From contig JAKLGM010000001.1 of assembly GCA_022710685.1 (NCBI GenBank), positions 1 to 64,000 on the forward strand: a DNA stretch of 64,000 nt, given 5' to 3'. The notes under the pieces were generated by a model. That model saw only the letters and a list, made by a program, of their open reading frames with translations, made no database searches and was not told where the DNA came from. The position numbers and the translations under genes were made by a program. Below are positions 1-64,000 of this stretch, piece after piece. How positions within the stretch are numbered: position 1 is the first letter of the stretch; each line of letters opens with the position of its first letter. Source of the stretch: Patescibacteria group bacterium (lineage in GTDB: Bacteria; Patescibacteriota; Patescibacteriia; Patescibacteriales; UBA12465).

Positions 1-43
1 GACCTTCAAGCAGCCCCACTTCCTCTAAACAACCTATAAAAAT

Positions 44-1561
44 ATGATGCAATATGCCCTGTATATTGTAGTTTTGGCTGTTGGCTTCACTGTCGGCTAC
101 TTCGCCTACAAGAAGCGGACGGCCATCAAAATCGGTGGCGCCGAAAGTAAAGCAGAAAAAATCCTGAATGATGCCCGCGCCAAATACAAAAAAACTGAAT
201 TAGAAGCCCAGGAACGAGCAATTAAGATCATGGAAGAAGCTAAGCGCGAAGAAGGTGAACGCCGCAAAGAAATCAACTCTCTGCAACAACGCCTAGAACA
301 GCGCGAAACTGCTTTCTCCCAAAAATTGCTCGACCTGCAAGACAAGCAACAGAAATTATACGACAAGGTAAACGAGGTGCAGGAGATAAAAGAGAAAATC
401 AAAGAAATCAAAGAGGAGCAACTGAGCAAATTGGAAAAAATCGCCCAACTAAATAAAGAGGAAGCGAAAGATGTCTTGCTCAAGAACGTCGAAGACCAAT
501 ATAAAGACGACCTCATTGCTCGTATTAACAAACTTCAGGATGAAAATGATGACTCCTTTGATGAAAAGGCTAAAAAGATCATTGCTAACGCCATGCAGCG
601 TTTAGTTTCCACTTACACCCCGGAACTCTCTACCACCACAGTTGATCTGCCCAGCGACGAAATGAAGGGCCGCATTATCGGCCGCGAAGGTCGCAACATC
701 AAATCCATTGAACAAATGACTGGCGTTGAAATCATTGTTGACGACACCCCAAACGCCATCACTATTTCCGGCTTTTCCTTGATCCGCCGCCACATCGCGA
801 AGAAAGCCTTAGATTATTTGATCAAAGATGGACGCATTCATCCGACCAAAATTGAAGAAGCGGTAGAAAATGCCAAGAAAGAAATCGCCGTTGACATCAA
901 GAAGGCCGGCGAAGAAGCCATTTATGATGTCGGCGTAGCCGGTTTTGACCCGAAGTTGGTCCAAATCTTAGGTCGCCTCAAATACCGCACTAGCTATGGC
1001 CAGAATGCCCTGAGACACTCAATTGAAGTGGCTCATCTCTCTGCCATGCTAGCTGAAGAATTAAACGCTGACGTCACCATCGCCAAGAAAGGTGGCTTGC
1101 TCCATGATATCGGCAAAGCTGTAGACCATGAGATTCAGGGTAACCATAATGAAATCGGCCGCGACATCGCCAAAAAATTTAACCTTCCGGCCGAGATAAT
1201 CGCTCCGATTGAAACCCACCACGACGACCATCCTTCCACCTTGATCGCCGTTATCGTCAAAGTGGCTGACGCTATTTCCTCGGCCCGACCTGGAGCCCGA
1301 AGCGATACGCGCGAGAACTACCTGCAACGCTTGGAAGAATTAGAGAAAATTGCCAACTCCTTTGAAGGCGTAGACAAGAGCTATGCCATCCAGGCTGGCC
1401 GCGAAGTCCGCATCTTTGTCCAATCTGAATTAATCGATGATCTTAAATCCCATAATTTAGCTAGAGAAATCGCTAATAAGATCGAAGCCGAGTTAAAATA
1501 CCCGGGTGAAATCAAAGTTAATGTCATTAGAGAAACTCGCGTCATTGAATACGCGCGCTAA
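44..1561 (+). CDS. rny: Ribonuclease Y, membrane-anchored endoribonuclease
   Basis: Endoribonuclease that starts mRNA decay at the inner face of the membrane. The 505-residue protein has the full family order: one N-terminal membrane helix (about residues 5-22), a long charged coiled coil (about 35-170), a KH RNA-binding domain around residue 210 with the motif GRIIGREGRN, and an HD phosphohydrolase domain with LLHDIGK near residue 353. Length matches the family (about 510-520). ATG at 47 is an equally good start. hup follows after 12 bases, so the two are probably co-transcribed. With RNase J at 16979-18826 and PNPase at 53060-55336 this gives a Gram-positive-style RNA decay set. Confidence 0.96.
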   Translation: MMQYALYIVVLAVGFTVGYFAYKKRTAIKIGGAESKAEKILNDARAKYKKTELEAQERAIKIMEEAKREEGERRKEINSLQQRLEQRETAFSQKLLDLQDKQQKLYDKVNEVQEIKEKIKEIKEEQLSKLEKIAQLNKEEAKDVLLKNVEDQYKDDLIARINKLQDENDDSFDEKAKKIIANAMQRLVSTYTPELSTTTVDLPSDEMKGRIIGREGRNIKSIEQMTGVEIIVDDTPNAITISGFSLIRRHIAKKALDYLIKDGRIHPTKIEEAVENAKKEIAVDIKKAGEEAIYDVGVAGFDPKLVQILGRLKYRTSYGQNALRHSIEVAHLSAMLAEELNADVTIAKKGGLLHDIGKAVDHEIQGNHNEIGRDIAKKFNLPAEIIAPIETHHDDHPSTLIAVIVKVADAISSARPGARSDTRENYLQRLEELEKIANSFEGVDKSYAIQAGREVRIFVQSELIDDLKSHNLAREIANKIEAELKYPGEIKVNVIRETRVIEYAR

Positions 1562-1573
1562 AAATCTAAAACT

Positions 1574-1879
1574 ATGAATAGAGCCAAACTAATTGAGACC
1601 CTGACTGACAAAGTCAATCAACAAACAAACAAAGACGACCAAAAGATTAACAAAAAACAAGTTGATATCATTTTAGATACGTTGACTCAAGTTATCACAG
1701 CGGAGCTGAAACACGACCGGGAGGTAACGCTTACCGGCTTCGGCACTTTTAGCTCCATGACCCGTTATGCCCGGGGTGGCGTTAACCCCAGAAAGCCAGA
1801 CGAACGTATTACCATTCCGGCCGTCAAAGTCGCTAAATTCCGCACTGGCAAGAACCTCAAAGAAGCTCTAAAATCATAG
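1574..1879 (+). CDS. hup: HU/IHF-family nucleoid DNA-binding protein
   Basis: Small basic histone-like protein that bends and compacts DNA as a dimer. The 101 residues contain the family core GFGTF, the beta-arm segment around NPRKPDE, and the C-terminal FRTGKNLKEAL. Length is slightly above the usual 90 because of a short polar insertion near residues 16-25. It follows rny closely and precedes three tRNA genes in the same direction, the first starting 5 bases after the stop. No separate promoter is evident for the tRNAs, so they may be read from this operon. HU versus IHF cannot be decided by eye. Confidence 0.93.
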   Translation: MNRAKLIETLTDKVNQQTNKDDQKINKKQVDIILDTLTQVITAELKHDREVTLTGFGTFSSMTRYARGGVNPRKPDERITIPAVKVAKFRTGKNLKEALKS

Positions 1880-1884
1880 TTCTG

Positions 1885-1958
1885 GCACCCGTAGCTCAAC
1901 TGGATAGAGCGCCTGGCTTCGGACCAGGAGGTTGTGGGTTCAAGCCCTGCCGGGTGCA
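1885..1958 (+). tRNA. tRNA-Arg(TCG)
   Basis: Full cloverleaf: acceptor GCACCCG pairs with CGGGTGC, D arm GCTC/GAGC, anticodon stem CCTGG/CCAGG around loop CTTCGGA (anticodon TCG), T arm with TTCAAGC loop. A complete CCA is not encoded. It starts 5 bases after the hup stop. Confidence 0.95.
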
Positions 1959-2012
1959 CCGATACGACAATATATTTACAGACTTGAAATTTTTTATTAT
2001 TATGTATAAAAT

Positions 2013-2086
2013 GGCTGGGTAGCTCAGTTGGTTAGAGCGCGGCACTCATAACGCCGAGGTCGAGAGTTCAAGCCTCTCCCCAGCCA
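2013..2086 (+). tRNA. tRNA-Met(CAT), elongator (or tRNA-Ile2)
   Basis: Cloverleaf with acceptor GGCTGGG/CCCAGCC, loop CTCATAA giving anticodon CAT, and T arm GAGAG/CTCTC. The initiator at 50282-50354 is clearly different, so this is elongator Met or the lysidine-modified Ile2. The overall look favours Met. The closing pair of the anticodon stem is an A-C mismatch. No CCA encoded. Confidence 0.88.
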
Positions 2087-2104
2087 CGAGACATTTTATA
2101 ATTG

Positions 2105-2177
2105 GCGCTGTTAGCTCAGCTGGTAGAGCAGCTCCCTCTTAAGGAGAAGGTCGAAGGTTCGAATCCTTCACGGCGCA
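2105..2177 (+). tRNA. tRNA-Lys(CTT)
   Basis: Acceptor GCGCTGT pairs with ACGGCGC. The anticodon loop CTCTTAA gives CTT. The anticodon stem has four pairs (CTCC/GGAG) and a G-A at its base. T arm GAAGG/CCTTC. No CCA encoded. Last of the three-tRNA group, followed directly by a terminator. Confidence 0.92.
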
Positions 2178-2180
2178 CAT

Positions 2181-2210
2181 AAAAAACAAGCTAGAAATAG
2201 CTTGTTTTTT
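2181..2210 (+). terminator. Intrinsic terminator after the tRNA group
   Basis: Perfect 12-bp hairpin AAAAAACAAGCT / AGCTTGTTTTTT with a 6-base loop and a T run; it ends the rny-hup-tRNA unit. Confidence 0.9.
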
Positions 2211-2294
2211 GTTATCATTGACATTTTCTAATAAATATAGCAAGATAACAGCAATTAACAGTTCTTTTTTCCAACCCCAAAATCCCACCCCATT

Positions 2295-2774
2295 ATGATA
2301 ATCAAAGAAGCTATCACCCAGTTTACGCCAGAAAAACTTCTGGCTCTTATCAACCGGCTCCAAGCCGAAGGAAAAATCTACACCGCCGGTATCGACAATG
2401 AACGCTATGAATCCTCCCAGGCATTAGTCATTGAAATGTTTTGGGAAATTATAATCCGGAAATTTCTGGTTCAACTAAGCCAGAATGAATCTGATTATTG
2501 CAAAATGGAGCCCCTGTTCAAGGGGGAAAATATTAAAGGACTGTCAGAATGGGCAGCCTCCAATAATATCAAAACCAAAGATTTTCTGGCCGCCCTAAGA
2601 GGTGCTTATCAGCTAGGCGAGTCAATCAAACGAGAAGCTGAAAGAATCAATGACGAATTAAACCGGACAGAAGAATCAGATCGCCTCTTCTATTTTGTCC
2701 GCCACCATTCCGGCCATGGAGTTTTTGGGAAAATGAATCGCTTCATTTCCAATTGCCACGAAGATTTGGAATAA
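2295..2774 (+). CDS. Hypothetical protein, soluble, mostly helical
   Basis: Not recognised. The 159-residue product has no signal peptide or membrane segment. It looks helical and charged, with a C-terminal His-rich patch (RHHSGHGVFGK, about residues 135-145). ATG at 2295 is the first start and has no Shine-Dalgarno sequence. It is a single-gene unit between the tRNA terminator and a bidirectional terminator. Normal codon pattern for its neighbours and a clean stop just before the terminator support a real gene; function unknown. Confidence 0.7.
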   Translation: MIIKEAITQFTPEKLLALINRLQAEGKIYTAGIDNERYESSQALVIEMFWEIIIRKFLVQLSQNESDYCKMEPLFKGENIKGLSEWAASNNIKTKDFLAALRGAYQLGESIKREAERINDELNRTEESDRLFYFVRHHSGHGVFGKMNRFISNCHEDLE

Positions 2775-2775
2775 C

Positions 2776-2805
2776 AAAAAGCCGTGAATCAAATCACGGC
2801 TTTTT
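2776..2805. terminator. Bidirectional intrinsic terminator
   Basis: AAAAAGCCGTGA / TCACGGCTTTTT hairpin with A run and T run on opposite sides. It lies between the convergent ends of the orphan at 2295 and mscL and can serve both. Confidence 0.88.
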
Positions 2806-2824
2806 CATTTTACTCAATTGGAAA

Positions 2825-3208
2825 CTATTTTTTCTCTTCTTCCTTCTTCTCTAATAGACTCTGCTTAATAACCCGCTTGAATATGAGATAGAGAAAAGTA
2901 ATGATGATGAGCAAGGTGACAAGCGAAATGAAGGGGGCGCCAAAATTGAATCGTACTCCCTTGATTGTCCAAGTCCAATTGCTAATTTCATTATTAGGTA
3001 TCAACAGATTAAAAAGAGGGATAAAGACTCCCTTGACCATATTATCCACAAAATCCTTGGCAGATTGAGCAACAATCACACCAATAGCCACGCCAATGAC
3101 TGAATATTCTTTCAAAAAAGACAGTAGGCGACCAAAAAACCCGCCCACTTCTCTATTGATGTGATACAACGGCTTGATATCTTTAATCTTTTCAATCTTG
3201 TTGGCCAT
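2825..3208 (-). CDS. mscL: Large-conductance mechanosensitive channel MscL
   Basis: Stretch-activated membrane pore that releases solutes under hypo-osmotic shock. The 127-residue length fits MscL. First membrane helix about residues 37-60 (VIGVAIGVIVAQSAKDFVDNM), a periplasmic loop, a second helix about 90-113, and a charged Lys/Glu C-terminal helix, as in the family. The usual N-terminal amphipathic helix precedes TM1. Glycine spacing in TM1 is somewhat divergent. Translated downstream of recA with an 8-base gap. Confidence 0.82.
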   Translation of the reverse strand: MANKIEKIKDIKPLYHINREVGGFFGRLLSFLKEYSVIGVAIGVIVAQSAKDFVDNMVKGVFIPLFNLLIPNNEISNWTWTIKGVRFNFGAPFISLVTLLIIITFLYLIFKRVIKQSLLEKKEEEKK

Positions 3209-3216
3209 ATAAGTGA

Positions 3217-4287
3217 TTATTCTTCTGTCGTGGTCTCAGCCTCGCCCTTAACCGGCTCGCCGGCGTCTACTAAAGCCAAGACTTTTTCTCTAATTTCCTT
3301 GATCAGAGGCTTATTTTCCTTCAAAAATTGCTTAGCATTCTCACGCCCTGTGCCTAATTTGACATTGCCGTAAGTATAAGTGGCGCCTGATTTTTTGATA
3401 ATGCCCCTCTCTGAAGCGATATCCAAAACATCACCGGCCACCGAGATGCCTTCATTATACATAATATCAAATTCGCAAGTCTTAAATGGGGCCGCTACCT
3501 TATTTTTTACAATCTTAGCCTTGACCCTATTGCCTAATATCTTTTCGCCTTGCTTAATCTGAGCGGTCCTTCTGACCTCAACCCGGACTGAACAATAGAA
3601 TTTTAGAGCATTGCCGCCGGTTGTAGTTTCTGGGCTACCGAAGAAGACGCCAATCTTATTTCTAATTTGATTAATAAAGATAACGATAGTTTTAGTTTTG
3701 GAAACGATGCCGGTCAATTTTCTCAAAGCTTGGCTCATTAACCGGGCCTGTAAACCCATATGCTGGTCGCCCATGTCGCCTTCAATTTCTTTTTGCGGTA
3801 CCAAAGCGGCCACACTATCAACGACCACCACATCAACCGCATTGGAGCGAACTAAGGTTTCCACAATCTCTAGGGCTTGCTCGCCGGTATCTGGCTGGGA
3901 GATAAGCATGTCTTTAATATTGACGCCAATTTTGGCTGCATAATCTGGATCTAGGGCATGCTCTGCATCCACAAAAGCCGCGATGCCTCCTAATTTCTGC
4001 ACCTCAGCTACAATGTGCTGGGCCAAGGTAGTTTTACCGGAAGATTCCGGACCAAAAATTTCGATGATGCGGCCACGCGGTACGCCACCGATGCCGAAAG
4101 CTATATCAAGCGACAAACAACCGGTAGAAACAGCGTCAATATTAGTTTTGCGCACATCGCCAAATTTCATAATGGCGCCTTCGCCGAACTTATCCTTAAT
4201 CTGAGTCATGGCGGTCATAGCCGCTTCTAATTTTTTGCTGTCCTCCCTGTTCTCGGATGAAATTTTCACTTTTTTTTCTTTAGTCAT
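3217..4287 (-). CDS. recA: Recombinase RecA
   Basis: ATP-dependent strand-exchange protein for homologous recombination and SOS signalling. 356 residues, standard length. Walker A GPESSGKT near residue 80, the segment [11 protein letters not shown], the [10 protein letters not shown] Walker B region, and the L2 segment around [15 protein letters not shown] are intact. The start at 4287 ([11 protein letters not shown]) gives the usual short N-terminal extension. An extended -10 lies about 75 bases upstream. No LexA box of a known type was recognised in the leader. Confidence 0.98.
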
Positions 4288-4360
4288 ATTTTTTAATTAA
4301 AAACGCCGGGGCTGAAACAGGAAAAGCCTTGGTCGTTTTTAGTTTATAAGCAGTAGTTTA

Positions 4361-4369
4361 ATTATAGCA
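4361..4369 (-). promoter_or_regulatory. Extended -10 promoter for recA
   Basis: Minus strand reads TGCTATAAT, an extended -10 (TGnTATAAT). No good -35 hexamer lies 17 bases upstream, consistent with an extended -10 type. The leader to the recA ATG would be about 70 bases. Confidence 0.55.
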
Positions 4370-4419
4370 CATCTCTCATCAAATTTCCCTCTAGCACTAA
4401 TCAAGAATTTCTCAGTAAA

Positions 4420-7400
4420 TTACGGGCAATTTCCATCAACCAGCAGTGATTCCGGGGTATTGTTACAACAAGAAGGATTAGTTTGGTCGGCGGTACAGTT
4501 CGGCCCGGAAGAGGGCTTAAAGCAGTTTTGGTAAATATCTTTGACGCCGGAGCCGACCTGAGAAACATAATCTATAGCTTCAGCAAAGAGAGAATGATTT
4601 ATCTGGGCTCGAGTAATATCAGGCTGACCATCAAGCGGGGAGTAGTCTAAATTTTCGTTGGTAGTCCAATAGCCGGTAGGGGCATTAGCGCCATTCCAGA
4701 GATTGAGCAGATGATGGGTGACGGTAGTCTCTCCGGCTCCGACTTCGATAGTACCACTCTTGAGGGTGCTATTCATCATTAACTTATCAAAGGTAATCAC
4801 TACTGGGTCAGCTAGGCTAACGCCCGGAGTATTAACATCGGGGACGATAGAAGTAATCGCTGGTGGGGTAGCATCGATTTGACTATTAATATAGAAAGAC
4901 CAGCGATAACTATCTTTGTAGCTGGCATTCTGGGCGTTCTCATCGTAGTAGGAAACTGGGCCATCGGCGTTGTCATCGCGATTACCGTCTAGAGCATTAA
5001 AGGATGCATCCATAACGCCGACCATCGGGCTTAGCTTAGAGAGAGGGTAGTTCTGTCCATCAGAGTTTTGGCAAGCGCTGATTGCCCCAGTTGGTGCATT
5101 CTGGATGCAGCGCACAGAAACAGAAGCTATTTTTCCAACAATGGCACTACGCCAAACCATATTACTAGCCGTATTAATTTGTCGCACGACAGCAGAATTT
5201 CCGCTAAGTCCGGGCGATGATGAGTGCCAAGAAGTATCACTATTTTTGCCCACGCAGGTGCCAGTGGCGCAGAAACCGCCAAATAAACCATTAAATCCAG
5301 ACGAACCGCCAGTCCTTAACTTAGCACCAGCCGAAGAACAATCCGTCCAAACTCCGTTTCTGTTAGGGTTACAATTCTGGCCGCTATCAGTCAAATATTG
5401 ATCCAAGGTATTCTGTTCGGCATCGGACGGGATGTGCCAGCCATTAGGACAAATACCCTGGACTTCGCCGACAGGAGCTGGGCTCCAATGAGCACTGTTT
5501 GTAGCTCCATTCAAATATTGAACAGCCTCTGCCCATTGGTAAAGACCACCATAGGTTGTACAATCAGCCGTGCTATTATTATAGCAATGCTTCTCTATCA
5601 CGCTGTTATCAGTTTGAGTAACAGATGGGCTAATCTTAGTTCCAATATTCAAATTCTCCTTGAACCAACATTGAGTCCCAATCTGTACTGTATTATAATT
5701 CTGACCACCATAAGATACGGAGTCGCCGCAAGCAAAATTGCTTAGCGGAGAAAAACACGTGCCATACGGCGCCTTGGTAGCGCAATCGTCATCATCAGCG
5801 CAGGGAGCTAAATCAGCTGTTCTGATCTTAACCCTCAAGTTGCTGTCGGAGGGCAGGCAATATATCTTTTCGCCGCAACCGTTCATGCCGCATTCATTCT
5901 TGGTGCGGAACTCAACGGTCTTGAAGCCGTTAGAAATTTCAAACTTGCCATCAACATAATCGCCAACACAGGCATTGCTTTCGCAGACATAGGACAAGCA
6001 ATCGCTCGGCTGGGTGCAGGACTGGCCGCTGGCTTTGGCGGTAGCGCTGGCATTGACCACCTGGATAGTATCTTTGACATAACCAGCTTCGCCGGAAACA
6101 GTAATGGGGTTAACCGGTTCATCGAAGTTAACTTGGATAGTGCTATTCATCGGCTTGTCTTTCTTGTCAGCAATAACGGCGGTCTGACTGGCATCAGCGC
6201 CGCCAGACATCGGATTAATGGAGAAGGTGTTATAATTATTAGTTTCTAATGTGATGCTGTTACCGGCAAAACCACCGACCTTGGCCTGGACAGTTACCGT
6301 ATTGCCGCTAGCATCCACTTCCACGTCTTGCCGGCTAGACAAAGCGATGGCAATGGCAGTGGCTTGGTTGTCAGGATTAGGTAGAGACTGAATATTGTAA
6401 CCGCTGGAAACGTTAGGGGTGAAGGTGTAATTATCAACTCCAATCTTGAGGGTATCGGCGGCATTTGCCGGACTAACCTCTATCTGCCAAGCATTACCGA
6501 TGGCCTTAGCGCCATCGCCGCCGACAGTCAAAGTTAAATAGCCAGGGAAGGTAATGCTGGAGCCATTGAAATCAGCCACGCCCAAAGAATTGCCATCACG
6601 ATAAAGCTGACCTTTGTCGCCGACAATCACCGTCACTGAGAAGATTGCCGCTTCATCTATACTATAATTGGAGGCTAAAGTAGCGCTGGCATCATTCCAG
6701 CTGCCACCAGCTGGGTATTTAGCCACATCATCCACTTCGGCCGGGAAAAAGGTATGAGGAATGCCCAAGACGCTGATTGAGCCCTCGGCCGCAGCCAAAG
6801 AAGAATTCACAGCGATCTGGTCCGGAGCGTCATCCGGTTCCGGAAAGACTCCACCGGCGACTACTTGGGGCGGGGTCAAATCTAATTTGTTACTGACTTC
6901 GAATTGCCAGCGGAAGTAATCGGTAGCACAAGTAGAAAACATGCCGGAGCCATCAGCTTTTTGGACGTCATTAGAGAAATAAGCACTGTACCAAATGTTG
7001 CCGGAAGGAGAGCCCAAATAGGAAAGCGGGGCAATGACTAAAGTCTTGAGATCGCCTGCCGGATAACTGACAATAGCTGGGGTAGAGCTGGCGGTATTTT
7101 GATCAGTACCCTCAAAAATCTTGATATTATTAGTATTCAATAAATTACAATTAGAAGTGTTGTCGCAAGTACAAGGATTGTTGCTGGCGTCAACACAGAC
7201 GCTATCCAACTTCAAATCCTCCTTGAAATTTATCATGATGGCGACATTGCGCGGAACATCTTTTTGTTCGGGTGTCGGATAGACGCTTTGGACAGTACAA
7301 AGACCGATGGCGCCGCTGCCTAAGCCAGCGCCGCTCTTGCTGCCACCGAACAAACCGCCCTGGTTGCCAGTAGCGCTGATGAGACGATTCAAGATGAAAG

Positions 7401-7731
7401 CGACGATGCCCCAAGAAGCTAAAATGATGAGAAGGCCGATAATGGCATTTTTCAAAATATTCTTAGCGGCAGCCACCTTCTCTTCATTGCCACCGGAAGT
7501 CATCCATTTGAAGCCGGCGAAGATAACCAAAGATACAGCGATAACGCCCAAAGTCAACATGAAAATATTTATCACGCGAGCCGCAATCTTTATCGGACTA
7601 TCGCTTGAGAGAGCGATAGTGTTGCTGATCTCATTGGTGCCGACATCCAAAGCCGAAGCGCCTTGGGCTAGGAAGAGACCTAAAACCAAAAAAGAAAAAA
7701 AGGCTAAAAGATATCGAGTTTTTTTAGGCAT
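4420..7731 (-). CDS. Giant exported protein: VirB2/TrbC-like N-terminus, Ig-like repeats, FISUMP domain
   Basis: 1103 residues. Signal peptide about 1-27 ending ASA. Two membrane helices (about 53-75 and 92-115) separated by a short loop with SGGNEEKVAAAKN resemble the TrbC/VirB2 pilin-like module. Then come repeated Ig-like (Big_5-type) beta segments, such as the one opening with YPTPEQKDVPRN, and Cys-rich linkers around residues 570-590 and 640-660. About residues 668-873 match the Fibrobacter succinogenes major paralogous domain: YNTVQIGTQCWFKENL, CYNNSTADCTTYGGLYQW, GICPNGWHIPSDAEQNTLDQYL and a closing VSVRCIQN. Another Ig-like domain follows, then a Cys-rich tail. Inferred surface or pilus-associated adhesin. 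The order of parts is unusual. Single-gene unit with its own extended -10. Confidence 0.85.
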   Translation of the reverse strand: MPKKTRYLLAFFSFLVLGLFLAQGASALDVGTNEISNTIALSSDSPIKIAARVINIFMLTLGVIAVSLVIFAGFKWMTSGGNEEKVAAAKNILKNAIIGLLIILASWGIVAFILNRLISATGNQGGLFGGSKSGAGLGSGAIGLCTVQSVYPTPEQKDVPRNVAIMINFKEDLKLDSVCVDASNNPCTCDNTSNCNLLNTNNIKIFEGTDQNTASSTPAIVSYPAGDLKTLVIAPLSYLGSPSGNIWYSAYFSNDVQKADGSGMFSTCATDYFRWQFEVSNKLDLTPPQVVAGGVFPEPDDAPDQIAVNSSLAAAEGSISVLGIPHTFFPAEVDDVAKYPAGGSWNDASATLASNYSIDEAAIFSVTVIVGDKGQLYRDGNSLGVADFNGSSITFPGYLTLTVGGDGAKAIGNAWQIEVSPANAADTLKIGVDNYTFTPNVSSGYNIQSLPNPDNQATAIAIALSSRQDVEVDASGNTVTVQAKVGGFAGNSITLETNNYNTFSINPMSGGADASQTAVIADKKDKPMNSTIQVNFDEPVNPITVSGEAGYVKDTIQVVNASATAKASGQSCTQPSDCLSYVCESNACVGDYVDGKFEISNGFKTVEFRTKNECGMNGCGEKIYCLPSDSNLRVKIRTADLAPCADDDDCATKAPYGTCFSPLSNFACGDSVSYGGQNYNTVQIGTQCWFKENLNIGTKISPSVTQTDNSVIEKHCYNNSTADCTTYGGLYQWAEAVQYLNGATNSAHWSPAPVGEVQGICPNGWHIPSDAEQNTLDQYLTDSGQNCNPNRNGVWTDCSSAGAKLRTGGSSGFNGLFGGFCATGTCVGKNSDTSWHSSSPGLSGNSAVVRQINTASNMVWRSAIVGKIASVSVRCIQNAPTGAISACQNSDGQNYPLSKLSPMVGVMDASFNALDGNRDDNADGPVSYYDENAQNASYKDSYRWSFYINSQIDATPPAITSIVPDVNTPGVSLADPVVITFDKLMMNSTLKSGTIEVGAGETTVTHHLLNLWNGANAPTGYWTTNENLDYSPLDGQPDITRAQINHSLFAEAIDYVSQVGSGVKDIYQNCFKPSSGPNCTADQTNPSCCNNTPESLLVDGNCP

Positions 7732-7766
7732 ATGATTAAAATTATTTGGGCTTAAATGTCCCTAAA

Positions 7767-7775
7767 ATTATAACA
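7767..7775 (-). promoter_or_regulatory. Extended -10 promoter for the giant surface protein
   Basis: Minus strand TGTTATAAT about 36 bases upstream of the ATG at 7731; no convincing -35 seen. Confidence 0.5.
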
Positions 7776-7790
7776 TAAAAAGGCAAAATA

Positions 7791-7814
7791 AAAAAGCGCC
7801 CCAAAGGGCGCTTT
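7791..7814 (-). terminator. Intrinsic terminator after the gene at 7821-8102
   Basis: GAAAGCGCCC / GGGCGCTTTTTT hairpin with a T run in the minus direction; closes the rnc-pilT-EndoQ side of the operon. Confidence 0.85.
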
Positions 7815-7820
7815 CGTAGT

Positions 7821-8102
7821 CTAATTAGGCTGATAAGAACTCTCTGCCGAGCTGTAAATTTCCTGAAATTTGTCCGTTATCCGCCGGACTTCATCACTAT
7901 ACTTCCAATAGTCCCAAAAATTACCCTGGCCGCTGTCCAGATAAAACTGAATTTCAGCATATTTTTCCGTTCCCCTCTCAATCCAAGACCCGATATAAGG
8001 GATTTTGGTAGGATCGTTCCGATCCGGATTATTATCAGTAAACCAATAAAAGCAAAACCAGATTAAGCCGACAAACAAAATAATGTTGATAATCGAGCGC
8101 AT
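7821..8102 (-). CDS. Small single-pass membrane protein, unknown
   Basis: 93 residues. One N-terminal membrane helix (about residues 5-22, IINIILFVGLIWFCFYWF) then a polar soluble part rich in Tyr, Trp, Asp and Glu. Not recognised. It is the last gene before a terminator, 12 bases after the EndoQ gene, so it is probably co-transcribed with it. No catalytic motif visible. Confidence 0.68.
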   Translation of the reverse strand: MRSIINIILFVGLIWFCFYWFTDNNPDRNDPTKIPYIGSWIERGTEKYAEIQFYLDSGQGNFWDYWKYSDEVRRITDKFQEIYSSAESSYQPN

Positions 8103-8114
8103 ATTTTTATATTA

Positions 8115-9374
8115 TTAATTAAATAATTTTTGCGGCGACAGACCTTTTTCTTCGGGCCGAAATATATTAATAGTACCATACTCCCCATCAAAACCCGGAT
8201 TAATTAACAATTTACCCTGACGCACCCGTTCTACCCCCAGAGCCACCAAAGGGGCGCTAATATCTTTAATAGCAGCTATTTCAACATTTAACAGTATATC
8301 CAGTTCACTGCCTAGGGCTTTAATTAAACGGTCGTATTCACGCTTGACCTTCTGGCTGGCTCGGCTTTTGACATTAAAGGCTTCGGCAATGATTTTATCC
8401 AGACCGACCAGCTTTCTATACCCTGGAGCTTGGGCTGGGACAAAACCCAAAGGACGATCAGCCAGTTCGGCGACACGATAGGCTACTCCCAAAACCAAAG
8501 GTTTTTTGCAAACCGGGCAGAGACCTTTTAACTTTTTACTCTCCTCGGGCGCGCAACTGAAATTGCACTGCCTATGGCCGTCAAAATGATACATGCCTTC
8601 TTCAGGGTAAAACTCAATCGTATATTTTATCTTCCCCGCAGCCTTGTCTTTGATAGCCGAATAAATCTCGTCATAGGTTAATTTGCCCAGCTCTAAGACC
8701 GTGGCCTCCCGGCCAATATTTCCCAGGCTGTGAGCATCAGAATTAGACAAACAACTAAGGCCATCAAGCGCTGACAACCGCCAATTCATTTCCGGATCAC
8801 TGGACAATCCGGTTTCATAAGCATAGATATTTTTAGTCTGTTCCTGAAAGCAATCAGCCAGCGAATTAAAGCCTGATTTAGAGCCAAAAACCGCAAACCA
8901 GGGCGTCCAGATGTGAGCCGGATAAATCAGCCAACGCGGATCAATGGCTAGGCATTCGGCCACCAATTTCGGAGCACTCAAACCCAATATCGGCCGCCCA
9001 TCTGATTTTAAATTATATCTTTGCCCCCAGCGCTTATTTAATTCTTCTACCGCCGCGATACTAGGAGCGTGTAGTACTAAATGGATACGCCGGCAACGGC
9101 CGCCGTCTTTGTAGATAAGGGCAACTTCAGTAGAAAGGATAAAAACCACATCACTATTTTCATCGCCTCGCAACCGATACAGGCCTGATCCAGGAGCAGT
9201 CTCTACTAATTCTTTTTTTATATGCAAAAACCACTGGGGATGGGTAAAATCACCAGTGGCGACGATATTAATTCCTTTTTTCCGAGCAGCTGCCGCAATA
9301 TTAGGCAGAGTCAGGTCTTTGGAACAGGCCCGGGAATAACGGGAATGGATGTGGGCGTCCAAAATTTGGCGCAT
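8115..9374 (-). CDS. Endonuclease Q (PHP-domain deaminated-base repair nuclease)
   Basis: EndoQ nicks DNA 5' to uracil, hypoxanthine and similar damaged bases. The 419-residue length fits. The PHP metal site is visible: DAHIHSRYS at the N-terminus, GDFTHP, STEVALIY, HLVLHAP, PAHIWTP and SNSDAHS (about residue 215). A C-terminal four-Cys zinc module (CNFSC near residue 268, CPVC near 287) is characteristic of EndoQ and absent from ordinary PHP phosphatases. EndoQ is best known from Thermococcales and scattered bacteria. The gene is 3 bases from pilT and precedes a small membrane protein. Assignment is from motif layout by eye. Confidence 0.82.
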   Translation of the reverse strand: MRQILDAHIHSRYSRACSKDLTLPNIAAAARKKGINIVATGDFTHPQWFLHIKKELVETAPGSGLYRLRGDENSDVVFILSTEVALIYKDGGRCRRIHLVLHAPSIAAVEELNKRWGQRYNLKSDGRPILGLSAPKLVAECLAIDPRWLIYPAHIWTPWFAVFGSKSGFNSLADCFQEQTKNIYAYETGLSSDPEMNWRLSALDGLSCLSNSDAHSLGNIGREATVLELGKLTYDEIYSAIKDKAAGKIKYTIEFYPEEGMYHFDGHRQCNFSCAPEESKKLKGLCPVCKKPLVLGVAYRVAELADRPLGFVPAQAPGYRKLVGLDKIIAEAFNVKSRASQKVKREYDRLIKALGSELDILLNVEIAAIKDISAPLVALGVERVRQGKLLINPGFDGEYGTINIFRPEEKGLSPQKLFN

Positions 9375-9377
9375 ATT

Positions 9378-10520
9378 TTAAACTAATAGTGATAATTCAT
9401 TCAATTGGCCTTCGGCCACTTCGCGACTAAGCAATCCTTGGTTGTAGAGCTCTTTAATGTCGCGTGACAGACTAATCATACCATCGCTATAGCTAGTTTC
9501 AATTACATTTTTAATTTGGACGATTTTCTCCTCCCTAATCAAATTAGCAATAGCGGAATTGCGCACCATAATTTCTCGAGCCACAATGCGGCCGCCTCCT
9601 ACTTTAGGTAAAAGACGCTGAGAAATAACCGCAGCTAATATCATCGAGAGCTGGGAACGAACCTGATTCTGCTGGTGCGGCGGAAAAATATCAATAATTC
9701 TGTCAACGGTTTGAGAGGCATTGAAAGTATGTAAAGTAGCTAAAACCAAATGGCCGGTTTCAGCTAAAGTAATAGCCGAAGAGATGGTTTCCAAATCGCG
9801 CATTTCTCCCACCATAATAACGTTTGGATCTTGACGCACGACATGGCGCAAACCGCTGGCAAAAGTTGGAAAATCAAAACCTAGTTGCCGCTGGGTAATG
9901 ATGCTCTTATTAGATTTAAACAAAAATTCAATCGGGTCCTCAAAAGTGACGATATTATAATTATATTTCTGATTAAGATAATTAATCATAGCTGCCAAAG
10001 AAGTTGACTTGCCGCAGCCAGTTGGTCCGGTCAATAGAATCAAGCCCTGTTTCATATCTAAAAGCTTGTTGATAACCGGAGGCATGTGGACCTCTTCCAG
10101 GGTCGGAGGCTGACTATTGATGACGCGAGCCACCAATTTGAAATTATCTCTTTCATAAGAAAGGTTAACGCGATAACGGTAATCGTCCACCGAATAACCG
10201 AAATCTAAATCTTTTTCCTTAATCAAGCGTTCCTTCTGCTCTGGCCGCAACATAGTATCCACAACCTCTTCTAAATCCGCTGCAGTCAAAGGGGAAAAAT
10301 CTCCATTTTTCTTGGCCCCGCCTTTAACGATATCGCCGCTAGAAGACAAAACATAGACATCGCTATTATATTCCATACCGGCCTGCTGACTCAGAACTAA
10401 GGCCTGGTCGATCGGCACCAATTGTCCATCGATACGCAAGATCGGCTTTAAATCTTTGACCAAATGCAAATCAGAAGCCTTCTGCTCGGCGGCTAATTTT
10501 AGAAGTTTTTTAATATCCAT
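9378..10520 (-). CDS. pilT: Type IV pilus retraction ATPase PilT
   Basis: Hexameric ATPase that drives pilus disassembly and twitching motility, also used in DNA uptake. 380 residues. N-terminal ASDLHL segment, Walker A GPTGCGKST near residue 168, the Asp box GEMRDLET, a His box around ATLHTFNA, and the PilT-specific segment NLIREEK near residue 325 (AIRNLIREGK in the family). An insertion around residues 45-75 is longer than in E. coli PilT. No pilin or pilus assembly genes are in the window. It sits 4 bases after rnc. Confidence 0.93.
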   Translation of the reverse strand: MDIKKLLKLAAEQKASDLHLVKDLKPILRIDGQLVPIDQALVLSQQAGMEYNSDVYVLSSSGDIVKGGAKKNGDFSPLTAADLEEVVDTMLRPEQKERLIKEKDLDFGYSVDDYRYRVNLSYERDNFKLVARVINSQPPTLEEVHMPPVINKLLDMKQGLILLTGPTGCGKSTSLAAMINYLNQKYNYNIVTFEDPIEFLFKSNKSIITQRQLGFDFPTFASGLRHVVRQDPNVIMVGEMRDLETISSAITLAETGHLVLATLHTFNASQTVDRIIDIFPPHQQNQVRSQLSMILAAVISQRLLPKVGGGRIVAREIMVRNSAIANLIREEKIVQIKNVIETSYSDGMISLSRDIKELYNQGLLSREVAEGQLNELSLLV

Positions 10521-10524
10521 AAAG

Positions 10525-11217
10525 TTACCAGCCCTTCTTGGCTAAGCCAGCTTCGGCGGCTTTAACCTGGGCTTCTTGTTTAGAAAAACCATCGCCGGTG
10601 GAAATTAATTCTTCCCCCAAATAAAGACCGACGGTAAATAATTTTTCATGATCAGGACCCTCCTCTTTAATTGTTTTGTAGACCGGGGTAATACCTTCTT
10701 TTTCCTGAGAAATTTCCTGAAAACGTGATTTCGGATCCAAATATAATTCATTCTTCAATATTTCATCTAAATGAGAAACAATATGGCTGGCGATAAACTT
10801 TTTAGCCGGCTCTATGCCCTGGTCCAAATAAATAGCACCAATAATAGCTTCAATGGAATTGGCTAAAATATATTGCCGCGCCTTAGTATTCTTATCCTTA
10901 GCCTCGCCTTTAGAAAGCAACAAAAAATCCTCCACTCCTAGAGTGTCGGCGACCAGATAAAGCATGCGAGCGTTAACCAGGCTGGCGCGCCAGTTAGTCA
11001 AATCACCTTCCGGCGTGTCTGGATAATTGATGAAGAGATGTTCGGTGATCACAATTTCCAAAACAGCATCACCCAAAAACTCCAAGCGTTCATTGTGGCC
11101 GAATTTAAATTCGGGGTGTTCGTTAAGATAGGAGCGGTGGGTCAAAGCCTGCTCCAGCAAAGCTTTATTCTTGAAGCTAGTTCCGAGACTAGCTTCTAAT
11201 CTAGCTAAATCGGACAT
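10525..11217 (-). CDS. rnc: Ribonuclease III
   Basis: Double-strand-specific endoribonuclease that processes rRNA precursors and structured mRNAs. 230 residues. Catalytic signature HNERLEFLGDAVLEI (about residues 41-55), the second acidic cluster NSIEAIIGAIYLDQG, and a C-terminal dsRNA-binding domain ending in KQEAQVKAAEAGLAK. The start at 11217 gives MSDLARLEASLG, as usual for the family. Downstream of nusB across an 86-base AT-rich gap. Confidence 0.97.
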   Translation of the reverse strand: MSDLARLEASLGTSFKNKALLEQALTHRSYLNEHPEFKFGHNERLEFLGDAVLEIVITEHLFINYPDTPEGDLTNWRASLVNARMLYLVADTLGVEDFLLLSKGEAKDKNTKARQYILANSIEAIIGAIYLDQGIEPAKKFIASHIVSHLDEILKNELYLDPKSRFQEISQEKEGITPVYKTIKEEGPDHEKLFTVGLYLGEELISTGDGFSKQEAQVKAAEAGLAKKGW

Positions 11218-11303
11218 AAAAAACCGATATTAAAGTGTTAAATTGTTAAACTGAAAGCTTCAATTTAGCAATTTAGCAATTTAATATATTAATTATTAAT
11301 ATA

Positions 11304-11813
11304 TTAAGCCGCGGGTTCTTCCGGCTCGGCTTCTTTGGCCTTGGCCTCCTTGGCTTCTTTCAATTGCTGGGTAATAGCCTCGCGCTTTTCGCGCTCAGCT
11401 TCTGGCATGTCTTTGTAAATAGCGCCTAGGACACCATTAATGAACTTGCCGGATGACTCGCCGCCAAAAGCCTTAGCGATCTCAATTGCTTCGTTGATAG
11501 CAACGCGCGGCGGGATGTTGGTGGAATACAATAATTCATAAATACCGATACGCAAAACATTCCGATCAACGATAGTGATCTGCTCTAACGGCCACTCGGT
11601 CGCATAACGACGGATGTAATTGTCAATCTCTTCCGAATGTTCCAAGATGCTCTTAACCGTTTCACGCACAAAACCGCCGTCATCAAATTGCGGCGCAAAA
11701 TTAACAAAATTCTCGTCTATCACAGCCTCAATAGTTTCATTTTTCTTTCCATTAAAGTCCCAAGCAAACAGAGTTTGCATGGCGATAGTTCGAGCCAGAT
11801 GACGATTGGACAT
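11304..11813 (-). CDS. nusB: Transcription antitermination factor NusB
   Basis: All-helical factor that pairs with NusE (S10) on boxA RNA for rRNA antitermination. 169 residues. Conserved opening [19 protein letters not shown], central [21 protein letters not shown], and [25 protein letters not shown] are present in sequence order. A low-complexity Ala/Glu/Lys tail of about 25 residues goes beyond the usual end. rpmF lies 1 base upstream. Confidence 0.95.
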
Positions 11814-11814
11814 A

Positions 11815-12018
11815 TTATTTTGTTTTAGTCTTTTTAGCTTTGCTCTTCACCTTCAAAACAGTCTTGCCTTTGTAGTTGCCGCAAAAAGCGCAAGCAGTAT
11901 GCGGCTTAACAGCGACGCCGCATTTTGGGCATTTGTTCAAAGTAGTTTTGGTCAAAGCCAAATGGGCACGATTTTTACCAACGGCACTCTTAGTCCGTCT
12001 TTTCTTCGGATTAGCCAT
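11815..12018 (-). CDS. rpmF: 50S ribosomal protein bL32
   Basis: 67 residues. Opens with [11 protein letters not shown] and carries an intact four-Cys zinc ribbon, CPKC and CAFC, with a Lys-rich tail. Translationally close to nusB (1-base gap). Confidence 0.95.
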
Positions 12019-12111
12019 AAAATTAGGATTAAATTTATTTTATCTTTTTATTATAAAAGCTGTAGACTCAGCATACCACATTAGCCAAAATAGTCAAGAA
12101 AATAGCCAATT

Positions 12112-13935
12112 TTAGGCAGTTTTAGGACCGACAATCTTTTCAAAGACATCCTTCTCGATCGTTTCCTTCTCTAATAACTCCTTAACCACAATTTCAATCT
12201 TGGGTTTCTGGTCCATAATGATCTTTTTAGCCTTGAAGGTGGCTTCATTGATAAAGTGAGAAATTTCGTCATCAATCTTTTCCGCTATCTTCTCGCTGTA
12301 ATCTCTCTGCTCGTGAATCTCCCGGCCCAAGAAGATCATTTCTTCTTTCTCGCCAAAAGTCCTCGGGCCCAAAGCATCGCTCATGCCAAAGTCAGTAATC
12401 AGGCTGCGAGCCAAAGCAGTAGCTCGACGCAAGTCCGAAGTCGCACCGGTAGTCACTTCACCAAAAACCTCTTTTTCCGTCAGATGTCCGGCTAATAATA
12501 CCGCCAATTCTTCAATATATTCGGTCTTAGAATGCATATGACGGTCAACACTGGGAAGCTTTAAAGTATAGCCGCCGGCCTGGCCCCGGGCAATGATGGA
12601 AACCTTGTGTACCGGGTCGGTATGGGGCAAGAAGTGGGCAACGATAGCATGGCCAGCTTCATGATAGGCAGTGATTTTTTTCTCTTTGTCAGTAATTATT
12701 CGACTCTTACGCTCTGGGCCCATCATCACCTTTTCAATGGACTCATACATATCACCCAAAGAAATATTCTTTTCATTCTTCCGGGCCGCCAAAATCGCCG
12801 CTTCATTCAAAACATTTTCTAAATCTGCTCCGGAAAATCCCGGGGTACGCTCAGCAATCTTATGCAAGTCAGCCCCTTTAGCTAAAGGCTTTTTGCGAGC
12901 ATGGACCTCTAAAATCGCTTCCCGATCCTTGATATCCGGAATATCAATAACGACTTGGCGGTCAAAACGTCCTGGCCGTAACAAGGCTGGGTCTAAGACG
13001 TCAGGACGATTAGTGGCGGCGATGACGATAATATTGTCGGTCGGCTCAAAGCCGTCCATCTCTACCAATATCTGATTCAAGGTCTGTTCTCTTTCATCAT
13101 GTGAGCCACCTAGGCCAGCGCCACGTTTGCGACCGACAGCGTCAATCTCATCGATAAAAACGATGCACGGAGAATTCTTTTTAGCTTTCTGAAATAATGA
13201 CCGAACCCGGGAGGCACCGACACCGACAAACATCTCCACAAATTCGGAACCGCTGATATGAAAGAAAGGGACATCAGCTTCGCCGGCGACACCGCGAGCC
13301 ATCAAGGTCTTGCCCGTGCCTGGACTGCCTAAAAGTAATACTCCCTTAGGGATACGAGCGCCTAAATCTTGAAATTTCTTAGGAAAACGAAGGAATTCTA
13401 CCACTTCCTGCAATTCTTCCTTGGCCTCTTTAGCTCCGGCGATATCCTTAAATGATACTTTATTCTTCATATCCTTCTGAAATTCTTTAGCTTGACTCTG
13501 ACCAAAAGTCATCGCGCGGGAGTTGGCATTAGAGACGCCGCGCATAGTGAAGTAGAGAAAGGCCCCAATCAAAAGAATCGGCAAGAGTATCGGCAAAACA
13601 TTAACTAGCCAAAAATTCATGCCACCAGCATCCTTGATCTTGATATTGACGGTTGATAATTTCTGATTATCAACGTTAAAATTTTTCAACAAAGTCGAAA
13701 GCGATTCGCCACTCTCTTTTTGCGCCACCTTCTGGCTGCCATCCTGCAAATCAATTTGTAACTTGTCGCCATCAACCATGATGGCAGCAACCCGGCCGGC
13801 ATTAATTTCGTTCACCAAAAATTCCAACCCTACCTTTTCGGTCTTGGCTGACTTGGCGTTCCAAGCTGAAAATAAGCTGGCGATAATCAGAAAAGCGATG
13901 AAATAAATAAAGAAATTTTTTAGTAGATTTTTCAT
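12112..13935 (-). CDS. ftsH: ATP-dependent zinc metalloprotease FtsH
   Basis: Membrane AAA+ protease that extracts and degrades membrane and regulatory proteins. 607 residues. TM1 about residues 6-24, extracytoplasmic region, TM2 about 108-130, AAA module with Walker A GSPGTGKT near 202, Walker [13 protein letters not shown], the second region of homology around [18 protein letters not shown], and the zinc protease motif HEAGH near residue 425. All key residues intact. Single gene between an AT-rich gap and a downstream intergenic region. Confidence 0.98.
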
Positions 13936-13990
13936 AATTTAGGATAATTTTACATAATTTCAGTATATAACAAGCAGGGTCTTTTGGCAA

Positions 13991-14018
13991 ATAAAAGGGG
14001 CAAAAATGCCCCTTTTAT
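13991..14018 (-). terminator. Intrinsic terminator after the S1-domain gene
   Basis: ATAAAAGGGGC / GCCCCTTTTAT hairpin; in the minus direction it ends in a T stretch, 24 bases past the stop of the gene at 14042. Confidence 0.85.
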
Positions 14019-14041
14019 CAATATTTGGTTTAACTGACAAA

Positions 14042-15244
14042 TTATTTCTCGGCCTTCACTTTCTTTTCCTTCTTCGGTTTTTCTTCAACCTCAACCTTCT
14101 CTTCTTTCACTTTTTTAACAGTCTTTTTTTCTTCCTTATCTTCGGTCTTAGATTTTTTTCCTTCCTTAACTAATTTCAAGGCTAAACGATGGTCCTGCGG
14201 AGAAATAGACAAAATTTCAAAATCACGTTCTTCGTTAACTTTAAAGACTTCATTGATCTTTTCCTGCTTGCCTAAATTTAATTGAGTGATGTGAGCTAGG
14301 CCATGGATATCTTCGTCTAATTTAACAAAGAGACCGAACGGATTGACTTTCAAAACACTGCCTTTGACTACCTGGCCGATGACGTACTTATTAACTGCCT
14401 CTAACCACGGATCCTTCATGATTTTCTTGGCAGACAAGAAAATCTTGTTGCCATCAATATTGACGATTTCGGCCTTGATCTTGTCACCAACTTTATACAA
14501 GCTAGCCGGGGAATCAATTCTCTGCCAGGCTAATTCGGAGATATGAATCAAGCCCTCAATGTTGTCATCAAAGCTGACAAAGACGCCAAAATTAGTAACA
14601 GCCGTAATCTTGCCTTCAACCACCACACCCACCTTGTACTTCTCAAGCAAAGGCTTCTGCTTTTTATTCCAAACATCCTTCTCGCTAAAAATAATCTTGC
14701 CTTCGTCTTCGTTCAAAGTGATAACGTTGACTTCAAATTCCTGGCCGACAAAAGATTTCAATTTTTCCAAAATCTTGCTCTTGTCACCGCCGCTGATGCG
14801 AGGATAATTTTCCGGAGCTAATTGGGACACTGGCAAGAAACCGCTAATCTGGCGATAATGGCAAAGCAAGCCGCCCTTATTGGCGTCAGCCACTTTGACG
14901 GAAACAGTTTCTTTGCTCTTAAAAGCTTCACGCAGATTATCCCAGGCTTTACCCTGGCCAACTTGACGGAAGGATAATTCTAATTCGCCCATTTCGTTCT
15001 CGGGCTCAACGACCATAGCTTCAACTTCTTTGCCCGGCTCTAAATCAGTATATTCCTCGGCCTCTAAATATAATTCCGGACCGCGGACAATACCGGTTCT
15101 GACGCCGTCGATATCCAAACGAACTTCGGCTTTAGACGCAGAAATCACGACACCCTTAACGATGTCGCCAGCCTGCGGCACTTTTAATTCTTCTTTTTCC
15201 AAGAGGACGCTAAAAACGTCGTTCTTGATAGTATCTTTACTCAT
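14042..15244 (-). CDS. rpsA: Multi-S1-domain RNA-binding protein (ribosomal protein bS1-like)
   Basis: 400 residues with four S1 OB-fold repeats (about 20-90, 108-175, 205-270, 290-355), each with the family pattern of VGxVVKGxV and FGVFVxF-type strands, for example KITAVTNFGVFVSFDD. S1 recruits mRNA to the 30S subunit, which matters here because Shine-Dalgarno sequences are rare. The last 40 residues are a Lys/Glu-rich tail like the one on NusA at 28603. Four repeats is short compared with six in E. coli. The leader upstream is long and structured. Confidence 0.9.
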   Translation of the reverse strand: MSKDTIKNDVFSVLLEKEELKVPQAGDIVKGVVISASKAEVRLDIDGVRTGIVRGPELYLEAEEYTDLEPGKEVEAMVVEPENEMGELELSFRQVGQGKAWDNLREAFKSKETVSVKVADANKGGLLCHYRQISGFLPVSQLAPENYPRISGGDKSKILEKLKSFVGQEFEVNVITLNEDEGKIIFSEKDVWNKKQKPLLEKYKVGVVVEGKITAVTNFGVFVSFDDNIEGLIHISELAWQRIDSPASLYKVGDKIKAEIVNIDGNKIFLSAKKIMKDPWLEAVNKYVIGQVVKGSVLKVNPFGLFVKLDEDIHGLAHITQLNLGKQEKINEVFKVNEERDFEILSISPQDHRLALKLVKEGKKSKTEDKEEKKTVKKVKEEKVEVEEKPKKEKKVKAEK

Positions 15245-15381
15245 ATCTAAAAGCGTAAATATTTCTTATCACCAATAGCTATTGGGATAATAAAAAAAGC
15301 GCTTTTAACCTCCCCAAGGGGAAGCCCTTTGGCCACCTAGAAACCAAAGGATGTCTTAGAGGTGTTTATTAAATTATTACT
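15245..15381 (-). promoter_or_regulatory. Structured 5' leader of the S1-domain gene
   Basis: Transcript from the promoter at 15388-15416 would carry about 137 bases of leader. In order it holds a 7-bp hairpin CCTTTGG/CCAAAGG (15326-15350), a second hairpin CTTCCCC/GGGGAGG (15309-15324), a run ending in seven T (15292-15306), and the perfect palindrome CCAATAGCTATTGG (15272-15285) near the start codon. Autoregulation by S1 or attenuation is plausible. Inference only. Confidence 0.45.
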
Positions 15382-15387
15382 AGGGTT

Positions 15388-15416
15388 ATATTAGCCGATT
15401 AAAACAAAAAAATCAA
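15388..15416 (-). promoter_or_regulatory. Promoter of the S1-domain gene
   Basis: Minus strand TTGATT, 17-base spacer, TAATAT. Confidence 0.6.
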
Positions 15417-15421
15417 GGGTA

Positions 15422-15452
15422 CTAAAAAACGCCCAATATCGGGCGTTTTTTA
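15422..15452. terminator. Intrinsic terminator, probably bidirectional
   Basis: CTAAAAAACGCCC / GGGCGTTTTTTAG hairpin just past the stop of the gene at 15476. Confidence 0.87.
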
Positions 15453-15475
15453 GTATATTTGAATAAATATTAGTA

Positions 15476-16309
15476 TTAAGCCGCCTTTTCAACCTTCTCA
15501 CCGGCTAATTCGTGTACATTTCTGCGGGAAAAGATCGGAGCCACTTTGATCTTCTGGCTCATGCCGCTAGCGGCGAAAGCTGTAGCGCTGTTGCCCCCAG
15601 CCTTATTAGCCTGCTTCTCCATCTCAGCAAAAGCTTTTCTCTGCTCTTCAGTCAAAACGCTTTCTGCCAAGTCCTTCTGGAAGCTGTCGAAGACCTTATC
15701 GCCGTTGAACATACTAGACTCATAACCAGCCTGCTTATAGACTTTTCTTAAGCCATCAAACTGCATGTAACCGTCCGGCTTCTTATTGGCATGCTCAGTC
15801 ATTAACTCGGCATAGCCTCTTAAGGCGTTATCTGATTTAGACCCCAAGGCATAGGCCTTGCCAATAACATTTAATCCGGCGAAAACTCCTGATAAGTCTC
15901 TTTTGTCAGCCGGCTTCAAACCTTCTTTGGCTTTAGCTAAGAAATCCCAAGTCTTATCCAAGGTCAATAACTGAAATTTGTTATACATTTCAGCATTGGA
16001 CAATTTGGAAAAGGCTTCCTTGTCAGCGGCTAAAGTTTCGGAATCATAGCCGACATTTTCAAACAAACGCTTTTCCGCCGGGGTCTTCGGCAAAGACTCA
16101 ATCTTGCCAGGGATAACCTCAGACTTCATGGCATTGATTTCTTCCCGTGCCACAGCAGTTTCGGTCTTCTGCTTTTCTTTGTCCTGAACCAAACGATTGA
16201 CAATTTCTTCCTGGGTCGGAAGAGATTTAATCAAATCTACCGCCGCTTCGGTTTGTTCCATTTTTTTGTCTTGAGATTCGGCGGGATTATTAATTTTTTC
16301 CATGTTCAT
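15476..16309 (-). CDS. Hypothetical cytoplasmic protein, helical, Lys/Glu-rich
   Basis: 277 residues, not recognised. No signal peptide or membrane helix. The first 75 residues look disordered or coiled (many Glu, Lys, Gln). The middle (about 80-230) looks like a compact helical domain with Tyr and Phe spaced regularly. The C-terminus has GGNSATAFAASGM and a basic patch. A second start (ATG at 16303) is possible. Single-gene unit with its own terminator. Confidence 0.65.
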   Translation of the reverse strand: MNMEKINNPAESQDKKMEQTEAAVDLIKSLPTQEEIVNRLVQDKEKQKTETAVAREEINAMKSEVIPGKIESLPKTPAEKRLFENVGYDSETLAADKEAFSKLSNAEMYNKFQLLTLDKTWDFLAKAKEGLKPADKRDLSGVFAGLNVIGKAYALGSKSDNALRGYAELMTEHANKKPDGYMQFDGLRKVYKQAGYESSMFNGDKVFDSFQKDLAESVLTEEQRKAFAEMEKQANKAGGNSATAFAASGMSQKIKVAPIFSRRNVHELAGEKVEKAA

Positions 16310-16475
16310 ATATTTGAGTTTATTGATATTAATAAAGCTCGAAAATCGGCACTTTTATCAATATCTTATTTAAATTATTACAAATTAATTATAACACATA
16401 AATCAAAATTAGTCAATAGAGGATGTTTTTACCCTCCCTTATCGGCTAATTTGATAATAGCATAATGAAGGAAAT

Positions 16476-16505
16476 AAAAAAAGCCTGTTTTGGAGCAGGC
16501 TTTCT
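16476..16505 (-). terminator. Intrinsic terminator after the gene at 16509
   Basis: AAAGCCTGCT / AACAGGCTTTTTTT in the minus direction, starting within a few bases of the stop codon. Confidence 0.88.
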
Positions 16506-16508
16506 CTA

Positions 16509-16820
16509 CTAGTTATAACACAGGTTGTTTTTTCCGCTGGGAGGACTTTTTGACAGGCCGCAATTATAAAGCGTAACTTCAATCTCATAGCGCTCATTTT
16601 CGGCAGCGACCATCTTGGCCAGAATATAATCTTTGTCTGGAACATCGTCCAGGAAGATCCCATTTTTGGGAATATTATATACTGGCAGATCAGCATTAGT
16701 CTCAGGCGGCGGAATAAAAGTAGTTTTTTTCGGCCGGCATGAAACTTCTTTCCACCAACCGACAAGTTTTTGCTCAAGCCTGAGGAAATCGTGTTTCCGG
16801 CGGCTAAGGAACTTTAGCAT
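16509..16820 (-). CDS. Hypothetical 103-residue protein with a strong Shine-Dalgarno
   Basis: Not recognised. The start at 16820 is supported by AGGAGG nine bases upstream on the minus strand, which is rare in this window. The N-terminal 35 residues are basic with several Trp and Lys; the rest is Pro-rich then beta-like (YEIEVTLYNCG). An overlapping frame at 16439-16777 runs through the terminator and is rejected. Single-gene unit closed by a terminator directly after the stop. Confidence 0.65.
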   Translation of the reverse strand: MLKFLSRRKHDFLRLEQKLVGWWKEVSCRPKKTTFIPPPETNADLPVYNIPKNGIFLDDVPDKDYILAKMVAAENERYEIEVTLYNCGLSKSPPSGKNNLCYN

Positions 16821-16930
16821 GATTCATTTCCTCCTCAATGATATAATCAATATTTCTGATAGAATCTAGGTTAATTATGGCTTAACATACTTCTTTTATC
16901 TTGTCAATACTATTCCCTGTGGAAAACAAT

Positions 16931-16954
16931 AAAAGCGCTGTAATTAGCGCTTTT
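16931..16954 (-). terminator. Intrinsic terminator after rnj
   Basis: AAAAGCGCT / AGCGCTTTT hairpin with flanking A/T runs, 25 bases past the rnj stop. Confidence 0.85.
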
Positions 16955-16978
16955 ATTTATATACTTATTTGATTTTAT

Positions 16979-18826
16979 CTACACTTTTATCACTACCGGC
17001 AAAACCATCGGGCGTCTTTTGGTCTGAGAAAATAAGAACTGACTGACATCCGCCCTAATTTTGTTTTTGATAAAGTCTTCATCAATCGGCAAATTGCTAG
17101 CTTGATCTTTAACAATCTTCTTGGCAATAGTTCTGGTCTTTTCAATCAAATCCTTATTCTCTTTCATATAGACAAAACCGCGAGAAATCAAATCCGGGTT
17201 ACCAATAATATCATTGGTCTTAGTATCAATAGTGGCAATAACGACGATCATGCCGTCGGCCGCCATCATCTGGCGATCCTTGAGCACGACATTGGAAACA
17301 TCGCCGACACCTAAACCGTCAACCATGACATAATCAGTCGGGACTTTTTCTTTGGTTAGCTTGCCCACGACCTGATTGCCGACTTTACGGAAATCCAACA
17401 CCTGGCCATTATCAGCCACGAATATTTTGTCGCGGGAAACTCCAACCGACTCAGCTAATTCCGCATGAGCCCGGAGCATATAGTGGTTGGCCTCAATCGG
17501 CATAAAGAATTCTGGCTTTAACAAGCGCATCATTAATTTTAAATCCTCTTGCTTAGCGTGGCCGCCGGCATGGACGTCCATCATGCGATAGTTAATGACC
17601 TTGACGCCCTGACGGACAATCTTGTCCATTAAGGTTTGGATAGAACGTTCGTTGCCTGGGATAACCGAAGAAGAGAAAATAACAGTGTCTCCTGGCTTGA
17701 AATGAATCAAACGATGTTCGCCGTTAACCACTTTGTTCAAGAAAGCACCGCCCTTTTCGCCCTGGGCGCCGGTACCGATAATCACTAATTGATTATCCGG
17801 GATTCGATTAACATCTTTTTCGTCAATCAATAATCTGGGATTAAATTTCAAATAACCAATCTGGTGGGCAACTTCCACGTTGTCGTTCATGCTGCGGCCC
17901 TGGAGTAATACTCTCCGACCGTACTTAGCGGCATGATCAAATATTTTCTGGACGCGAGACAGCTGGGAAGCAAAAGTGCCAATAATGATGCGACCGGTTA
18001 TCTTCTCAAATAATTTGCTCATCTCGTCGCCAATAGCCGACTCTGAAATCTGATAGCCAGGATGAGTAGCGTCAGTAGAGTCAGCCATTAAAAGCATGAC
18101 ACCCTGAGCGCCAATTTGGGCAATGCGGTTCAAATCAGCCGGCTTGTCATTAACCGGAGTAAAATCAATCTTGAAATCGCCCGTATGAACCACTTTGCCT
18201 AAAGGAGTGTTCACGATAATGGCGAAGCAATCGGGAATAGAATGATTGACGCGCAAAAATTCAATATTGAAATTTTTTCCCAACTGGACACGGGAGGTTT
18301 CATCAATTTCCTTGATATTCAAATGAGGGGAATGATGGAATTCCACGTTGCGCTTCCGGACTAGACCGGCCGTCATCTTGCCCATAAACATCGGCGGGTT
18401 ACCGATGCGGCCCATGATGTGCGGGATACCACCGATATGATCATAGTGACCGTGAGTGATAATAACGCCCTTGATCCAGTCTTTTTTGTCTTCTAAATAG
18501 GAGATATTAGGGATAATGTAATCAATGCCCAACATATCCTCCTCGGGAAATTGCAGGCCCATGTCAATGATGATGATTTCCTTGTTATATTCAATCACCG
18601 TCATATTACGACCGACTTCCTCTAGGCCGCCCAAAGCCATAACTCTAAGAGAGCCCTGGTTGTTGGCCGCGGTAAAAGCCGGCCGAAAGGCCGGGCGCGG
18701 CGCTCCGGTGGCAGTGCGGCCGCCCGGAGAATTATAATTGCGCCGTTTGAGCGGCGGACGGCTACCTTTGTTAAGAGGCGCCGGGCGGTTGCCAGTGGCA
18801 GCCGCAGGTTTGTACTTACTAATCAT
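16979..18826 (-). CDS. rnj: Ribonuclease J
   Basis: Metallo-beta-lactamase-fold 5'-3' exonuclease and endonuclease for mRNA decay and rRNA maturation. 615 residues. Zinc site HGHYDHIGGIPH near residue 125, DFKIDFTP, beta-CASP part with SQLSRVQKI and GRSMNDNVEVA, and the late HAGGHA motif. The N-terminal 55 residues are an Arg/Pro/Gly-rich basic extension not found in B. subtilis RNase J, probably an RNA-binding tail. With RNase Y and PNPase also present, this is a full Gram-positive-type decay set. Confidence 0.96.
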   Translation of the reverse strand: MISKYKPAAATGNRPAPLNKGSRPPLKRRNYNSPGGRTATGAPRPAFRPAFTAANNQGSLRVMALGGLEEVGRNMTVIEYNKEIIIIDMGLQFPEEDMLGIDYIIPNISYLEDKKDWIKGVIITHGHYDHIGGIPHIMGRIGNPPMFMGKMTAGLVRKRNVEFHHSPHLNIKEIDETSRVQLGKNFNIEFLRVNHSIPDCFAIIVNTPLGKVVHTGDFKIDFTPVNDKPADLNRIAQIGAQGVMLLMADSTDATHPGYQISESAIGDEMSKLFEKITGRIIIGTFASQLSRVQKIFDHAAKYGRRVLLQGRSMNDNVEVAHQIGYLKFNPRLLIDEKDVNRIPDNQLVIIGTGAQGEKGGAFLNKVVNGEHRLIHFKPGDTVIFSSSVIPGNERSIQTLMDKIVRQGVKVINYRMMDVHAGGHAKQEDLKLMMRLLKPEFFMPIEANHYMLRAHAELAESVGVSRDKIFVADNGQVLDFRKVGNQVVGKLTKEKVPTDYVMVDGLGVGDVSNVVLKDRQMMAADGMIVVIATIDTKTNDIIGNPDLISRGFVYMKENKDLIEKTRTIAKKIVKDQASNLPIDEDFIKNKIRADVSQFLFSQTKRRPMVLPVVIKV

Positions 18827-18912
18827 GTTTTTAGAGAAATTGCCGAATTAAAAAATACTTCTTAAGCTCAGGCAATTTTTATAATAAAGAGAAATAATGG
18901 TCTAATTAGAAG

Positions 18913-20907
18913 CTACCATTTCAGCTTTTTCTTGGTCTTGATATACCAATCATAAACTCCAGAAAAACGATCGGCCGGGTCAATGGTCAGTTGTTTATTG
19001 AAGCCTTTAATTTTTTTGTTCTGCGGATAATTGTAATAGGAAGAATAAAGGAAAATCGCAGGTAATTCATCGGTTAATATTTCTTGAAATTTTTTGTATT
19101 TTTCGGTGCGTTGGCTTAGGTCAGTAGCAATGCGGCCGCTTTCCAAAAGCGCATCAACATCCTTGTTACGATAATCGGCTAAATTAGTGCCACCTTCACC
19201 CGCCTGAGACGAATGCCAAAAAACATAAACGTCGGGATCGGCACCCAAAAGCTGACTGAACAACAAAACCTCAAAGTTCCGAGATTTTATTACATCATTT
19301 TCGGCCGCTGTGGCTGCCACTAATTTGATATCAGTTTTTATACCAATTGCTTCCCAAAAATTTTTAATCTCTGTTGCCACTTTCAAATTGTCAGCCGAAT
19401 CAACGACGGTTAAATTCATGGTTAAATATTGCCGGCTCGCCCCCTTGGTCTTAGGGTTCTTGACACGCCAGTTGCCAGCTAACTCCAAGGAGCTTGAACT
19501 AGCATGAGCGGCCAGGTCGCGTTGCAGCGCTAAATTAGCATCTTTCTCGGCTTCTTCCGCACTAATATTGGGAGCCTTTTCGGCCTCAGCGGCACTCAGA
19601 CTTACTTTTTGCCAGCCCGATTCATCTAATAACTTTTCTGCTTGAGCTACATTATAATCATACTTTTTCAGGTCAGGATTATAAGCGAAACTATCAGGCA
19701 GAATCGGTCCGTCAATAACACTAGCATTACCACTCAAAGCCTCAGACACAATCTTGTTCTTGTCCAAAGCCATAGCTAAAACAGTTCTAACATTTTTGTC
19801 ACTCAAATACAGGTTAGCCTTCTTGTTCAAAAATAAGGCGGACAAACGCGGCATTTTGAGCTTAATAAAATTCATGGAATTTTTTGCCAGAACGTCCTTT
19901 TGGTTGTCATGAGGCAAATAACTTAAACCGTCGATATCATTATTATTTAAAGCGCTAACCGCCTCTTGGATGTTAGGATAGAATTTGAAATTTAACTCCT
20001 CTAAATAGGGCTCGTGCAAATAATAATTACTGTTAGCCACTAAATTATATTCCTTTATTTCGCCCGCCTTGCTCTTTACCAGGGACTTAAACTTATAAGG
20101 ACCAGAACCTATCGGCTTCAAATTTAAATCAGCCAAGCTGGCTGTTTCCGGATTGACCGGGGTCCATAAATTCTGCGGCAAGATACCGAAAGTCAAAAGC
20201 TCTAAAAAAGGAGAATAAGGCTCACCTAATTTAAATTTAACAGTCAGATCATCCACTCTTTCAATTTCAGCCCCAAGAAACATCTGACGCCAAGGCGAAT
20301 CATAGTCCTGGTTCTTAATAGCCTCAAAGGTAAAAACAACATCATCGGCAGTCAACTTATCGCCGTTATGGAATTTCACATCATCCCGCAAGGCAATAGT
20401 ATAGGACTTAGCATCTTCTCCCAACTCCCATTTTGCCGCCAAATCTGGCGCTAATTTACCCTGATCGTCGTGTTTAAACAAACTGGAAAAAATCAAAGCG
20501 CTCAAATCACTATCCGCGTCCCGATTATAGTTATAGAGCGGGTTGATATATTTAGGATGTCCAACTAAACCCTCACTATAACTACCGCCCTCAATTGGAG
20601 ATAGCTCTAAATGGTCACGATAGAACTTAACGCCCAGATACAGTAAGCTAGCCAGCAAGACTAAAACAGCCAAACGTAACCAAAGCCGCTCTTTGGGGCT
20701 TAGAGTTTTCTTTAAGTGCTTTAACTGGTTAGAACTTGGGATCTTTTTCGGTGACAAAGAATAAACCAACTGCTGATCCATTCTCTCGGCTGACCGCGCT
20801 AAAACCGGCTGTTTTGAAAGTTTTTTTCTAAAACGATTAAAAAGACCGCCCAGAGCATTCCGGACCGCTTTTAACCGAAATAAGATTTTATTTTGTTGAG
20901 GCATCAC
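18913..20907 (-). CDS. ABC transporter substrate-binding protein, peptide/nickel type (SBP_bac_5)
   Basis: 664 residues. A cytoplasmic basic N-terminus (about 1-72), one membrane helix (about 74-95) serving as an uncleaved anchor, then the family-5 solute-binding fold: IEGGSYSEGLVGHPKYINPLYN, YTIALRDDVKFHNGDKLTADDVVFT, and late DRFSGVYDWYIK. No permease or ATPase genes are nearby, so either the transporter is elsewhere or the protein is a stand-alone binder. Downstream of secG by 15 bases. The long cytoplasmic tail is unusual for the family. Confidence 0.88.
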   Translation of the reverse strand: MMPQQNKILFRLKAVRNALGGLFNRFRKKLSKQPVLARSAERMDQQLVYSLSPKKIPSSNQLKHLKKTLSPKERLWLRLAVLVLLASLLYLGVKFYRDHLELSPIEGGSYSEGLVGHPKYINPLYNYNRDADSDLSALIFSSLFKHDDQGKLAPDLAAKWELGEDAKSYTIALRDDVKFHNGDKLTADDVVFTFEAIKNQDYDSPWRQMFLGAEIERVDDLTVKFKLGEPYSPFLELLTFGILPQNLWTPVNPETASLADLNLKPIGSGPYKFKSLVKSKAGEIKEYNLVANSNYYLHEPYLEELNFKFYPNIQEAVSALNNNDIDGLSYLPHDNQKDVLAKNSMNFIKLKMPRLSALFLNKKANLYLSDKNVRTVLAMALDKNKIVSEALSGNASVIDGPILPDSFAYNPDLKKYDYNVAQAEKLLDESGWQKVSLSAAEAEKAPNISAEEAEKDANLALQRDLAAHASSSSLELAGNWRVKNPKTKGASRQYLTMNLTVVDSADNLKVATEIKNFWEAIGIKTDIKLVAATAAENDVIKSRNFEVLLFSQLLGADPDVYVFWHSSQAGEGGTNLADYRNKDVDALLESGRIATDLSQRTEKYKKFQEILTDELPAIFLYSSYYNYPQNKKIKGFNKQLTIDPADRFSGVYDWYIKTKKKLKW

Positions 20908-20922
20908 AAAACGATATGAAGC

Positions 20923-21135
20923 TTAAAAGATAACTACCGCCAAAGAAGATAAGAAAAAGAGAGTTGCTATAATAATAGTAACAATAAATAACTTTTTTTC
21001 CAAGCCGCGCTTAGCCAAGTAAACTCCGCCGGATCCACCGAAAACTCCGCCTAAACCAGCACCGCGATTTTGCATTAAAATCAAAGCAGTCAACACTAGA
21101 GCTAAAATAAATTGTACAATCTTAATCCAATGCAT
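20923..21135 (-). CDS. secG: Preprotein translocase subunit SecG
   Basis: 70 residues, two membrane helices (about 4-22 and 50-69) joined by the Gly-rich loop GAGLGGVFGGSGG, the SecG hallmark. 2 bases downstream of rplT. Confidence 0.92.
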   Translation of the reverse strand: MHWIKIVQFILALVLTALILMQNRGAGLGGVFGGSGGVYLAKRGLEKKLFIVTIIIATLFFLSSLAVVIF

Positions 21136-21137
21136 AG

Positions 21138-21485
21138 CTATTTCTTAATTTGAGCAATAATCTTTTCTAAAACTTTCGGATTCTTGACGGCTAAATCAGC
21201 CAAAACCTTGCGGTCAATTTCAATATTATTAGCTTTCAAGCCAGCAATAAATTTAGAGTAGGACAATTCATGTTCGCGCACGAAAGCGTTAATCTTAATC
21301 TGCCATAAAGCCCGCATAGTGCGTTTCTTCTTGCGGCGATCAACATAAGAGTGAGCGCCGGCTTTGGTGCGAGCGGTTTTAGCAACCTTAATTAAATTTT
21401 TGCGACCCCACTTGTAACCCTTAGTCGCTTTATGTAATTTGCGTCTCTTTTTTACATGGGTAGTACCGCGTTTGACTCTAGGCAT
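21138..21485 (-). CDS. rplT: 50S ribosomal protein bL20
   Basis: 115 residues, standard length. MPRVKRGTTHVKKRRK opening and WQIKINAFVREHELSYSKFI in the second half. Part of the infC-rpmI-rplT translation operon. Confidence 0.98.
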   Translation of the reverse strand: MPRVKRGTTHVKKRRKLHKATKGYKWGRKNLIKVAKTARTKAGAHSYVDRRKKKRTMRALWQIKINAFVREHELSYSKFIAGLKANNIEIDRKVLADLAVKNPKVLEKIIAQIKK

Positions 21486-21489
21486 ATTT

Positions 21490-21687
21490 TTAGTTGTATG
21501 GAATTAATTTTTTAATAGTTCTGTTCAGGGTTTCGGTCGTGGAAATATCGCGGCGTTTGCTGCGAGTAACATCGCCTGATTCGCGGGAATTAAAATGATC
21601 CTGGCCGCCTTTGCGCTGCTTGATCTTGCCTTTCCCTGTCAGACGGAAACGCTTGCTGGTAGCTTTATGAGTTTTGATTTTCGGCAT
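21490..21687 (-). CDS. rpmI: 50S ribosomal protein bL35
   Basis: 65 residues; [20 protein letters not shown] is the standard start. Located between infC and rplT with short gaps, as in most bacteria. Confidence 0.97.
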
Positions 21688-21745
21688 ATTATTTAATCTT
21701 TCTTGTGATAATAAAAACCAGGCTAAAACCTGATTTTGACCATAA

Positions 21746-22303
21746 TTACTTCTTATTGGCTAAGATTATACTAAACCCTGAAGGCTGTCTTGTCAAGGGT
21801 TGTTCCTCTTCAAGGTTCAAATCTGGCCTATTTTTAAGGGTATCAATAAATTCCAGCATCAATTCCCGGGCTCGGTCAAAGTGCTGCCTTTCCCGGCCAC
21901 GGAGGAACATTTCCACCCTAACCTTATCATTTTTGCTCAAAAACTTCTCAGCCAAAGCCAAACGGACATCGCTATCATGTTGGCTGATACGGAAAGTCAG
22001 CTTTACCACCTTAGTTTCTATCTTCTTCTGTAAAACCTTCTGTTTATGGATCTTTTTTTCTCTTTCATACTTAAACTGACCCAAATTAACGATTTTGGCT
22101 ACCGGCGGGGTAACTTTCGGATTAACCTCCACTAAATCTAGTTCTGATTCCCGCGCCCGCTCCAAGGCCTCGGCTAAAGTGACAACACCAACATTGTCCC
22201 CATTTTCGTCAATCAAAAAAACCTCCGGCGCCGTGATGTGAGCGTTGGCTTTAAAACGTTTGTCTTCAATTTTAGGCTGGGCCTTTTTGTAATTTCGGCG
22301 CAT
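21746..22303 (-). CDS. infC: Translation initiation factor IF-3
   Basis: Binds the 30S subunit and checks start codon and initiator tRNA. 185 residues, two domains joined by a Lys-rich linker around residues 80-100. Conserved core [15 protein letters not shown] and [12 protein letters not shown] present. It starts with ATG, not the rare AUU of E. coli infC, so that autoregulation is not evident. The leader is unusual: tRNA-Gly ends only 28 bases upstream, so the mRNA 5' end may be made by tRNA processing. Confidence 0.97.
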
Positions 22304-22331
22304 GAAAAAAATAAATTAGTTTTTATATCTG

Positions 22332-22403
22332 AGCGGGTAAGGGGAATCGAACCCCTATCTTCAGCTTGGAAGGCTGACATAAAAGCCATTATACGATACC
22401 CGC
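22332..22403 (-). tRNA. tRNA-Gly(TCC)
   Basis: Acceptor GCGGGTA/TACCCGC, anticodon loop TTCCAAG, T arm AGGGG/CCCCT region. No CCA encoded. Embedded between tRNA-Leu and infC on the same strand. Confidence 0.94.
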
Positions 22404-22428
22404 CTGAAGGGGCGGGAAAAAATTCCTG

Positions 22429-22512
22429 TGCCGCGGGAGGGAATCGAACCCTCACTCTATCGCTAGAACTGGATTTTAAGTCCAGCGCGTCTACCAATTC
22501 CGCCACCGCGGC
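22429..22512 (-). tRNA. tRNA-Leu(TAA)
   Basis: Acceptor GCCGCGG/CCGCGGC, anticodon loop CTTAAAA (TAA), long variable arm as required for class II, no intron (many bacteria carry a group I intron in this tRNA). No CCA encoded. Ends 25 bases before tRNA-Gly. Confidence 0.94.
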
Positions 22513-22518
22513 CCCTTG

Positions 22519-22905
22519 TGGAGATGATGGGAGTTGAACCCATGTCTAATAAGTTTTTTGGCATACTTGTACAAAAGTAGCTTAGTTTGGCATTTCGCCC
22601 GCAACCGTAAAAACCAAGCAAAATCGGCGCAGACTAGCCCTAAAGTCTTTCGGTTCGGGAACTAGGGCGACCCCCAAACCTATCTTCATGAATGACACCG
22701 GATAACAGCTATGAAGACTCGCTGGTCCGATGGTTGCTGGTTATTATTAAGCAGCAACAGGGGCAAAAGCCGGAACCTTCCAAGAGAAGGCGGCCTTCGC
22801 AACAGTGTTTTTGACACTTGTGTTTCGAGCCGGTTTTACGTGGGTAGACTCACCACGTTTTGAGTATGACAAAAAATAATCTTACTATCGATGCCTGGCA
22901 TCCCC
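22519..22905 (-). ncRNA. ssrA: tmRNA (ssrA), one-piece
   Basis: 387 bases. 5' GGGGATG pairs with 3' CATCTCC to form the tRNA-like acceptor; the T arm carries TTCAACT. The tag frame ends in three tandem TAA stops (22741-22749) and encodes a peptide ending SWKVPAFAPVAA. The resume codon is inferred as AAA at 22810-22812, after AGTGTC, giving a tag that begins KNTVAKAAF; that start is uncertain. Pseudoknot-like G/C-rich segments follow. It lies 5 bases after smpB and 6 before tRNA-Leu. Confidence 0.93.
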
Positions 22906-22910
22906 TAAAA

Positions 22911-23378
22911 TTATCTTTGTCTTCGCTTTGTTAATGTCCTGATGCTTCTTTCCACTTCGCGCTTCTTAATTACCTCCCGTTTGTCATATTTCTTACGACC
23001 CTGCGCTAGGCCGAATTCCAATTTGATAAAACTGTTCTTAGTATAGATTCTAAGGGGTATAAGTGTCAAGCCTGCCTGGTGTTTTTTGCCGATTAAATGG
23101 GCGATTTCCCCGCCTCTAAGCAATAATTTGCGGGATCTTGTCGGGTTATAATCATCAACCTTACCGGCCGGCTTATAAAGAGGTACGTGGGCTTTAAGCA
23201 GATATAACTCCGGATGCCCATCTTTATCAGTCCTAAAATCAATATAAGCCTCTTTCAAACTGATATGACCAGCCTTAACTGACTTGACCTCATAGCCTAG
23301 CAAAACTAGCCCGGCCTCAAATGTTTCCAGGATGCTGTAATCAAAACCAGCTTTTTTGTTGACTGCTAAAACTGACAT
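22911..23378 (-). CDS. smpB: SsrA-binding protein SmpB
   Basis: Partner of tmRNA in rescue of stalled ribosomes. 155 residues; NKKAGFDYSILETFEAGLVLLG opens the OB fold in the usual form (split here by domain, key words NKKA and E-AG), with YEVKSVKAG and the basic tail KREVIKKREVERSIRTLTK. Directly upstream of ssrA, an arrangement seen in some bacteria but here with only 5 bases between. The doc-like gene is 1 base upstream. Confidence 0.97.
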   Translation of the reverse strand: MSVLAVNKKAGFDYSILETFEAGLVLLGYEVKSVKAGHISLKEAYIDFRTDKDGHPELYLLKAHVPLYKPAGKVDDYNPTRSRKLLLRGGEIAHLIGKKHQAGLTLIPLRIYTKNSFIKLEFGLAQGRKKYDKREVIKKREVERSIRTLTKRRQR

Positions 23379-23379
23379 A

Positions 23380-23799
23380 CTAAAATTTAACTAGATATTT
23401 TTTTATAAAATTTTCTATGGCGCTAATAGTCTGCTCCCGGACTAAAGCCGGACTCTCAGCTACCCAAACGGCTAAATTATACAACTCCCTAGCTTCCATC
23501 TTTAGCCATTTATCGTTTTTACGCAAGAAGACCAAAAGGGAAGTAACAGCTAACCTCTTATTACCGTTTTGAAAAGGATGGTTTTTTATCAATAAATAGA
23601 ACAAAACTGCCCCTTTCCCAATTAAGCCCGGGTATAAATTTTTTCGTTCAAACCGCTGAAAAGGCGTGGCAATGCAGCTCTCTAAAATATGCGGGTAACG
23701 CGTAGCAAATTCTGGAATCGGTTCATCCCAATCCATAGTATCAACCGCCAAGCGATGGGCTAAGTATTTAATTTCTTCCAAACTCAAAGATTTGACCAT
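23380..23799 (-). CDS. Doc/Fic-family toxin-like protein
   Basis: 139 residues. The catalytic motif HPFQNGNKRLA (about residues 74-84) matches the Doc type of the Fic family, which phosphorylates or AMPylates targets such as EF-Tu. Flanking helices fit the family. Motif residues His, Phe, Asn, Lys and Arg are all present, so it should be active. Preceded by an 86-residue HTH protein 4 bases upstream. That order (DNA-binding partner first, toxin second) is the standard toxin-antitoxin layout, but the partner is not Phd. It abuts smpB, so toxin and rescue genes may be co-transcribed. Confidence 0.85.
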   Translation of the reverse strand: MVKSLSLEEIKYLAHRLAVDTMDWDEPIPEFATRYPHILESCIATPFQRFERKNLYPGLIGKGAVLFYLLIKNHPFQNGNKRLAVTSLLVFLRKNDKWLKMEARELYNLAVWVAESPALVREQTISAIENFIKKYLVKF

Positions 23800-23803
23800 A
23801 GAA

Positions 23804-24064
23804 TTATTCTTTGCCTAACTGCTTAATAGTTTCGCCATAATCTTTTAACACTCTTCTGACGCCAGCTTCAATATCAGTTTTATTTTTTTGGCTCAACTCT
23901 GGCGCGAAAATTTCTGGCAAATCTTTTTTATAGATAATATAATTCCGACCGATCTTTTCCGCCTTGATTCTGCCTAATTTAATTTTATTGAAAACCGCGA
24001 TACGGCTGATACTCATAATATCAGCCAACTCTTTGACAGTTAAATAGTTATTTTCTGGGGCCAT
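23804..24064 (-). CDS. Excisionase/MerR-type HTH protein, putative antitoxin
   Basis: 86 residues. The segment LTVKELADIMSISRIAVFNK with the following KLGRIKAEKIGRNYIIYKKDL is the helix-turn-helix-wing of the excisionase/MerR type that ends in the usual RxYxIxxxDL pattern. The C-terminal 30 residues are charged and could wrap the toxin. Upstream lies a strong promoter overlapped by TGTTAAC repeats, consistent with self-repression. Antitoxin role is inferred from the neighbour only. Confidence 0.78.
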   Translation of the reverse strand: MAPENNYLTVKELADIMSISRIAVFNKIKLGRIKAEKIGRNYIIYKKDLPEIFAPELSQKNKTDIEAGVRRVLKDYGETIKQLGKE

Positions 24065-24071
24065 AAAATTA

Positions 24072-24118
24072 TGTTAACTTGTGTGTTATATGTTAACATA
24101 TGTTAATTTGATAGTCAA
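24072..24118 (-). promoter_or_regulatory. Promoter and candidate operator of the HTH/Doc pair
   Basis: Minus strand TTGACT (24113-24118), 17-base spacer, TAACAT (24090-24095). TGTTAAC or TGTTAAT occurs at 24072, 24091 and 24101 (plus strand), and the palindrome ATATGTTAACATAT spans the -10. This is a typical self-repression layout. Confidence 0.6.
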
Positions 24119-24120
24119 TG

Positions 24121-24147
24121 GTTTACAGTTTACAGTAAACTGTAAAC
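24121..24147. repeat. 27-bp perfect palindrome built from TTTACAG units
   Basis: Arms GTTTACAGTTTAC and GTAAACTGTAAAC flank one central A. Each arm holds a tandem 7-mer, so it is both an inverted and a direct repeat. It lies just upstream of the HTH promoter and 13 bases from a terminator. No T run follows, so it is not a terminator itself. Confidence 0.75.
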
Positions 24148-24160
24148 AGTCAAAATAACA

Positions 24161-24187
24161 AAAAATCAAGCCAAAAGCTTGATTTTT
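24161..24187 (-). terminator. Intrinsic terminator after the repeat protein
   Basis: AAAAATCAAGC / GCTTGATTTTT hairpin with a 5-base loop. Confidence 0.87.
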
Positions 24188-24214
24188 ATATAACAATCTT
24201 CAAACGACTTAAAC

Positions 24215-24673
24215 CTATTCGTCCGACTCATGCCCTTCGCGGTCATAGCCTTCCCGGTTATACCCAGAATTATTAAAGCCTTCCTTGTCATAGCCATCGC
24301 GATCATAGCCAGCTAAATTAAAGCCCTCCTTGTCAAACCCCTGGCGGTCATAGCCATCACGGTTATAACCTTTACGATCATAACCAGACTGGTCGTAGCC
24401 GATGCGATTATAGCCATCAACATCATAACCGTCTGGGTCAAAGCCGCGTTCGTCATAATCTTCGCGCTTGAATCCGCGCTTGGAAAAACCATTGATGTTG
24501 AAACCGTAACGGTCATAACCCTCGGCACTCAAACCAGTTTCGTCAAAACCATGTTCATCCAAAATAATCTCCGGGGTGTTGCGGCGGTCCGACCAATTAT
24601 TGAATAAATAAACGGCGATGCCGATAATGACAAAGATAGCAATGCCAATAGGCATTCCCCAAACTTCCTGCAT
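24215..24673 (-). CDS. Membrane-anchored protein with G[YF][DN]xx pentapeptide repeats
   Basis: 152 residues. One N-terminal membrane helix (about 5-24). After a short linker, from about residue 50 to the end, the chain is almost all 5-residue units of the form Gly-Tyr/Phe-Asp/Asn-x-x (GYDRD, GYDKE, GFNNS, GYNRE and so on, roughly 20 units). x positions are mostly charged, often Arg, Lys, Glu, Asp. No Cys. DNA shows the same 15-base period. Not the classic A(D/N)LxX pentapeptide family. Function unknown; a surface-exposed or metal-binding array is possible. 13 bases after the tig stop. Confidence 0.85.
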   Translation of the reverse strand: MQEVWGMPIGIAIFVIIGIAVYLFNNWSDRRNTPEIILDEHGFDETGLSAEGYDRYGFNINGFSKRGFKREDYDERGFDPDGYDVDGYNRIGYDQSGYDRKGYNRDGYDRQGFDKEGFNLAGYDRDGYDKEGFNNSGYNREGYDREGHESDE

Positions 24674-24686
24674 ATTGATATTTAAA

Positions 24687-25973
24687 TTATGAAATATTCC
24701 ACTCGCGTAATTTCTTGATGACCTTCTGATTAGCTAGGATATTAGCCAAATAACTGCGATATCCAGGCTCTTTTACCATTTTTTCCACATTCGGATCATC
24801 TTTATATTGAACTTTTAACTCAGCAATCTTAGCCTCAATTTCTTCAGTGGTAATCTTTAAATCTTCTCGCTTTGCTATCTCGCGTAACATCAAAGCGCTC
24901 TTTACTCGTTTCATCGCTTGCGGCAAAAGTTCCAACATTAACTCCTCTCTGGTTTTTTTAATACTCTTCAAATAATCTTCAAACTGCCCTCCGTACTTTA
25001 CAATCTCCTGTTCTAATTCAGCCATGATTAACTGGCCTTCATTTTGAATCAGGCTCTCGGGCAAATCACCAAAATTGGATTTTTCTAAAATTTTGTCCAG
25101 CAAAGCAATTTCACTTTTCTGCGCTGCCTGATCTTTGGCGCGATGCTCCATATTATCATGAAAAAATTTCTTTAAATCATCCAGTTTCTTGAGACCGAAA
25201 ACGCGGGCCAAAGAATCGTCAATCGGAGCTATTTCCCGGTTATAGACTTCCTTAATTTTAACCTTGAAATCAACCACCTTGCCGGCAAAATTCTGCTGGT
25301 GATGATCTTCGGGAAAAGGCAGAGAAAAATGTTTTTCTTCGCCTTTTTTACCGCCAATTAACTGTTTATCAAAACCCGGGACTAAATAATCTTTGCCAAT
25401 CAAAACTGTCAAATCCTTAGTTTGGCCTTCTTCGGCTGGCACCTTGCCCAAAAACATCTCTAAATCAACAATAACTTTGTCACCATCTTTGGCGCCTTCA
25501 GCGGTGATCGTTTCTTTGGCCCGTGACTGGGCTACTTCATTAACAGCTTTCTCTATATCTTTTTCATCCACCTTTACTTCTTCCTGTTTGATGCCCAAAT
25601 TCTTGTATTCGCCTAGAGTAATTTCCGGCAAAATAGCCATGATGATTTTGTACTCCATGTCATTACCAGGAGCCAACTTAGTTACTTCTACCCGGGGCTG
25701 ACCGACGGGTTCTTTGTCCTTAACGTTTTCATCAATTGCCGCGTCAATAGTTTTATGAATAGCCAAATGAGCCGCTTCTTCCAAAATGCTCATCTCGCCT
25801 ACTTTCTGTTTCAAAATATCATAAGGCACTTTGCCCGGGCGGAAACCTTCAATCTTTATCTCTTGTGATAATTTCTGAGCGCCTTTCTCCATATAAGGAG
25901 CAAACTCTTCGGCCGTAATTTCTACGACTAATTCCACTTGGGATTTAGGCAGGTCTTTTCTTGTTACTTTCAT
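24687..25973 (-). CDS. tig: Trigger factor, ribosome-associated chaperone
   Basis: 428 residues. N-terminal ribosome-binding domain with GFRPGKVP (about residues 42-49), the FKBP-like PPIase domain about 155-240, and the helical C-terminal chaperone domain. Normal length. ATG at 25973 gives MKVTRKDLPKSQVELVVEI, the usual start. Followed after 13 bases by the repeat protein. Confidence 0.95.
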   Translation of the reverse strand: MKVTRKDLPKSQVELVVEITAEEFAPYMEKGAQKLSQEIKIEGFRPGKVPYDILKQKVGEMSILEEAAHLAIHKTIDAAIDENVKDKEPVGQPRVEVTKLAPGNDMEYKIIMAILPEITLGEYKNLGIKQEEVKVDEKDIEKAVNEVAQSRAKETITAEGAKDGDKVIVDLEMFLGKVPAEEGQTKDLTVLIGKDYLVPGFDKQLIGGKKGEEKHFSLPFPEDHHQQNFAGKVVDFKVKIKEVYNREIAPIDDSLARVFGLKKLDDLKKFFHDNMEHRAKDQAAQKSEIALLDKILEKSNFGDLPESLIQNEGQLIMAELEQEIVKYGGQFEDYLKSIKKTREELMLELLPQAMKRVKSALMLREIAKREDLKITTEEIEAKIAELKVQYKDDPNVEKMVKEPGYRSYLANILANQKVIKKLREWNIS

Positions 25974-26143
25974 AGTATTGCTTAATTATTATTAATGCCC
26001 TGTATTTTAGCATCCAAGCCTAAAAAGGCAAGACAGAACACTATTATTATACATTATTTAAGCTAAATTAGCTAATTATTCCCGGCTCTATTGACTAAAA
26101 ACTAAACTCGTGGCAACATCATTAAACCATCAAATTAGTTCTT

Positions 26144-26485
26144 ATGAAGGTCATAACCCCAAATGGCGGCACGGCCGGACGTAAACTAACGTCTGAGTTC
26201 ATCGCTTTCCAGAGAAGCCGCATTTTAAAGAAACTGGAAATCTACAATGATCCAAAATCTATTTTGGAACAAAGTCAGGACCTAGGAGGGGAAATTACTC
26301 CTCAGCAAAACTATCGGCTCAATGTAGTCTCAATCGGATTAATTGAAGCGCTCAAGCTAATTGACTCCCACCCGGAGCAATATGGCATCTGCCTAGATTG
26401 TCATAAAGAGATTGATCTGACTCGGCTGCAAATTGTGCCCGGCGCTCTGCGCTGCACCTCCTGCCAAAACAGGAAGGACCGTTAA
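26144..26485 (+). CDS. DksA/TraR-type C4 zinc-finger protein
   Basis: 113 residues. The C-terminal finger CLDC ... CTSC (about residues 86-108) with the surrounding YGICLDCHKEID is the DksA/TraR signature. DksA-like proteins bind RNA polymerase in its secondary channel. The helical N-terminal part is short, and the DxxDxA tip motif of true DksA is not seen, so function as a stringent-response factor is uncertain. Lone plus-strand gene between two minus-strand genes. Confidence 0.8.
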   Translation: MKVITPNGGTAGRKLTSEFIAFQRSRILKKLEIYNDPKSILEQSQDLGGEITPQQNYRLNVVSIGLIEALKLIDSHPEQYGICLDCHKEIDLTRLQIVPGALRCTSCQNRKDR

Positions 26486-26500
26486 TAAAACCAGATATAA

Positions 26501-26529
26501 AAAAGACGCCCCACAAAGAGGCGTCTTTT
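26501..26529. terminator. Bidirectional intrinsic terminator
   Basis: AAAAGACGCC / GGCGTCTTTT with a 9-base loop, between the convergent zinc-finger gene and hppA. Confidence 0.87.
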
Positions 26530-26544
26530 CATATAATCTTTTTC

Positions 26545-28536
26545 CTAGAGTAAGAGACCAATAATCAACAGGGCCACAATGTTTAAGATTTTAATCATCG
26601 GATTGATGGCCGGGCCGGCAGTATCCTTGTAAGGGTCGCCGACAGTATCACCGGTAACAGCCGCCTTGTGGGCGTCTGAACCTTTGCCACCGAAATTACC
26701 CAGTTCAATATATTTTTTGGCATTATCCCAAGCACCACCGCCAGAAGTCATAGAAACAGCCACAAAGATGCCAGTGATAATAGATCCGACTAACAGGCCA
26801 CCCAAGGCTTCAACGCCCAGGACGAACCCAACTAAAATCGGAGCAACTACTGGAATCAAAGCTGGTAGAATCATCTGCTTGATAGCAGCCTTAGTAACGA
26901 TATCAACCGTGCGACCATAGTCCGGTTTTTCCGTGCGAGCCATGATGCCCGGTTTTTCTTTAAATTGAGCGCGGACATCTTCTACCACTGAACCGGCCGC
27001 GCGGCCGACAGCTTGCATTGACAAAGCGCCAAAGAGATAAGGTAAGAGGCCGCCAATAAATAAACCAACAAGGACATACGGATCATTGATTAAAAAGTGG
27101 AAAGTCTGACCGGCAGTATCTAAGCTATTAGTAAAATCAGCAAAAAGCACCAAAGCAGCTAATGCAGCGCTACCAATAGCATAACCCTTAGTGACGGCCT
27201 TGGTGGTATTACCAACGGCGTCTAAAGGATCGGTGATATTTCTGACATCGTCTCCCAACTCAGCCATTTCAGCAATGCCGCCGGCGTTGTCGGTAATCGG
27301 GCCATAGGCGTCAATAGTCACCACGATGCCAGCCATTGATAACATGGCGACAGCAGCGATAGCGATGCCATAGATGCCAGCCAAACCATAAGCCATTAAG
27401 ATGGAAGCCGCGATGACAATAATCGGAAGAGCAGTGGACTTCATAGAAACGGCCAAACCAGCGATAACGTTGGTACCATGACCGGTGCGAGAAGCTTCGG
27501 CAATGGATTTCACTGGTTGATACTTAGTGGAGGTATAATACTCAGTGATATAAACCAACAAACCGGTAACAGCCAAACCGACTAGAGCGGAAAAATAAAT
27601 ATTCAAAGTGCCGTATTGGCCATTATCTTTCATCAACCATTCGGTAATCGGCCAGAAAGCGATAGCGCCTAAGACGCCAGCAGCAATAAGGCCTTTATAC
27701 AAAGCGTTCATGATGTTTTGTTTCTTGCCTAAACGAACAAAGAAGATGCTGATAATAGAGGCTACGATAGAAACAGCGCCCAAGACCAACGGGAAAATAA
27801 CAGCATTGTCTGAGCCTGGAAAAAACAAAGAGCCTAAAATCATGGCCGCGATGGAAGTAACGGCATAAGTTTCAAACAAATCAGCAGCCATACCAGCGCA
27901 ATCACCGACGTTGTCACCAACGTTGTCAGCGATCACAGCCGGATTTCTCGGATCATCCTCCGGAATACTGGCCTCTACTTTGCCAACTAAATCAGCGCCG
28001 ACATCAGCTGCCTTAGTGTAAATACCGCCGCCTAAACGGGCAAAAATGGAAATCAAAGAACCACCGAAACCGAAACCGATTAAAGCGTGCAAATCATGAG
28101 TGAGCAAGAAGAATCCAGCGGTACCCAAAAGGGCTAAGCCGACTACCAACATGCCGGTGATGCTACCGCCTTTGACAGCGACATTAAGAGCTTTCTTCAT
28201 ACCACTCTTAGCCGCTTCAGTAGTTTTGACATTAGCGCGGACAGAGATAAACATACCAATGTAACCAGTCAAAGCTGATAAGATAGCGCCAGCCAAGAAA
28301 GCCAGAGCTGTCATCCAACTCAATAGAAAACCGATTAAAACGAACAAGACGGCGGCCACAATGCCGACAGTCTTATACTGGCGATTCAAAAAAGCCTTGG
28401 CTCCGGTTTGAATCGCAGCTGCGATTTCCTGCATGCGCTCATTACCACTAGGTAATTTCAAAATCGCGCGGATGGAAATCAAGCCATAGATGATAGCGGC
28501 TAAAGCGCTACCGATGATTAACAGAGTTGTTGCCAT
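26545..28536 (-). CDS. hppA: Membrane H+-translocating pyrophosphatase, K+-independent type
   Basis: Couples pyrophosphate hydrolysis to proton pumping, useful for a fermenter with little ATP. About 663 residues and some 16 membrane helices. Substrate motifs are present: [23 protein letters not shown] (two halves) and [17 protein letters not shown]. The segment [10 protein letters not shown] has Lys where K+-dependent enzymes have Ala, which by family knowledge marks the K+-independent class. The frame opens at 28596, but the segment before MATTLLIIG is not membrane-like, so ATG at 28536 is chosen. Confidence 0.95.
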
Positions 28537-28602
28537 AGAGCAATTATTTTTGCCGAAACGAAAAACTGCCAAACTGGGAGTTGGACGCTTCCGCAAGTTA
28601 AA

Positions 28603-29952
28603 TTATTTTTTGGTTTTTTTAGTAGTAGTTTTTTTCTCTTTCACTTCTTTCTTCGCAGCCTTAGGCTTAGCTTCCTTTTTTGGCTTCACTTCTTTTTTCT
28701 CTTTCTTTTCCTTCACCACTTTTTCAGCCTTCACTGCCTTTTCCTTCTTCGACTTTTCCTCTTTTGCTTCTTCTTCCTTGACCTCTTCCTTCGGCGTTTC
28801 AGTGCCGTCAAAAGGGATAATATCAATCTTCCAGCCAGTCAACTTGGCAGCCAAGCGGACATTCTGGCCGCTTTTACCGATAGCTAAAGATAATTTATCT
28901 GGGCTGACTTTGACTGTGGCCCGACGGTCATTAACATCCAAATCCATACCCATAATCTTAGCCGGAGACAAAGCATTACTGATATATTTTACTGGATCTT
29001 CATCGTATTCAATGATATCAACCTTTTCACCGCCTAACTCGCTGATAATAGTCTGGATGCGGCTACCGCGTTGGCCGACGCAAGAACCGACCGGATCAAT
29101 ATTGTCAGAGTCAGTGGAAATAGCGACTTTAGAACGGGAGCCGGCCTCTCTGGCAACACTCTCAATCTTTACCAGGCCGTTAGATATTTCCGGAATTTCC
29201 AAATAGAAAACTTTCTTCAAAATTTCTTCTGAACGTCGAGACAAAACTACTTCAGCCCCCTTCTGGCCAGCGCGAACTTCTTTGACATAAACTTTCAAGC
29301 GGGCATTGATGGCATAATTTTCTCCTGGAACTTGTTCTTCCATCGGTAAAATACCGATAGCCTTACCTAAGTCAACAAAAACTAAGCGGCCTTCTTGGCG
29401 CTGGACGATACCAGTTACAACTTCGTGTTCTTTGTCCTTAAACTCATTGAAGACCATATCACGCTCAACTTCGCGTAATTTCTGAATAATAACCTGCTTG
29501 GCAGTCTGAGCGGCCATGCGACCATAATCAGCCGGTTCTTCTAGCTCCATGATAATTTCTTCTCCGATCTGGGCGTCTGGCTTAATCAAAAGCGCATCCT
29601 TAAGCTGGATTTCGGTCTTCGGATTAAAACGTTTTTTGCCTTCTTCGCCTTCGGTCGGATCATAGAAAGATTCCCGCTCCCTTTCCATGTTCTTCGGCAG
29701 CGGCTTCTCTTCCATCTCAGCTTCAAGAGCGGCTAATTCTTCCTCCGGCAAATCTTCCACGACTAACTTCACGTCGTAGATTTTAGAGTGTCCGGTTTCC
29801 GGGTTGAATTTGACCTTGATGTTCTGGTTCTTCTGGCCAAAATCTTTACGATAGGCGGCGGCGAGAGCCAGCTCAATAGTTCCTAAAACGGCATCAAAAT
29901 CCAGCTTCTTTTCTTCGCAGATTTGCTTGATGGCGTTCGTTATTTCTGACAT
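28603..29952 (-). CDS. nusA: Transcription termination/antitermination factor NusA
   Basis: 449 residues from ATG at 29952 (MSEITNAIKQICEEK). N-terminal RNA polymerase-binding domain, S1 domain (about residues 165-240), two KH domains (about 250-385; GSCVGQRGSRIQTI and AIGKSGQNVRLA). The open frame reaches 30117, but that extension is hydrophobic, unlike NusA, and crosses the hairpin at 29974. A Lys/Glu/Ala-rich tail of about 65 residues replaces the acidic repeats of E. coli NusA. It is not linked to infB here. Confidence 0.97.
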   Translation of the reverse strand: MSEITNAIKQICEEKKLDFDAVLGTIELALAAAYRKDFGQKNQNIKVKFNPETGHSKIYDVKLVVEDLPEEELAALEAEMEEKPLPKNMERERESFYDPTEGEEGKKRFNPKTEIQLKDALLIKPDAQIGEEIIMELEEPADYGRMAAQTAKQVIIQKLREVERDMVFNEFKDKEHEVVTGIVQRQEGRLVFVDLGKAIGILPMEEQVPGENYAINARLKVYVKEVRAGQKGAEVVLSRRSEEILKKVFYLEIPEISNGLVKIESVAREAGSRSKVAISTDSDNIDPVGSCVGQRGSRIQTIISELGGEKVDIIEYDEDPVKYISNALSPAKIMGMDLDVNDRRATVKVSPDKLSLAIGKSGQNVRLAAKLTGWKIDIIPFDGTETPKEEVKEEEAKEEKSKKEKAVKAEKVVKEKKEKKEVKPKKEAKPKAAKKEVKEKKTTTKKTKK

Positions 29953-29970
29953 AAATTTATTTTTAGTTAT

Positions 29971-30004
29971 AAAAAGGCTAATTGTCATAATAACAATTAG
30001 CCTT
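29971..30004 (-). terminator. Intrinsic terminator between the P-loop kinase gene and nusA
   Basis: 12-bp perfect stem AAGGCTAATTGT / ACAATTAGCCTT followed by T run in the minus direction. Confidence 0.88.
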
Positions 30005-30049
30005 AACATTATAGTAGCATAAGGCAACCAGTCTGTCAAAAGACCCTCT

Positions 30050-30619
30050 TTATTCTTCTCCCAACCAATCCAATATATCTTCCCGATATTTTTCACTCGG
30101 AAGCTCATCTGCTTCAATAATCAAATAAGGTAATTTGCTTCGTTTAATTTTCTTTAAATATAATTTTTGCTGGGCAATATAAAAACTTGGCTCTTTGGCA
30201 ATGCGGCGATAGTGCGGATAGAGTTTGATTCTATCCTCCAATCTTTGTCTGATAATATTTTCGTCTTCTGGAAAAACTACCAACACTATTTTGAAATTTA
30301 ATTTTTGCAATCTTTTTTCTAACAGACGGTAGCCAACGCGCTTCTGGCGGTAGAGGCGGCTATATATCTTGTCGGCCAGATGAAATTTTTCCACGATGAT
30401 ATTTTTCTCCTGCAAAGTCTTGAAAATAGAAACATAGTTTTTTATCACCGCCTTCCCCTTGTCGGTGCCGAAGACTCCGACATCGCAATTAAACCAATAG
30501 CAACCATCCAGGAGGGAATCGCTCTCATGGTATTTTGACTCTAAAAAGTCATAGATTTGAGACATTATCCAGCTTTTGCCGGACAATTCTGCGCCTTCAA
30601 AAATAATATGGTGGGTCAT
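30050..30619 (-). CDS. P-loop kinase, thymidylate-kinase-like fold
   Basis: About 189 residues. Walker A GAELSGKS near residue 10, a lid-like Arg/Lys-rich segment (about 95-145: KRVGYRLLEKRLQ, RQRLEDRIK), and the general layout of dTMP kinase or related nucleotide kinases. The exact substrate is unclear. ATG at 30619 is preferred over the TTG at 30634. It is last in the cluster glgA-GH57-kinase-kinase and lies 4 bases after its neighbour's stop, which hints at a sugar or polysaccharide link or a simple operon coincidence. Confidence 0.75.
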   Translation of the reverse strand: MTHHIIFEGAELSGKSWIMSQIYDFLESKYHESDSLLDGCYWFNCDVGVFGTDKGKAVIKNYVSIFKTLQEKNIIVEKFHLADKIYSRLYRQKRVGYRLLEKRLQKLNFKIVLVVFPEDENIIRQRLEDRIKLYPHYRRIAKEPSFYIAQQKLYLKKIKRSKLPYLIIEADELPSEKYREDILDWLGEE

Positions 30620-30623
30620 AGGG

Positions 30624-31661
30624 TTAAATGCCAAGATTATCTTTTAACTGATTGATTAAATGATTAATCTTCTCCATTTTAGCCTCATCCCGATTAATAA
30701 CTCCAGCAGTCAAAAGATAAGTGATGGTCCGCATCATGGTCCAATTATAATAATTATCAATCCGCGCCTGCAAAGCGGCATCCAATTTGTAAGGAGAATT
30801 GGCAAAATAATTATCCAAGAATAATTTTTTAATCTGAGCCACATAATCCGGATCTAACTTCTGCTTCTGGACGGCCATGTATTCAAATTGCTGCAAGAAG
30901 CAACCTAAATCGCGAGTAAAATCGGACAGGGACATATCGGTAAAATCAATGATGGCGGTTTTAATATCATTAATCTTGATAATATTTTCCGGATGAGCAT
31001 CGCCATGAATTACCCAGCGCTCTTCCGTACTAGCTAAGAATTCTTCTTCTTGCTTGATAAAAATATCATAGGCTCTTTCATAGAACCCTAAATAATGAGG
31101 ATAGCGCTGCTTAATTTCCTGGAAAATAGTATCTTTGCCTGGGATTACCGTCCGGATGCGGCTATTATTGGAGTCGAAATTAAAATCAGTAAAGTTTTTT
31201 AAATTGTGCAGCTTGGCAAACCACTTAGCCGCCTGTGGCACGACTTTTTCAATCTCCGCCTTGTCTCGATTAGAAATATAATAGCGCAAATTGCGGCCAG
31301 AGACGCCGCGGTAGAAGGTGCCGTTAAAATGAGAGGAATAAAACAGCGGGCGGGGGATAGAAAAATGCTGGTCGCCAAAACCGCTGCGCCACAGGAAGGC
31401 TAGGGAATTATAAACATTGGAGCGATCTTCTTCGCTATGGGCCGAACAAAAAACCGGCAGCTTATACTTCCGACCATTTTTGGCCTCGCAATAAACTTTA
31501 AACTCCACTACCACGTGATAAGTGTTGTCCCAAACATGCTTTTTGTGGGGAATAATCTCCACTTTTTCCAGCCGGGCGCAATCAGCATAAAGCGGCAAGA
31601 GCTTGCGGGATAATAATTTTCGGATGTATTCTGGATCAAATAATTTTTCTATTTTATTCAT
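30624..31661 (-). CDS. Aminoglycoside-phosphotransferase-fold kinase, probable sugar kinase
   Basis: About 345 residues from ATG at 31661. The APH/ChoK catalytic loop WVIHGDAHPENI and the metal motif AIIDFTD are intact, so it should transfer phosphate to a small hydroxylated substrate. True antibiotic resistance is unlikely: length and context fit a housekeeping kinase. It is 5 bases downstream of the GH57 gene and upstream of a P-loop kinase. In other bacteria APH-fold maltokinases act in glycogen synthesis, so a maltokinase-like role is a reasonable inference. Confidence 0.78.
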   Translation of the reverse strand: MNKIEKLFDPEYIRKLLSRKLLPLYADCARLEKVEIIPHKKHVWDNTYHVVVEFKVYCEAKNGRKYKLPVFCSAHSEEDRSNVYNSLAFLWRSGFGDQHFSIPRPLFYSSHFNGTFYRGVSGRNLRYYISNRDKAEIEKVVPQAAKWFAKLHNLKNFTDFNFDSNNSRIRTVIPGKDTIFQEIKQRYPHYLGFYERAYDIFIKQEEEFLASTEERWVIHGDAHPENIIKINDIKTAIIDFTDMSLSDFTRDLGCFLQQFEYMAVQKQKLDPDYVAQIKKLFLDNYFANSPYKLDAALQARIDNYYNWTMMRTITYLLTAGVINRDEAKMEKINHLINQLKDNLGI

Positions 31662-31666
31662 ATAAT

Positions 31667-32830
31667 TTAAAGCTGCCAATAATAGCGCCAGTGTTTCTCC
31701 CAGATCAGGCGCTCCAGGCGCAGATACATCTTTTCAGCCTTGATCTTATTGGCCCGAGTTAAGTGGCTATGGAGCGATCGAACCGACCGGATCAATTCAT
31801 TAATGCCCCGTTCAATTTCATCTGGACTCCAAGCGCGTGGTCCGAAATTATGGGAGAAATCCCGACCACTAGCCCACCAGAAAGTACAACTGGCTAAGCC
31901 GCGGACTAGATGCCAGCGATACCAGTAATAATTCGGGTCTTTCCGGTGTTTTTTGTCTAAGCTCTGGGCATATCTAGCTAACTCCCAAATAGCTTTCTGG
32001 ATCGGATGGTTTTTGGCCTGCCAGAGAGCATAGGGCTCATTGGTTTTTAACTCCTTTTCAGTCGACTCCCAATTGCCAGATAATATTTTTACCCTAGCTG
32101 TCTTTTCTCTTTGGGTGATAAAATCAGAAATCAACTGGGTGCGGAAAGAATCTCGTTTAAGAATCTTCTCCAATTCAGCTGTCGGGTCTTCATGACGCAA
32201 ACCATAGAGCTCGGCATCAGTGGCGGAGATAACGACATCATGATCAGCCAAAAAATCTTTTAAATTGTCCGGCACATAAGCGCTGCTCTGGCGGCGATTG
32301 CGGAAGACAACTTTCAAACCACTGTTAGTATCAGTATAAACCCGATTAAAATCAACCTGGCCTAAATGACCGCTATAGAGAATTTCATCTAAAATAATCC
32401 ATTGATAGCCTCGTTTTTTAATGATTTTTGCCACTTCTGGACTATAGGCCATTTCCGGCAAAAAGAAACCTTTGGGTTTAAATTTTACGCCAAAATGTTT
32501 CTGTAAAATAACTTCGTTAGCCTTGATTTGCTCTATCACTTCAGCTTCTCCCACGAGCGGCAAAAGAGCGTGATAGGCGGCGGTGCCGGTTATCTCTAAT
32601 TGCTTCCGCTCCACTAGCTTCTTGATGCGCTGGATCAAATCAAAATAATTCATTTCCTCCCAGCGCTGCAGCAAGCAGCCCGAAATATTCCAAGTGAATT
32701 TGATCTGCGGATGTTCTTCCAAGGCGCGCACCAAGCGATAGTAGCTTTTATTAACCGCTTCTTGGATATGATAAGCATCAACGTTGGCAGGTTGATATAA
32801 GTGGAGGAAATTAATCCAAATTTTTTTCAT
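31667..32830 (-). CDS. Glycoside hydrolase family 57 protein (alpha-amylase or branching type)
   Basis: 387 residues. Opening FLHLYQPANVD, the nucleophile region GFFLPEMAYSPE (Glu about residue 126) and the acid/base region SATDAELYGLRHED (Asp about 204) match GH57 motifs 3 and 4. Both catalytic acids are present. GH57 contains alpha-amylases, 4-alpha-glucanotransferases and branching enzymes; which one is not clear. Short for a branching enzyme. It is 2 bases after glgA, so it probably acts on the same glucan. Confidence 0.88.
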   Translation of the reverse strand: MKKIWINFLHLYQPANVDAYHIQEAVNKSYYRLVRALEEHPQIKFTWNISGCLLQRWEEMNYFDLIQRIKKLVERKQLEITGTAAYHALLPLVGEAEVIEQIKANEVILQKHFGVKFKPKGFFLPEMAYSPEVAKIIKKRGYQWIILDEILYSGHLGQVDFNRVYTDTNSGLKVVFRNRRQSSAYVPDNLKDFLADHDVVISATDAELYGLRHEDPTAELEKILKRDSFRTQLISDFITQREKTARVKILSGNWESTEKELKTNEPYALWQAKNHPIQKAIWELARYAQSLDKKHRKDPNYYWYRWHLVRGLASCTFWWASGRDFSHNFGPRAWSPDEIERGINELIRSVRSLHSHLTRANKIKAEKMYLRLERLIWEKHWRYYWQL

Positions 32831-32832
32831 AA

Positions 32833-34311
32833 TTATTTGCTCTTTTTTATCTTCATCGCCTTGCGATATAGTTTGACGTATTTTTTGGCCGGAATCTCCC
32901 AGCTGTTAGACTCTTGCATTACTTTTTCTACCAACTTTTTCCAATCAGCCTGATGGCGATAACTCTCTAAAGCCCTAACCACGGCGCCATAGAAAGCAAA
33001 GTCATCTTCGCCTTTAAAGGTAAAGCCACTGCCCAGGCCGCTCATAGCATTATAGTTGCTGACGGTATCATAAAGACCGCCGACTTCGCGCACTATCGGG
33101 ATGCAGCCGTAGCGCATGGCTATCAACTGGTTAATGCCGCAAGGCTCATGAACCGAAGGCAACAAGAAAAAATCTGAGCCAGCGTAAACCAAGGTCTCAT
33201 ATTTTTGATTTTCTTCGTGCGAAGGAATTACCACTAATTTCTTCGGGTATTTCCGGGCTATTTTTAAAAGCTCTTTGATATATTTTTTGTCGCCTGAACC
33301 AATCACTACAAATTGGGCATCAAGACGGAGAAAATGAGGTAAAAGGCTGATAATCAGCTCAAATCCCTTCTGGAAGGTAACGCGGGAAGTGGCACAAAGA
33401 AGGGGGATTTTCGCATCAATCGGCAAGCCGAACTTCTTCTGCAAACTCTTCTTATTATCAGCCTTGCCGTTAACCTTGCGGTAGTCATAGTTGCGGAACA
33501 ATGATTCGTCATTCTCCGGGTTGTAGGCATTATAATCGATGCCATTGATGATGCCATAAAGGCGTTCCTCCCGATTCTTTAAAATCCGCTGCAAATCCTG
33601 GCCGAATTTTTTTGTCATAATTTCAGCGCGGTATTGTTCGCTCACAGTATTAATGATATCGGCCGACAGAATAGCGCGCTTAGCGAAATTAATATTTTCA
33701 ATCGTCGGATCGCCCAGATGCGGCAAACGGCGGCGGCCATAATCCCTGTCAGCCACCGGCACCTCCCACCAATTGTGGCCGAACTGGAAGACTAGGTTGT
33801 GAATAGTAAAGACGGTCCGCGCCTTCTTTAATGTTTTGGAATAGCGGAAATCATTTTTCAGATAAAAAGGAATGAGACCAGTCTGCCAATCATGGCAATG
33901 GACAATATCAGCCTTGAATTTTAATAAAGACAAGAGCTTTAAAGCGGCCACGTCAAACAGCAAGAAGCGGGCATTCTCGTGGCTGGAGCCATAGATCTTT
34001 TTCTTCTTAGAAAAATATTTTTTATTCTCCACAAAATAAATCGGCAGATCTTCCATCAGATAGCCTTTCCAATAAGTAACCTCCACCTGATCTTCGGAAT
34101 TCAGAAAAACTTTAACGTTCTTAAAAACCGGCTGCAGATTATGCTTGGCTGTATCTATCACTTGCTCGTAAAAAGGCGAGATGATGATAACCTCATGCCC
34201 TAAACGGCGCAAAGCTTTAGGTAAGCTACGCGTCACATCGCCTAAGCCACCAGTTTTAGAAAAAGGCGCTACTTCCGAAGCAATATGGACTATTTTTAAC
34301 TTATTAGCCAT
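32833..34311 (-). CDS. glgA: Glycogen/starch synthase, GT5
   Basis: Adds glucose from a nucleotide sugar to an alpha-1,4-glucan. 492 residues. KTGGLGDV near the N-terminus binds the sugar nucleotide; the C-terminal half has PSVHEPCGINQLIAMRYG and REVGGLYDTV, as in GT5. Length matches (about 480). The stop of ruvC overlaps its start by 8 bases. No glgC, glgB or glgP is in the window. Confidence 0.95.
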   Translation of the reverse strand: MANKLKIVHIASEVAPFSKTGGLGDVTRSLPKALRRLGHEVIIISPFYEQVIDTAKHNLQPVFKNVKVFLNSEDQVEVTYWKGYLMEDLPIYFVENKKYFSKKKKIYGSSHENARFLLFDVAALKLLSLLKFKADIVHCHDWQTGLIPFYLKNDFRYSKTLKKARTVFTIHNLVFQFGHNWWEVPVADRDYGRRRLPHLGDPTIENINFAKRAILSADIINTVSEQYRAEIMTKKFGQDLQRILKNREERLYGIINGIDYNAYNPENDESLFRNYDYRKVNGKADNKKSLQKKFGLPIDAKIPLLCATSRVTFQKGFELIISLLPHFLRLDAQFVVIGSGDKKYIKELLKIARKYPKKLVVIPSHEENQKYETLVYAGSDFFLLPSVHEPCGINQLIAMRYGCIPIVREVGGLYDTVSNYNAMSGLGSGFTFKGEDDFAFYGAVVRALESYRHQADWKKLVEKVMQESNSWEIPAKKYVKLYRKAMKIKKSK

Positions 34312-34783
34312 AGTTTTTTATCGCGCTTAAAGCAATGGCTAGAGCCAAGGCATCAGCCGCATCATCCGGCCGCGGAATATCTTTGAGATTTAATAATAAT
34401 TTTACCATCTTCTGAACCTGGGTCTTGCCAGCCTGGCCATAAGCGGCGACAGCTTGCTTGACCTGGCTCGGTTTGAACTCCACGAGTGGAATGTGTTTTT
34501 GTTTTAGCGCCAAAAGAATCACGCCGCGCGCCTGACCGACAGTCAAGGCCGTTTTAACATTCTTGCTAAAAAATAATTCTTCCACGGCCACGGCTTGCGG
34601 CTGATATTTATCAATGATTTTATTTAATTCAGAATAGAGCGCAACCAAACGTTCTGACAGCCCTTCGGTTTTGTGCGTCTTAATAGAGCCATGAGCGATA
34701 TGGGATAGTTTGCCGCCAGCTTCTTTCTTAATCAAACCCCAGCCGGTATCGGCAATGCCCGGATCAACTCCCAAAATTATCAT
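34304..34783 (-). CDS. ruvC: Holliday junction resolvase RuvC
   Basis: 159 residues. ILGVDPGIADTGWGLI (catalytic Asp 6), VEELFFSKNVKTA (Glu), and the late acidic pair in PDDAADALALAIA are all present. Start overlaps the yebC stop by 4 bases (ATGA). The pair yebC-ruvC is common in bacteria; ruvA and ruvB are not here. Confidence 0.97.
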   Translation of the reverse strand: MIILGVDPGIADTGWGLIKKEAGGKLSHIAHGSIKTHKTEGLSERLVALYSELNKIIDKYQPQAVAVEELFFSKNVKTALTVGQARGVILLALKQKHIPLVEFKPSQVKQAVAAYGQAGKTQVQKMVKLLLNLKDIPRPDDAADALALAIALSAIKNYG

Positions 34784-35499
34784 ATGATATTAGTATAATA
34801 ATCGCTGACATCCTCATTGTCTTCTAGTTCTTCCATCATCTTCTCCACAGTTCCTTTGTCCGAATCCGGCAAAGTTAATTTATCCTTAGCCACATACTCA
34901 ATCTCGGCCGATTCAACCTTTAAGCCTTTGGATTCTAAAAAACTTTTTACCCCCAAAAGATTTTCCATCTTGGTATAAATCGTCACGCCTTCCTCCTCTT
35001 TGACCAGATCATCCATGCCGGCGTCAATCAACTCCAACTCTAACTCATCCAAATCAATTTTCTTATTTTTGATTTCTTCCATGGAAACCATAATCACGCC
35101 TTTCTGCTCAAAATTCCACATTACAGCGCCAAAAGCACCATTATTCTTGGTAAAAATATGGCGGATGGTAGAGGAACTCCGATTCTTGTTGTCAGTAATA
35201 CACTTGATGACAAACTGGGAGTTAGCCGGTCCGATAGCCTCATAATATAATTCATCAACCTGGTCTCCGCCTAATTCGCCCGTGCCTTTTTTAATGGCTC
35301 GTTCAATATTATCTTTAGGCATGCTAGATGACCGAGCTCGATCAACGGCCGCGCGCAAAGATGGATTAGCTTCCGGGTCGCCGCCCTTTCTGGCGGCAAT
35401 AGTAATAACATTGGCTAGTTTGGTAAAAATGGCGCCGCGTTTAGCGTCCACAACCGCTTTTTGGCGATGCGTCGTCGCCCACTTGGAATGTCCTGACAT
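34780..35499 (-). CDS. yebC: YebC/PmpR-family DNA-binding or translation-associated protein
   Basis: About 240 residues from ATG at 35499. MSGHSKWATTHRQKAVVDAKRG is the family opening, with GGDPEANPSLR and DNIERAIKKGTG. The open frame begins 20 codons earlier, but that part is hydrophobic and not conserved. Members act as transcription regulators or help ribosomes through proline stretches. Confidence 0.96.
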   Translation of the reverse strand: MSGHSKWATTHRQKAVVDAKRGAIFTKLANVITIAARKGGDPEANPSLRAAVDRARSSSMPKDNIERAIKKGTGELGGDQVDELYYEAIGPANSQFVIKCITDNKNRSSSTIRHIFTKNNGAFGAVMWNFEQKGVIMVSMEEIKNKKIDLDELELELIDAGMDDLVKEEEGVTIYTKMENLLGVKSFLESKGLKVESAEIEYVAKDKLTLPDSDKGTVEKMMEELEDNEDVSDYYTNII

Positions 35500-35543
35500 A
35501 AAGGTAGGGTTAATAGATAAAAGTAATACAATATTACAATAAA

Positions 35544-35572
35544 TTGCTAAAAAAATCAATCTAAATTATAAT
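35544..35572 (+). promoter_or_regulatory. Promoter for the SIS-like gene
   Basis: TTGCTA, 17-base spacer, TATAAT. Start codon 28 bases downstream. Confidence 0.65.
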
Positions 35573-35599
35573 TAAAGCAGAACTATTAAAACTCATTTT

Positions 35600-36514
35600 A
35601 TGAAATTAATCAACCTCAACCAAGCCGTCTACAATGCGCTGAAATTCTTCAGCCAAAATAAGCCGCCGCGGCTGGATTTAAGTCGAATCGATTTCCCTTT
35701 AGTCGTTGGCAGCGGCAACGCCTACAACACCGGGCTGATTCTCTTCTCCAAAAAGAAAGCCCTCTTTGCTGACGAGAGCACCTTCAAGGACACCATCAAA
35801 AAATATCAGCCGCTGATAAAAAAGAAAGTGATCAAAGAAGCGGTAATCATTTCAGCTTCAGGCGAAAAAGACTCTGTTTGGGAAATTGAATTAGCGAAAA
35901 AAAATCATCTTCAAGCCACCCTCATCACCTGCTCCCCTCAGTCGAGTGCCGCTAAAATTGCCCTAAAAACCATTGCTTTCCGCAAAATTGCCGAACCCTA
36001 CACCTACAATGTCTCGACCTATTTGGGCATGATACTTTCCTTGACCAAAGAAAAGCCAGAAGCTATCTTGAATTTTTTGAAGAGAGTGAAGCTGCCGCGG
36101 AATTTCAGAAACTACAAAAATTATTCTTTTGTGCTCCCAGATAAATATATTGAAATCTGTTCCATGCTAGACATCAAGGGCCGGGAACTATTCGGGCCGC
36201 ACATTCAAGTCCGCGCCTATTCCGAAGGCCATAGCCGCCACGCTAAATTCGTCCACCAAGATAAAAATGAATTGGTTATCGGCCTGGGAGTAAAGAATAA
36301 ATACTTTGGCGACCCCAAGCATCGCTACGACATAAGCCTGCCAAAAACCGCTGATTTCGGCCTATTATTGACCCTCGGCTACTCCATTATCGGCCATATC
36401 CAAGAATGCAAGCCAGCCTATTTCCAAACTAACATCGCCAAGTTCTGCTCCAGCTACGGGCCCAAAGCCTACGGCTCGAACAAACCATTCGACGTCATCG
36501 TTCCCGGAAACTAA
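35600..36514 (+). CDS. SIS-domain-like protein, putative phosphosugar isomerase relative
   Basis: 304 residues. The segment VVGSGNAYNTGLILFS is like the first loop of SIS (sugar isomerase) folds, and AVIISASGEKDSVWEIELAKKNH with TLITCSPQSSAAKIA matches the second phosphosugar loop (S-S/A-S-G-E-T pattern, here SASGEKD). The second half (DIKGRELFGPHIQVRAYSEGHSRHAK) looks like the second SIS lobe. The catalytic residues cannot be assigned. Not recognised as GlmS or Pgi. Single-gene unit with strong promoter and terminator. Confidence 0.7.
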   Translation: MKLINLNQAVYNALKFFSQNKPPRLDLSRIDFPLVVGSGNAYNTGLILFSKKKALFADESTFKDTIKKYQPLIKKKVIKEAVIISASGEKDSVWEIELAKKNHLQATLITCSPQSSAAKIALKTIAFRKIAEPYTYNVSTYLGMILSLTKEKPEAILNFLKRVKLPRNFRNYKNYSFVLPDKYIEICSMLDIKGRELFGPHIQVRAYSEGHSRHAKFVHQDKNELVIGLGVKNKYFGDPKHRYDISLPKTADFGLLLTLGYSIIGHIQECKPAYFQTNIAKFCSSYGPKAYGSNKPFDVIVPGN

Positions 36515-36537
36515 AAATAATTATTTGGAGACAAAAT

Positions 36538-36570
36538 AAAAAACTCGCTTTCAGCTGGAAGCGAGTTTTT
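36538..36570. terminator. Bidirectional intrinsic terminator
   Basis: AAAAACTCGCTT / AAGCGAGTTTTT with an 8-base loop between convergent genes; only 2 bases from the stop at 36573. Confidence 0.88.
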
Positions 36571-36572
36571 AT

Positions 36573-37103
36573 TTATTTATGGACTCCTAAAAAACGAAAA
36601 TAGGTATTCCATCGAGTGTCAAAGGAACGGAAATAAATTCGGTTCTCATTGCCAACGGCGACCAGGTAGGGCAGCCATTTTATGCCGTCAGAATCAAAGC
36701 GGCAAGAACCTAGGGCCAGGATGGGAAATAGCGGAAACTGCTCGCCGGCCTTCAAATTAGCGAGGCTGGCGATACAAAAGCTTAAAAGCTCGAACAATGT
36801 TGCTGGCCTATAACCGGCCTGCTCCATCTGGCTTAACACCTCCTGGCTGGAAACAGTCTGATCAAAGTGAAAAATCTTCAACGCAATTTCTGTCTTCTGG
36901 CCAGATATGATCTTAGGCGAAGAAAATTTTTGGTCAATGATTTCACCATCGGTCTTTGAATGCCAGGAAGTTACTAACTGCTTCAAAGTTTTACCATAGT
37001 CCACAACCAGTTTATATTCTGGGGAGTCAGCTGCAACCGATTGAGCCTTAAGGCTAAAGGTTGAAAAAAAACATAAGACAAAAATTCCAAATAACCTTGC
37101 CAT
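36573..37103 (-). CDS. Secreted orphan, C-terminal C-type-lectin-like pattern
   Basis: 176 residues. Signal peptide about 1-21 (FGIFVLCFFSTFSLKAQS). The C-terminal half has YRPATLFELLSF, ILALGSCRFDSDG, WLPYLVAVG and ends in TRWNTYFRFLGVHK. From memory this layout recurs in many CPR hypothetical proteins, and the ending resembles C-type-lectin/FGE-like folds. Two other orphans here (42687, 52220) have related endings. Single-gene unit with its own promoter and a terminator right after the stop. Role unknown; secreted ligand binding is a guess. Confidence 0.68.
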   Translation of the reverse strand: MARLFGIFVLCFFSTFSLKAQSVAADSPEYKLVVDYGKTLKQLVTSWHSKTDGEIIDQKFSSPKIISGQKTEIALKIFHFDQTVSSQEVLSQMEQAGYRPATLFELLSFCIASLANLKAGEQFPLFPILALGSCRFDSDGIKWLPYLVAVGNENRIYFRSFDTRWNTYFRFLGVHK

Positions 37104-37143
37104 TATTTAAGGGTATTAATTGATTTCAAAAAACTAACTGATT

Positions 37144-37172
37144 ACTAAACCACACTAGCCTATAATTGTCAA
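37144..37172 (-). promoter_or_regulatory. Promoter of the orphan at 36573
   Basis: Minus strand TTGACA, 17-base spacer, TTTAGT (weak -10). Confidence 0.5.
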
Positions 37173-37181
37173 TAATAACAC

Positions 37182-37209
37182 AAAAAACAGCCATTTTACG
37201 GCTGTTTTT
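37182..37209 (-). terminator. Intrinsic terminator after gpmA
   Basis: AAAACAGCC / GGCTGTTTTT hairpin, 14 bases past the gpmA stop. Confidence 0.86.
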
Positions 37210-37222
37210 ATATAACTATTAT

Positions 37223-37963
37223 TTACTTCTTTCCTTGATTCTTGACCTTGTCTATGGCTGCCTGCACCTTTTTGAGATCACCCAAATAGTAGTGCCTGAT
37301 GGGTTTAAAATTTTTATCTAGTTTATAGACCAGAGGAATGCCGGTCGGAAGATTCAGCGCTGTAATTTCCTTGACTGACAATTTATCCAAATGCTTCACC
37401 AATGCTCGCAAGCTATTGCCATGAGCGGAAATCAAAACTTTTTTGCCGGCTTTGATTTGAGGAATAATTTCTTTCTGCCAAAAAGGCACGGTACGCTTAA
37501 CCACGTCAGCCAAGCTCTCGGTTAAAGGAATTTTTATGCCCTGATATTTAGGATTGGAATAAACATTGTTATAGGTCGGGTTGTCTTTGGTTATTTTAGG
37601 AGGCCGCACGCTATAGCCGCGGCGCCACAACATAAACTGCTTATCCCCGAATTTAGCCCTAATTTCGGCCTTGTTCCGGCCTTGGAGATCGCCGTAGTGC
37701 CGTTCATTCAAGCGCCAATCCTTAACAACCTTGCAGCCTTTCTCTTTTACGCCAACAGTTGCCAGCTTGGTGGTCTGCCAGGAACGCTTCAAGATGGATT
37801 CAAAAATATAATTAAAAGAATATTTCCCTTTCTTAAAAGCCCGCGCCGCACTTTCAGCTTCAGCCTGGCCTTTGGCAGTCAGTCCGACATCGGTCCAACC
37901 GCAAAAACGATTAGCTTTGTTAAACGGGCTTTCGCCGTGGCGCAACAAGACAACTTTATACAT
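37223..37963 (-). CDS. gpmA: 2,3-bisphosphoglycerate-dependent phosphoglycerate mutase
   Basis: Glycolytic interconversion of 3- and 2-phosphoglycerate. 246 residues. LLRHGESPFNKANRFCGWTD contains the phosphohistidine; NERHYGDLQGRNKAE and the late SAHGNSLRALVKHL are the other active-site segments. Length and motifs match GpmA, not the BPG-independent form. Single-gene unit. Confidence 0.95.
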   Translation of the reverse strand: MYKVVLLRHGESPFNKANRFCGWTDVGLTAKGQAEAESAARAFKKGKYSFNYIFESILKRSWQTTKLATVGVKEKGCKVVKDWRLNERHYGDLQGRNKAEIRAKFGDKQFMLWRRGYSVRPPKITKDNPTYNNVYSNPKYQGIKIPLTESLADVVKRTVPFWQKEIIPQIKAGKKVLISAHGNSLRALVKHLDKLSVKEITALNLPTGIPLVYKLDKNFKPIRHYYLGDLKKVQAAIDKVKNQGKK

Positions 37964-38067
37964 ATTTTTAATAATTTATATCTTAATAATATAAATATAA
38001 CATTTTCGCATTAAATTGACTACTGAGGGGCAAAAATGATACCATACTATATTATAGACAACTGCTA

Positions 38068-39450
38068 ATGAGCCAAAAGCAAACAGCCAAAAATATAGCC
38101 ATCGGAGCCTTGATTCCGCTACTTAAAGCCTTGATTTTTGTAAAAAAAGTAGTTCGGGCTTTTTTTGTTTGGATAATTTTCAAGCCCCTCGGCTGGATAT
38201 TTAATTTTTCCCTGCGCCGACCGCTCATGAAGCTATATGGCTACTATATCCTGCTCTTGAAAAATATCCGAGAGCTAAATTTGCGCCATGGCTCAAAATT
38301 CTTTTTTGTGCGCCGCTATTTAACTCCGATTATTGTCGGCGGCATAGCGCTTTTGACTATCGGGGCTAGCCTGAGCAGCCAACAGAATTTTGGCGACCGC
38401 ACCGACAAGATGCATCGCGCCATTGCCGCTCATTTGGCCCAAAACGAATTTGGCACCGCTCTCCCAGAAGAACTAATCACCGAAGAAGCTGAATCCGGAG
38501 CAACTTGTACCAGCACTCCAACTAATTACATTGCCTTTGATGTTGTCCGGCCAGAAAAAAAAATCACCACCAACACCGTGCCGGTCGACCAGGGCAATAG
38601 CCTCAGCTGCCTCAGCCAAAGCGGCGAAGCATTGCTTAATTCCGGCGGGATTGCCGCAGAAAGCGGCAGCTCGGAAAGAAGCGGCATTATAGAATATGCA
38701 GTCAGGGAAGGCGATACTGTCAGTTCCATCGCTCACAACTTCGGCATTAGCGTCAATACTATATTGTGGGCCAACAACCTAACCGCCTATAGCTTCATCC
38801 GTCAGGGCGACAAGCTGCAGATTTTGCCAGTCTCCGGCGTGCTTCACAAAGTAGCTAGCGGTGAATCAATCCAAAAGATAGCCGATAAATATGATGTTAC
38901 CAAAGACAAAATAATTTTAGCCAATGGTCTGGAAAGCGACGGACGTCTAACTGCCGGCCAGCTATTAATCATTCCTGATGGCAAAAAATTAGCCAGCGCC
39001 ACCAGCGCCGCTTCCAGTAATTCTTCCAACTACCGTCTGCCATCAATTGTCAAAAATCTAGTCAAACCAGCTGCGGCTCAAGCGACGAGCGGCAAGATGC
39101 AATGGCCGACTGTGGGCTACCGCATCACTCAATATTATTCTTGGCGCCATACTGGTTTGGACATCGGCAACAAGGTAGGCACTCCGCTCTATGCGGCTGA
39201 TTCCGGTACAGTGGAATTCTCTGGTTGGAACAGCGGTGGCTATGGTTATATGATTTTAGTTAATCATGGTAATGGCATCAAGACTCGCTACGCCCATGCA
39301 TCTAAATTATACGTCAAAAAGGGCGACAAGGTAGCCAAGGGCGAAGCTATCGCCGCTATGGGATCGACCGGTCGTTCTACCGGCCCGCATATTCACTTTG
39401 AAGTGATAGTCAACGGCCGCCTCTTAAATCCGTTAAATTACATTAAATAA
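38068..39450 (+). CDS. Cell-wall peptidase: LysM repeats plus M23 domain
   Basis: 460 residues. A basic cytoplasmic N-terminus and one or two membrane helices (about 88-105 clear), a low-complexity linker, two LysM modules (about 208-253 and 258-308: YAVREGDTVSSIAHNFGIS, HKVASGESIQKIADKYDVT), then an M23 peptidase domain with HTGLDIG, a middle HGNG, and the catalytic HIHFEV. Zn ligands present, so it is likely an active endopeptidase on peptidoglycan. It is followed after 13 bases by a small two-helix membrane protein. Confidence 0.92.
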   Translation: MSQKQTAKNIAIGALIPLLKALIFVKKVVRAFFVWIIFKPLGWIFNFSLRRPLMKLYGYYILLLKNIRELNLRHGSKFFFVRRYLTPIIVGGIALLTIGASLSSQQNFGDRTDKMHRAIAAHLAQNEFGTALPEELITEEAESGATCTSTPTNYIAFDVVRPEKKITTNTVPVDQGNSLSCLSQSGEALLNSGGIAAESGSSERSGIIEYAVREGDTVSSIAHNFGISVNTILWANNLTAYSFIRQGDKLQILPVSGVLHKVASGESIQKIADKYDVTKDKIILANGLESDGRLTAGQLLIIPDGKKLASATSAASSNSSNYRLPSIVKNLVKPAAAQATSGKMQWPTVGYRITQYYSWRHTGLDIGNKVGTPLYAADSGTVEFSGWNSGGYGYMILVNHGNGIKTRYAHASKLYVKKGDKVAKGEAIAAMGSTGRSTGPHIHFEVIVNGRLLNPLNYIK

Positions 39451-39463
39451 ATAATATACAAAT

Positions 39464-39721
39464 ATGGGAGGAATTATTTTTGGTTTGGCTTTAGTGGTCG
39501 CCGGCACCTTGATCGTCATGAAGACCGAGTGGTTGATGCAAAACTTCGGCCGAGTCGCTTGGTTCGAAAAGAACTTAGGCGCTGAAGGCGGTAGCCGTTT
39601 AGGCTATAAATTAATGGGGCTAGTGGCGATTTTTGCCGGCCTACTTTTCATGACTGGCTTGATGGGAAATTTTATGAACTGGGCTCTGTCGCCGGTAATC
39701 AAGGCCGGGAACAGACAATAA
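39464..39721 (+). CDS. Small two-helix membrane protein, unknown
   Basis: 85 residues: helix about 2-18, an amphipathic loop with WFEKNLGAEGGSRLGYK, helix about 49-68. Not recognised. Co-oriented and 13 bases behind the M23 peptidase, so it may be its membrane partner. Confidence 0.75.
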   Translation: MGGIIFGLALVVAGTLIVMKTEWLMQNFGRVAWFEKNLGAEGGSRLGYKLMGLVAIFAGLLFMTGLMGNFMNWALSPVIKAGNRQ

Positions 39722-39725
39722 GCAA

Positions 39726-39754
39726 TTGACTTTCAGCGCAACCTTAGTTATTAT
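39726..39754 (+). promoter_or_regulatory. Promoter of tRNA-Ala(TGC)
   Basis: TTGACT, 17-base spacer, TATTAT, 17 bases before the tRNA. Confidence 0.7.
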
Positions 39755-39770
39755 ATGGCCAGCACTATGC

Positions 39771-39844
39771 GGGCCCTTAGCTCAGCTGGCTAGAGCATCT
39801 GCTTTGCAAGCAGAGGGTCATCGGTTCGAATCCGATAGGGTCCA
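39771..39844 (+). tRNA. tRNA-Ala(TGC)
   Basis: Acceptor GGGCCCT/AGGGTCC, anticodon loop TTTGCAA (TGC), T arm ATCGG/CCGAT. No CCA encoded. Confidence 0.96.
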
Positions 39845-39851
39845 CAAAATA

Positions 39852-39880
39852 AAAAGACTTGGAATATCCCAAGTCTTTTT
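39852..39880 (+). terminator. Intrinsic terminator of tRNA-Ala
   Basis: AAAAGACTTGG / CCAAGTCTTTTTT hairpin with T run. Confidence 0.9.
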
Positions 39881-39885
39881 TGCAA

Positions 39886-39917
39886 TAAAAAAGCGGATAC
39901 TATTGTAGTATCCGCTA
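39886..39917 (-). terminator. Intrinsic terminator of the dNTPase gene
   Basis: AGCGGATACTA / TAGTATCCGCTTTTTT in the minus direction, 7 bases past the stop. Confidence 0.9.
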
Positions 39918-39923
39918 GAAGAA

Positions 39924-41012
39924 TTACTTCCGGCGATTTTCAGCCCAAGACAAGTCAATGTCTTTAAGCTCAAATCCTTGTCGTTGGCAATAAGGCAAGA
40001 CTTCCAAAAATCCGAGGTTGGCCAAATCTTTGGCTCGACGGATAGTACCATCACTCCGGAGTTGGGACAAGGACATTACTTCCTGATCGGTTAAAAGAGC
40101 CAGGGTAGTTGCCGGGTCTGGATTAGACTTAACCAGCCGGCAATGCTCTTCTAAAAACAAGTAGGCGCGCTGGATATGGTCGGCATAACCGGCTCTTTCC
40201 GGTTCGCGATCTAAGCGCAGATAAACCCGATTATACATCCAATGTTTGACGTCTTCAAAAGTGGTAGCCGCCGATGATTCAGAAAAAGATAAAAATCCTT
40301 TCCGGTTGCTTTCTTCTACCACGGCTTGGATGCAAGTATTCACCCACTCTCTTTGATTAGTACCTAACTGCCCGGTGAAAGAAGGCAAATCCTCCCGCTT
40401 TAAGTAGCCCATACGCAAAGCATCATTGATGTCACTAGGAAGATAAGCGAACTTGTCAGCCAAAAGGACTACCATATACTCCGGCGGTAAACTTGGATCA
40501 ACGACAATCGGTCCTGAACCGCAAGAATGATATGGCGCTCCCTGCAAGACCTCAAAGGATAAATTTAGGCCACGTCCTTGGCGTTCAATCTTGTCCGCGA
40601 GAATGACAGAAAACACTTCATGGCTGAAATTGACCCCCACCGTCTTTCGTAGTTCTCTTTCGCCTAAATGGCCAAAAGGGGTATGTCCAATATCATGTAC
40701 CAAAGCAATAGCCATCACCAGATTGACATTGAGACCCAAAAGTTGGGCCAGGGTGACGGCAATAGACATGACTTCCATGGTGTGAGAATAACGGTTACGG
40801 ATCAAGGGGTTAGCCGGAAAGGGCCAAACCTGAGTCTTACCGTTGAGGCGACGGATCGCCTTAGAGTTCATAATCTTCTGGACGTCTATCCAGAAGCAAT
40901 CCAGCCGGTCGCCCCAGATTAAATCCGGGTCATCAGTATTCCGGCGGCCCAAAGTATTGGCGGATTTAAAAGCCAAGTGGCTCAAACACCCACGGGATTG
41001 GTTTTTGCTCAT
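39924..41012 (-). CDS. dgt: dGTPase-like HD-domain deoxynucleotide triphosphohydrolase
   Basis: 362 residues. Hallmarks of the family: early NSKAIRRLNGKTQVWPFP with RNRYSHTMEV (first His), LVHDIGHTPFGHLGE (HD pair), and FSHEVFSVIL (third part). It would split dNTPs to nucleoside and triphosphate, lowering dNTP pools; some relatives protect against phage. Shorter than E. coli Dgt (505) and nearer the bacterial 370-residue type. Single-gene unit with a clear promoter. Confidence 0.9.
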   Translation of the reverse strand: MSKNQSRGCLSHLAFKSANTLGRRNTDDPDLIWGDRLDCFWIDVQKIMNSKAIRRLNGKTQVWPFPANPLIRNRYSHTMEVMSIAVTLAQLLGLNVNLVMAIALVHDIGHTPFGHLGERELRKTVGVNFSHEVFSVILADKIERQGRGLNLSFEVLQGAPYHSCGSGPIVVDPSLPPEYMVVLLADKFAYLPSDINDALRMGYLKREDLPSFTGQLGTNQREWVNTCIQAVVEESNRKGFLSFSESSAATTFEDVKHWMYNRVYLRLDREPERAGYADHIQRAYLFLEEHCRLVKSNPDPATTLALLTDQEVMSLSQLRSDGTIRRAKDLANLGFLEVLPYCQRQGFELKDIDLSWAENRRK

Positions 41013-41068
41013 CTTTATGTATTTTTTTAAGGGTTTCTGATTGTAAAGTAACGATTATTTGTAAAGCT

Positions 41069-41097
41069 AAATTAATACAATAATTAATTTTTGTCAA
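41069..41097 (-). promoter_or_regulatory. Promoter of the dNTPase gene
   Basis: Minus strand TTGACA, 17-base spacer, TAATTT. Confidence 0.6.
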
Positions 41098-41098
41098 C

Positions 41099-41125
41099 CA
41101 AAAAGCCGCCTAACAATAGGCGGCT
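41099..41125 (-). terminator. Intrinsic terminator of the redox operon
   Basis: GAGCCGCCTA / TAGGCGGCTTTTT hairpin in the minus direction. Confidence 0.87.
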
Positions 41126-41145
41126 CCTACAAGTTTCTTATTAAT

Positions 41146-41676
41146 TTATTCCAGGCAACAATTTATAGCTTTCTTCACCAATTCTCCCATTTTGCCAAAG
41201 ACACCCTTCTTCTCTTTGTCGTGCTTATTCAAAGCTCCATCATCAATCTTTTTGACATCGCCAACCTTCAATAATTTCATGTTCAAACCCCAAAAAAGAG
41301 AATAGAGATTGTAGGCCTTACCAAATAATTCGTAAGCATCTTCCTTGCGGCCGCGCCCTAACTCCTTAGTACCGACTTCCATCAATCTCATGGAAGCGGC
41401 CAAAAGATGTTTGGAAATACACCAAACTTCTCCTTCGTGCTCTTTTATTAATTTATGCATCAGCTCTTTACGCATTTCTCGCACGTCCTTAACCATATCA
41501 TAATACTCATTATCGCCAGTCTTGGCGCCGGAAAAGAAAAAATGCTCTTCAATGCTGATTAAATTCATAACCGCAATGCTCAAATCTTGGTCCGAAGATA
41601 AATCCAGCTTATTATCCTTTTTCAAATGGTCCATCTTGTCGATAAAATCCTGCAACTCTTTCTGATTGATATCCAT
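41146..41676 (-). CDS. Hypothetical helical protein, third gene of the thiol-redox operon
   Basis: 176 residues, no signal peptide, no membrane helix. Looks like a four-helix bundle with a Lys-rich C-terminal stretch and a final Cys-Cys pair (INCCLE). Not recognised; similar in look to UPF/ferritin-like helical CPR proteins. 11 bases behind the membrane CPVC protein, ahead of the operon terminator. Confidence 0.72.
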   Translation of the reverse strand: MDINQKELQDFIDKMDHLKKDNKLDLSSDQDLSIAVMNLISIEEHFFFSGAKTGDNEYYDMVKDVREMRKELMHKLIKEHEGEVWCISKHLLAASMRLMEVGTKELGRGRKEDAYELFGKAYNLYSLFWGLNMKLLKVGDVKKIDDGALNKHDKEKKGVFGKMGELVKKAINCCLE

Positions 41677-41687
41677 ATATTATAAAA

Positions 41688-42197
41688 TTAATTTTTAGTA
41701 ATGAAATAAAAAATAAAACTTAAGATTAATAACGTGCCGACCGGCATCACCACTTTCTGCAACGGGAAATAAGCATGACCATTATTTTTCTTCTTCATGT
41801 AGTTATACCAAGCTCCCATAGCAAAGAAAAAAATCGATCCAATGATGGTTCCCAAAACAATCTTATCAATATTCCATAAACGGTTGAAGGGATGGCCGAT
41901 AAAGCCAGTAAAATAAAAAGGGACAAAAACTAGGGCATAATACAAAAAATAAGTTAAAGCGGCCATTCCCAAAAAATTAATTTTCTTTTTCTTCAGCCAA
42001 TCAACCGTCCAAGCTGAAACAGCTATCAGCAGGCCGCCCACCCACAAACTGGAAACCGTATCATCAATGCCGAGCCAGCGAGAAAATCCCAAACCAGCTC
42101 CGACCGCCACCGTGCAAACCGGGCAAAAAGCCTGAGCCGTCAAGGGCCAAACAATAATGAGGGCCAACAAGCTAAAAAATATTTTAATTTTTTTCAT
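41688..42197 (-). CDS. Multi-pass membrane protein with exported CPVC motif
   Basis: 169 residues. An N-terminal helix (about 5-23) is followed at once by AFCPVCTVAVGAGLGFSRWLG, placing a CxxC pair just outside the membrane. Four more helices follow (about 47-63, 72-92, 111-130, 148-166). This could pass electrons across the membrane, like DsbB/DsbD/VKOR-type proteins, but no family match is claimed. 5 bases behind a thioredoxin-like lipoprotein, which supports a redox role. Confidence 0.78.
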   Translation of the reverse strand: MKKIKIFFSLLALIIVWPLTAQAFCPVCTVAVGAGLGFSRWLGIDDTVSSLWVGGLLIAVSAWTVDWLKKKKINFLGMAALTYFLYYALVFVPFYFTGFIGHPFNRLWNIDKIVLGTIIGSIFFFAMGAWYNYMKKKNNGHAYFPLQKVVMPVGTLLILSFIFYFITKN

Positions 42198-42202
42198 AAC
42201 TA

Positions 42203-42571
42203 TTAAAGCTTAAGTTTAGTCTTAAAGTAATTATTAATATCAACATCGCCCACTAAACACTTATTTTCAACCCACAAGAATGGCACGCCAATCTTATTGG
42301 TAGATAGGCCGCAACGGCTGGCAACCGCCGCCATTTCTTTAGCATTAGCCTGATTACCGTAGACCTCTTTTTGCTCAATCGTCATCTTCTCCGCCACCTT
42401 ATTATCATCCATATACTGCTCAACGATCTTGCAGTGGGGGCAAGAAGAACCATAATATAATATGGTTTTACCAGCCAGGGTATCAACTGTCTCGGCCGGC
42501 TTTGACTGCAAGGAGCATCCGGCCAGAGCCAAAGGGAATAGAACAAGTAATATAAAAAATTTCTTAATCAT
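42203..42571 (-). CDS. Thioredoxin/glutaredoxin-like lipoprotein
   Basis: 122 residues. Lipobox LALAGC (Cys 19) after a hydrophobic signal. Then ILYYGSSCPHCKIVEQYM with the active CPHC site and a cis-Pro-like GVPFLWVENK. Acts outside the cell membrane as a thiol oxidoreductase. First gene of a three-gene operon. Confidence 0.86.
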   Translation of the reverse strand: MIKKFFILLVLFPLALAGCSLQSKPAETVDTLAGKTILYYGSSCPHCKIVEQYMDDNKVAEKMTIEQKEVYGNQANAKEMAAVASRCGLSTNKIGVPFLWVENKCLVGDVDINNYFKTKLKL

Positions 42572-42641
42572 ATTTTGATTAACTTAATTTATCAATTTAT
42601 TTCTATCATAGTATATCATATTTAACAATAATTTCTCAAAT

Positions 42642-42667
42642 AAAAAAGCCGTTCGCTAGGAACGGCT
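42642..42667 (-). terminator. Intrinsic terminator of the orphan at 42687
   Basis: AGCCGTT / AACGGCTTTTTT hairpin in the minus direction. Confidence 0.87.
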
Positions 42668-42686
42668 ATAAAATCAGGGAAATCTG

Positions 42687-43328
42687 TCAAAAATCCCATT
42701 GCCGGGAGATAGAGACCCCGAAATTGGGAGCAGGTTTTCCGGGTAATAAGCGACCGATATGAAGCCCGTTGGCATCATTGCAACCAATCAACACAGGCAA
42801 ATCGCCAGAACTGGTGAAATCACTCACGTGGTGCCAGTCGGCCGCCAGCTTTTCCTGCTGATATTGGCCGACAGAGATGACGGCCTCAGAAAAGACATGC
42901 AAATTGGTACGGGCAAAAAGTGGACCGAGCTGGAGGATATTTTCTTCCTGTTCTTCATGATCCTGCCCCAAAAAACTAGGCTTAAAGTTTATCAGACAAT
43001 AATTCCCGGCCTGTTCTTTGGGAAAGCATTCAAACCAATATTCTTCCTCCGGAGACAAATACCATTCATTTTCAGAACAAAATACCCGCCCTGGCATGGT
43101 GCGTTGCTCTAAAAGGGTTAATCCAATTATGTGTATTAAGCGCCAGTCAGCCTTGCCTTTCCGATTTTGGCTATGAGCCAAACGCAGAGTTTTGTCATAA
43201 TAGCGGACATGAGCGTGGCTAGAAGGGTGATTCCAAATTTTTCCCACGTTAGCGTCTGTCAGGACCCTGTTTGGCCCCAAAATCTTCAAAGCTGATATAA
43301 AATCAGCTTTTCTCAAAGAACTTTTCAT
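42687..43328 (-). CDS. Hypothetical orphan with beta-rich C-terminus
   Basis: 213 residues from ATG at 43328; the frame is open to 43550, but that extension crosses the promoter. The first part has HPSSHAHVRYY and WRLIHIIGLTLLEQ; the C-terminal third (HVFSEAVISVGQ, FTSSGDLPVLIGCND, NFGVSISRQWDF) repeats the S-x-G...LP...W/G pattern seen in the orphans at 36573 and 52220. No signal peptide at the chosen start. Single-gene unit with promoter and terminator. From memory this ending is common in CPR hypothetical proteins. Confidence 0.66.
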   Translation of the reverse strand: MKSSLRKADFISALKILGPNRVLTDANVGKIWNHPSSHAHVRYYDKTLRLAHSQNRKGKADWRLIHIIGLTLLEQRTMPGRVFCSENEWYLSPEEEYWFECFPKEQAGNYCLINFKPSFLGQDHEEQEENILQLGPLFARTNLHVFSEAVISVGQYQQEKLAADWHHVSDFTSSGDLPVLIGCNDANGLHIGRLLPGKPAPNFGVSISRQWDF

Positions 43329-43370
43329 AATTAATAAATTTTTTGTAAGAACTATATTATTTGTGGACCT

Positions 43371-43399
43371 ACTATATAATAATCCCCAAATTATGTCAA
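43371..43399 (-). promoter_or_regulatory. Promoter of the orphan at 42687
   Basis: Minus strand TTGACA, 17-base spacer, TATAGT. Confidence 0.65.
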
Positions 43400-43452
43400 T
43401 AATTAAGAATAAAACGGCTATTTTAAACCTTTTGCTTATAAATATGGCCATT

Positions 43453-43481
43453 TTGCTTATTTTTTCCATAAATGATAAAAT
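43453..43481 (+). promoter_or_regulatory. Promoter of polA, placing the start codon at the transcript end
   Basis: TTGCTT, 17-base spacer, TAAAAT. The -10 ends 6 bases before the ATG at 43488, so a leaderless polA mRNA is predicted. Confidence 0.5.
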
Positions 43482-43487
43482 GAAAGC

Positions 43488-46238
43488 ATGAAAAATGACC
43501 AAAAACTCATCATTATTGACGGAAATGCTATCATTCACCGCAGTTTTCACGCCCTACCACCAACCATGGCCACTAAATCAGGCCAAGTGGTTAATGCCGT
43601 CTATGGCTTCACCTTATTCTTATTGAAAGCTCTAAGCGAATTTAAGCCGGACTACCTGGTATTAACATTGGATAAGAAGGGGCCGACCTTCCGTCATGTT
43701 GAATATGATAAATATAAGGCGCAACGGGTCAAGGCTCCGGACGAACTCTACGAACAGATACCGCTTGTTAAAAGAATTGCCGCCGCGTTTGATATTCCAA
43801 TCTACGAACTTTCCGGCTATGAGGCTGACGACCTGATTGGAACGATTTCGCGCAAAGTAAACAGCGGCATCAAAAAAATTATCATCACCGGCGACATGGA
43901 TACTTTGCAGTTGATAGATAAGAACACCTCCGTCTATACTATGAGCCGCGGAATTTCCGAAAGCGTCCTCTATAACTCCAAGCAAGTAGAAGAAAAATAC
44001 GGGCTGACTCCAGAACAGATGATTGATTATAAAGCTCTGCGCGGAGATGTCAGCGACAATATCCCGGGCGTCAAGGGTATCGGAGAAAAAACCGCTAGCG
44101 AATTATTAAATAATTTTTCTAGTTTGGACAGAGTCTACGCTGCCGTAGACAGAAGTGATAAAAAAATCAAGCCCCGAATTTTAGAATTGCTCAAAGAGCA
44201 CAAAGATGAAGCCTATCTCAGCCAAAAATTAGCCACGATTGACTGCGCCGCTCCCATCACTTTCAATTTAGCCAAAAGCCGGGTAGAAAGATTTGATAAA
44301 GAAAAAATAATTTCTCTTTTTAGCGAATTAGAATTTAAATCTCTGGTGCCCCGGCTCGCCACTCTGGACCAATACCTGGTAGGCGAGAAAAAAAGCGACA
44401 AAGGGAAGGGAACAGAAAAAGAAAATACCAGCCCGGATAAGTTCGCACGCAATCAAAAAAAATTCAAATACCATCTCATTGACTCCGACAAAGACTTTGA
44501 CGCTTTCTTAAACCAATTAAAAAAACAAAAACTATTTGTCATTGATACCGAAACGACCGGCCTTGATCCCTTGAACGCTCAGCTTCTTGGGATATCTTTC
44601 TCCTGGGCTAAAGGTGAAGCCTACTATCTCAACATTAGCGGCCAGCGTCAAGGGTGGTTAAAAAGTTTGTACACTATTCTGGGCAGCGAAAACATTAAGA
44701 AATGCGGCCACAACATAAAATTTGATATACGCGTCCTAAACCAAGCCGGGCTAGACGTTAGAGGAGTATATTTTGACACCATGATTGCCTCCTACCTCCT
44801 TCACCCAGAAAACCGCCAGCACAATTTGGACGCTTTGACCTTCGCTGAGCTCGGCTGGGAGAAGATAAACCACCACGATCTCTTGGGTGAGGGGTATAAA
44901 GAGAAAAATTTCGCTGCTGTCCCAACTGAAAGGATGGCTATTTACTCCTGCGAAGATGCTGACTTTACTTTCCGCCTGATGGAAATATTAGAAAAGAAAT
45001 TAAAAGAGGAAAAGCTTTGGAAATTATTTCAAACCATTGAAGTTCCGCTGATTCCAATCTTAGCTGCTATGGAAAATACCGGTATACTGCTAGACAAAAA
45101 AATATTACAGCGGATGGAAAAGGAACTAAAAGTTGAAGTCGCTAAACTGGAAAAAGAAATCTATCAGCTAGCCGGGACAAAATTTAATGTCAGCTCCACT
45201 AAGCAACTAAAAGAAATTTTATATGACAAGTTGGAGTTAGCGGTTAAAGGGATAAAAAAAACTAAAACCGGTTTATCGACCGCGGCCGATGAGTTAGAGA
45301 AGATAAAAGACGCTCACCCGATTATCCCCTTAATCCAAAACTATCGCGAACTGACAAAATTATTAAGCACTTATGTTGAAGCCCTGCCTCTTTTGGCTAG
45401 TCCAAAAGACAATCGGTTGCACACCAGCTTTAACCAGACCATAACTGCCACCGGCCGCTTGTCTTCCACTGAACCTAATCTACAAAACATACCGACCCGC
45501 ACTCCGCTGGGAAAAAAAATCCGTTCCGCTTTTATCGCCCAACCAGGATATTGCCTCTTGAGCCTTGATTATTCTCAGATCGAATTGCGTTTAGTAGCTC
45601 ACTTATCCCAAGACAAAAAAATGATTGCCGCTTTCAAGGCTAATGAAGATATTCATACGGCAACCGCCGCCGCCATTAACGGCGTAAAGCTGAATGAAGT
45701 GACCCCGACAATGCGGCGGGAAGCCAAGGCCGTAAACTTCGGCATTATTTATGGACAAGGACCGCATGGCCTCAGCCAAGGGACAGGCATCTCTTACGGC
45801 CAGGCCCAGGACTTTATCGCCAAATATTTTACCACCTACCCCGGGATAAAGGCCTATATTAGCCATAATTTGACAGAAGCCAAGAAAAATGGCTATGTCG
45901 AGACCATGCTGGGCCGCAAACGCTATTTACCCGAGATAAACTCCTCTATTATCATGCTACAAAAAAGCGCTGAACGCATGGCCATCAATATGCCCTTCCA
46001 GGGCACGGCCGCCGATATGATAAAATTGGCCATGATTAAGATTGGAGACATGGTCCAAGACAAAGATGATATAAAAATGATTCTGCAGGTTCACGACGAA
46101 CTAATCTTTGAAGTTAAAAAAGCCAAAGCCGCCGAATATTCTAAATTGATAAAAAATATAATGGAGTCGATCTTGCCTCTGAAAGTTCCGTTGGTAGCCG
46201 ACAGTAATAGCGCTGACAACTGGGGTGAGATAAAATAA
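43488..46238 (+). CDS. polA: DNA polymerase I with intact proofreading domain
   Basis: 916 residues. 5'-3' exonuclease (about 1-300; ITGDMDTLQLI, GVKGIGEKTA), 3'-5' exonuclease (about 335-500) with active-site VIDTETTGLD near residue 350 and YSCEDADFT, and polymerase domain with DYSQIELRLVAHLS near 694 and VHDELIFEV near 868. Many bacterial Pol I enzymes have lost the proofreading residues; here they are present. Repairs gaps and removes RNA primers. Plus-strand single gene, no Shine-Dalgarno. Confidence 0.98.
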   Translation: MKNDQKLIIIDGNAIIHRSFHALPPTMATKSGQVVNAVYGFTLFLLKALSEFKPDYLVLTLDKKGPTFRHVEYDKYKAQRVKAPDELYEQIPLVKRIAAAFDIPIYELSGYEADDLIGTISRKVNSGIKKIIITGDMDTLQLIDKNTSVYTMSRGISESVLYNSKQVEEKYGLTPEQMIDYKALRGDVSDNIPGVKGIGEKTASELLNNFSSLDRVYAAVDRSDKKIKPRILELLKEHKDEAYLSQKLATIDCAAPITFNLAKSRVERFDKEKIISLFSELEFKSLVPRLATLDQYLVGEKKSDKGKGTEKENTSPDKFARNQKKFKYHLIDSDKDFDAFLNQLKKQKLFVIDTETTGLDPLNAQLLGISFSWAKGEAYYLNISGQRQGWLKSLYTILGSENIKKCGHNIKFDIRVLNQAGLDVRGVYFDTMIASYLLHPENRQHNLDALTFAELGWEKINHHDLLGEGYKEKNFAAVPTERMAIYSCEDADFTFRLMEILEKKLKEEKLWKLFQTIEVPLIPILAAMENTGILLDKKILQRMEKELKVEVAKLEKEIYQLAGTKFNVSSTKQLKEILYDKLELAVKGIKKTKTGLSTAADELEKIKDAHPIIPLIQNYRELTKLLSTYVEALPLLASPKDNRLHTSFNQTITATGRLSSTEPNLQNIPTRTPLGKKIRSAFIAQPGYCLLSLDYSQIELRLVAHLSQDKKMIAAFKANEDIHTATAAAINGVKLNEVTPTMRREAKAVNFGIIYGQGPHGLSQGTGISYGQAQDFIAKYFTTYPGIKAYISHNLTEAKKNGYVETMLGRKRYLPEINSSIIMLQKSAERMAINMPFQGTAADMIKLAMIKIGDMVQDKDDIKMILQVHDELIFEVKKAKAAEYSKLIKNIMESILPLKVPLVADSNSADNWGEIK

Positions 46239-46240
46239 AA

Positions 46241-46270
46241 AAGATGGCAATTTTTTAAATTAACCATCTT
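46241..46270. terminator. Weak convergent terminator
   Basis: AAAGATGG / CCATCTTT with a long A/T loop between polA and the membrane orphan. Confidence 0.55.
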
Positions 46271-46272
46271 TA

Positions 46273-46875
46273 TCATTTTTTCTTTTTTGAGTTTTCCTCC
46301 GATTCTCCAAAAAACAACAGCAGCAATAACAGAATCAAGTGGGTCAGGATATAAGATCCTGAAAAAACAACTACCCAGGCGATGCCATATAAAGAACTGC
46401 CACCAATAATTGAAGCCGCTATCATGACAGCCGCCAAAGCGACTAGCAGGGAGTAGCCAGCGAAAGGAAGTTTAGTGCCGGGGAAGTTCCATCCTTTACG
46501 GATCAATTGATGTAAATAGCGCATGAAGTTCAGAAACAGCGCGATAAAAAATATATTCCACCAATGAGACAAGGAATAAACTAAACCCAGATCATCAACG
46601 CGAAAATCATCTGGCTTGAAAAGTGAGAACGTGAAATTGGATAGATCAGCCTGGCTGATCCTTCCGACCTCGCCGCCGCACCAAAAGAATATCAAATATC
46701 CAAGAGCAGAAACAAATAAAATAATACTGAAATTAGTTAGCTCATAGGGGACATGATATTTTAACAAGATGACCAACCTTTCTCTTCGGTAGGCCGACAT
46801 ATATTTACGCCGGACCAACCAAGGGGATAAAAGAAAAAACAGAAATAAAAAAATAGCTGCTACCGATACTAACAT
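46273..46875 (-). CDS. Multi-pass membrane orphan with a strong Shine-Dalgarno
   Basis: 200 residues, five likely membrane helices (about 2-18, 46-66, 101-120, 138-160, 165-190). Not recognised. AAGGAGG lies just 4-5 bases before the ATG at 46875, rare in this window. A TATAAT lies about 33 bases upstream. Polar tail ends in four Lys. Confidence 0.75.
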   Translation of the reverse strand: MLVSVAAIFLFLFFLLSPWLVRRKYMSAYRRERLVILLKYHVPYELTNFSIILFVSALGYLIFFWCGGEVGRISQADLSNFTFSLFKPDDFRVDDLGLVYSLSHWWNIFFIALFLNFMRYLHQLIRKGWNFPGTKLPFAGYSLLVALAAVMIAASIIGGSSLYGIAWVVVFSGSYILTHLILLLLLLFFGESEENSKKKK

Positions 46876-46942
46876 ATTGCCTCCTTTTCAACGGATTTAA
46901 ATGTACTATTATATACCATCAATTAATCATAAAAAATGCCTT

Positions 46943-48277
46943 ATGTCAATGGACCTAAAACATTATCTGGGAAACAAAAAAATAGCTCTCTTGGGCCTGG
47001 GAATAGAAAATCAGGCGCTTTTACAATATCTTTTGGAGAAGCGAATAAAAAACGTGATCACCATTTGCGACTCCCGTTCAGCCAAAGAATTGGGCGATAG
47101 ATACCAAAAATTCAATCGTTATCCCCAAATCAAATGGCGCTTAAAAGAGAAATTTAATCGTAACCTATACGACTTTGACGTCCTTTTCCGCTCACCTGGC
47201 TGGCCTATATTCTGCCCCGGCATCCAAGAAGCTTTGAAACATGAGGTTGAATTAAACAGCCCGATGAATTTGTTCTTAGCCCTCTGCCCCACCAAAAACA
47301 TAATCGGGGTGAGCGGCACTAAAGGTAAAGGAACTACTGCCAGCTTAATTTTCCATATTCTAAGAACCGCCCAGAAAAAAGTCTGGCTAGGCGGAAACAT
47401 TGGTATTGCCCCATTAGCCTTTTTGAAAAAGATAAAAACCAATGATTGGGTAGTGTTAGAACTATCTAGTTTCCAACTAGAAGACCTAAACTTTAGTCCA
47501 CGCTACAGTGTACTTACCAATCTATACAAAGAACACCTCGCCCCGGCCGACCCGCTTAACCCCAACTATCACAAAACTTTTAAAAAATACATCTTAGCCA
47601 AACTCAACATCGCACGCCAGCAAAAATCAACTGATTATTTTTTCATAAACAAAAAATTCCAAGCCTTGCTAGCACCCTACAAGAAATTTTCCGGCACTGG
47701 AAAGAAAATCAGCTTTGGCCCCTCCAAACTTCCTAGTCGCTTAGTTGGAAATTACAACCAAGAAAATATTGGCGCCGCCGTTGCTCTATCTAAAGTGTTT
47801 AAAATAACCCCGACGGTTGTCAAAAAAGCTGTCAGCACTTTTGTCGGCCTGGAACATCGCCTAGAGTTCGTCACCGAAAAGGACGGGATCAAGTATTATG
47901 ACAACAGTTTTGCCACCACGCCGGAAAGCACCATCATGGATTTGCACTCCTTTAAGAATCCGATTATATTATTAGTGGGCGGCGCTGATAAAGGCGCCAA
48001 CTTCAAGCCCTTGGCTCAGGCCATTAAAGGCCGGGTCAAGCTGGCCATATTGCTAGACGGCACCGGAACCAAACGAATCCGGAATGAACTGGTAAAGATA
48101 AAGTATGGCCGGGAAAGGATGCCTTTAGCCAAAAGCATGCCCGAAGCTATAAAAATAGCCAGAAAAAATGCTGAAAACGGGGACATCGTCCTGCTTTCCA
48201 CTGCTTGCGCCAGCTTCGGCATGTTTAAAAACTACAAAGAAAGAGGTAACCTCTTCAAATTATATGCCAAAAAATAA
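46943..48277 (+). CDS. murD: UDP-N-acetylmuramoylalanine--D-glutamate ligase
   Basis: Adds D-Glu in cytoplasmic peptidoglycan precursor synthesis. About 444 residues from ATG at 46943 (MSMDLKHYLGNKK); ATG at 46949 is also possible. Rossmann N-terminus, ATP loop GVSGTKGKGTTASL, and the Mur motifs around ELSSFQLE and EHRLEFV. Overlaps murI by 14 bases, which makes sense because murI supplies its substrate D-Glu. Confidence 0.95.
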   Translation: MSMDLKHYLGNKKIALLGLGIENQALLQYLLEKRIKNVITICDSRSAKELGDRYQKFNRYPQIKWRLKEKFNRNLYDFDVLFRSPGWPIFCPGIQEALKHEVELNSPMNLFLALCPTKNIIGVSGTKGKGTTASLIFHILRTAQKKVWLGGNIGIAPLAFLKKIKTNDWVVLELSSFQLEDLNFSPRYSVLTNLYKEHLAPADPLNPNYHKTFKKYILAKLNIARQQKSTDYFFINKKFQALLAPYKKFSGTGKKISFGPSKLPSRLVGNYNQENIGAAVALSKVFKITPTVVKKAVSTFVGLEHRLEFVTEKDGIKYYDNSFATTPESTIMDLHSFKNPIILLVGGADKGANFKPLAQAIKGRVKLAILLDGTGTKRIRNELVKIKYGRERMPLAKSMPEAIKIARKNAENGDIVLLSTACASFGMFKNYKERGNLFKLYAKK

Positions 48278-49088
48278 TAACATCATCGGCGTCTTTGATT
48301 CCGGCCTAGGAGGCCTAAGCGTCTTCAAGCACTTCCTCAAAGACTTGCCTCAATATAATTATATCTATCTCGGCGACACCGCTCGCGTTCCCTATGGCGG
48401 CAAGTCCCGCGAAGTCATCTACCAATACACCAAAGAAGCAGTTGACTTTCTTTTCGCTCAAGGGGCTAATCTGATAATCATCGCTTGCAATACTTCTTCG
48501 GCCGAGGCTCTGAGAAAAATCCAACAAGAATATCTGCCTAAAAAATATCCGGGCAAGAATGTTTTGGGCGTAGTCCGCCCCTTAGCCGAAGCCGCTGCCA
48601 ACAACAAGAACCTAAAACGCGTCGGCGTCATCGGCACCAAGGCAACCGTCAACTCCGAGGTCTATCCGACCGAAATAAAAAAGCTGAATGCTAAGATAAA
48701 AGTCTACCAGAAGAGCGCCCCGCTCTTAGTTCCGCTCGTAGAAGAAGGCTGGGCGCACAAGCCAGAAGCCAAAAATATTCTGCGCCATTATTTAAATCCA
48801 CTCAAAGAAAAAAACCTGGATGCCCTGATACTAGGCTGTACCCACTATCCTTTTCTTTTAAGCGAAGCAAAAAAAATCATGGGGCCGAAATGCTTGGTAC
48901 CCGACACCGGCAAAATCGTAGCCCAAAGCCTAAAAAATTATTTATCTCGTCATCCGGAATTAGGCCTCAGTCCAACCAAAAAACCAAACCATCGCTTCTA
49001 CACCACTGACAATCCTAAACCTTTCAAAAAATTAGCGGAGCGCTTTTTAGGGCAAAAAATCAAGCAAATCAGCCAAATTGAGCTTTAA
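48264..49088 (+). CDS. murI: Glutamate racemase
   Basis: Makes D-glutamate for MurD. About 274 residues from ATG at 48264 (MPKNNNIIGVFDSGLGGLSV). The two catalytic Cys lie in IIACNTSSAEA and LGCTHYPFL. The upstream open frame inside murD is not real. Translationally coupled to murD; 2 bases from holA. Confidence 0.97.
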   Translation: MPKNNNIIGVFDSGLGGLSVFKHFLKDLPQYNYIYLGDTARVPYGGKSREVIYQYTKEAVDFLFAQGANLIIIACNTSSAEALRKIQQEYLPKKYPGKNVLGVVRPLAEAAANNKNLKRVGVIGTKATVNSEVYPTEIKKLNAKIKVYQKSAPLLVPLVEEGWAHKPEAKNILRHYLNPLKEKNLDALILGCTHYPFLLSEAKKIMGPKCLVPDTGKIVAQSLKNYLSRHPELGLSPTKKPNHRFYTTDNPKPFKKLAERFLGQKIKQISQIEL

Positions 49089-49090
49089 TT

Positions 49091-50113
49091 ATGATTATTT
49101 TCTTCTACGGCGACAATGCCTTCAAGGCTAAGCAGAAAATAGGCGAACTGAAAGAAAAGTTTTTTCGGGAAGTTGATCCGAATGAACACAGCTTCAGCGT
49201 CATTGATGGCGCCCTGACAGACTTGAATGAAATCAGCCAGACAGTCAACACCGGCTCGCTCTTCACTAAAAAAAGATTAACTCTTCTAGAAAATATTTTC
49301 GCCAACAAGAAAGCCGAATTCCTGCCGGAATTTTTAGACTACCTGCAAAAAAATAATCTGGAAAAAGGCGACGACATCATCTTGATATATGAGTCTCGAA
49401 TCAAAAGCCAGAAAGACAAGTTCGTCAAAACTAATATGGCTAGCGACAAAGACAGCGCCCTCACCGCCAAAGAAAAAAAATTATTTGATTTCCTGCGCGG
49501 TCAAAAATTCGTGCAAGAATTTAAGGGCTTGACTGCGGGCGAGTTGGCCAGTTGGATAAAAGCTGAGGTTGAAAAAAAGGGTAGCACTATCAGGCCGGCA
49601 GCTGTCCAGCAATTGATAAATTTCTGTGGTACTGATTTGTGGCAGATAAACAATGAGTTGGAAAAATTAGTCCACTACAAAAAAGTCGGCGACATCCCAA
49701 GTGAAATTGAAGCCAAAGATATTGAAACTATCTGCTCGCGTAATTTTGATGACAATATTTTTGCCTTAACCGATGCCTTGGGCAGCAAGAACAAACCATT
49801 GGCCCTGAAGATATTAGAGGACCAATATCATCTAGATGCCGCTGATGAATATATCCTGGCCATGTTACTCCGGCAGTTCAAAATTATCCTGCAATTAAAA
49901 AGTGCCCTGGACCAGGGAGAAAACCCGGTAAAAATCGGCCCTTTGCTCGGATTGCACCCCTATGTGGCCAAAAAAAGCGCTGAACAGGCTCGTTATTTCA
50001 CTTTAGAGCAGTTAAAAGAGCTAATCAGCGACCTGACTCGCCTGGATTATCTCAATAAAACCGGCCAAACCGATTTCAAAGCAGCCCTTAATCTGATTAT
50101 CGCCCGCCTCTAA
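49091..50113 (+). CDS. holA: DNA polymerase III delta subunit
   Basis: Clamp-loader wrench that opens the sliding clamp. 340 residues, family length. N-terminal FFYGDNAFKAKQKI, middle AAA-like region, late WQINNELEKLVHY and NFDDNIFALTDALGSKNK as in HolA. Third gene of murD-murI-holA. Confidence 0.9.
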   Translation: MIIFFYGDNAFKAKQKIGELKEKFFREVDPNEHSFSVIDGALTDLNEISQTVNTGSLFTKKRLTLLENIFANKKAEFLPEFLDYLQKNNLEKGDDIILIYESRIKSQKDKFVKTNMASDKDSALTAKEKKLFDFLRGQKFVQEFKGLTAGELASWIKAEVEKKGSTIRPAAVQQLINFCGTDLWQINNELEKLVHYKKVGDIPSEIEAKDIETICSRNFDDNIFALTDALGSKNKPLALKILEDQYHLDAADEYILAMLLRQFKIILQLKSALDQGENPVKIGPLLGLHPYVAKKSAEQARYFTLEQLKELISDLTRLDYLNKTGQTDFKAALNLIIARL

Positions 50114-50119
50114 AAACTC

Positions 50120-50148
50120 TTGCTTTTTTCTTTCTATTATTATATATT
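50120..50148 (+). promoter_or_regulatory. Promoter of the tRNA cluster
   Basis: TTGCTT, 17-base spacer, TATATT. A GAGAGC/GGGCTCT hairpin and T stretch (50154-50180) follow before tRNA-Ile; it could end holA transcripts or attenuate the cluster. Confidence 0.6.
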
Positions 50149-50188
50149 ACTAGAGAGCTTTTGGGCTCTTCTATTTTTTATGATTATC

Positions 50189-50262
50189 GGGCGATTAGCT
50201 CAGTTGGTTAGAGCGCAACACTGATAATGTTGAGGTCGGAGGTTCAACTCCTCCATCGCCCA
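50189..50262 (+). tRNA. tRNA-Ile(GAT)
   Basis: Acceptor GGGCGAT/ATCGCCC, anticodon loop CTGATAA, T arm GGAGG/CCTCC. No CCA encoded. Confidence 0.96.
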
Positions 50263-50281
50263 CAAATAGCCCAAAAAGTAT

Positions 50282-50354
50282 CGCGGGGTAGAGCAGTTGG
50301 CAGCTCGCCGGGCCCATAACCCGGAGGTCGTCGGTTCGAATCCGACCCCCGCAA
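50282..50354 (+). tRNA. Initiator tRNA-fMet(CAT)
   Basis: C-A mismatch at the acceptor end (C1, A72) and three G-C pairs in the anticodon stem (CCGGG/CCCGG) mark the initiator. Anticodon CAT. No full CCA. Confidence 0.95.
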
Positions 50355-50377
50355 CATTTGTTTTGACAAATGAATAT

Positions 50378-50708
50378 GCCTCGGTAGCTCAGTGGTAGAG
50401 CAAACGACTGGATTTTCGGTCCTTCTAATAGAAATATTAGAATGCAAATCGGGTGAATTCGGGGAAATCTAATTTATCAATCGCTATTAGCGACATAATA
50501 TGACAATCCCGAGCCAAGCTCTGATTGGGTCAACAGATCAGAGAAGGTGTAGAGACTAGCGGGTGAGCCCAACAATAACCCCGCCGCGAGCGCCCGACCC
50601 CGCCCTTAATTTAAGATTAAACGGGGATGATATAGTCCAATCCTCAAAGAAATTTGAGTTCCAAGAAGGAAAATCGTTGTGTCGTCAGTTCAATTCTGAC
50701 CCGGGGCA
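50378..50708 (+). tRNA. tRNA-Phe(GAA) interrupted by a group I intron
   Basis: Exons 50378-50409 and 50669-50708. Joined, they give acceptor GCCTCGG/CCGGGGC, D arm GCTC/GAGC, anticodon stem AACGA/TCGTT with loop CTGAAAA (GAA), short variable loop, and T arm GTCAG/CTGAC. The intron falls between U33 and G34. No CCA encoded. It is the only GAA tRNA seen in the window. Confidence 0.92.
50410..50668 (+). ncRNA. Group I self-splicing intron (IC3-like), ORF-less
   Basis: 259 bases. P1 forms between exon GACT (50406-50409) and intron GGTC (50418-50421) with the required U-G pair at the splice site. P2 is an 8-bp hairpin with a GAAA loop (50423-50442). P-like AATTCGGGGAAA (50456-50467), Q-like AATCCCGAGCCAAGC (50505-50519), R-like AAGGTGTAGAGACTA (50544-50558) and S-like GATATAGTCC (50628-50637); GACTA pairs with TAGTC as P7. 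A P9 hairpin with a GAAA loop (50643-50658) and the terminal G (50668) complete it. Strong resemblance to the cyanobacterial tRNA-Leu intron class. No endonuclease frame. Confidence 0.93.
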
Positions 50709-50713
50709 CAGTA

Positions 50714-50744
50714 AATTAAACCCATGTTTTTCATGGGTTTAATT
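50714..50744 (+). terminator. Hairpin terminator after tRNA-Phe
   Basis: AATTAAACCCATG / CATGGGTTTAATT with a TTTT loop and T-rich tail. Confidence 0.75.
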
Positions 50745-50761
50745 TTACCTAGGTTATATAA

Positions 50762-50835
50762 CGGGGTGTGGCCCAGTTGGCTAAGGCGTCTGGTTTGGGA
50801 CCAGAAGATCGTGGGTTCGAGTCCCGCCACCCCGA
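50762..50835 (+). tRNA. tRNA-Pro(TGG)
   Basis: Acceptor CGGGGTG/CACCCCG, anticodon loop TTTGGGA (TGG), T arm GTGGG region. No CCA encoded. Confidence 0.95.
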
Positions 50836-50918
50836 CAAAGATAAAAACAAGAAGGCTTGATTTTTATTTAATATCGTGTTAGTATTTCTTTACTTTTAAT
50901 TAATCTATTTAAGCTATT

Positions 50919-51179
50919 ATGCCTAATAAGAAATCTGCCAAAAAAGAATTGCGCAAGACTGTAAAGCGCAATAAGGCCAACAACGACCTTAAAGCTAAGG
51001 TCAAAAAATTAGTCAAAAAAAATCTGAAAGCCATCGAAGCCAAGGAAGCTAAAGTCAAAGATGAAATCAAAGACACCATCAAGGCTATCGACAAAATGGT
51101 CAAGCGCGGCATCTTGAAAAAGAATACTGCAGCGCGCCAAAAATCCGGCTTGCAAAAGAAAGTTAACAAGACAAAATAA
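50919..51179 (+). CDS. rpsT: 30S ribosomal protein bS20
   Basis: 86 residues, almost all Lys, Ala and Asn with the helical-bundle pattern of S20 (MPNKKSAKKELRKT, AIDKMVKRGILKKNTAARQKS). Standard length. Separated from rpsO by a 65-base structured gap. Confidence 0.94.
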   Translation: MPNKKSAKKELRKTVKRNKANNDLKAKVKKLVKKNLKAIEAKEAKVKDEIKDTIKAIDKMVKRGILKKNTAARQKSGLQKKVNKTK

Positions 51180-51189
51180 TATAATAATC

Positions 51190-51240
51190 CTGCCCATTCT
51201 TGGACCGGGCGCTAACCCGGCCTCGGATTGGGGACGACAA
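51190..51240 (+). promoter_or_regulatory. Structured leader of rpsO
   Basis: GC-rich hairpin around CCGGGCGCTAACCCGG with flanking G-rich bases in an otherwise AT-rich gap. S15 commonly represses its own mRNA through such a leader. Which S15-leader class it belongs to is unknown. Confidence 0.4.
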
Positions 51241-51244
51241 AAGT

Positions 51245-51616
51245 ATGTTAGACAAAAAGAACAAAGAAAAAATCATTAAAAAATTCCGCACTCACGACAG
51301 CGACACTGGTTCTCCTCAAGTTCAGATCGCTATCCTGACTGCCGAAATCGAGCAATTGTCCGAGCACTTAAAAGCGCACAAGCACGATTACTCTTCCCGC
51401 CGCGGTTTATTGAAGAAGGTTGCTGAAAGACGCCGCTTACTCAAGTACTTACAAAAAGAAGACGCTAATGCTTTCAACGACTTGGCCGGCAAACTGAAAT
51501 TGAAGATTGCCACCAAGATGCAAGAAGAAGAAGCTGAGAAGGCTGAAAAAGAAAAGAAGTTTGATGAAGTCTTGAGCGAAGAAGAAGAGGAAGAAGAGGA
51601 CGAGGACAAAAAATAA
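51245..51616 (+). CDS. rpsO: 30S ribosomal protein uS15 with acidic C-terminal extension
   Basis: 123 residues from ATG at 51245. Core (about 1-88) has [38 protein letters not shown] as in S15. The usual protein ends near residue 89; here an added 35 residues are Lys/Glu-rich and close with a run of Glu and Asp. The upstream open frame (from 51200) reads through the leader and is rejected. Confidence 0.95.
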
Positions 51617-51622
51617 TTATAT

Positions 51623-52117
51623 ATGATCAAACATCGCGAACAACGAGTGGGCGTCCTGGTAGATGTCTCTAACATGTATCATAGCGCTAAGAATTTATAC
51701 AAGAAGAAGGTTAATTTTCGCGAAATATTGACACAAGCCGTCGCTGGCCGAAAACTTATTCGGGCGACGGCTTATGTTATCAAGACGGAAAATAACGATG
51801 AAATGGCCTTTTTTGAAGCCTTAAGCCAACAAGGATTTGAAGTCAAAATGAAGGACCTACAAGTCTTTGCCGGCGGCGCCAAGAAAGGCGATTGGGATGT
51901 CGGCATCACGATTGACGCCATCAAGTTGGGCGACAAGCTAGATGTTATCATCCTAGTGTCCGGCGATGGCGACTATCTGCCGGCCATGTCCTATCTCCAA
52001 AACAACAAAGGTTGTTTGGTGGAAATCATGGCCTTTAGAAAAACCGCTTCCAGCCGCTTAGTGGAAGAAGCTGATGACTTTATCGACTTAGGCAGCAGCA
52101 AAAAATTCTTGATCTAA
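51623..52117 (+). CDS. NYN-domain (LabA/DUF88-like) putative RNase
   Basis: 164 residues. VGVLVDVSNMYHSA (Asp of the PIN-like core), KGDWDVGITIDAI (second acidic site) and VSGDGDYLPAMSYL (third) are the NYN motifs; all catalytic acids are there. NYN proteins are metal-dependent ribonucleases in tRNA and rRNA maturation. It is 6 bases after rpsO and before a terminator, hence in a ribosomal operon. Confidence 0.87.
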   Translation: MIKHREQRVGVLVDVSNMYHSAKNLYKKKVNFREILTQAVAGRKLIRATAYVIKTENNDEMAFFEALSQQGFEVKMKDLQVFAGGAKKGDWDVGITIDAIKLGDKLDVIILVSGDGDYLPAMSYLQNNKGCLVEIMAFRKTASSRLVEEADDFIDLGSSKKFLI

Positions 52118-52130
52118 ACTCACTCACATA

Positions 52131-52163
52131 AAAAAGACCTGGATGATTCCAGGTCTTTTTTTG
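52131..52163 (+). terminator. Intrinsic terminator after the NYN gene
   Basis: AAAAAAGACCTGG / CCAGGTCTTTTTTT hairpin. Confidence 0.92.
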
Positions 52164-52167
52164 GTAA

Positions 52168-52202
52168 ATAAAAAGCTCCATCTTTTTAGGGATAGAGCTG
52201 TA
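52168..52202 (-). terminator. Intrinsic terminator of the orphan at 52220
   Basis: AGCTCTATC / GATGGAGCTTTTT in the minus direction, one mismatch in the stem. Confidence 0.75.
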
Positions 52203-52219
52203 AACTTATGGTATAATAA

Positions 52220-52792
52220 CTATGCTACTAAACGCACACGAACGCATAGGCGGTAGATAGGACTTTCAGGATGGTACCAACCAAGAACTAAAATCCCGGG
52301 AAGGTCACGGCCCCAATAGATAGACGGAACACCACCATCAGAATAAAGTGACCCGGAACAAAGCGAAAAGTTATTAGCATCTAAATGTCTCCCGGCAGCA
52401 TTAAGGTAAAAAATTTCTAAAAGCAATCTCTCTAAAAGAGTGATGCCGTTAACGCCTTTTTTTCTCAACTCATTAACTGAGAGATTTTTAAATTCTTCGT
52501 CAGCTTCAATATTTTTATCAAAAATAATAGCATAATCTTTATCGGCAATACGATCATTGGTAGTGACTATGGCACTGAGGTCTTCAACGCCGAGATAAAC
52601 TGTAAAAAGTTTTTTCAAACCTTTTATCACCTCATTCATAGTAATGCCTTTAACCACAATAACGCAGAAATATTTTTCTGGATCATAGTGGATAGGAATA
52701 GTGATGTCAGCCAGATCCACTTTGCGTTTGAAATACTTTTTGTAGATTTTAGTCCAAGTAGCAATAATTTCTTTGTTTTCTTGTTTTTCCAA
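52220..52792 (-). CDS. Hypothetical orphan with CLec-like C-terminus, TTG start
   Basis: 190 residues. No ATG nearby; TTG at 52792 is chosen because AGGAG lies 9 bases upstream. N-terminal half has a mixed alpha/beta look (ITIPIHYDPEKYFCVIVVKG). The C-terminal half reads NGITLLERLLLEIFYLN, FSLCSGSLYSDGGVPSIYW, and a closing IYRLCVRVRLVA, related to the ending at 36573 (TLFELL..., LGSCRFDSDG..., YFRFLGV). Own promoter and terminator. No signal peptide. Unknown role. Confidence 0.7.
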   Translation of the reverse strand: MEKQENKEIIATWTKIYKKYFKRKVDLADITIPIHYDPEKYFCVIVVKGITMNEVIKGLKKLFTVYLGVEDLSAIVTTNDRIADKDYAIIFDKNIEADEEFKNLSVNELRKKGVNGITLLERLLLEIFYLNAAGRHLDANNFSLCSGSLYSDGGVPSIYWGRDLPGILVLGWYHPESPIYRLCVRVRLVA

Positions 52793-52870
52793 TGCTTTTT
52801 TCTCCTATATTAGGAAGTCGGCGTTAATACTTTATTTATTTCAATGATCAAAATAGAATCATATGCCATA

Positions 52871-52899
52871 ATTGTATCATTTTTTAGATCTTTTGTCAA
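52871..52899 (-). promoter_or_regulatory. Promoter of the orphan at 52220
   Basis: Minus strand TTGACA, 17-base spacer, TACAAT. Confidence 0.68.
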
Positions 52900-53059
52900 C
52901 CTATTGCCAAAATCTTTTGTTTATTATAAGCTGTTTTTACAGGATTTTACCTGAAATTAACTAAAAAACTAATAAAAAACCGCTTGACCCCTAGATACAT
53001 AGCACTGTTAGAAATACTCTACAGTCTTATAATCTAGCGGCCAGGCAGCAAAAACAAGT

Positions 53060-55336
53060 ATGAACAACAAAGAAACTGTTGTCTCCTGTGATTGGTTAGG
53101 CCGCACCCTCACCATCAAAACAGGCAAGTTAGCCAAACAGGCTGACGCTTCCGTTGTAGTCCAATATGGCGACACCGTCCTTTTGGCTACTGTCGTAGAA
53201 AATCGCAAGGAACGCGATGGTGTTGATTTTTTCCCGTTGATGGTCGAGTTTGATGAAAAACTTTATGCCGCCGGCATCATCAAGGGCTCACAGTGGGTCA
53301 AACGCGAAGGCCGTCCGACTGATCAGGCCGTATTGACCGGCCGCATGGTGGATAGAGCAATCAGGCCGCTATTTGACACTGAATCTAAAAAAGATGTCCA
53401 AGTGATTATCTCTGTCTTGTCCGTGGACAACGTGAACGACCACGACGTCATCGGCCTCATTGCCGCTTCTGCCGTGTTATCTATCGCCGGATTAAAATGG
53501 AATGGTCCAATTGGCGGCGTCCGTGTCGGTTTAGTCGAGAACAATTTTGTTTTCAATCCGACTTATGAACAGCAAGCCTTGAGCTCTTTGGATTTGATCG
53601 TTGCTGGTACTGACCAGAAAGTTATCATGTTGGAAGCTGGAGCTAATGAAGTACACGAAGATATTGTCTTTGAAGCTATCATGGCCGGTCAAAAAGAAAT
53701 GCAGACTGCAATCAACCTAATTAAAGAGTTGGCCAAACAAGTAGCCGCTCCGATGAAAGAAGAATCTAAAAAATTGATTAGCGCCGAAGAAGAAAAGAGC
53801 AAGGAAGAAAAAAATCAATTGTTGAAAGTCGGCGAAGCTTGGTTAAACGAAAACATCAAAAAATATTTATTTGATAAAGTCTATTACACCAAAGGAGAAC
53901 GAAAAGCTGCAGTCCGCGCTATCAAAGAAAACTTGGATGAATATTTATTCTCTCAAAACATTGAAAAATCTAACCGTGAATTCATCATCAAAAAATTAGC
54001 AGAAGATATGATTGAAGCCGAAGTAACTCGCGCTATCTTGGAAGAAAAGCGCCGTGTTGACGGCCGTTCTTTAACTGAAATCCGCGAATTATCAGGCGAA
54101 ATCAGCTTTTTGCCCCGCACTCACGGCACTGGCCTTTTCTCTCGTGGTGAAACTCAGGTAATGTCAGTCGTTACTCTGGGCGCCCCTGGGTTGGAACAAA
54201 CCTTAGAAGGCATTGAAGGCAAGAGCAAGAAGCGCTACATGCATCATTATAATTTTCCTCCTTACAGCGTGGGCGAAGCTGCTCCGATGAGAGGCACTGG
54301 CCGCCGCGAAGTCGGTCATGGCGCTTTAGCTGAAAAAGCTTTGATGCCGGTATTACCGAACAAAGAAGATTTTGCTTATACCATTCGCGTGGTGAGCGAA
54401 ACTTTAGGATCCAATGGTTCATCTTCAATGGCGTCCACTTGCGGCTCTACTTTATCTTTAATGGACGCTGGCGTTCCGATTAAGACTCACGTTGCCGGTA
54501 TTGCTATGGGATTAGCCTCTAACAACGACATGAGCAAATGGGAAGTATTGACTGATATCCAAGATTTAGAAGACGGTAATGGTGGCATGGATTTCAAAAT
54601 TACCGGGACTGACAATGGTCTAACTGCCATTCAACTTGATACTAAGACTACTGGATTGACTGAGGAGATCATTAAAAAAACTTTTTCCCAGGGCCGTGAA
54701 GCCCTGAACCAAGTTCTCGGAGTCTTGAAGGCAACTATCCCGGCTCCTCGCGCTGAGCTTTCCAAATATGCTCCGCGCATTATCAGCTTCAAGATTGATC
54801 CGGAAAAGATCGGCGCTGTTATCGGCACCGGCGGCAAGACTATTAACAAGCTCATTGAAGAATTTGATGTCACTATTGATATTGAAGACGATGGCCAGGT
54901 CAATATCTGCGGCACTGATAGCGAGAAATGCGCTGCAGCTGAAAAAGCCGTCAAAGATATCGTGCGCGAATTTGAAGTCGGCGAGGTTTTCACCGGCAAG
55001 ATCGTCCGCATTATGGACTTTGGTGCTTTCCTAGAATTAGGCGGTGGCAATGACGGTCTAATCCGCGTCAGCGAAATGGCCCCTTACTTCATCGGCTCCC
55101 CGAGCGACTTCTTGTCTGTTGGCGATGTCGTTACTGCCAAAATCAAGGAAATTGACGACCAGAAGCGTATTAACCTAACCATGAAGGGCTTAGCCGAAAA
55201 CGAACACCTTTGGAAGGATGAAAAAGGCAAGTCTGAAGGCCGGCCAATGGGCGGTGGTTTTGGCGGCAATCGTGGCGGTTCTAGCCGCTTTGGCGGCGGT
55301 AATCGCTCTGATGGGCCACGCCGACCCCGCTACTAA
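53060..55336 (+). CDS. pnp: Polynucleotide phosphorylase
   Basis: Phosphorolytic 3'-5' exoribonuclease. 758 residues: two RNase PH cores (about 10-230 and 320-550; second has GRREVGHGALAEKAL), a KH domain (GAVIGTGGKTINKLI near 585) and an S1 domain (GKIVRIMDFGAFLELGG near 650). The Gly/Arg-rich tail (about 720-758) is longer than usual and may bind RNA. A TATAAT at 53030-53035 lies 24 bases upstream, but no clear -35 was found. Confidence 0.98.
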   Translation: MNNKETVVSCDWLGRTLTIKTGKLAKQADASVVVQYGDTVLLATVVENRKERDGVDFFPLMVEFDEKLYAAGIIKGSQWVKREGRPTDQAVLTGRMVDRAIRPLFDTESKKDVQVIISVLSVDNVNDHDVIGLIAASAVLSIAGLKWNGPIGGVRVGLVENNFVFNPTYEQQALSSLDLIVAGTDQKVIMLEAGANEVHEDIVFEAIMAGQKEMQTAINLIKELAKQVAAPMKEESKKLISAEEEKSKEEKNQLLKVGEAWLNENIKKYLFDKVYYTKGERKAAVRAIKENLDEYLFSQNIEKSNREFIIKKLAEDMIEAEVTRAILEEKRRVDGRSLTEIRELSGEISFLPRTHGTGLFSRGETQVMSVVTLGAPGLEQTLEGIEGKSKKRYMHHYNFPPYSVGEAAPMRGTGRREVGHGALAEKALMPVLPNKEDFAYTIRVVSETLGSNGSSSMASTCGSTLSLMDAGVPIKTHVAGIAMGLASNNDMSKWEVLTDIQDLEDGNGGMDFKITGTDNGLTAIQLDTKTTGLTEEIIKKTFSQGREALNQVLGVLKATIPAPRAELSKYAPRIISFKIDPEKIGAVIGTGGKTINKLIEEFDVTIDIEDDGQVNICGTDSEKCAAAEKAVKDIVREFEVGEVFTGKIVRIMDFGAFLELGGGNDGLIRVSEMAPYFIGSPSDFLSVGDVVTAKIKEIDDQKRINLTMKGLAENEHLWKDEKGKSEGRPMGGGFGGNRGGSSRFGGGNRSDGPRRPRY

Positions 55337-55342
55337 AAGCTA

Positions 55343-55371
55343 TTGACTTTTAGGGGGTATTAAGGTAATAT
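55343..55371 (+). promoter_or_regulatory. Promoter of rpsP
   Basis: TTGACT, 17-base spacer, TAATAT, between pnp and rpsP. Confidence 0.65.
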
Positions 55372-55402
55372 TTGTCTATAAAATTAAGAATAATAAACAT
55401 TT

Positions 55403-55828
55403 ATGTTAACCATTAGACTGACTCAAGTCGGGAAGAAGAACAAGAAAATGTTCCGATTGATCGTTTCGGAGAAATCTAAGGACCCGTTTGGCGATTCTTT
55501 AGAAATTTTAGGTTCATATAACCCGCATTCCAAGGATTTGGACGTCAAAGCTGATCGAGTTAAGCACTGGATCGAAAAAGGCGCCCAAATGTCACCAACT
55601 GTCAACAATTTGTTAGTTGAAAAGAAGATTGTTACGGGGAAAAAACAGGCTGTTTCGGCCTTAAGCAAGAAAAGACAGGAAAAAATCGGCAAAAAACAGG
55701 AGGAGACTAAAAAGGCTGAAGCTGACAAGGCTGCCAAAGAAGCTGCCGCTAAAGAGGCGGCTGAAGCTCCGGCTGCTGCTGAAACTGAGGCCAAACCAGA
55801 GGAAACCACTGAAACTCCAGCGGCGTAA
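55403..55828 (+). CDS. rpsP: 30S ribosomal protein bS16 with Ala/Glu/Lys tail
   Basis: 141 residues. First 80: MLTIRLTQVGKKNKKMFRLIV, GSYNPHSK, WIEKGAQMSPTVNNLL, as in S16. The rest is a low-complexity Ala/Glu/Lys tail of about 60 residues. Next in line are the KH protein and trmD, a common arrangement. Confidence 0.95.
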   Translation: MLTIRLTQVGKKNKKMFRLIVSEKSKDPFGDSLEILGSYNPHSKDLDVKADRVKHWIEKGAQMSPTVNNLLVEKKIVTGKKQAVSALSKKRQEKIGKKQEETKKAEADKAAKEAAAKEAAEAPAAAETEAKPEETTETPAA

Positions 55829-55829
55829 A

Positions 55830-55857
55830 TTGACATCTACCCCTCTTCTGCTATACT
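55830..55857 (+). promoter_or_regulatory. Promoter of the KH protein gene
   Basis: TTGACA, 16-base spacer ending TGC, TATACT (extended -10). About 95 bases of leader follow with a TTGCCTGG/CCAGGCAA palindrome (55870-55887). Confidence 0.65.
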
Positions 55858-55959
55858 TAGAGTTATAAATTGCCTGGAACCAGGCAAATGTAATTAATAA
55901 AAATTTTCCGCCAAACTTGAAAGATCCCTGATTGATCAATTTGCTGGAAAAAGAATCCT

Positions 55960-56283
55960 ATGAAGGACAAGGAATTCTTAGAAATGATTGTCAGAAACAT
56001 CGTTTCCAACCCGGATGCTGTCGTAGTAGACAGAACCGTTGACGAAATGGGCGTTCTCTTAACCCTGAAAATCGACCCGGCTGACATGGGTTATGTAATC
56101 GGCCGCCGTGGCCAAACTGCTCAGGCGATACGCACCTTATTAAAGATCGTCGGTGCCAAGAACAACTCTCGCGTCAACTTGAAGATCTATGATCCGAACG
56201 GTGGTTCTAAACCGAGAAGCAGTGAAATGAGAGACCACAACAGAGACATCGACACTTCTGCTGTTGATGACTTAAAAATCTAG
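55960..56283 (+). CDS. khpA: KH-domain RNA-binding protein KhpA
   Basis: 107 residues. One KH domain with MGYVIGRRGQTAQAIRTLL (GxxG loop GRRG). Small KhpA proteins work with KhpB in RNA binding. The last 25 residues are polar. Between rpsP and trmD, the classic neighbourhood. Confidence 0.93.
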   Translation: MKDKEFLEMIVRNIVSNPDAVVVDRTVDEMGVLLTLKIDPADMGYVIGRRGQTAQAIRTLLKIVGAKNNSRVNLKIYDPNGGSKPRSSEMRDHNRDIDTSAVDDLKI

Positions 56284-56305
56284 TCTTTAACATCACTATA
56301 TAAAT

Positions 56306-56341
56306 AAAAAACCACAGCTTATTTTTACTGTGGTTTTTTAT
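56306..56341 (+). terminator. Intrinsic terminator after khpA
   Basis: AAAAAACCACAG / CTGTGGTTTTTT hairpin. It splits khpA from trmD. Confidence 0.9.
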
Positions 56342-56352
56342 TTAACAGCACT

Positions 56353-57021
56353 ATGATGAAGTTTAAAATAATAACAATTTTTCCTAAAATCTTTGACTCC
56401 TATTTCTCCGAAAGTATCATAAAAAGGACCCAAAAAGACAAGATTATTGATATCAAGAGCTACGATCTAAGGGATTGGACCAACGACCGGCACAAGAGCG
56501 TTGACGACACTCCTTATGGCGGCGGCGCCGGCATGCTCCTTAAAATAGAACCGCTCTACAAAGCCATTAAAGAACTAGCTAAGAGAAAAAGCCCTAAACG
56601 AAAAATCGTCTTACTCTCGGCTCAAGGAAAAATCTGGAACCAACAACTAGCCAAAAGATATTCCAACCTCGATGAAATAATTTTTATCTGCGGCCGCTAT
56701 GAAGGCGTAGATGAAAGGATAAAAAACTTCATTGACGAAGAGATCTCTTTAGGTGAATATGTCCTGACTGGGGGAGAGTTAGGAGCGATGGTGATTATTG
56801 ATTCTGTCACGCGCCTCCTGCCCGGAGCACTAGGCAATGAAAGTAGCCCAGAAGACGAGTCGCATTCCCAACCAGGGGTCCTAGAATATCCCCAATATAC
56901 TAAACCTGCGGTCTTTACCGCTAATAAGAAAAAGTATCCGGTACCCGACATTCTCCTCTCTGGCCACCATCAAGAAATCCAAAAATGGCGCCAAAAGCAA
57001 CAAAAAAACACCCCGAAATAG
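56353..57021 (+). CDS. trmD: tRNA (guanine37-N1)-methyltransferase
   Basis: Makes m1G37 to prevent frameshifting. 222 residues. SPOUT knot: YGGGAGMLLKIEPLY, CGRYEGVDERI, GEYVLTGGELGAMVIID, and PGALGNESSPEDES. Start 56353 or 56356. The terminator stem overlaps its stop codon. Confidence 0.96.
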   Translation: MMKFKIITIFPKIFDSYFSESIIKRTQKDKIIDIKSYDLRDWTNDRHKSVDDTPYGGGAGMLLKIEPLYKAIKELAKRKSPKRKIVLLSAQGKIWNQQLAKRYSNLDEIIFICGRYEGVDERIKNFIDEEISLGEYVLTGGELGAMVIIDSVTRLLPGALGNESSPEDESHSQPGVLEYPQYTKPAVFTANKKKYPVPDILLSGHHQEIQKWRQKQQKNTPK

Positions 57022-57030
57022 GGTGTTTTT
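57002..57030 (+). terminator. Intrinsic terminator overlapping the trmD stop
   Basis: AAAAACACCC / GGGTGTTTTT. Confidence 0.9.
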
Positions 57031-57039
57031 GCTATCCTA

Positions 57040-57068
57040 TTGACAAATATCATAATATGTGATATTAT
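57040..57068 (+). promoter_or_regulatory. Strong promoter with a spacer dyad, upstream of the lipoprotein
   Basis: TTGACA, 17-base spacer, TATTAT. AATATCA (57046-57052) and TGATATT (57060-57066) form a 7-bp inverted repeat that fills the space between -35 and -10, a natural place for a repressor. Confidence 0.7.
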
Positions 57069-57121
57069 TAGGGGTTAAAAGAACATTGACAAAAACAATT
57101 GATATTTAGTTTTAGAAGGTT

Positions 57122-57176
57122 CTGGCGACAAAGTTTTCGTTGATCTTAAAAAGATCAATAGGAACTTTGTCACCAG
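57122..57176 (+). repeat. 55-base near-perfect hairpin in the lipoprotein leader
   Basis: Outer stem CTGG/CCAG and GACAAAGTT/AACTTTGTC separated by one mismatch, a 4+4 internal loop, then inner stem TTGATCTT/AAGATCAA with an AAA loop. No T run, so not a terminator. It ends 43 bases before the ATG. Confidence 0.8.
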
Positions 57177-57219
57177 AGAATAATAATAGTAGTAATTAAC
57201 CTTTTAAAAACCAAATATC

Positions 57220-58407
57220 ATGAAGAAGAGCACCAAAATCATCGCGCTACTGATCGTAATGATCGGCATGTTTACCTCATCCTGCAAAAAATTTGAAATG
57301 GATGAATTTGTACCGAAAGACCCCGACAACCCTACGACCGTTACCTTGATGGGATCAGTTGATGATGGAACCAAAAAAGTCATGGGACAGGTTCTAACCA
57401 GCAACAGTACTATTAACGGAGACCTTGATTTTTATTTCGGCTTCTGGCTGGAACCATCAACCTCCACCCCGATTGCTACCGGCACCTACGTTATCAAAAA
57501 TTCCAGTAACGTTACCGTCTACTCATCCACAGCACCAGAAAATGGAATTGATTTTAAATTCCCGGCTACCGGAACCTACATCCTGAGCGTTAGCGGAACC
57601 TACAATGGCACTCCGTTCTCATTCGTAAACATCAACATCATCGTTACTGACGGAACCGTTCCCATCAATCCAGCAACTTCTCCGGTAAGGATAGTTGGCA
57701 TGAGTACTAACAGCACGACTACCAGTATTTCACTAGCTGTCAGCCGCGCTGAGTATGCTACCATAACAGCTACTAACTGGTTCTATGTTGCAAAAATCAA
57801 CGGAACTAACTTTACTCACGTCGCTGCCACATTCGCTAATGATTCAGTTTATTTCAGTATTCCTTTCTCGACTGCCAGCGGCACTACTAACGTAGAGTTT
57901 AATGCCGGCTATGAAGATGGATCTGTCGGAGGAATCTGGTTCACCGCCAGCCTTCCAACCGGCAGCCCTAGCATTCTTTACCCCGGGACTGGAAATTTCT
58001 GGAAAATTGTAATCAACAACAATGGCTCAACGATCGTTGCTACCGCCCCTAACGGCACCGTCCTTCTGACTATCCCTGTTTCTGGAACCGCCATGATTCC
58101 GGGAAACAACGGCGATGATTTAGCTCACGGAAACACTGTTCGCTGGAGCGGCCTAACCCATTTTCTCAAGTATTCTGGCAGTAATTTCTACTGTGAATAC
58201 AAAATTGGCACAGGCGGCACTTGGACCCCGATTTCCGGTACTTTATTCGCTGGCAACACCGATTATTATCAGATTAACTTCCCGGCCGGTACAAGCGGCG
58301 AACTGCATTTCCGCTATGGAGCAATGGTTGGCTCAAATTTTACGCCAGCCCCCAATATGCCTAACAGCATGTTCTATGTTGGGGGCGAATTGATTCGCAA
58401 TGTTTGA
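57220..58407 (+). CDS. Lipoprotein with Ig-like/beta-sandwich domains
   Basis: 395 residues. Signal sequence and lipobox MFTSSC (Cys 22) followed by KKFEMDEF. The rest is Ser/Thr/Asn-rich beta structure: first domain about 40-145 resembling a PKD/Ig fold, then beta-rich segments to the end. No catalytic motif. Style and composition look like Bacteroidota lipoproteins and unlike neighbouring genes, so transfer is possible. It ends in TGA. Single-gene unit with a strong promoter, long hairpin leader and terminator, so it is likely highly expressed. Confidence 0.82.
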   Translation: MKKSTKIIALLIVMIGMFTSSCKKFEMDEFVPKDPDNPTTVTLMGSVDDGTKKVMGQVLTSNSTINGDLDFYFGFWLEPSTSTPIATGTYVIKNSSNVTVYSSTAPENGIDFKFPATGTYILSVSGTYNGTPFSFVNINIIVTDGTVPINPATSPVRIVGMSTNSTTTSISLAVSRAEYATITATNWFYVAKINGTNFTHVAATFANDSVYFSIPFSTASGTTNVEFNAGYEDGSVGGIWFTASLPTGSPSILYPGTGNFWKIVINNNGSTIVATAPNGTVLLTIPVSGTAMIPGNNGDDLAHGNTVRWSGLTHFLKYSGSNFYCEYKIGTGGTWTPISGTLFAGNTDYYQINFPAGTSGELHFRYGAMVGSNFTPAPNMPNSMFYVGGELIRNV

Positions 58408-58427
58408 CCAACAAAAATGATCTTTTC

Positions 58428-58458
58428 AAAAAACCGTTTCGTAAGGAACGGTTTTTTT
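58428..58458 (+). terminator. Intrinsic terminator of the lipoprotein gene
   Basis: AAAAAACCGTT / AACGGTTTTTTT. Confidence 0.9.
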
Positions 58459-58481
58459 ATTTTTATCTATCCATTCTATTT

Positions 58482-59477
58482 TTATTCAAATTGGAAGTGC
58501 CATGATTGGCCTTGCCGTTTTATTTTTCCTTTTACCAAAAAGCCACTAGCTTTAGCATGGCCGCCGCCGCCGAAAACTTGAGCCAGCTCAGATAAATCAA
58601 TACTGGGATCAGCGGTCCGAAGATTGGCTTTGAGACGGCCATCATTTTCCTCGCGCAATAAAATTACACCCTTAACTCCACCGAGATTGCTTAAAAATCC
58701 AACGATGTCGCCGAAGACATCATTATTGGTGTCAATACCAGAAATAGATACCATTTCTTTTTTGGTTAAAACCGAAACGGCTAAGTTATATTTTTTATTA
58801 ATCTGTAAATTATCCATCGCTAGTCCCCAAAGTTTCATAGCTGCTAAATTTTTATTCTGCACCGTATTCTGGACTATCTTCGGCAGCTGCGCTCCGTGTT
58901 CTAACATTTCTGAAGCGATATTAACCGCGGATTCGCTGGTTGAAGGATAGAGAAAATTTCCAGTATCGGTCAATATCCCAGCCAGGAGCAGATTGGCCAA
59001 ATTTTTATTAGGGCTGACTTCATTGATTTGAAGAAAGTGATATAGAACCTCGGTGGTTGATGCCAATTGAGGTAAACGAATTTCTAAATCTGCATAATCA
59101 TCAACTTTAGGATGATGATCAAACTCAACAACCCGAAGCTTTTTTTTGTCTCTCTGCCGTAACCCCTCAGCCAGACCAGTACGATTGATGCTGCCGCAAT
59201 CAAGCACTACCGCCAAATCATAATCGCCTAAAGAAAAACCAACTGGCAGCTGGCCATGGATGCGCTCAGAGTGGGGCAGAAAATCAAAAATGCCTTCGTC
59301 CTTGTCTTGGGCGTAGGCTAGATAGGTCTTATCTAAACTCTCGGCAATTTCAATAATTATCCCCAAAGAAGACATAGCATCAACGTCCGGGTGCAAGTGA
59401 GATACTATTAGTATGTTTTTGGCAGCCAAAATACGCTGATAGGCGGTTTGGCAATGCTTAATGTATTCCTCATTCAT
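58482..59477 (-). CDS. nrnA: DHH/DHHA1 phosphoesterase, NrnA-like
   Basis: Degrades short oligoribonucleotides and related phosphates. 331 residues. SHLHPDVDAMSSLG (DHH domain motif I, with Val for the usual Gly), VVLDCGS, EFDHHPKVDDY (DHH), LTDTGNF, and DHHA1 GGGHAKASGF at the C-terminus. Metal ligands are present. First after rbfA in the run infB-rbfA-nrnA, which is common. Confidence 0.93.
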   Translation of the reverse strand: MNEEYIKHCQTAYQRILAAKNILIVSHLHPDVDAMSSLGIIIEIAESLDKTYLAYAQDKDEGIFDFLPHSERIHGQLPVGFSLGDYDLAVVLDCGSINRTGLAEGLRQRDKKKLRVVEFDHHPKVDDYADLEIRLPQLASTTEVLYHFLQINEVSPNKNLANLLLAGILTDTGNFLYPSTSESAVNIASEMLEHGAQLPKIVQNTVQNKNLAAMKLWGLAMDNLQINKKYNLAVSVLTKKEMVSISGIDTNNDVFGDIVGFLSNLGGVKGVILLREENDGRLKANLRTADPSIDLSELAQVFGGGGHAKASGFLVKGKIKRQGQSWHFQFE

Positions 59478-59486
59478 ATTTAAAAA

Positions 59487-59512
59487 ATACCCGTTTTATT
59501 GGGCATTTTTTT
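59487..59512 (-). terminator. Weak hairpin between rbfA and nrnA
   Basis: AATGCCC / GGGTATT (minus) followed by T run; partial terminator possible. Confidence 0.5.
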
Positions 59513-59867
59513 ATTTTTCAGTTTTTAATCGCTCTATTTCGGCCTCATCTTCGTCAATCGCTTGTTCTATAATACTAGCCTCTCTTTCGGTTGTATCTAA
59601 TCCCCAAGTCATCTTCGGAACCTTGCGAATAGTAGTTCGTTTTTCCAATAATTTGGCTATTTCACCGCTTTTTTGGCGTAAAACCCTCAGGGCTGTCCCG
59701 GCCATCCTGTCAGGCAAGACCGAAACGCCGACTTTAGCGTAATTTAAGTCCTCGGAACAGTAGACATAAGTCACTGTTACCAGGGCGTTGGGCATTTCTA
59801 GCTCCTTATTTAGAATATTGGCCAGTTCATGCTTGATGCTCTCATTGATTTGGGCAATGCGGGACAT
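59511..59867 (-). CDS. rbfA: Ribosome-binding factor A
   Basis: 118 residues. KH-like fold of RbfA: ARINE-like start, VTVTYVYCSEDLNYAKVGVSVL, and the LL.KRTTIRKVPKMTWGLDTT pattern. Helps 30S maturation. 2 bases after infB. Confidence 0.93.
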   Translation of the reverse strand: MSRIAQINESIKHELANILNKELEMPNALVTVTYVYCSEDLNYAKVGVSVLPDRMAGTALRVLRQKSGEIAKLLEKRTTIRKVPKMTWGLDTTEREASIIEQAIDEDEAEIERLKTEK

Positions 59868-59869
59868 AG

Positions 59870-61846
59870 CTATATTTTATTAATAACCTCCTCTTCTTTA
59901 TAAACCTGCAAGATATCCCCAGCTTGGACCAAGGGGCGTCCTTCGTATTGTAAACCGCATTCCTGGTCTTGTTCGACTGTCTTTACATTTTGCTTGCCTG
60001 ATTGTAGCCGAACTAGCTTGCCTCGATCGACAATGGTCTTATCTCTCATGACTTCAACTAAGGTGTCATTTTCAATTTTGCCATCAAGTACTTTGCCGCC
60101 CAAAATCTGAAAGTCATTCTCAGTCCGAAAGACGGCTAAAACTTTCAGGCGACCTAAATCATGACGGACCAAATCAGCCTTGACCAGCTCCTGCATCTCG
60201 CCTTTAACATATTTGATTAAATCGTAAATGATGGTATAAAGGTTGACTTTAATCTGTTTCTCGCGCAACAAAGCTTCGGTTTGAGGTTGCAGGCGGACAT
60301 TGAATCCGACTATCTGGGCGCTAGAATCTTCGGCGCGCTTAATATCACCTTCGCCGATGTTGCCTAGTCCTTTAAACAATATCTTTACCTTGACTCTATC
60401 ATTATTTAATTTCATTAAAGACTCTTCGATCGCTTCAGCCGATCCTAAAACATCACTCTTGATGATAATGTTAAGTTTAGCCGCTCCATCATCAACCTCA
60501 TCAGCTTTCACTGTCGCCTTAGAAAAAACTAGATTGCCGCTAGAAATTTTTCTGATCTTGACTTTTTCGCCTTCGCCCACTTCAAGCATGTCACCCACTT
60601 CAGGCAAAACCTTTAAACCTAATATTCTAACCGGCATAGACGGTCCGGCCGAATCGACAACCTCGCCTTTATAATTTTTTAGGGCCTTAACTTTACCATA
60701 GACAACATTATCAAAACATAACTGATCACCTACTTTTAGAGTGCCATTTTGGACTAAAATAGTAGCTACCGGACCGGCGCCCTTATCTACCTTAGCCTCA
60801 ATAACCGTGCCGGCGGCATCAGCGTTTGGGTTGGCTTTTAGGTTATTAGCCTCGGTTTCAGCCAATAATAACACCATATCTAAAAGATCCTCAACGCCCT
60901 TCCCTTCTTTAGCGGAAACCGGAACGCAGATAGCTTTGCCGCCCCAATCTTCCGAAGTAATGTTTAACTTAGTCGATAATTCTTGTTTGGTACGAGTGAC
61001 ATCAGCCTCAGGTTTATCAATCTTGTTAATCGCTACCAGATACGGAATCTTAGCCGCTTCAATAATTCTAAAAGCCTCAACTGTCTGCGGTTTGACCCCA
61101 TCATCAGCGGCTACCACCAAGATAGCTATGTCGGCGACTTTAGCGCCACGACTGCGCATGGCGGTAAAGGCTTCGTGACCCGGAGTATCAATAAAAGTAA
61201 TAGTACGATCTTTTCTTTTTACCTGATAGGCGCCGATATGTTGAGTGATACCGCCAGCTTCTCCGGCGATAACATTAGTGGTTCTAATAGTATCTAACAA
61301 TTTTGTTTTACCATGATCAACGTGTCCCATCACTACTATAACCGGGGAGCGCTCGGCTAAATCATTTTTTTCTTCTTTCTCTAAAATCTGATCTAATCTT
61401 TTTTCTTCTTTTATGCCCGCAATTTCGTCCTCGCCTTCGCTAGCCTTAATCTCCAAACCTAAGTCTGCTCCAATAATAGAGGCGGTATCAAAATCAATTT
61501 TTTCATTCATGGAAACAAAAATTCCATTTTTCATCAACTCAGCCAAAACTTTGCTAATCGGTAATTGAGCTAGTGCCGCTAAATCGCGGACGCTGATATG
61601 GGAAGCAATAGATATTTCTTTTTTGACGGCAGTCAATTTTATTTCTTCTTCTTTATCTTTATTCTCAGCTGCCTTCTTTTCGTCGAGCTGACGTTTTAGC
61701 ATCGGCCACTCTCTGATAATACGACGAGCCGTAGCGTTATCCACTTTGATTGCTTTTTGACCAATATTAAAACCCATCTGCGGCAACAGATCTTTTAATT
61801 CCTGCGGACTCACTCTAAGGATGCGGGCTAATTCTGTAATATTCAT
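59870..61846 (-). CDS. infB: Translation initiation factor IF-2
   Basis: GTPase that places fMet-tRNA on the 30S subunit. 658 residues, short because the N-terminal linker is small. IF2_N domains at the start (LARILRVSPQELKDLLPQMGF), G motifs GHVDHGKT near 175, GGITQHIGA, DTPGHEAF, NKIDKPEA, then domains II-IV. All GTPase residues present. nusA is elsewhere (28603). Confidence 0.97.
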   Translation of the reverse strand: MNITELARILRVSPQELKDLLPQMGFNIGQKAIKVDNATARRIIREWPMLKRQLDEKKAAENKDKEEEIKLTAVKKEISIASHISVRDLAALAQLPISKVLAELMKNGIFVSMNEKIDFDTASIIGADLGLEIKASEGEDEIAGIKEEKRLDQILEKEEKNDLAERSPVIVVMGHVDHGKTKLLDTIRTTNVIAGEAGGITQHIGAYQVKRKDRTITFIDTPGHEAFTAMRSRGAKVADIAILVVAADDGVKPQTVEAFRIIEAAKIPYLVAINKIDKPEADVTRTKQELSTKLNITSEDWGGKAICVPVSAKEGKGVEDLLDMVLLLAETEANNLKANPNADAAGTVIEAKVDKGAGPVATILVQNGTLKVGDQLCFDNVVYGKVKALKNYKGEVVDSAGPSMPVRILGLKVLPEVGDMLEVGEGEKVKIRKISSGNLVFSKATVKADEVDDGAAKLNIIIKSDVLGSAEAIEESLMKLNNDRVKVKILFKGLGNIGEGDIKRAEDSSAQIVGFNVRLQPQTEALLREKQIKVNLYTIIYDLIKYVKGEMQELVKADLVRHDLGRLKVLAVFRTENDFQILGGKVLDGKIENDTLVEVMRDKTIVDRGKLVRLQSGKQNVKTVEQDQECGLQYEGRPLVQAGDILQVYKEEEVINKI

Positions 61847-61866
61847 AATTTTATGGGTTTTATTAA

Positions 61867-61895
61867 ATAATAAGGGATTTTTTGGCTCTAGTCAA
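61867..61895 (-). promoter_or_regulatory. Promoter of infB-rbfA-nrnA
   Basis: Minus strand TTGACT, 17-base spacer, TATTAT; start codon about 20 bases further on. Confidence 0.72.
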
Positions 61896-61931
61896 TAAAA
61901 ATGGTCCGAAAAGGCATTCTTTTCAACACCT

Positions 61932-62005
61932 TATCCACACAAAAATATTGTTTAATATTAGCCAAAATACTTAGAATAGTCCACGATTTTGTGGACTTAT
62001 CCACC
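61932..62005. promoter_or_regulatory. Cluster of DnaA-box-like sites
   Basis: TTATCCACA at 61932-61940 matches the DnaA box. TTATCCACC at 61997-62005 differs by one base. Between them GTCCAC/GTGGAC (61979-61996) forms a 6-bp inverted repeat. The site is AT-rich. No dnaA or dnaN nearby, so an origin is not claimed. Confidence 0.4.
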
Positions 62006-62057
62006 GAGCTAAAATAATTTGAAAAATCCGTAAAATCATTACTAGACAGAGAATATT

Positions 62058-62080
62058 AAAGCCGGTCTAGGCCGGCTTTG
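62058..62080 (-). terminator. Hairpin terminator after tRNA-Ala(GGC)
   Basis: AAAGCCGG / CCGGCTTT stem, A/T flanks. Confidence 0.72.
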
Positions 62081-62087
62081 TTCTTGG

Positions 62088-62161
62088 TGGACCATAAGGG
62101 ACTTGAACCCTTGACCTCTTCCATGCCATGGAAGCGCTCTAGCCAACTGAGCTAATGGCCC
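62088..62161 (-). tRNA. tRNA-Ala(GGC)
   Basis: Acceptor GGGCCAT/ATGGTCC with a G-U, anticodon loop ATGGCAT (GGC), T arm AAGGG/CCCTT. Next three bases read CCA, the only tRNA here with CCA in the DNA; may be chance. Confidence 0.93.
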
Positions 62162-62254
62162 CTACTTATATGATTTGTTATTGTAAACTATTTCAAAATA
62201 ATAATCAAGGCAACGCAAAAAAATAATCAAGACCTAGCTTGAATAAAAAAATTT

Positions 62255-62413
62255 TTACATCAAACCATTAACCTGTTTGAACATAGCGACAACGTAGATG
62301 ATCGTGTTCCAACAGATAAAGAAAGAAAGCAAGAAACCAAAGACAAAACCAATAAAAATCATCATAAAATTCTTGTCTAAGGCTAACATCACTTTATTTT
62401 TATTATTTTCCAT
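62255..62413 (-). CDS. Small membrane protein, unknown
   Basis: 52 residues from ATG at 62413 (MENNKNKVMLALDKN). One long hydrophobic segment (about 17-45). The frame reaches into tRNA-Arg, so the longer start is rejected. Not recognised. Confidence 0.55.
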   Translation of the reverse strand: MENNKNKVMLALDKNFMMIFIGFVFGFLLSFFICWNTIIYVVAMFKQVNGLM

Positions 62414-62473
62414 ATTTGTTTTATAACTACTATTATTATAGAGTAAAAAATAATTTTTGACAAATATTTTTTG

Positions 62474-62545
62474 TGCCCCCACCACGAATCGAACGTGGAT
62501 TTAGGACTTAGGAGATCCTCGTTTTATCCATTAAACTACAGGGGC
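62474..62545 (-). tRNA. tRNA-Arg(CCT)
   Basis: Acceptor GCCCCTG/TGGGGGC with wobble pairs, anticodon loop CTCCTAA (CCT), T arm CCACG/CGTGG. No CCA encoded. Confidence 0.93.
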
Positions 62546-62575
62546 GTTCTTTCATTATTATACATTTTTTTCCTT

Positions 62576-62604
62576 TTGACAAATCACTCTAAGTAACCTA
62601 AAAT
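62576..62604 (+). promoter_or_regulatory. Promoter of the bactofilin gene
   Basis: TTGACA, 17-base spacer, TAAAAT. Confidence 0.68.
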
Positions 62605-62640
62605 TAGAATAGAAAATAAATAAAAATAAAATCTAATTCT

Positions 62641-63024
62641 ATGTTCAAAAAAGACCTCAAGCCTGAAAGCTTCAAGGACGTCGAAACCATTATCGGCGAG
62701 TCTATTAAGGTTAAGGGTAATTTTCAGGGCCAAGGCAACATCGTAGTAGATGGCAGCCTAGAAGGCTCTCTTAAAACCCAAGGAAATGTCTTCATTGGCG
62801 CCAAGGCCGAGATTATTGGCAGTGTTGAGGCCCAGGAAGTCATTATTAATGGCTCAATCAACGGCAACCTGTTAGTTAAGGACTATTTAGCCGTGGGTGA
62901 AACAGCCAAAATTACCGGCGATATTAACTGTCTACGAATTTCAGTTGATACTGGTGCCATAATAAATGGAAAATGTCAAATGGGAGAAGGGGCCCCTGCT
63001 CCTAGGAATACTGATGAGGAATAA
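62641..63024 (+). CDS. Bactofilin, polymer-forming cytoskeletal protein
   Basis: 127 residues. Beta-helical bactofilin domain (about 15-115) with IGESIKVKGNFQGQGNIVVDG and SVEAQEVIINGSINGNLLVKD. Family proteins form nucleotide-free filaments that place cell-wall enzymes. Short polar tails at each end, as usual. It is followed 31 bases later by the kinase-like gene. Confidence 0.93.
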   Translation: MFKKDLKPESFKDVETIIGESIKVKGNFQGQGNIVVDGSLEGSLKTQGNVFIGAKAEIIGSVEAQEVIINGSINGNLLVKDYLAVGETAKITGDINCLRISVDTGAIINGKCQMGEGAPAPRNTDEE

Positions 63025-63055
63025 AAAATGCTTTCGCGAATACTAATTTAAGACT

Positions 63056-63793
63056 ATGAATGTCTTTATTTATGATGACTTTCTCAAAAAGCATCAAAAG
63101 GTTGTCAACAATATAGAAATCTCCCTTCATAAGCTCAACCTTAACGGTAAGATTATCTATTTAGAATCCGTCCGAAACCTATTCGATGCTATAAAGGATG
63201 AAATTAACAATGGTGCCAGAACTATTGTGGCTGTTGGCGACGATCGAACCGTTAATAAGGTCTTAAACGCCATGATGAACAATCCTGCTACTAACCCACC
63301 AGCACTAGGAATAATACCAGTTGGAGCTCAGAACTCAATTGCCCAGGCTTGTGGCGTAATTAATGAAAGGGAGGCTGGTCAGATATTATTAGCCAGACGC
63401 ATGGCAGAAATAAATGTCGGAAAAGCTAACAAACAATATTTCTTGGCTCAAGCCAAAATTAAAGCCAAGGGGACCACGATTAAAATAGCCGACTTCTCTA
63501 TCAACCAAACAGAAAACGGCGAAATTAATCTAATAAATTTGCCTACTAAAAATTGTTCTACGAAGAACATTTTGGTTGATCCTAACGACGGCAAAATAAA
63601 CCTATTTATTGAAAACGGTAGAAATAAGTATAGCGCCATGGCGATTACTGAACTAGAGATAGAAAATGGCCAAGAGGAAAAGCTATTGCTAGATAATGTA
63701 TTAGAAATTGAAACTCCGGCTAAGATAAGCCTTTCCGAGCAAAAAATTAACATAATTGTGGGCAAAAATCGAATTTTTAATCTAATAAACTAA
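63056..63793 (+). CDS. Diacylglycerol-kinase-like protein with altered catalytic loop
   Basis: 245 residues. N-terminal half looks like the DAGK/NAD-kinase-type domain: TIVAVGDDRTVNKVLNAMM and LGIIPVGAQNSIAQACGV line up with the GGDGT and PxGTxND loops. Here the first loop reads GDDRT and the second VGAQNSIA, so the key second Gly and the G-T-x-N-D pattern are lost. The C-terminal half is beta-rich. Likely a lipid or nucleotide binder, active or not. Next gene is rubrerythrin. Confidence 0.72.
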   Translation: MNVFIYDDFLKKHQKVVNNIEISLHKLNLNGKIIYLESVRNLFDAIKDEINNGARTIVAVGDDRTVNKVLNAMMNNPATNPPALGIIPVGAQNSIAQACGVINEREAGQILLARRMAEINVGKANKQYFLAQAKIKAKGTTIKIADFSINQTENGEINLINLPTKNCSTKNILVDPNDGKINLFIENGRNKYSAMAITELEIENGQEEKLLLDNVLEIETPAKISLSEQKINIIVGKNRIFNLIN

Positions 63794-63817
63794 AAAATGT
63801 TCTACGCAGAACATTTT
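63794..63817 (+). terminator. Hairpin after the DAGK-like gene
   Basis: AAAATGTTCT / AGAACATTTT, 10-bp perfect stem with a 4-base loop, starting at the stop codon; the T run is short. Confidence 0.65.
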
Positions 63818-63825
63818 ATAAATCT

Positions 63826-64000
63826 ATGAAAGAAACACTAACAAACATCACTAAAGCTTATGTGGGCGAATGTCAAGCCAGAAATCGCTACACATTTTAC
63901 GCTAAAATCGCTAAAAATGAAGGCTACGAACAAATATCAGAGATCTTTTTAATAACTGCCGAGCAAGAAAGAGCCCACGCTAAACGTTTATTTGAACAAA
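63826..64000 (+). CDS. Rubrerythrin-like diiron protein, cut by the window edge
   Basis: First 58 codons only. MKETLTNITKAYVGECQARNR begins the rubrerythrin/ferritin-like helix (Glu 15 as ligand) and ITAEQERAHAKRLFEQ carries the ExxH pair. Rubrerythrins reduce hydrogen peroxide in anaerobes. The C-terminal part, including any rubredoxin domain, is beyond the window. Confidence 0.88.
   Translation, partial: MKETLTNITKAYVGECQARNRYTFYAKIAKNEGYEQISEIFLITAEQERAHAKRLFEQ

Follow-up and report, generated by a model that had tools for sequence, protein, structure and literature searches.

The window analyzed here is a 64,000-nucleotide stretch from an ultra-small bacterium of the Candidate Phyla Radiation (CPR), and its tRNA-Phe(GAA) gene (50378–50708) is split by a group I intron. 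The 5' exon (nucleotides 1–33; 50378–50409) and the 3' exon (G34 to the discriminator A73, with CCA not encoded; 50669–50708) flank a 259-nt intron (50410–50668) that sits between U33 and G34, ends in G, and holds no ORF longer than 50 amino acids; all three lie on the + strand. The gene is part of a tRNA cluster, with tRNA-Ile(GAT) and tRNA-Met(CAT) upstream on the + strand (50189–50355) and tRNA-Pro(TGG) downstream (50762–50836). Joined, the exons read GCCTCGG TA GCTC AGTGGTA GAGC A AACGA CTGAAAA TCGTT GTGTC GTCAG TTCAATT CTGAC CCGGGGC A. This 72-mer (plus CCA) folds into a regular cloverleaf, which ARAGORN identifies as tRNA-Phe(GAA); in default mode it does not call the gene with its intron in place. 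An earlier note had predicted that removal of a 259-base segment would yield a tRNA-Phe, and its coordinates proved exact.

The strongest evidence for the exact position of the intron is an empty allele, which fixes both boundaries. A genome of the same genus (G001) carries tRNA-Ile, tRNA-Met, tRNA-Phe, and tRNA-Pro in the same order, and its tRNA-Phe is uninterrupted exactly at U33/G34. Over the 72 nucleotides it differs from the joined exons twice, at both sides of pair 29:41 (G-C against C-G). The 5' exon thus departs from the uninterrupted allele at a single base, which belongs to a compensated pair of the anticodon stem. The intron starts after U33 and its last base is G, matching the requirement of group I chemistry. 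Both the spliced cloverleaf and the empty allele of the sister genome show an otherwise complete tRNA gene with an insert in its anticodon loop. In a further genome (G028), contig C99 (locus L170) stops at position 3541, which is precisely the intron boundary at tRNA-Phe G34, as though the assembly had been broken by strains with and without the intron.

The group I model RF00028 matched 50400–50659 over its full length (model positions 1–253) with 85.7 bits and an E-value of 2.1e-20, above the curated gathering cut-off of 50, and the segment contains a P3–P9 core with P, Q, R, and S elements. An unconstrained MFE fold gives most of the helices (z = -2.5; 4 of 200 shuffles fold equally well). 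All helices are given here on the + strand. P1 (50406–50421) pairs exon GACU (50406–50409) with GGUC of the IGS (50418–50421) and places a U.G pair, U33.G50418, at the 5' splice site; it is only 4 bp long because C29 is unpaired with the IGS, and a compensatory change from C32-G to U32-A occurs in four other loci (L039, L077, L087, and L098). The UUUUC strand of the IGS (50413–50417) pairs with GAAAA of the 3' exon (50669–50673) as P10. UUUC/GAAA is invariant among the aligned introns whose 3' exon reads GAAAA; in lineages with a G37 tRNA-Phe the 3' exon reads GAAGA and the IGS CUUC or CUUU (CUUC/GAAG pairing), which speaks for P10 as well as for the splice site. The U.G pair and the terminal G (G50668) are common to the 53 extracted Phe introns, for which the extraction pattern demanded both.

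The remaining helices rest on an alignment of 44 introns. P2 (50423–50442) is a hairpin with a GAAA loop, in which five of five tested pairs covary, and P6 (50519–50543), with UUGGG (50525–50529) in its loop, covaries in six of six. Covariation analysis also outlines the 5' strands of P3 (50450–50455; partner 50591–50596) and P4 (50458–50463; partner 50508–50513), the P8 hairpin (50598–50626), and the P9 hairpin with its GAAA loop (50643–50658), the last of which is also in the MFE fold. The 5' strand of P7, AGACUA (50553–50558; partner UAGUC, 50633–50637), is invariant in all 44. P5 (50468–50503), drawn from the alignment and covariation analysis, contains UCUAA...UAUGA, which we take to be a variant (C-G to U-A) of the 11-nt GAAA-tetraloop receptor; these residues and a GAAA in L9 are both present and may contact each other. 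Under the drawn structure, 96.8% of alignment cells are paired, compared with a mean of 81.5% in shuffled controls, which the relatedness of the introns inflates, and 47% when slid by one column, which retains that relatedness. Two-sided changes occur in 34 of 49 pairs, and the observed values exceeded those of all 500 shuffles. Each element listed in the earlier note (P1 with U-G, the P2 GAAA loop, P7, P9, and the terminal G) is thus present, and the covariance search that it recommended is the full-length match reported above. Removal by a protein tRNA-splicing endonuclease and ligase, instead of a ribozyme, is extremely improbable given the full group I structure, the covarying P1 and P10, and the terminal G; the U33/G34 position and 259-nt length are also unlike those of bulge-helix-bulge introns. 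No ORF above 50 amino acids was listed in any extracted Phe intron. Two Berkelbacteria (L090 and L100) have Phe introns of 220–223 nt in which no P9 hairpin is visible between P7 and the 3' splice site.

Between P7 and P3 lies an additional hairpin, P7.1 (50559–50584, + strand), which includes GUGAGCCCAACAAUAA (50563–50578). Its stem covaries (four of four tested pairs), its loop, GUGAGYCCCAACAAUAA, is nearly fixed, and the motif is present in 42 of the 44 aligned introns. The CCCAA of the loop (50568–50572) is complementary to UUGGG in L6. All 54 motif-bearing introns pair the CCC of the P7.1 loop with the GGG of the P6 loop at all three positions (G-U allowed), compared with 160 of 162 pairs in the best of 10,000 shuffles. 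Four variants deviate on both sides together (AGG/CCU, GAG/CUC, GGA/UCC, and GGU/GCC), and GGG is likewise missing from the corresponding place in the P6 loop of L084 and L093, the two Phe introns that have no P7.1 motif. From these paired changes we infer a tertiary role for P7.1. The same element is found next to a P7 strand in 32 viral contigs (IMG/VR, L138–L169), in which ARAGORN detected no intron-containing tRNA around the P7.1 introns; it is therefore not tRNA-specific and characterizes a broader set of group I introns. The P7.1 loop was dropped as a hallmark of tRNA-Phe introns because it occurs in tRNA-Asn introns and in these viral contigs.

The source genome (G000) comprises 885,608 bases in 36 contigs and is 89% complete. 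None of its 44 tRNA-like matches is called Phe or Asn, and no further tRNA-Phe was found at this level of completeness; tRNA-Phe and tRNA-Asn are each detected solely as an interrupted gene. The statement in the note that this is the only GAA tRNA of the window holds and extends to the genome as assembled. An intact copy could reside in the missing part, and the incomplete, 36-contig assembly leaves room for a degenerate, non-splicing intron or a tRNA pseudogene, with the functional tRNA-Phe encoded in the missing 11%. We consider this very improbable: the core elements are all intact, with P7 invariant in 44 introns; both exons are unblemished, and their stem change is compensated; and among relatives searched with the spliced tRNA-Phe, some of them 95–100% complete, no genome with a split gene also has a full-length copy. 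A weak tRNA-like match on another contig of G000 (contig C34, L063:61–119; 46.9 bits, model positions 7–64, without an ARAGORN call) is a possible tRNA remnant. In a different genome (G044:C3:46124–46397), an intact tRNA-Phe has partial copies of its own 3' half and 5' end within 200 bases, which may mark an integration site.

Taken together, the RF00028 match, the empty allele of the sister genome, and the 34 covarying pairs support the proposal of a group I intron at U33/G34 on which Phe decoding likely depends. With high confidence, we consider this a real and probably autocatalytic group I intron and splicing most likely essential for Phe decoding, with chemistry and expression predicted from sequence. 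After transcription, the intron would fold into its P3–P9 core, with contact between the P7.1 and P6 loops, and P1 (GACU/GGUC) would dock. An external guanosine would then attack after U33. With P10 (UUUUC/GAAAA) keeping the 3' exon in place, the freed U33 would in turn attack behind the terminal G and yield mature tRNA-Phe. Guanosine-initiated self-splicing, and the dependence of Phe decoding on it, are inferred in this scheme, and a protein cofactor may assist.

The tRNA-Phe intron is not a one-off. A pattern of about 20 specified bases, combining the tRNA-Phe exon and the IGS, was searched over 84,980 species and recovered 47 loci, 45 of which are a tRNA-Phe 5' exon with an intron IGS; the 3' exon could also be read in 42 of the 45, and the remaining three are truncated where a contig or locus ends. 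The last two loci (L075 and L089) are chance matches. All but one of the 45 are in Patescibacteria or in MAGs without a phylum name, and the named lineages are Moran-, Magasanik-, Falkow-, Berkel-, Peregrini-, Nealson-, Kuenen-, and Buchananbacteria. The exception, a MAG labelled Methylomirabilota (L095), bears the same tRNA-Phe intron; contig and intron alike have a GC content of 0.61, and a neighboring ORF resembles, by eye, a periplasmic CpoB/YbgF protein; the intron class may accordingly extend beyond the CPR. Among 380 evenly drawn Patescibacteria, 22 genomes contain the exact P7.1 motif (0 contain the reversed pattern), with about 18 loci in tRNA-Phe and 5 in tRNA-Asn. Because only exact patterns were matched, all of these counts are minimum values. 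A plasmid search was empty, and a phage search gave weak partial matches only.

The only detected tRNA-Asn(GUU) of G000 (contig C6, 10932–11175; L001:1453–1768) is also split by a group I intron. It is inserted after U35, measures 241 nt, has no large ORF, and belongs to a different lineage from that of the Phe intron. ARAGORN calls of Thr(TGT) or Tyr at related loci were rejected on the basis of P1 (GGCUGU/GCAGCU) with its U.G pair and the terminal G, which put the splice after U35 and thus specify tRNA-Asn(GUU). Many tRNA-Asn introns (L004, L011, L013, L018, L022, L118, L119, and L128) hold an ORF of 100–116 amino acids ahead of and into the IGS/P2 region. The two that were scanned matched the HNH family PF01844 at 20.2 bits, just below the Pfam cut-off of 21.4, and these ORFs are likely tiny homing endonucleases.

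In a tree of 79 full-length tRNA introns, the 53 Phe introns fall on one side of a branch (support 96/84). Eight introns from the bacterium's own family cluster (96/91), and two others of that family, from G015 (L103) and G012 (L088), are placed elsewhere. Within the family, introns are scattered and most members carry uninterrupted tRNA-Phe alleles. This combination of cluster, outliers, and mostly uninterrupted alleles fits short-term vertical inheritance with frequent loss and some transfer, and the window intron looks to have been inherited in this way over short spans. When viral introns are included in a core-only tree, resolution is poor and the Phe introns no longer form one group, so they may not share a single origin; for the same reasons, a phage origin of the tRNA introns was dropped.

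Alternatively, the intron could splice and be kept as a regulatory switch (e.g., GTP-dependent control of the Phe-tRNA supply) instead of as a neutral passenger. Streamlined genomes have retained such introns in essential tRNA genes of which they have only one, and both Phe and Asn tRNAs are interrupted in one genome, which would be in keeping with such a role, but patchy presence and clean empty alleles in close relatives fit a dispensable passenger, and we regard the switch as very improbable. The case shows that streamlined bacteria tolerate a predicted ribozyme in single essential genes, and such introns offer a reason for standard tRNA finders to miss tRNA-Phe or tRNA-Asn in some CPR genomes. 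Because a single genus includes both empty and filled alleles, intron gain, loss, and cost can be tested directly.

More broadly, we somewhat favor the view that P7.1-bearing group I introns of an uncatalogued class have come to occupy the sole tRNA-Phe gene (at U33/G34), and introns of mixed lineages the sole tRNA-Asn gene (at U35/U36), across Patescibacteria, such that the decoding of four codons would be wholly ribozyme-dependent in some genomes, and that the Phe lineage shares its P6–P7.1 contact with viral-contig introns. Previous work describes four bacterial tRNA genes as group I intron hosts (PMC1995217) and places bacterial tRNA introns in cyanobacteria and alpha- and beta-proteobacteria (PMC4033280). 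The tRNAscan-SE 2.0 paper mentions fMet and Ile2 (PMC8450103), and a study of cyanobacteria assigns very short insertions in their Arg, Gly, and Lys tRNAs to group I (PMC5733544). We found no report of a group I intron in tRNA-Phe in the open-access literature, an absence that is not proof of novelty. The suggestion that the site is unusual stands with respect to published reports but not to its occurrence, which spans dozens of Patescibacteria; tRNA-Phe, together with tRNA-Asn, joins the short list of bacterial tRNAs that host group I introns.

Like the known introns of tRNA-Leu(UAA), fMet, Ile(CAU), and Arg(CCU), this one is a group I intron in the anticodon loop and, as is often the case among them, has no ORF; it differs in its host (Phe, and also Asn in the same genome), its insertion at U33/G34, and the presence of P7.1. 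A survey of CPR group I introns (PMC11270868) concerns rRNA genes and does not mention tRNA in its main text. Those introns share the host radiation and intron class but reside in 16S and 23S rRNA, often with LAGLIDADG ORFs. Subgroup IA introns likewise have an extra insertion between P7 and P3, yet with both P7.1 and P7.2 (PMC1995217, PMC4227781), whereas a single hairpin lies there in this intron.

As to subgroup, the P, Q, and R elements of this intron look IC3-like. IC3 introns are defined by the absence of P7.1 and P7.2 and by a P5 tetraloop receptor with a GNRA L9, and the Azoarcus and cyanobacterial IC3 introns are not known to have a P7.1 hairpin; the covarying stem and widespread motif described above are foreign to that definition, and we assign no subgroup. 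The P6–P7.1 contact resembles P11, a long-range pairing of subgroup IA introns. Finally, the viral-contig introns have exons and an IGS other than those of the tRNA-Phe intron, but they share the P7.1 loop GUGAGYCCCAACAAUAA and, in those that were read, a GGG run in L6.
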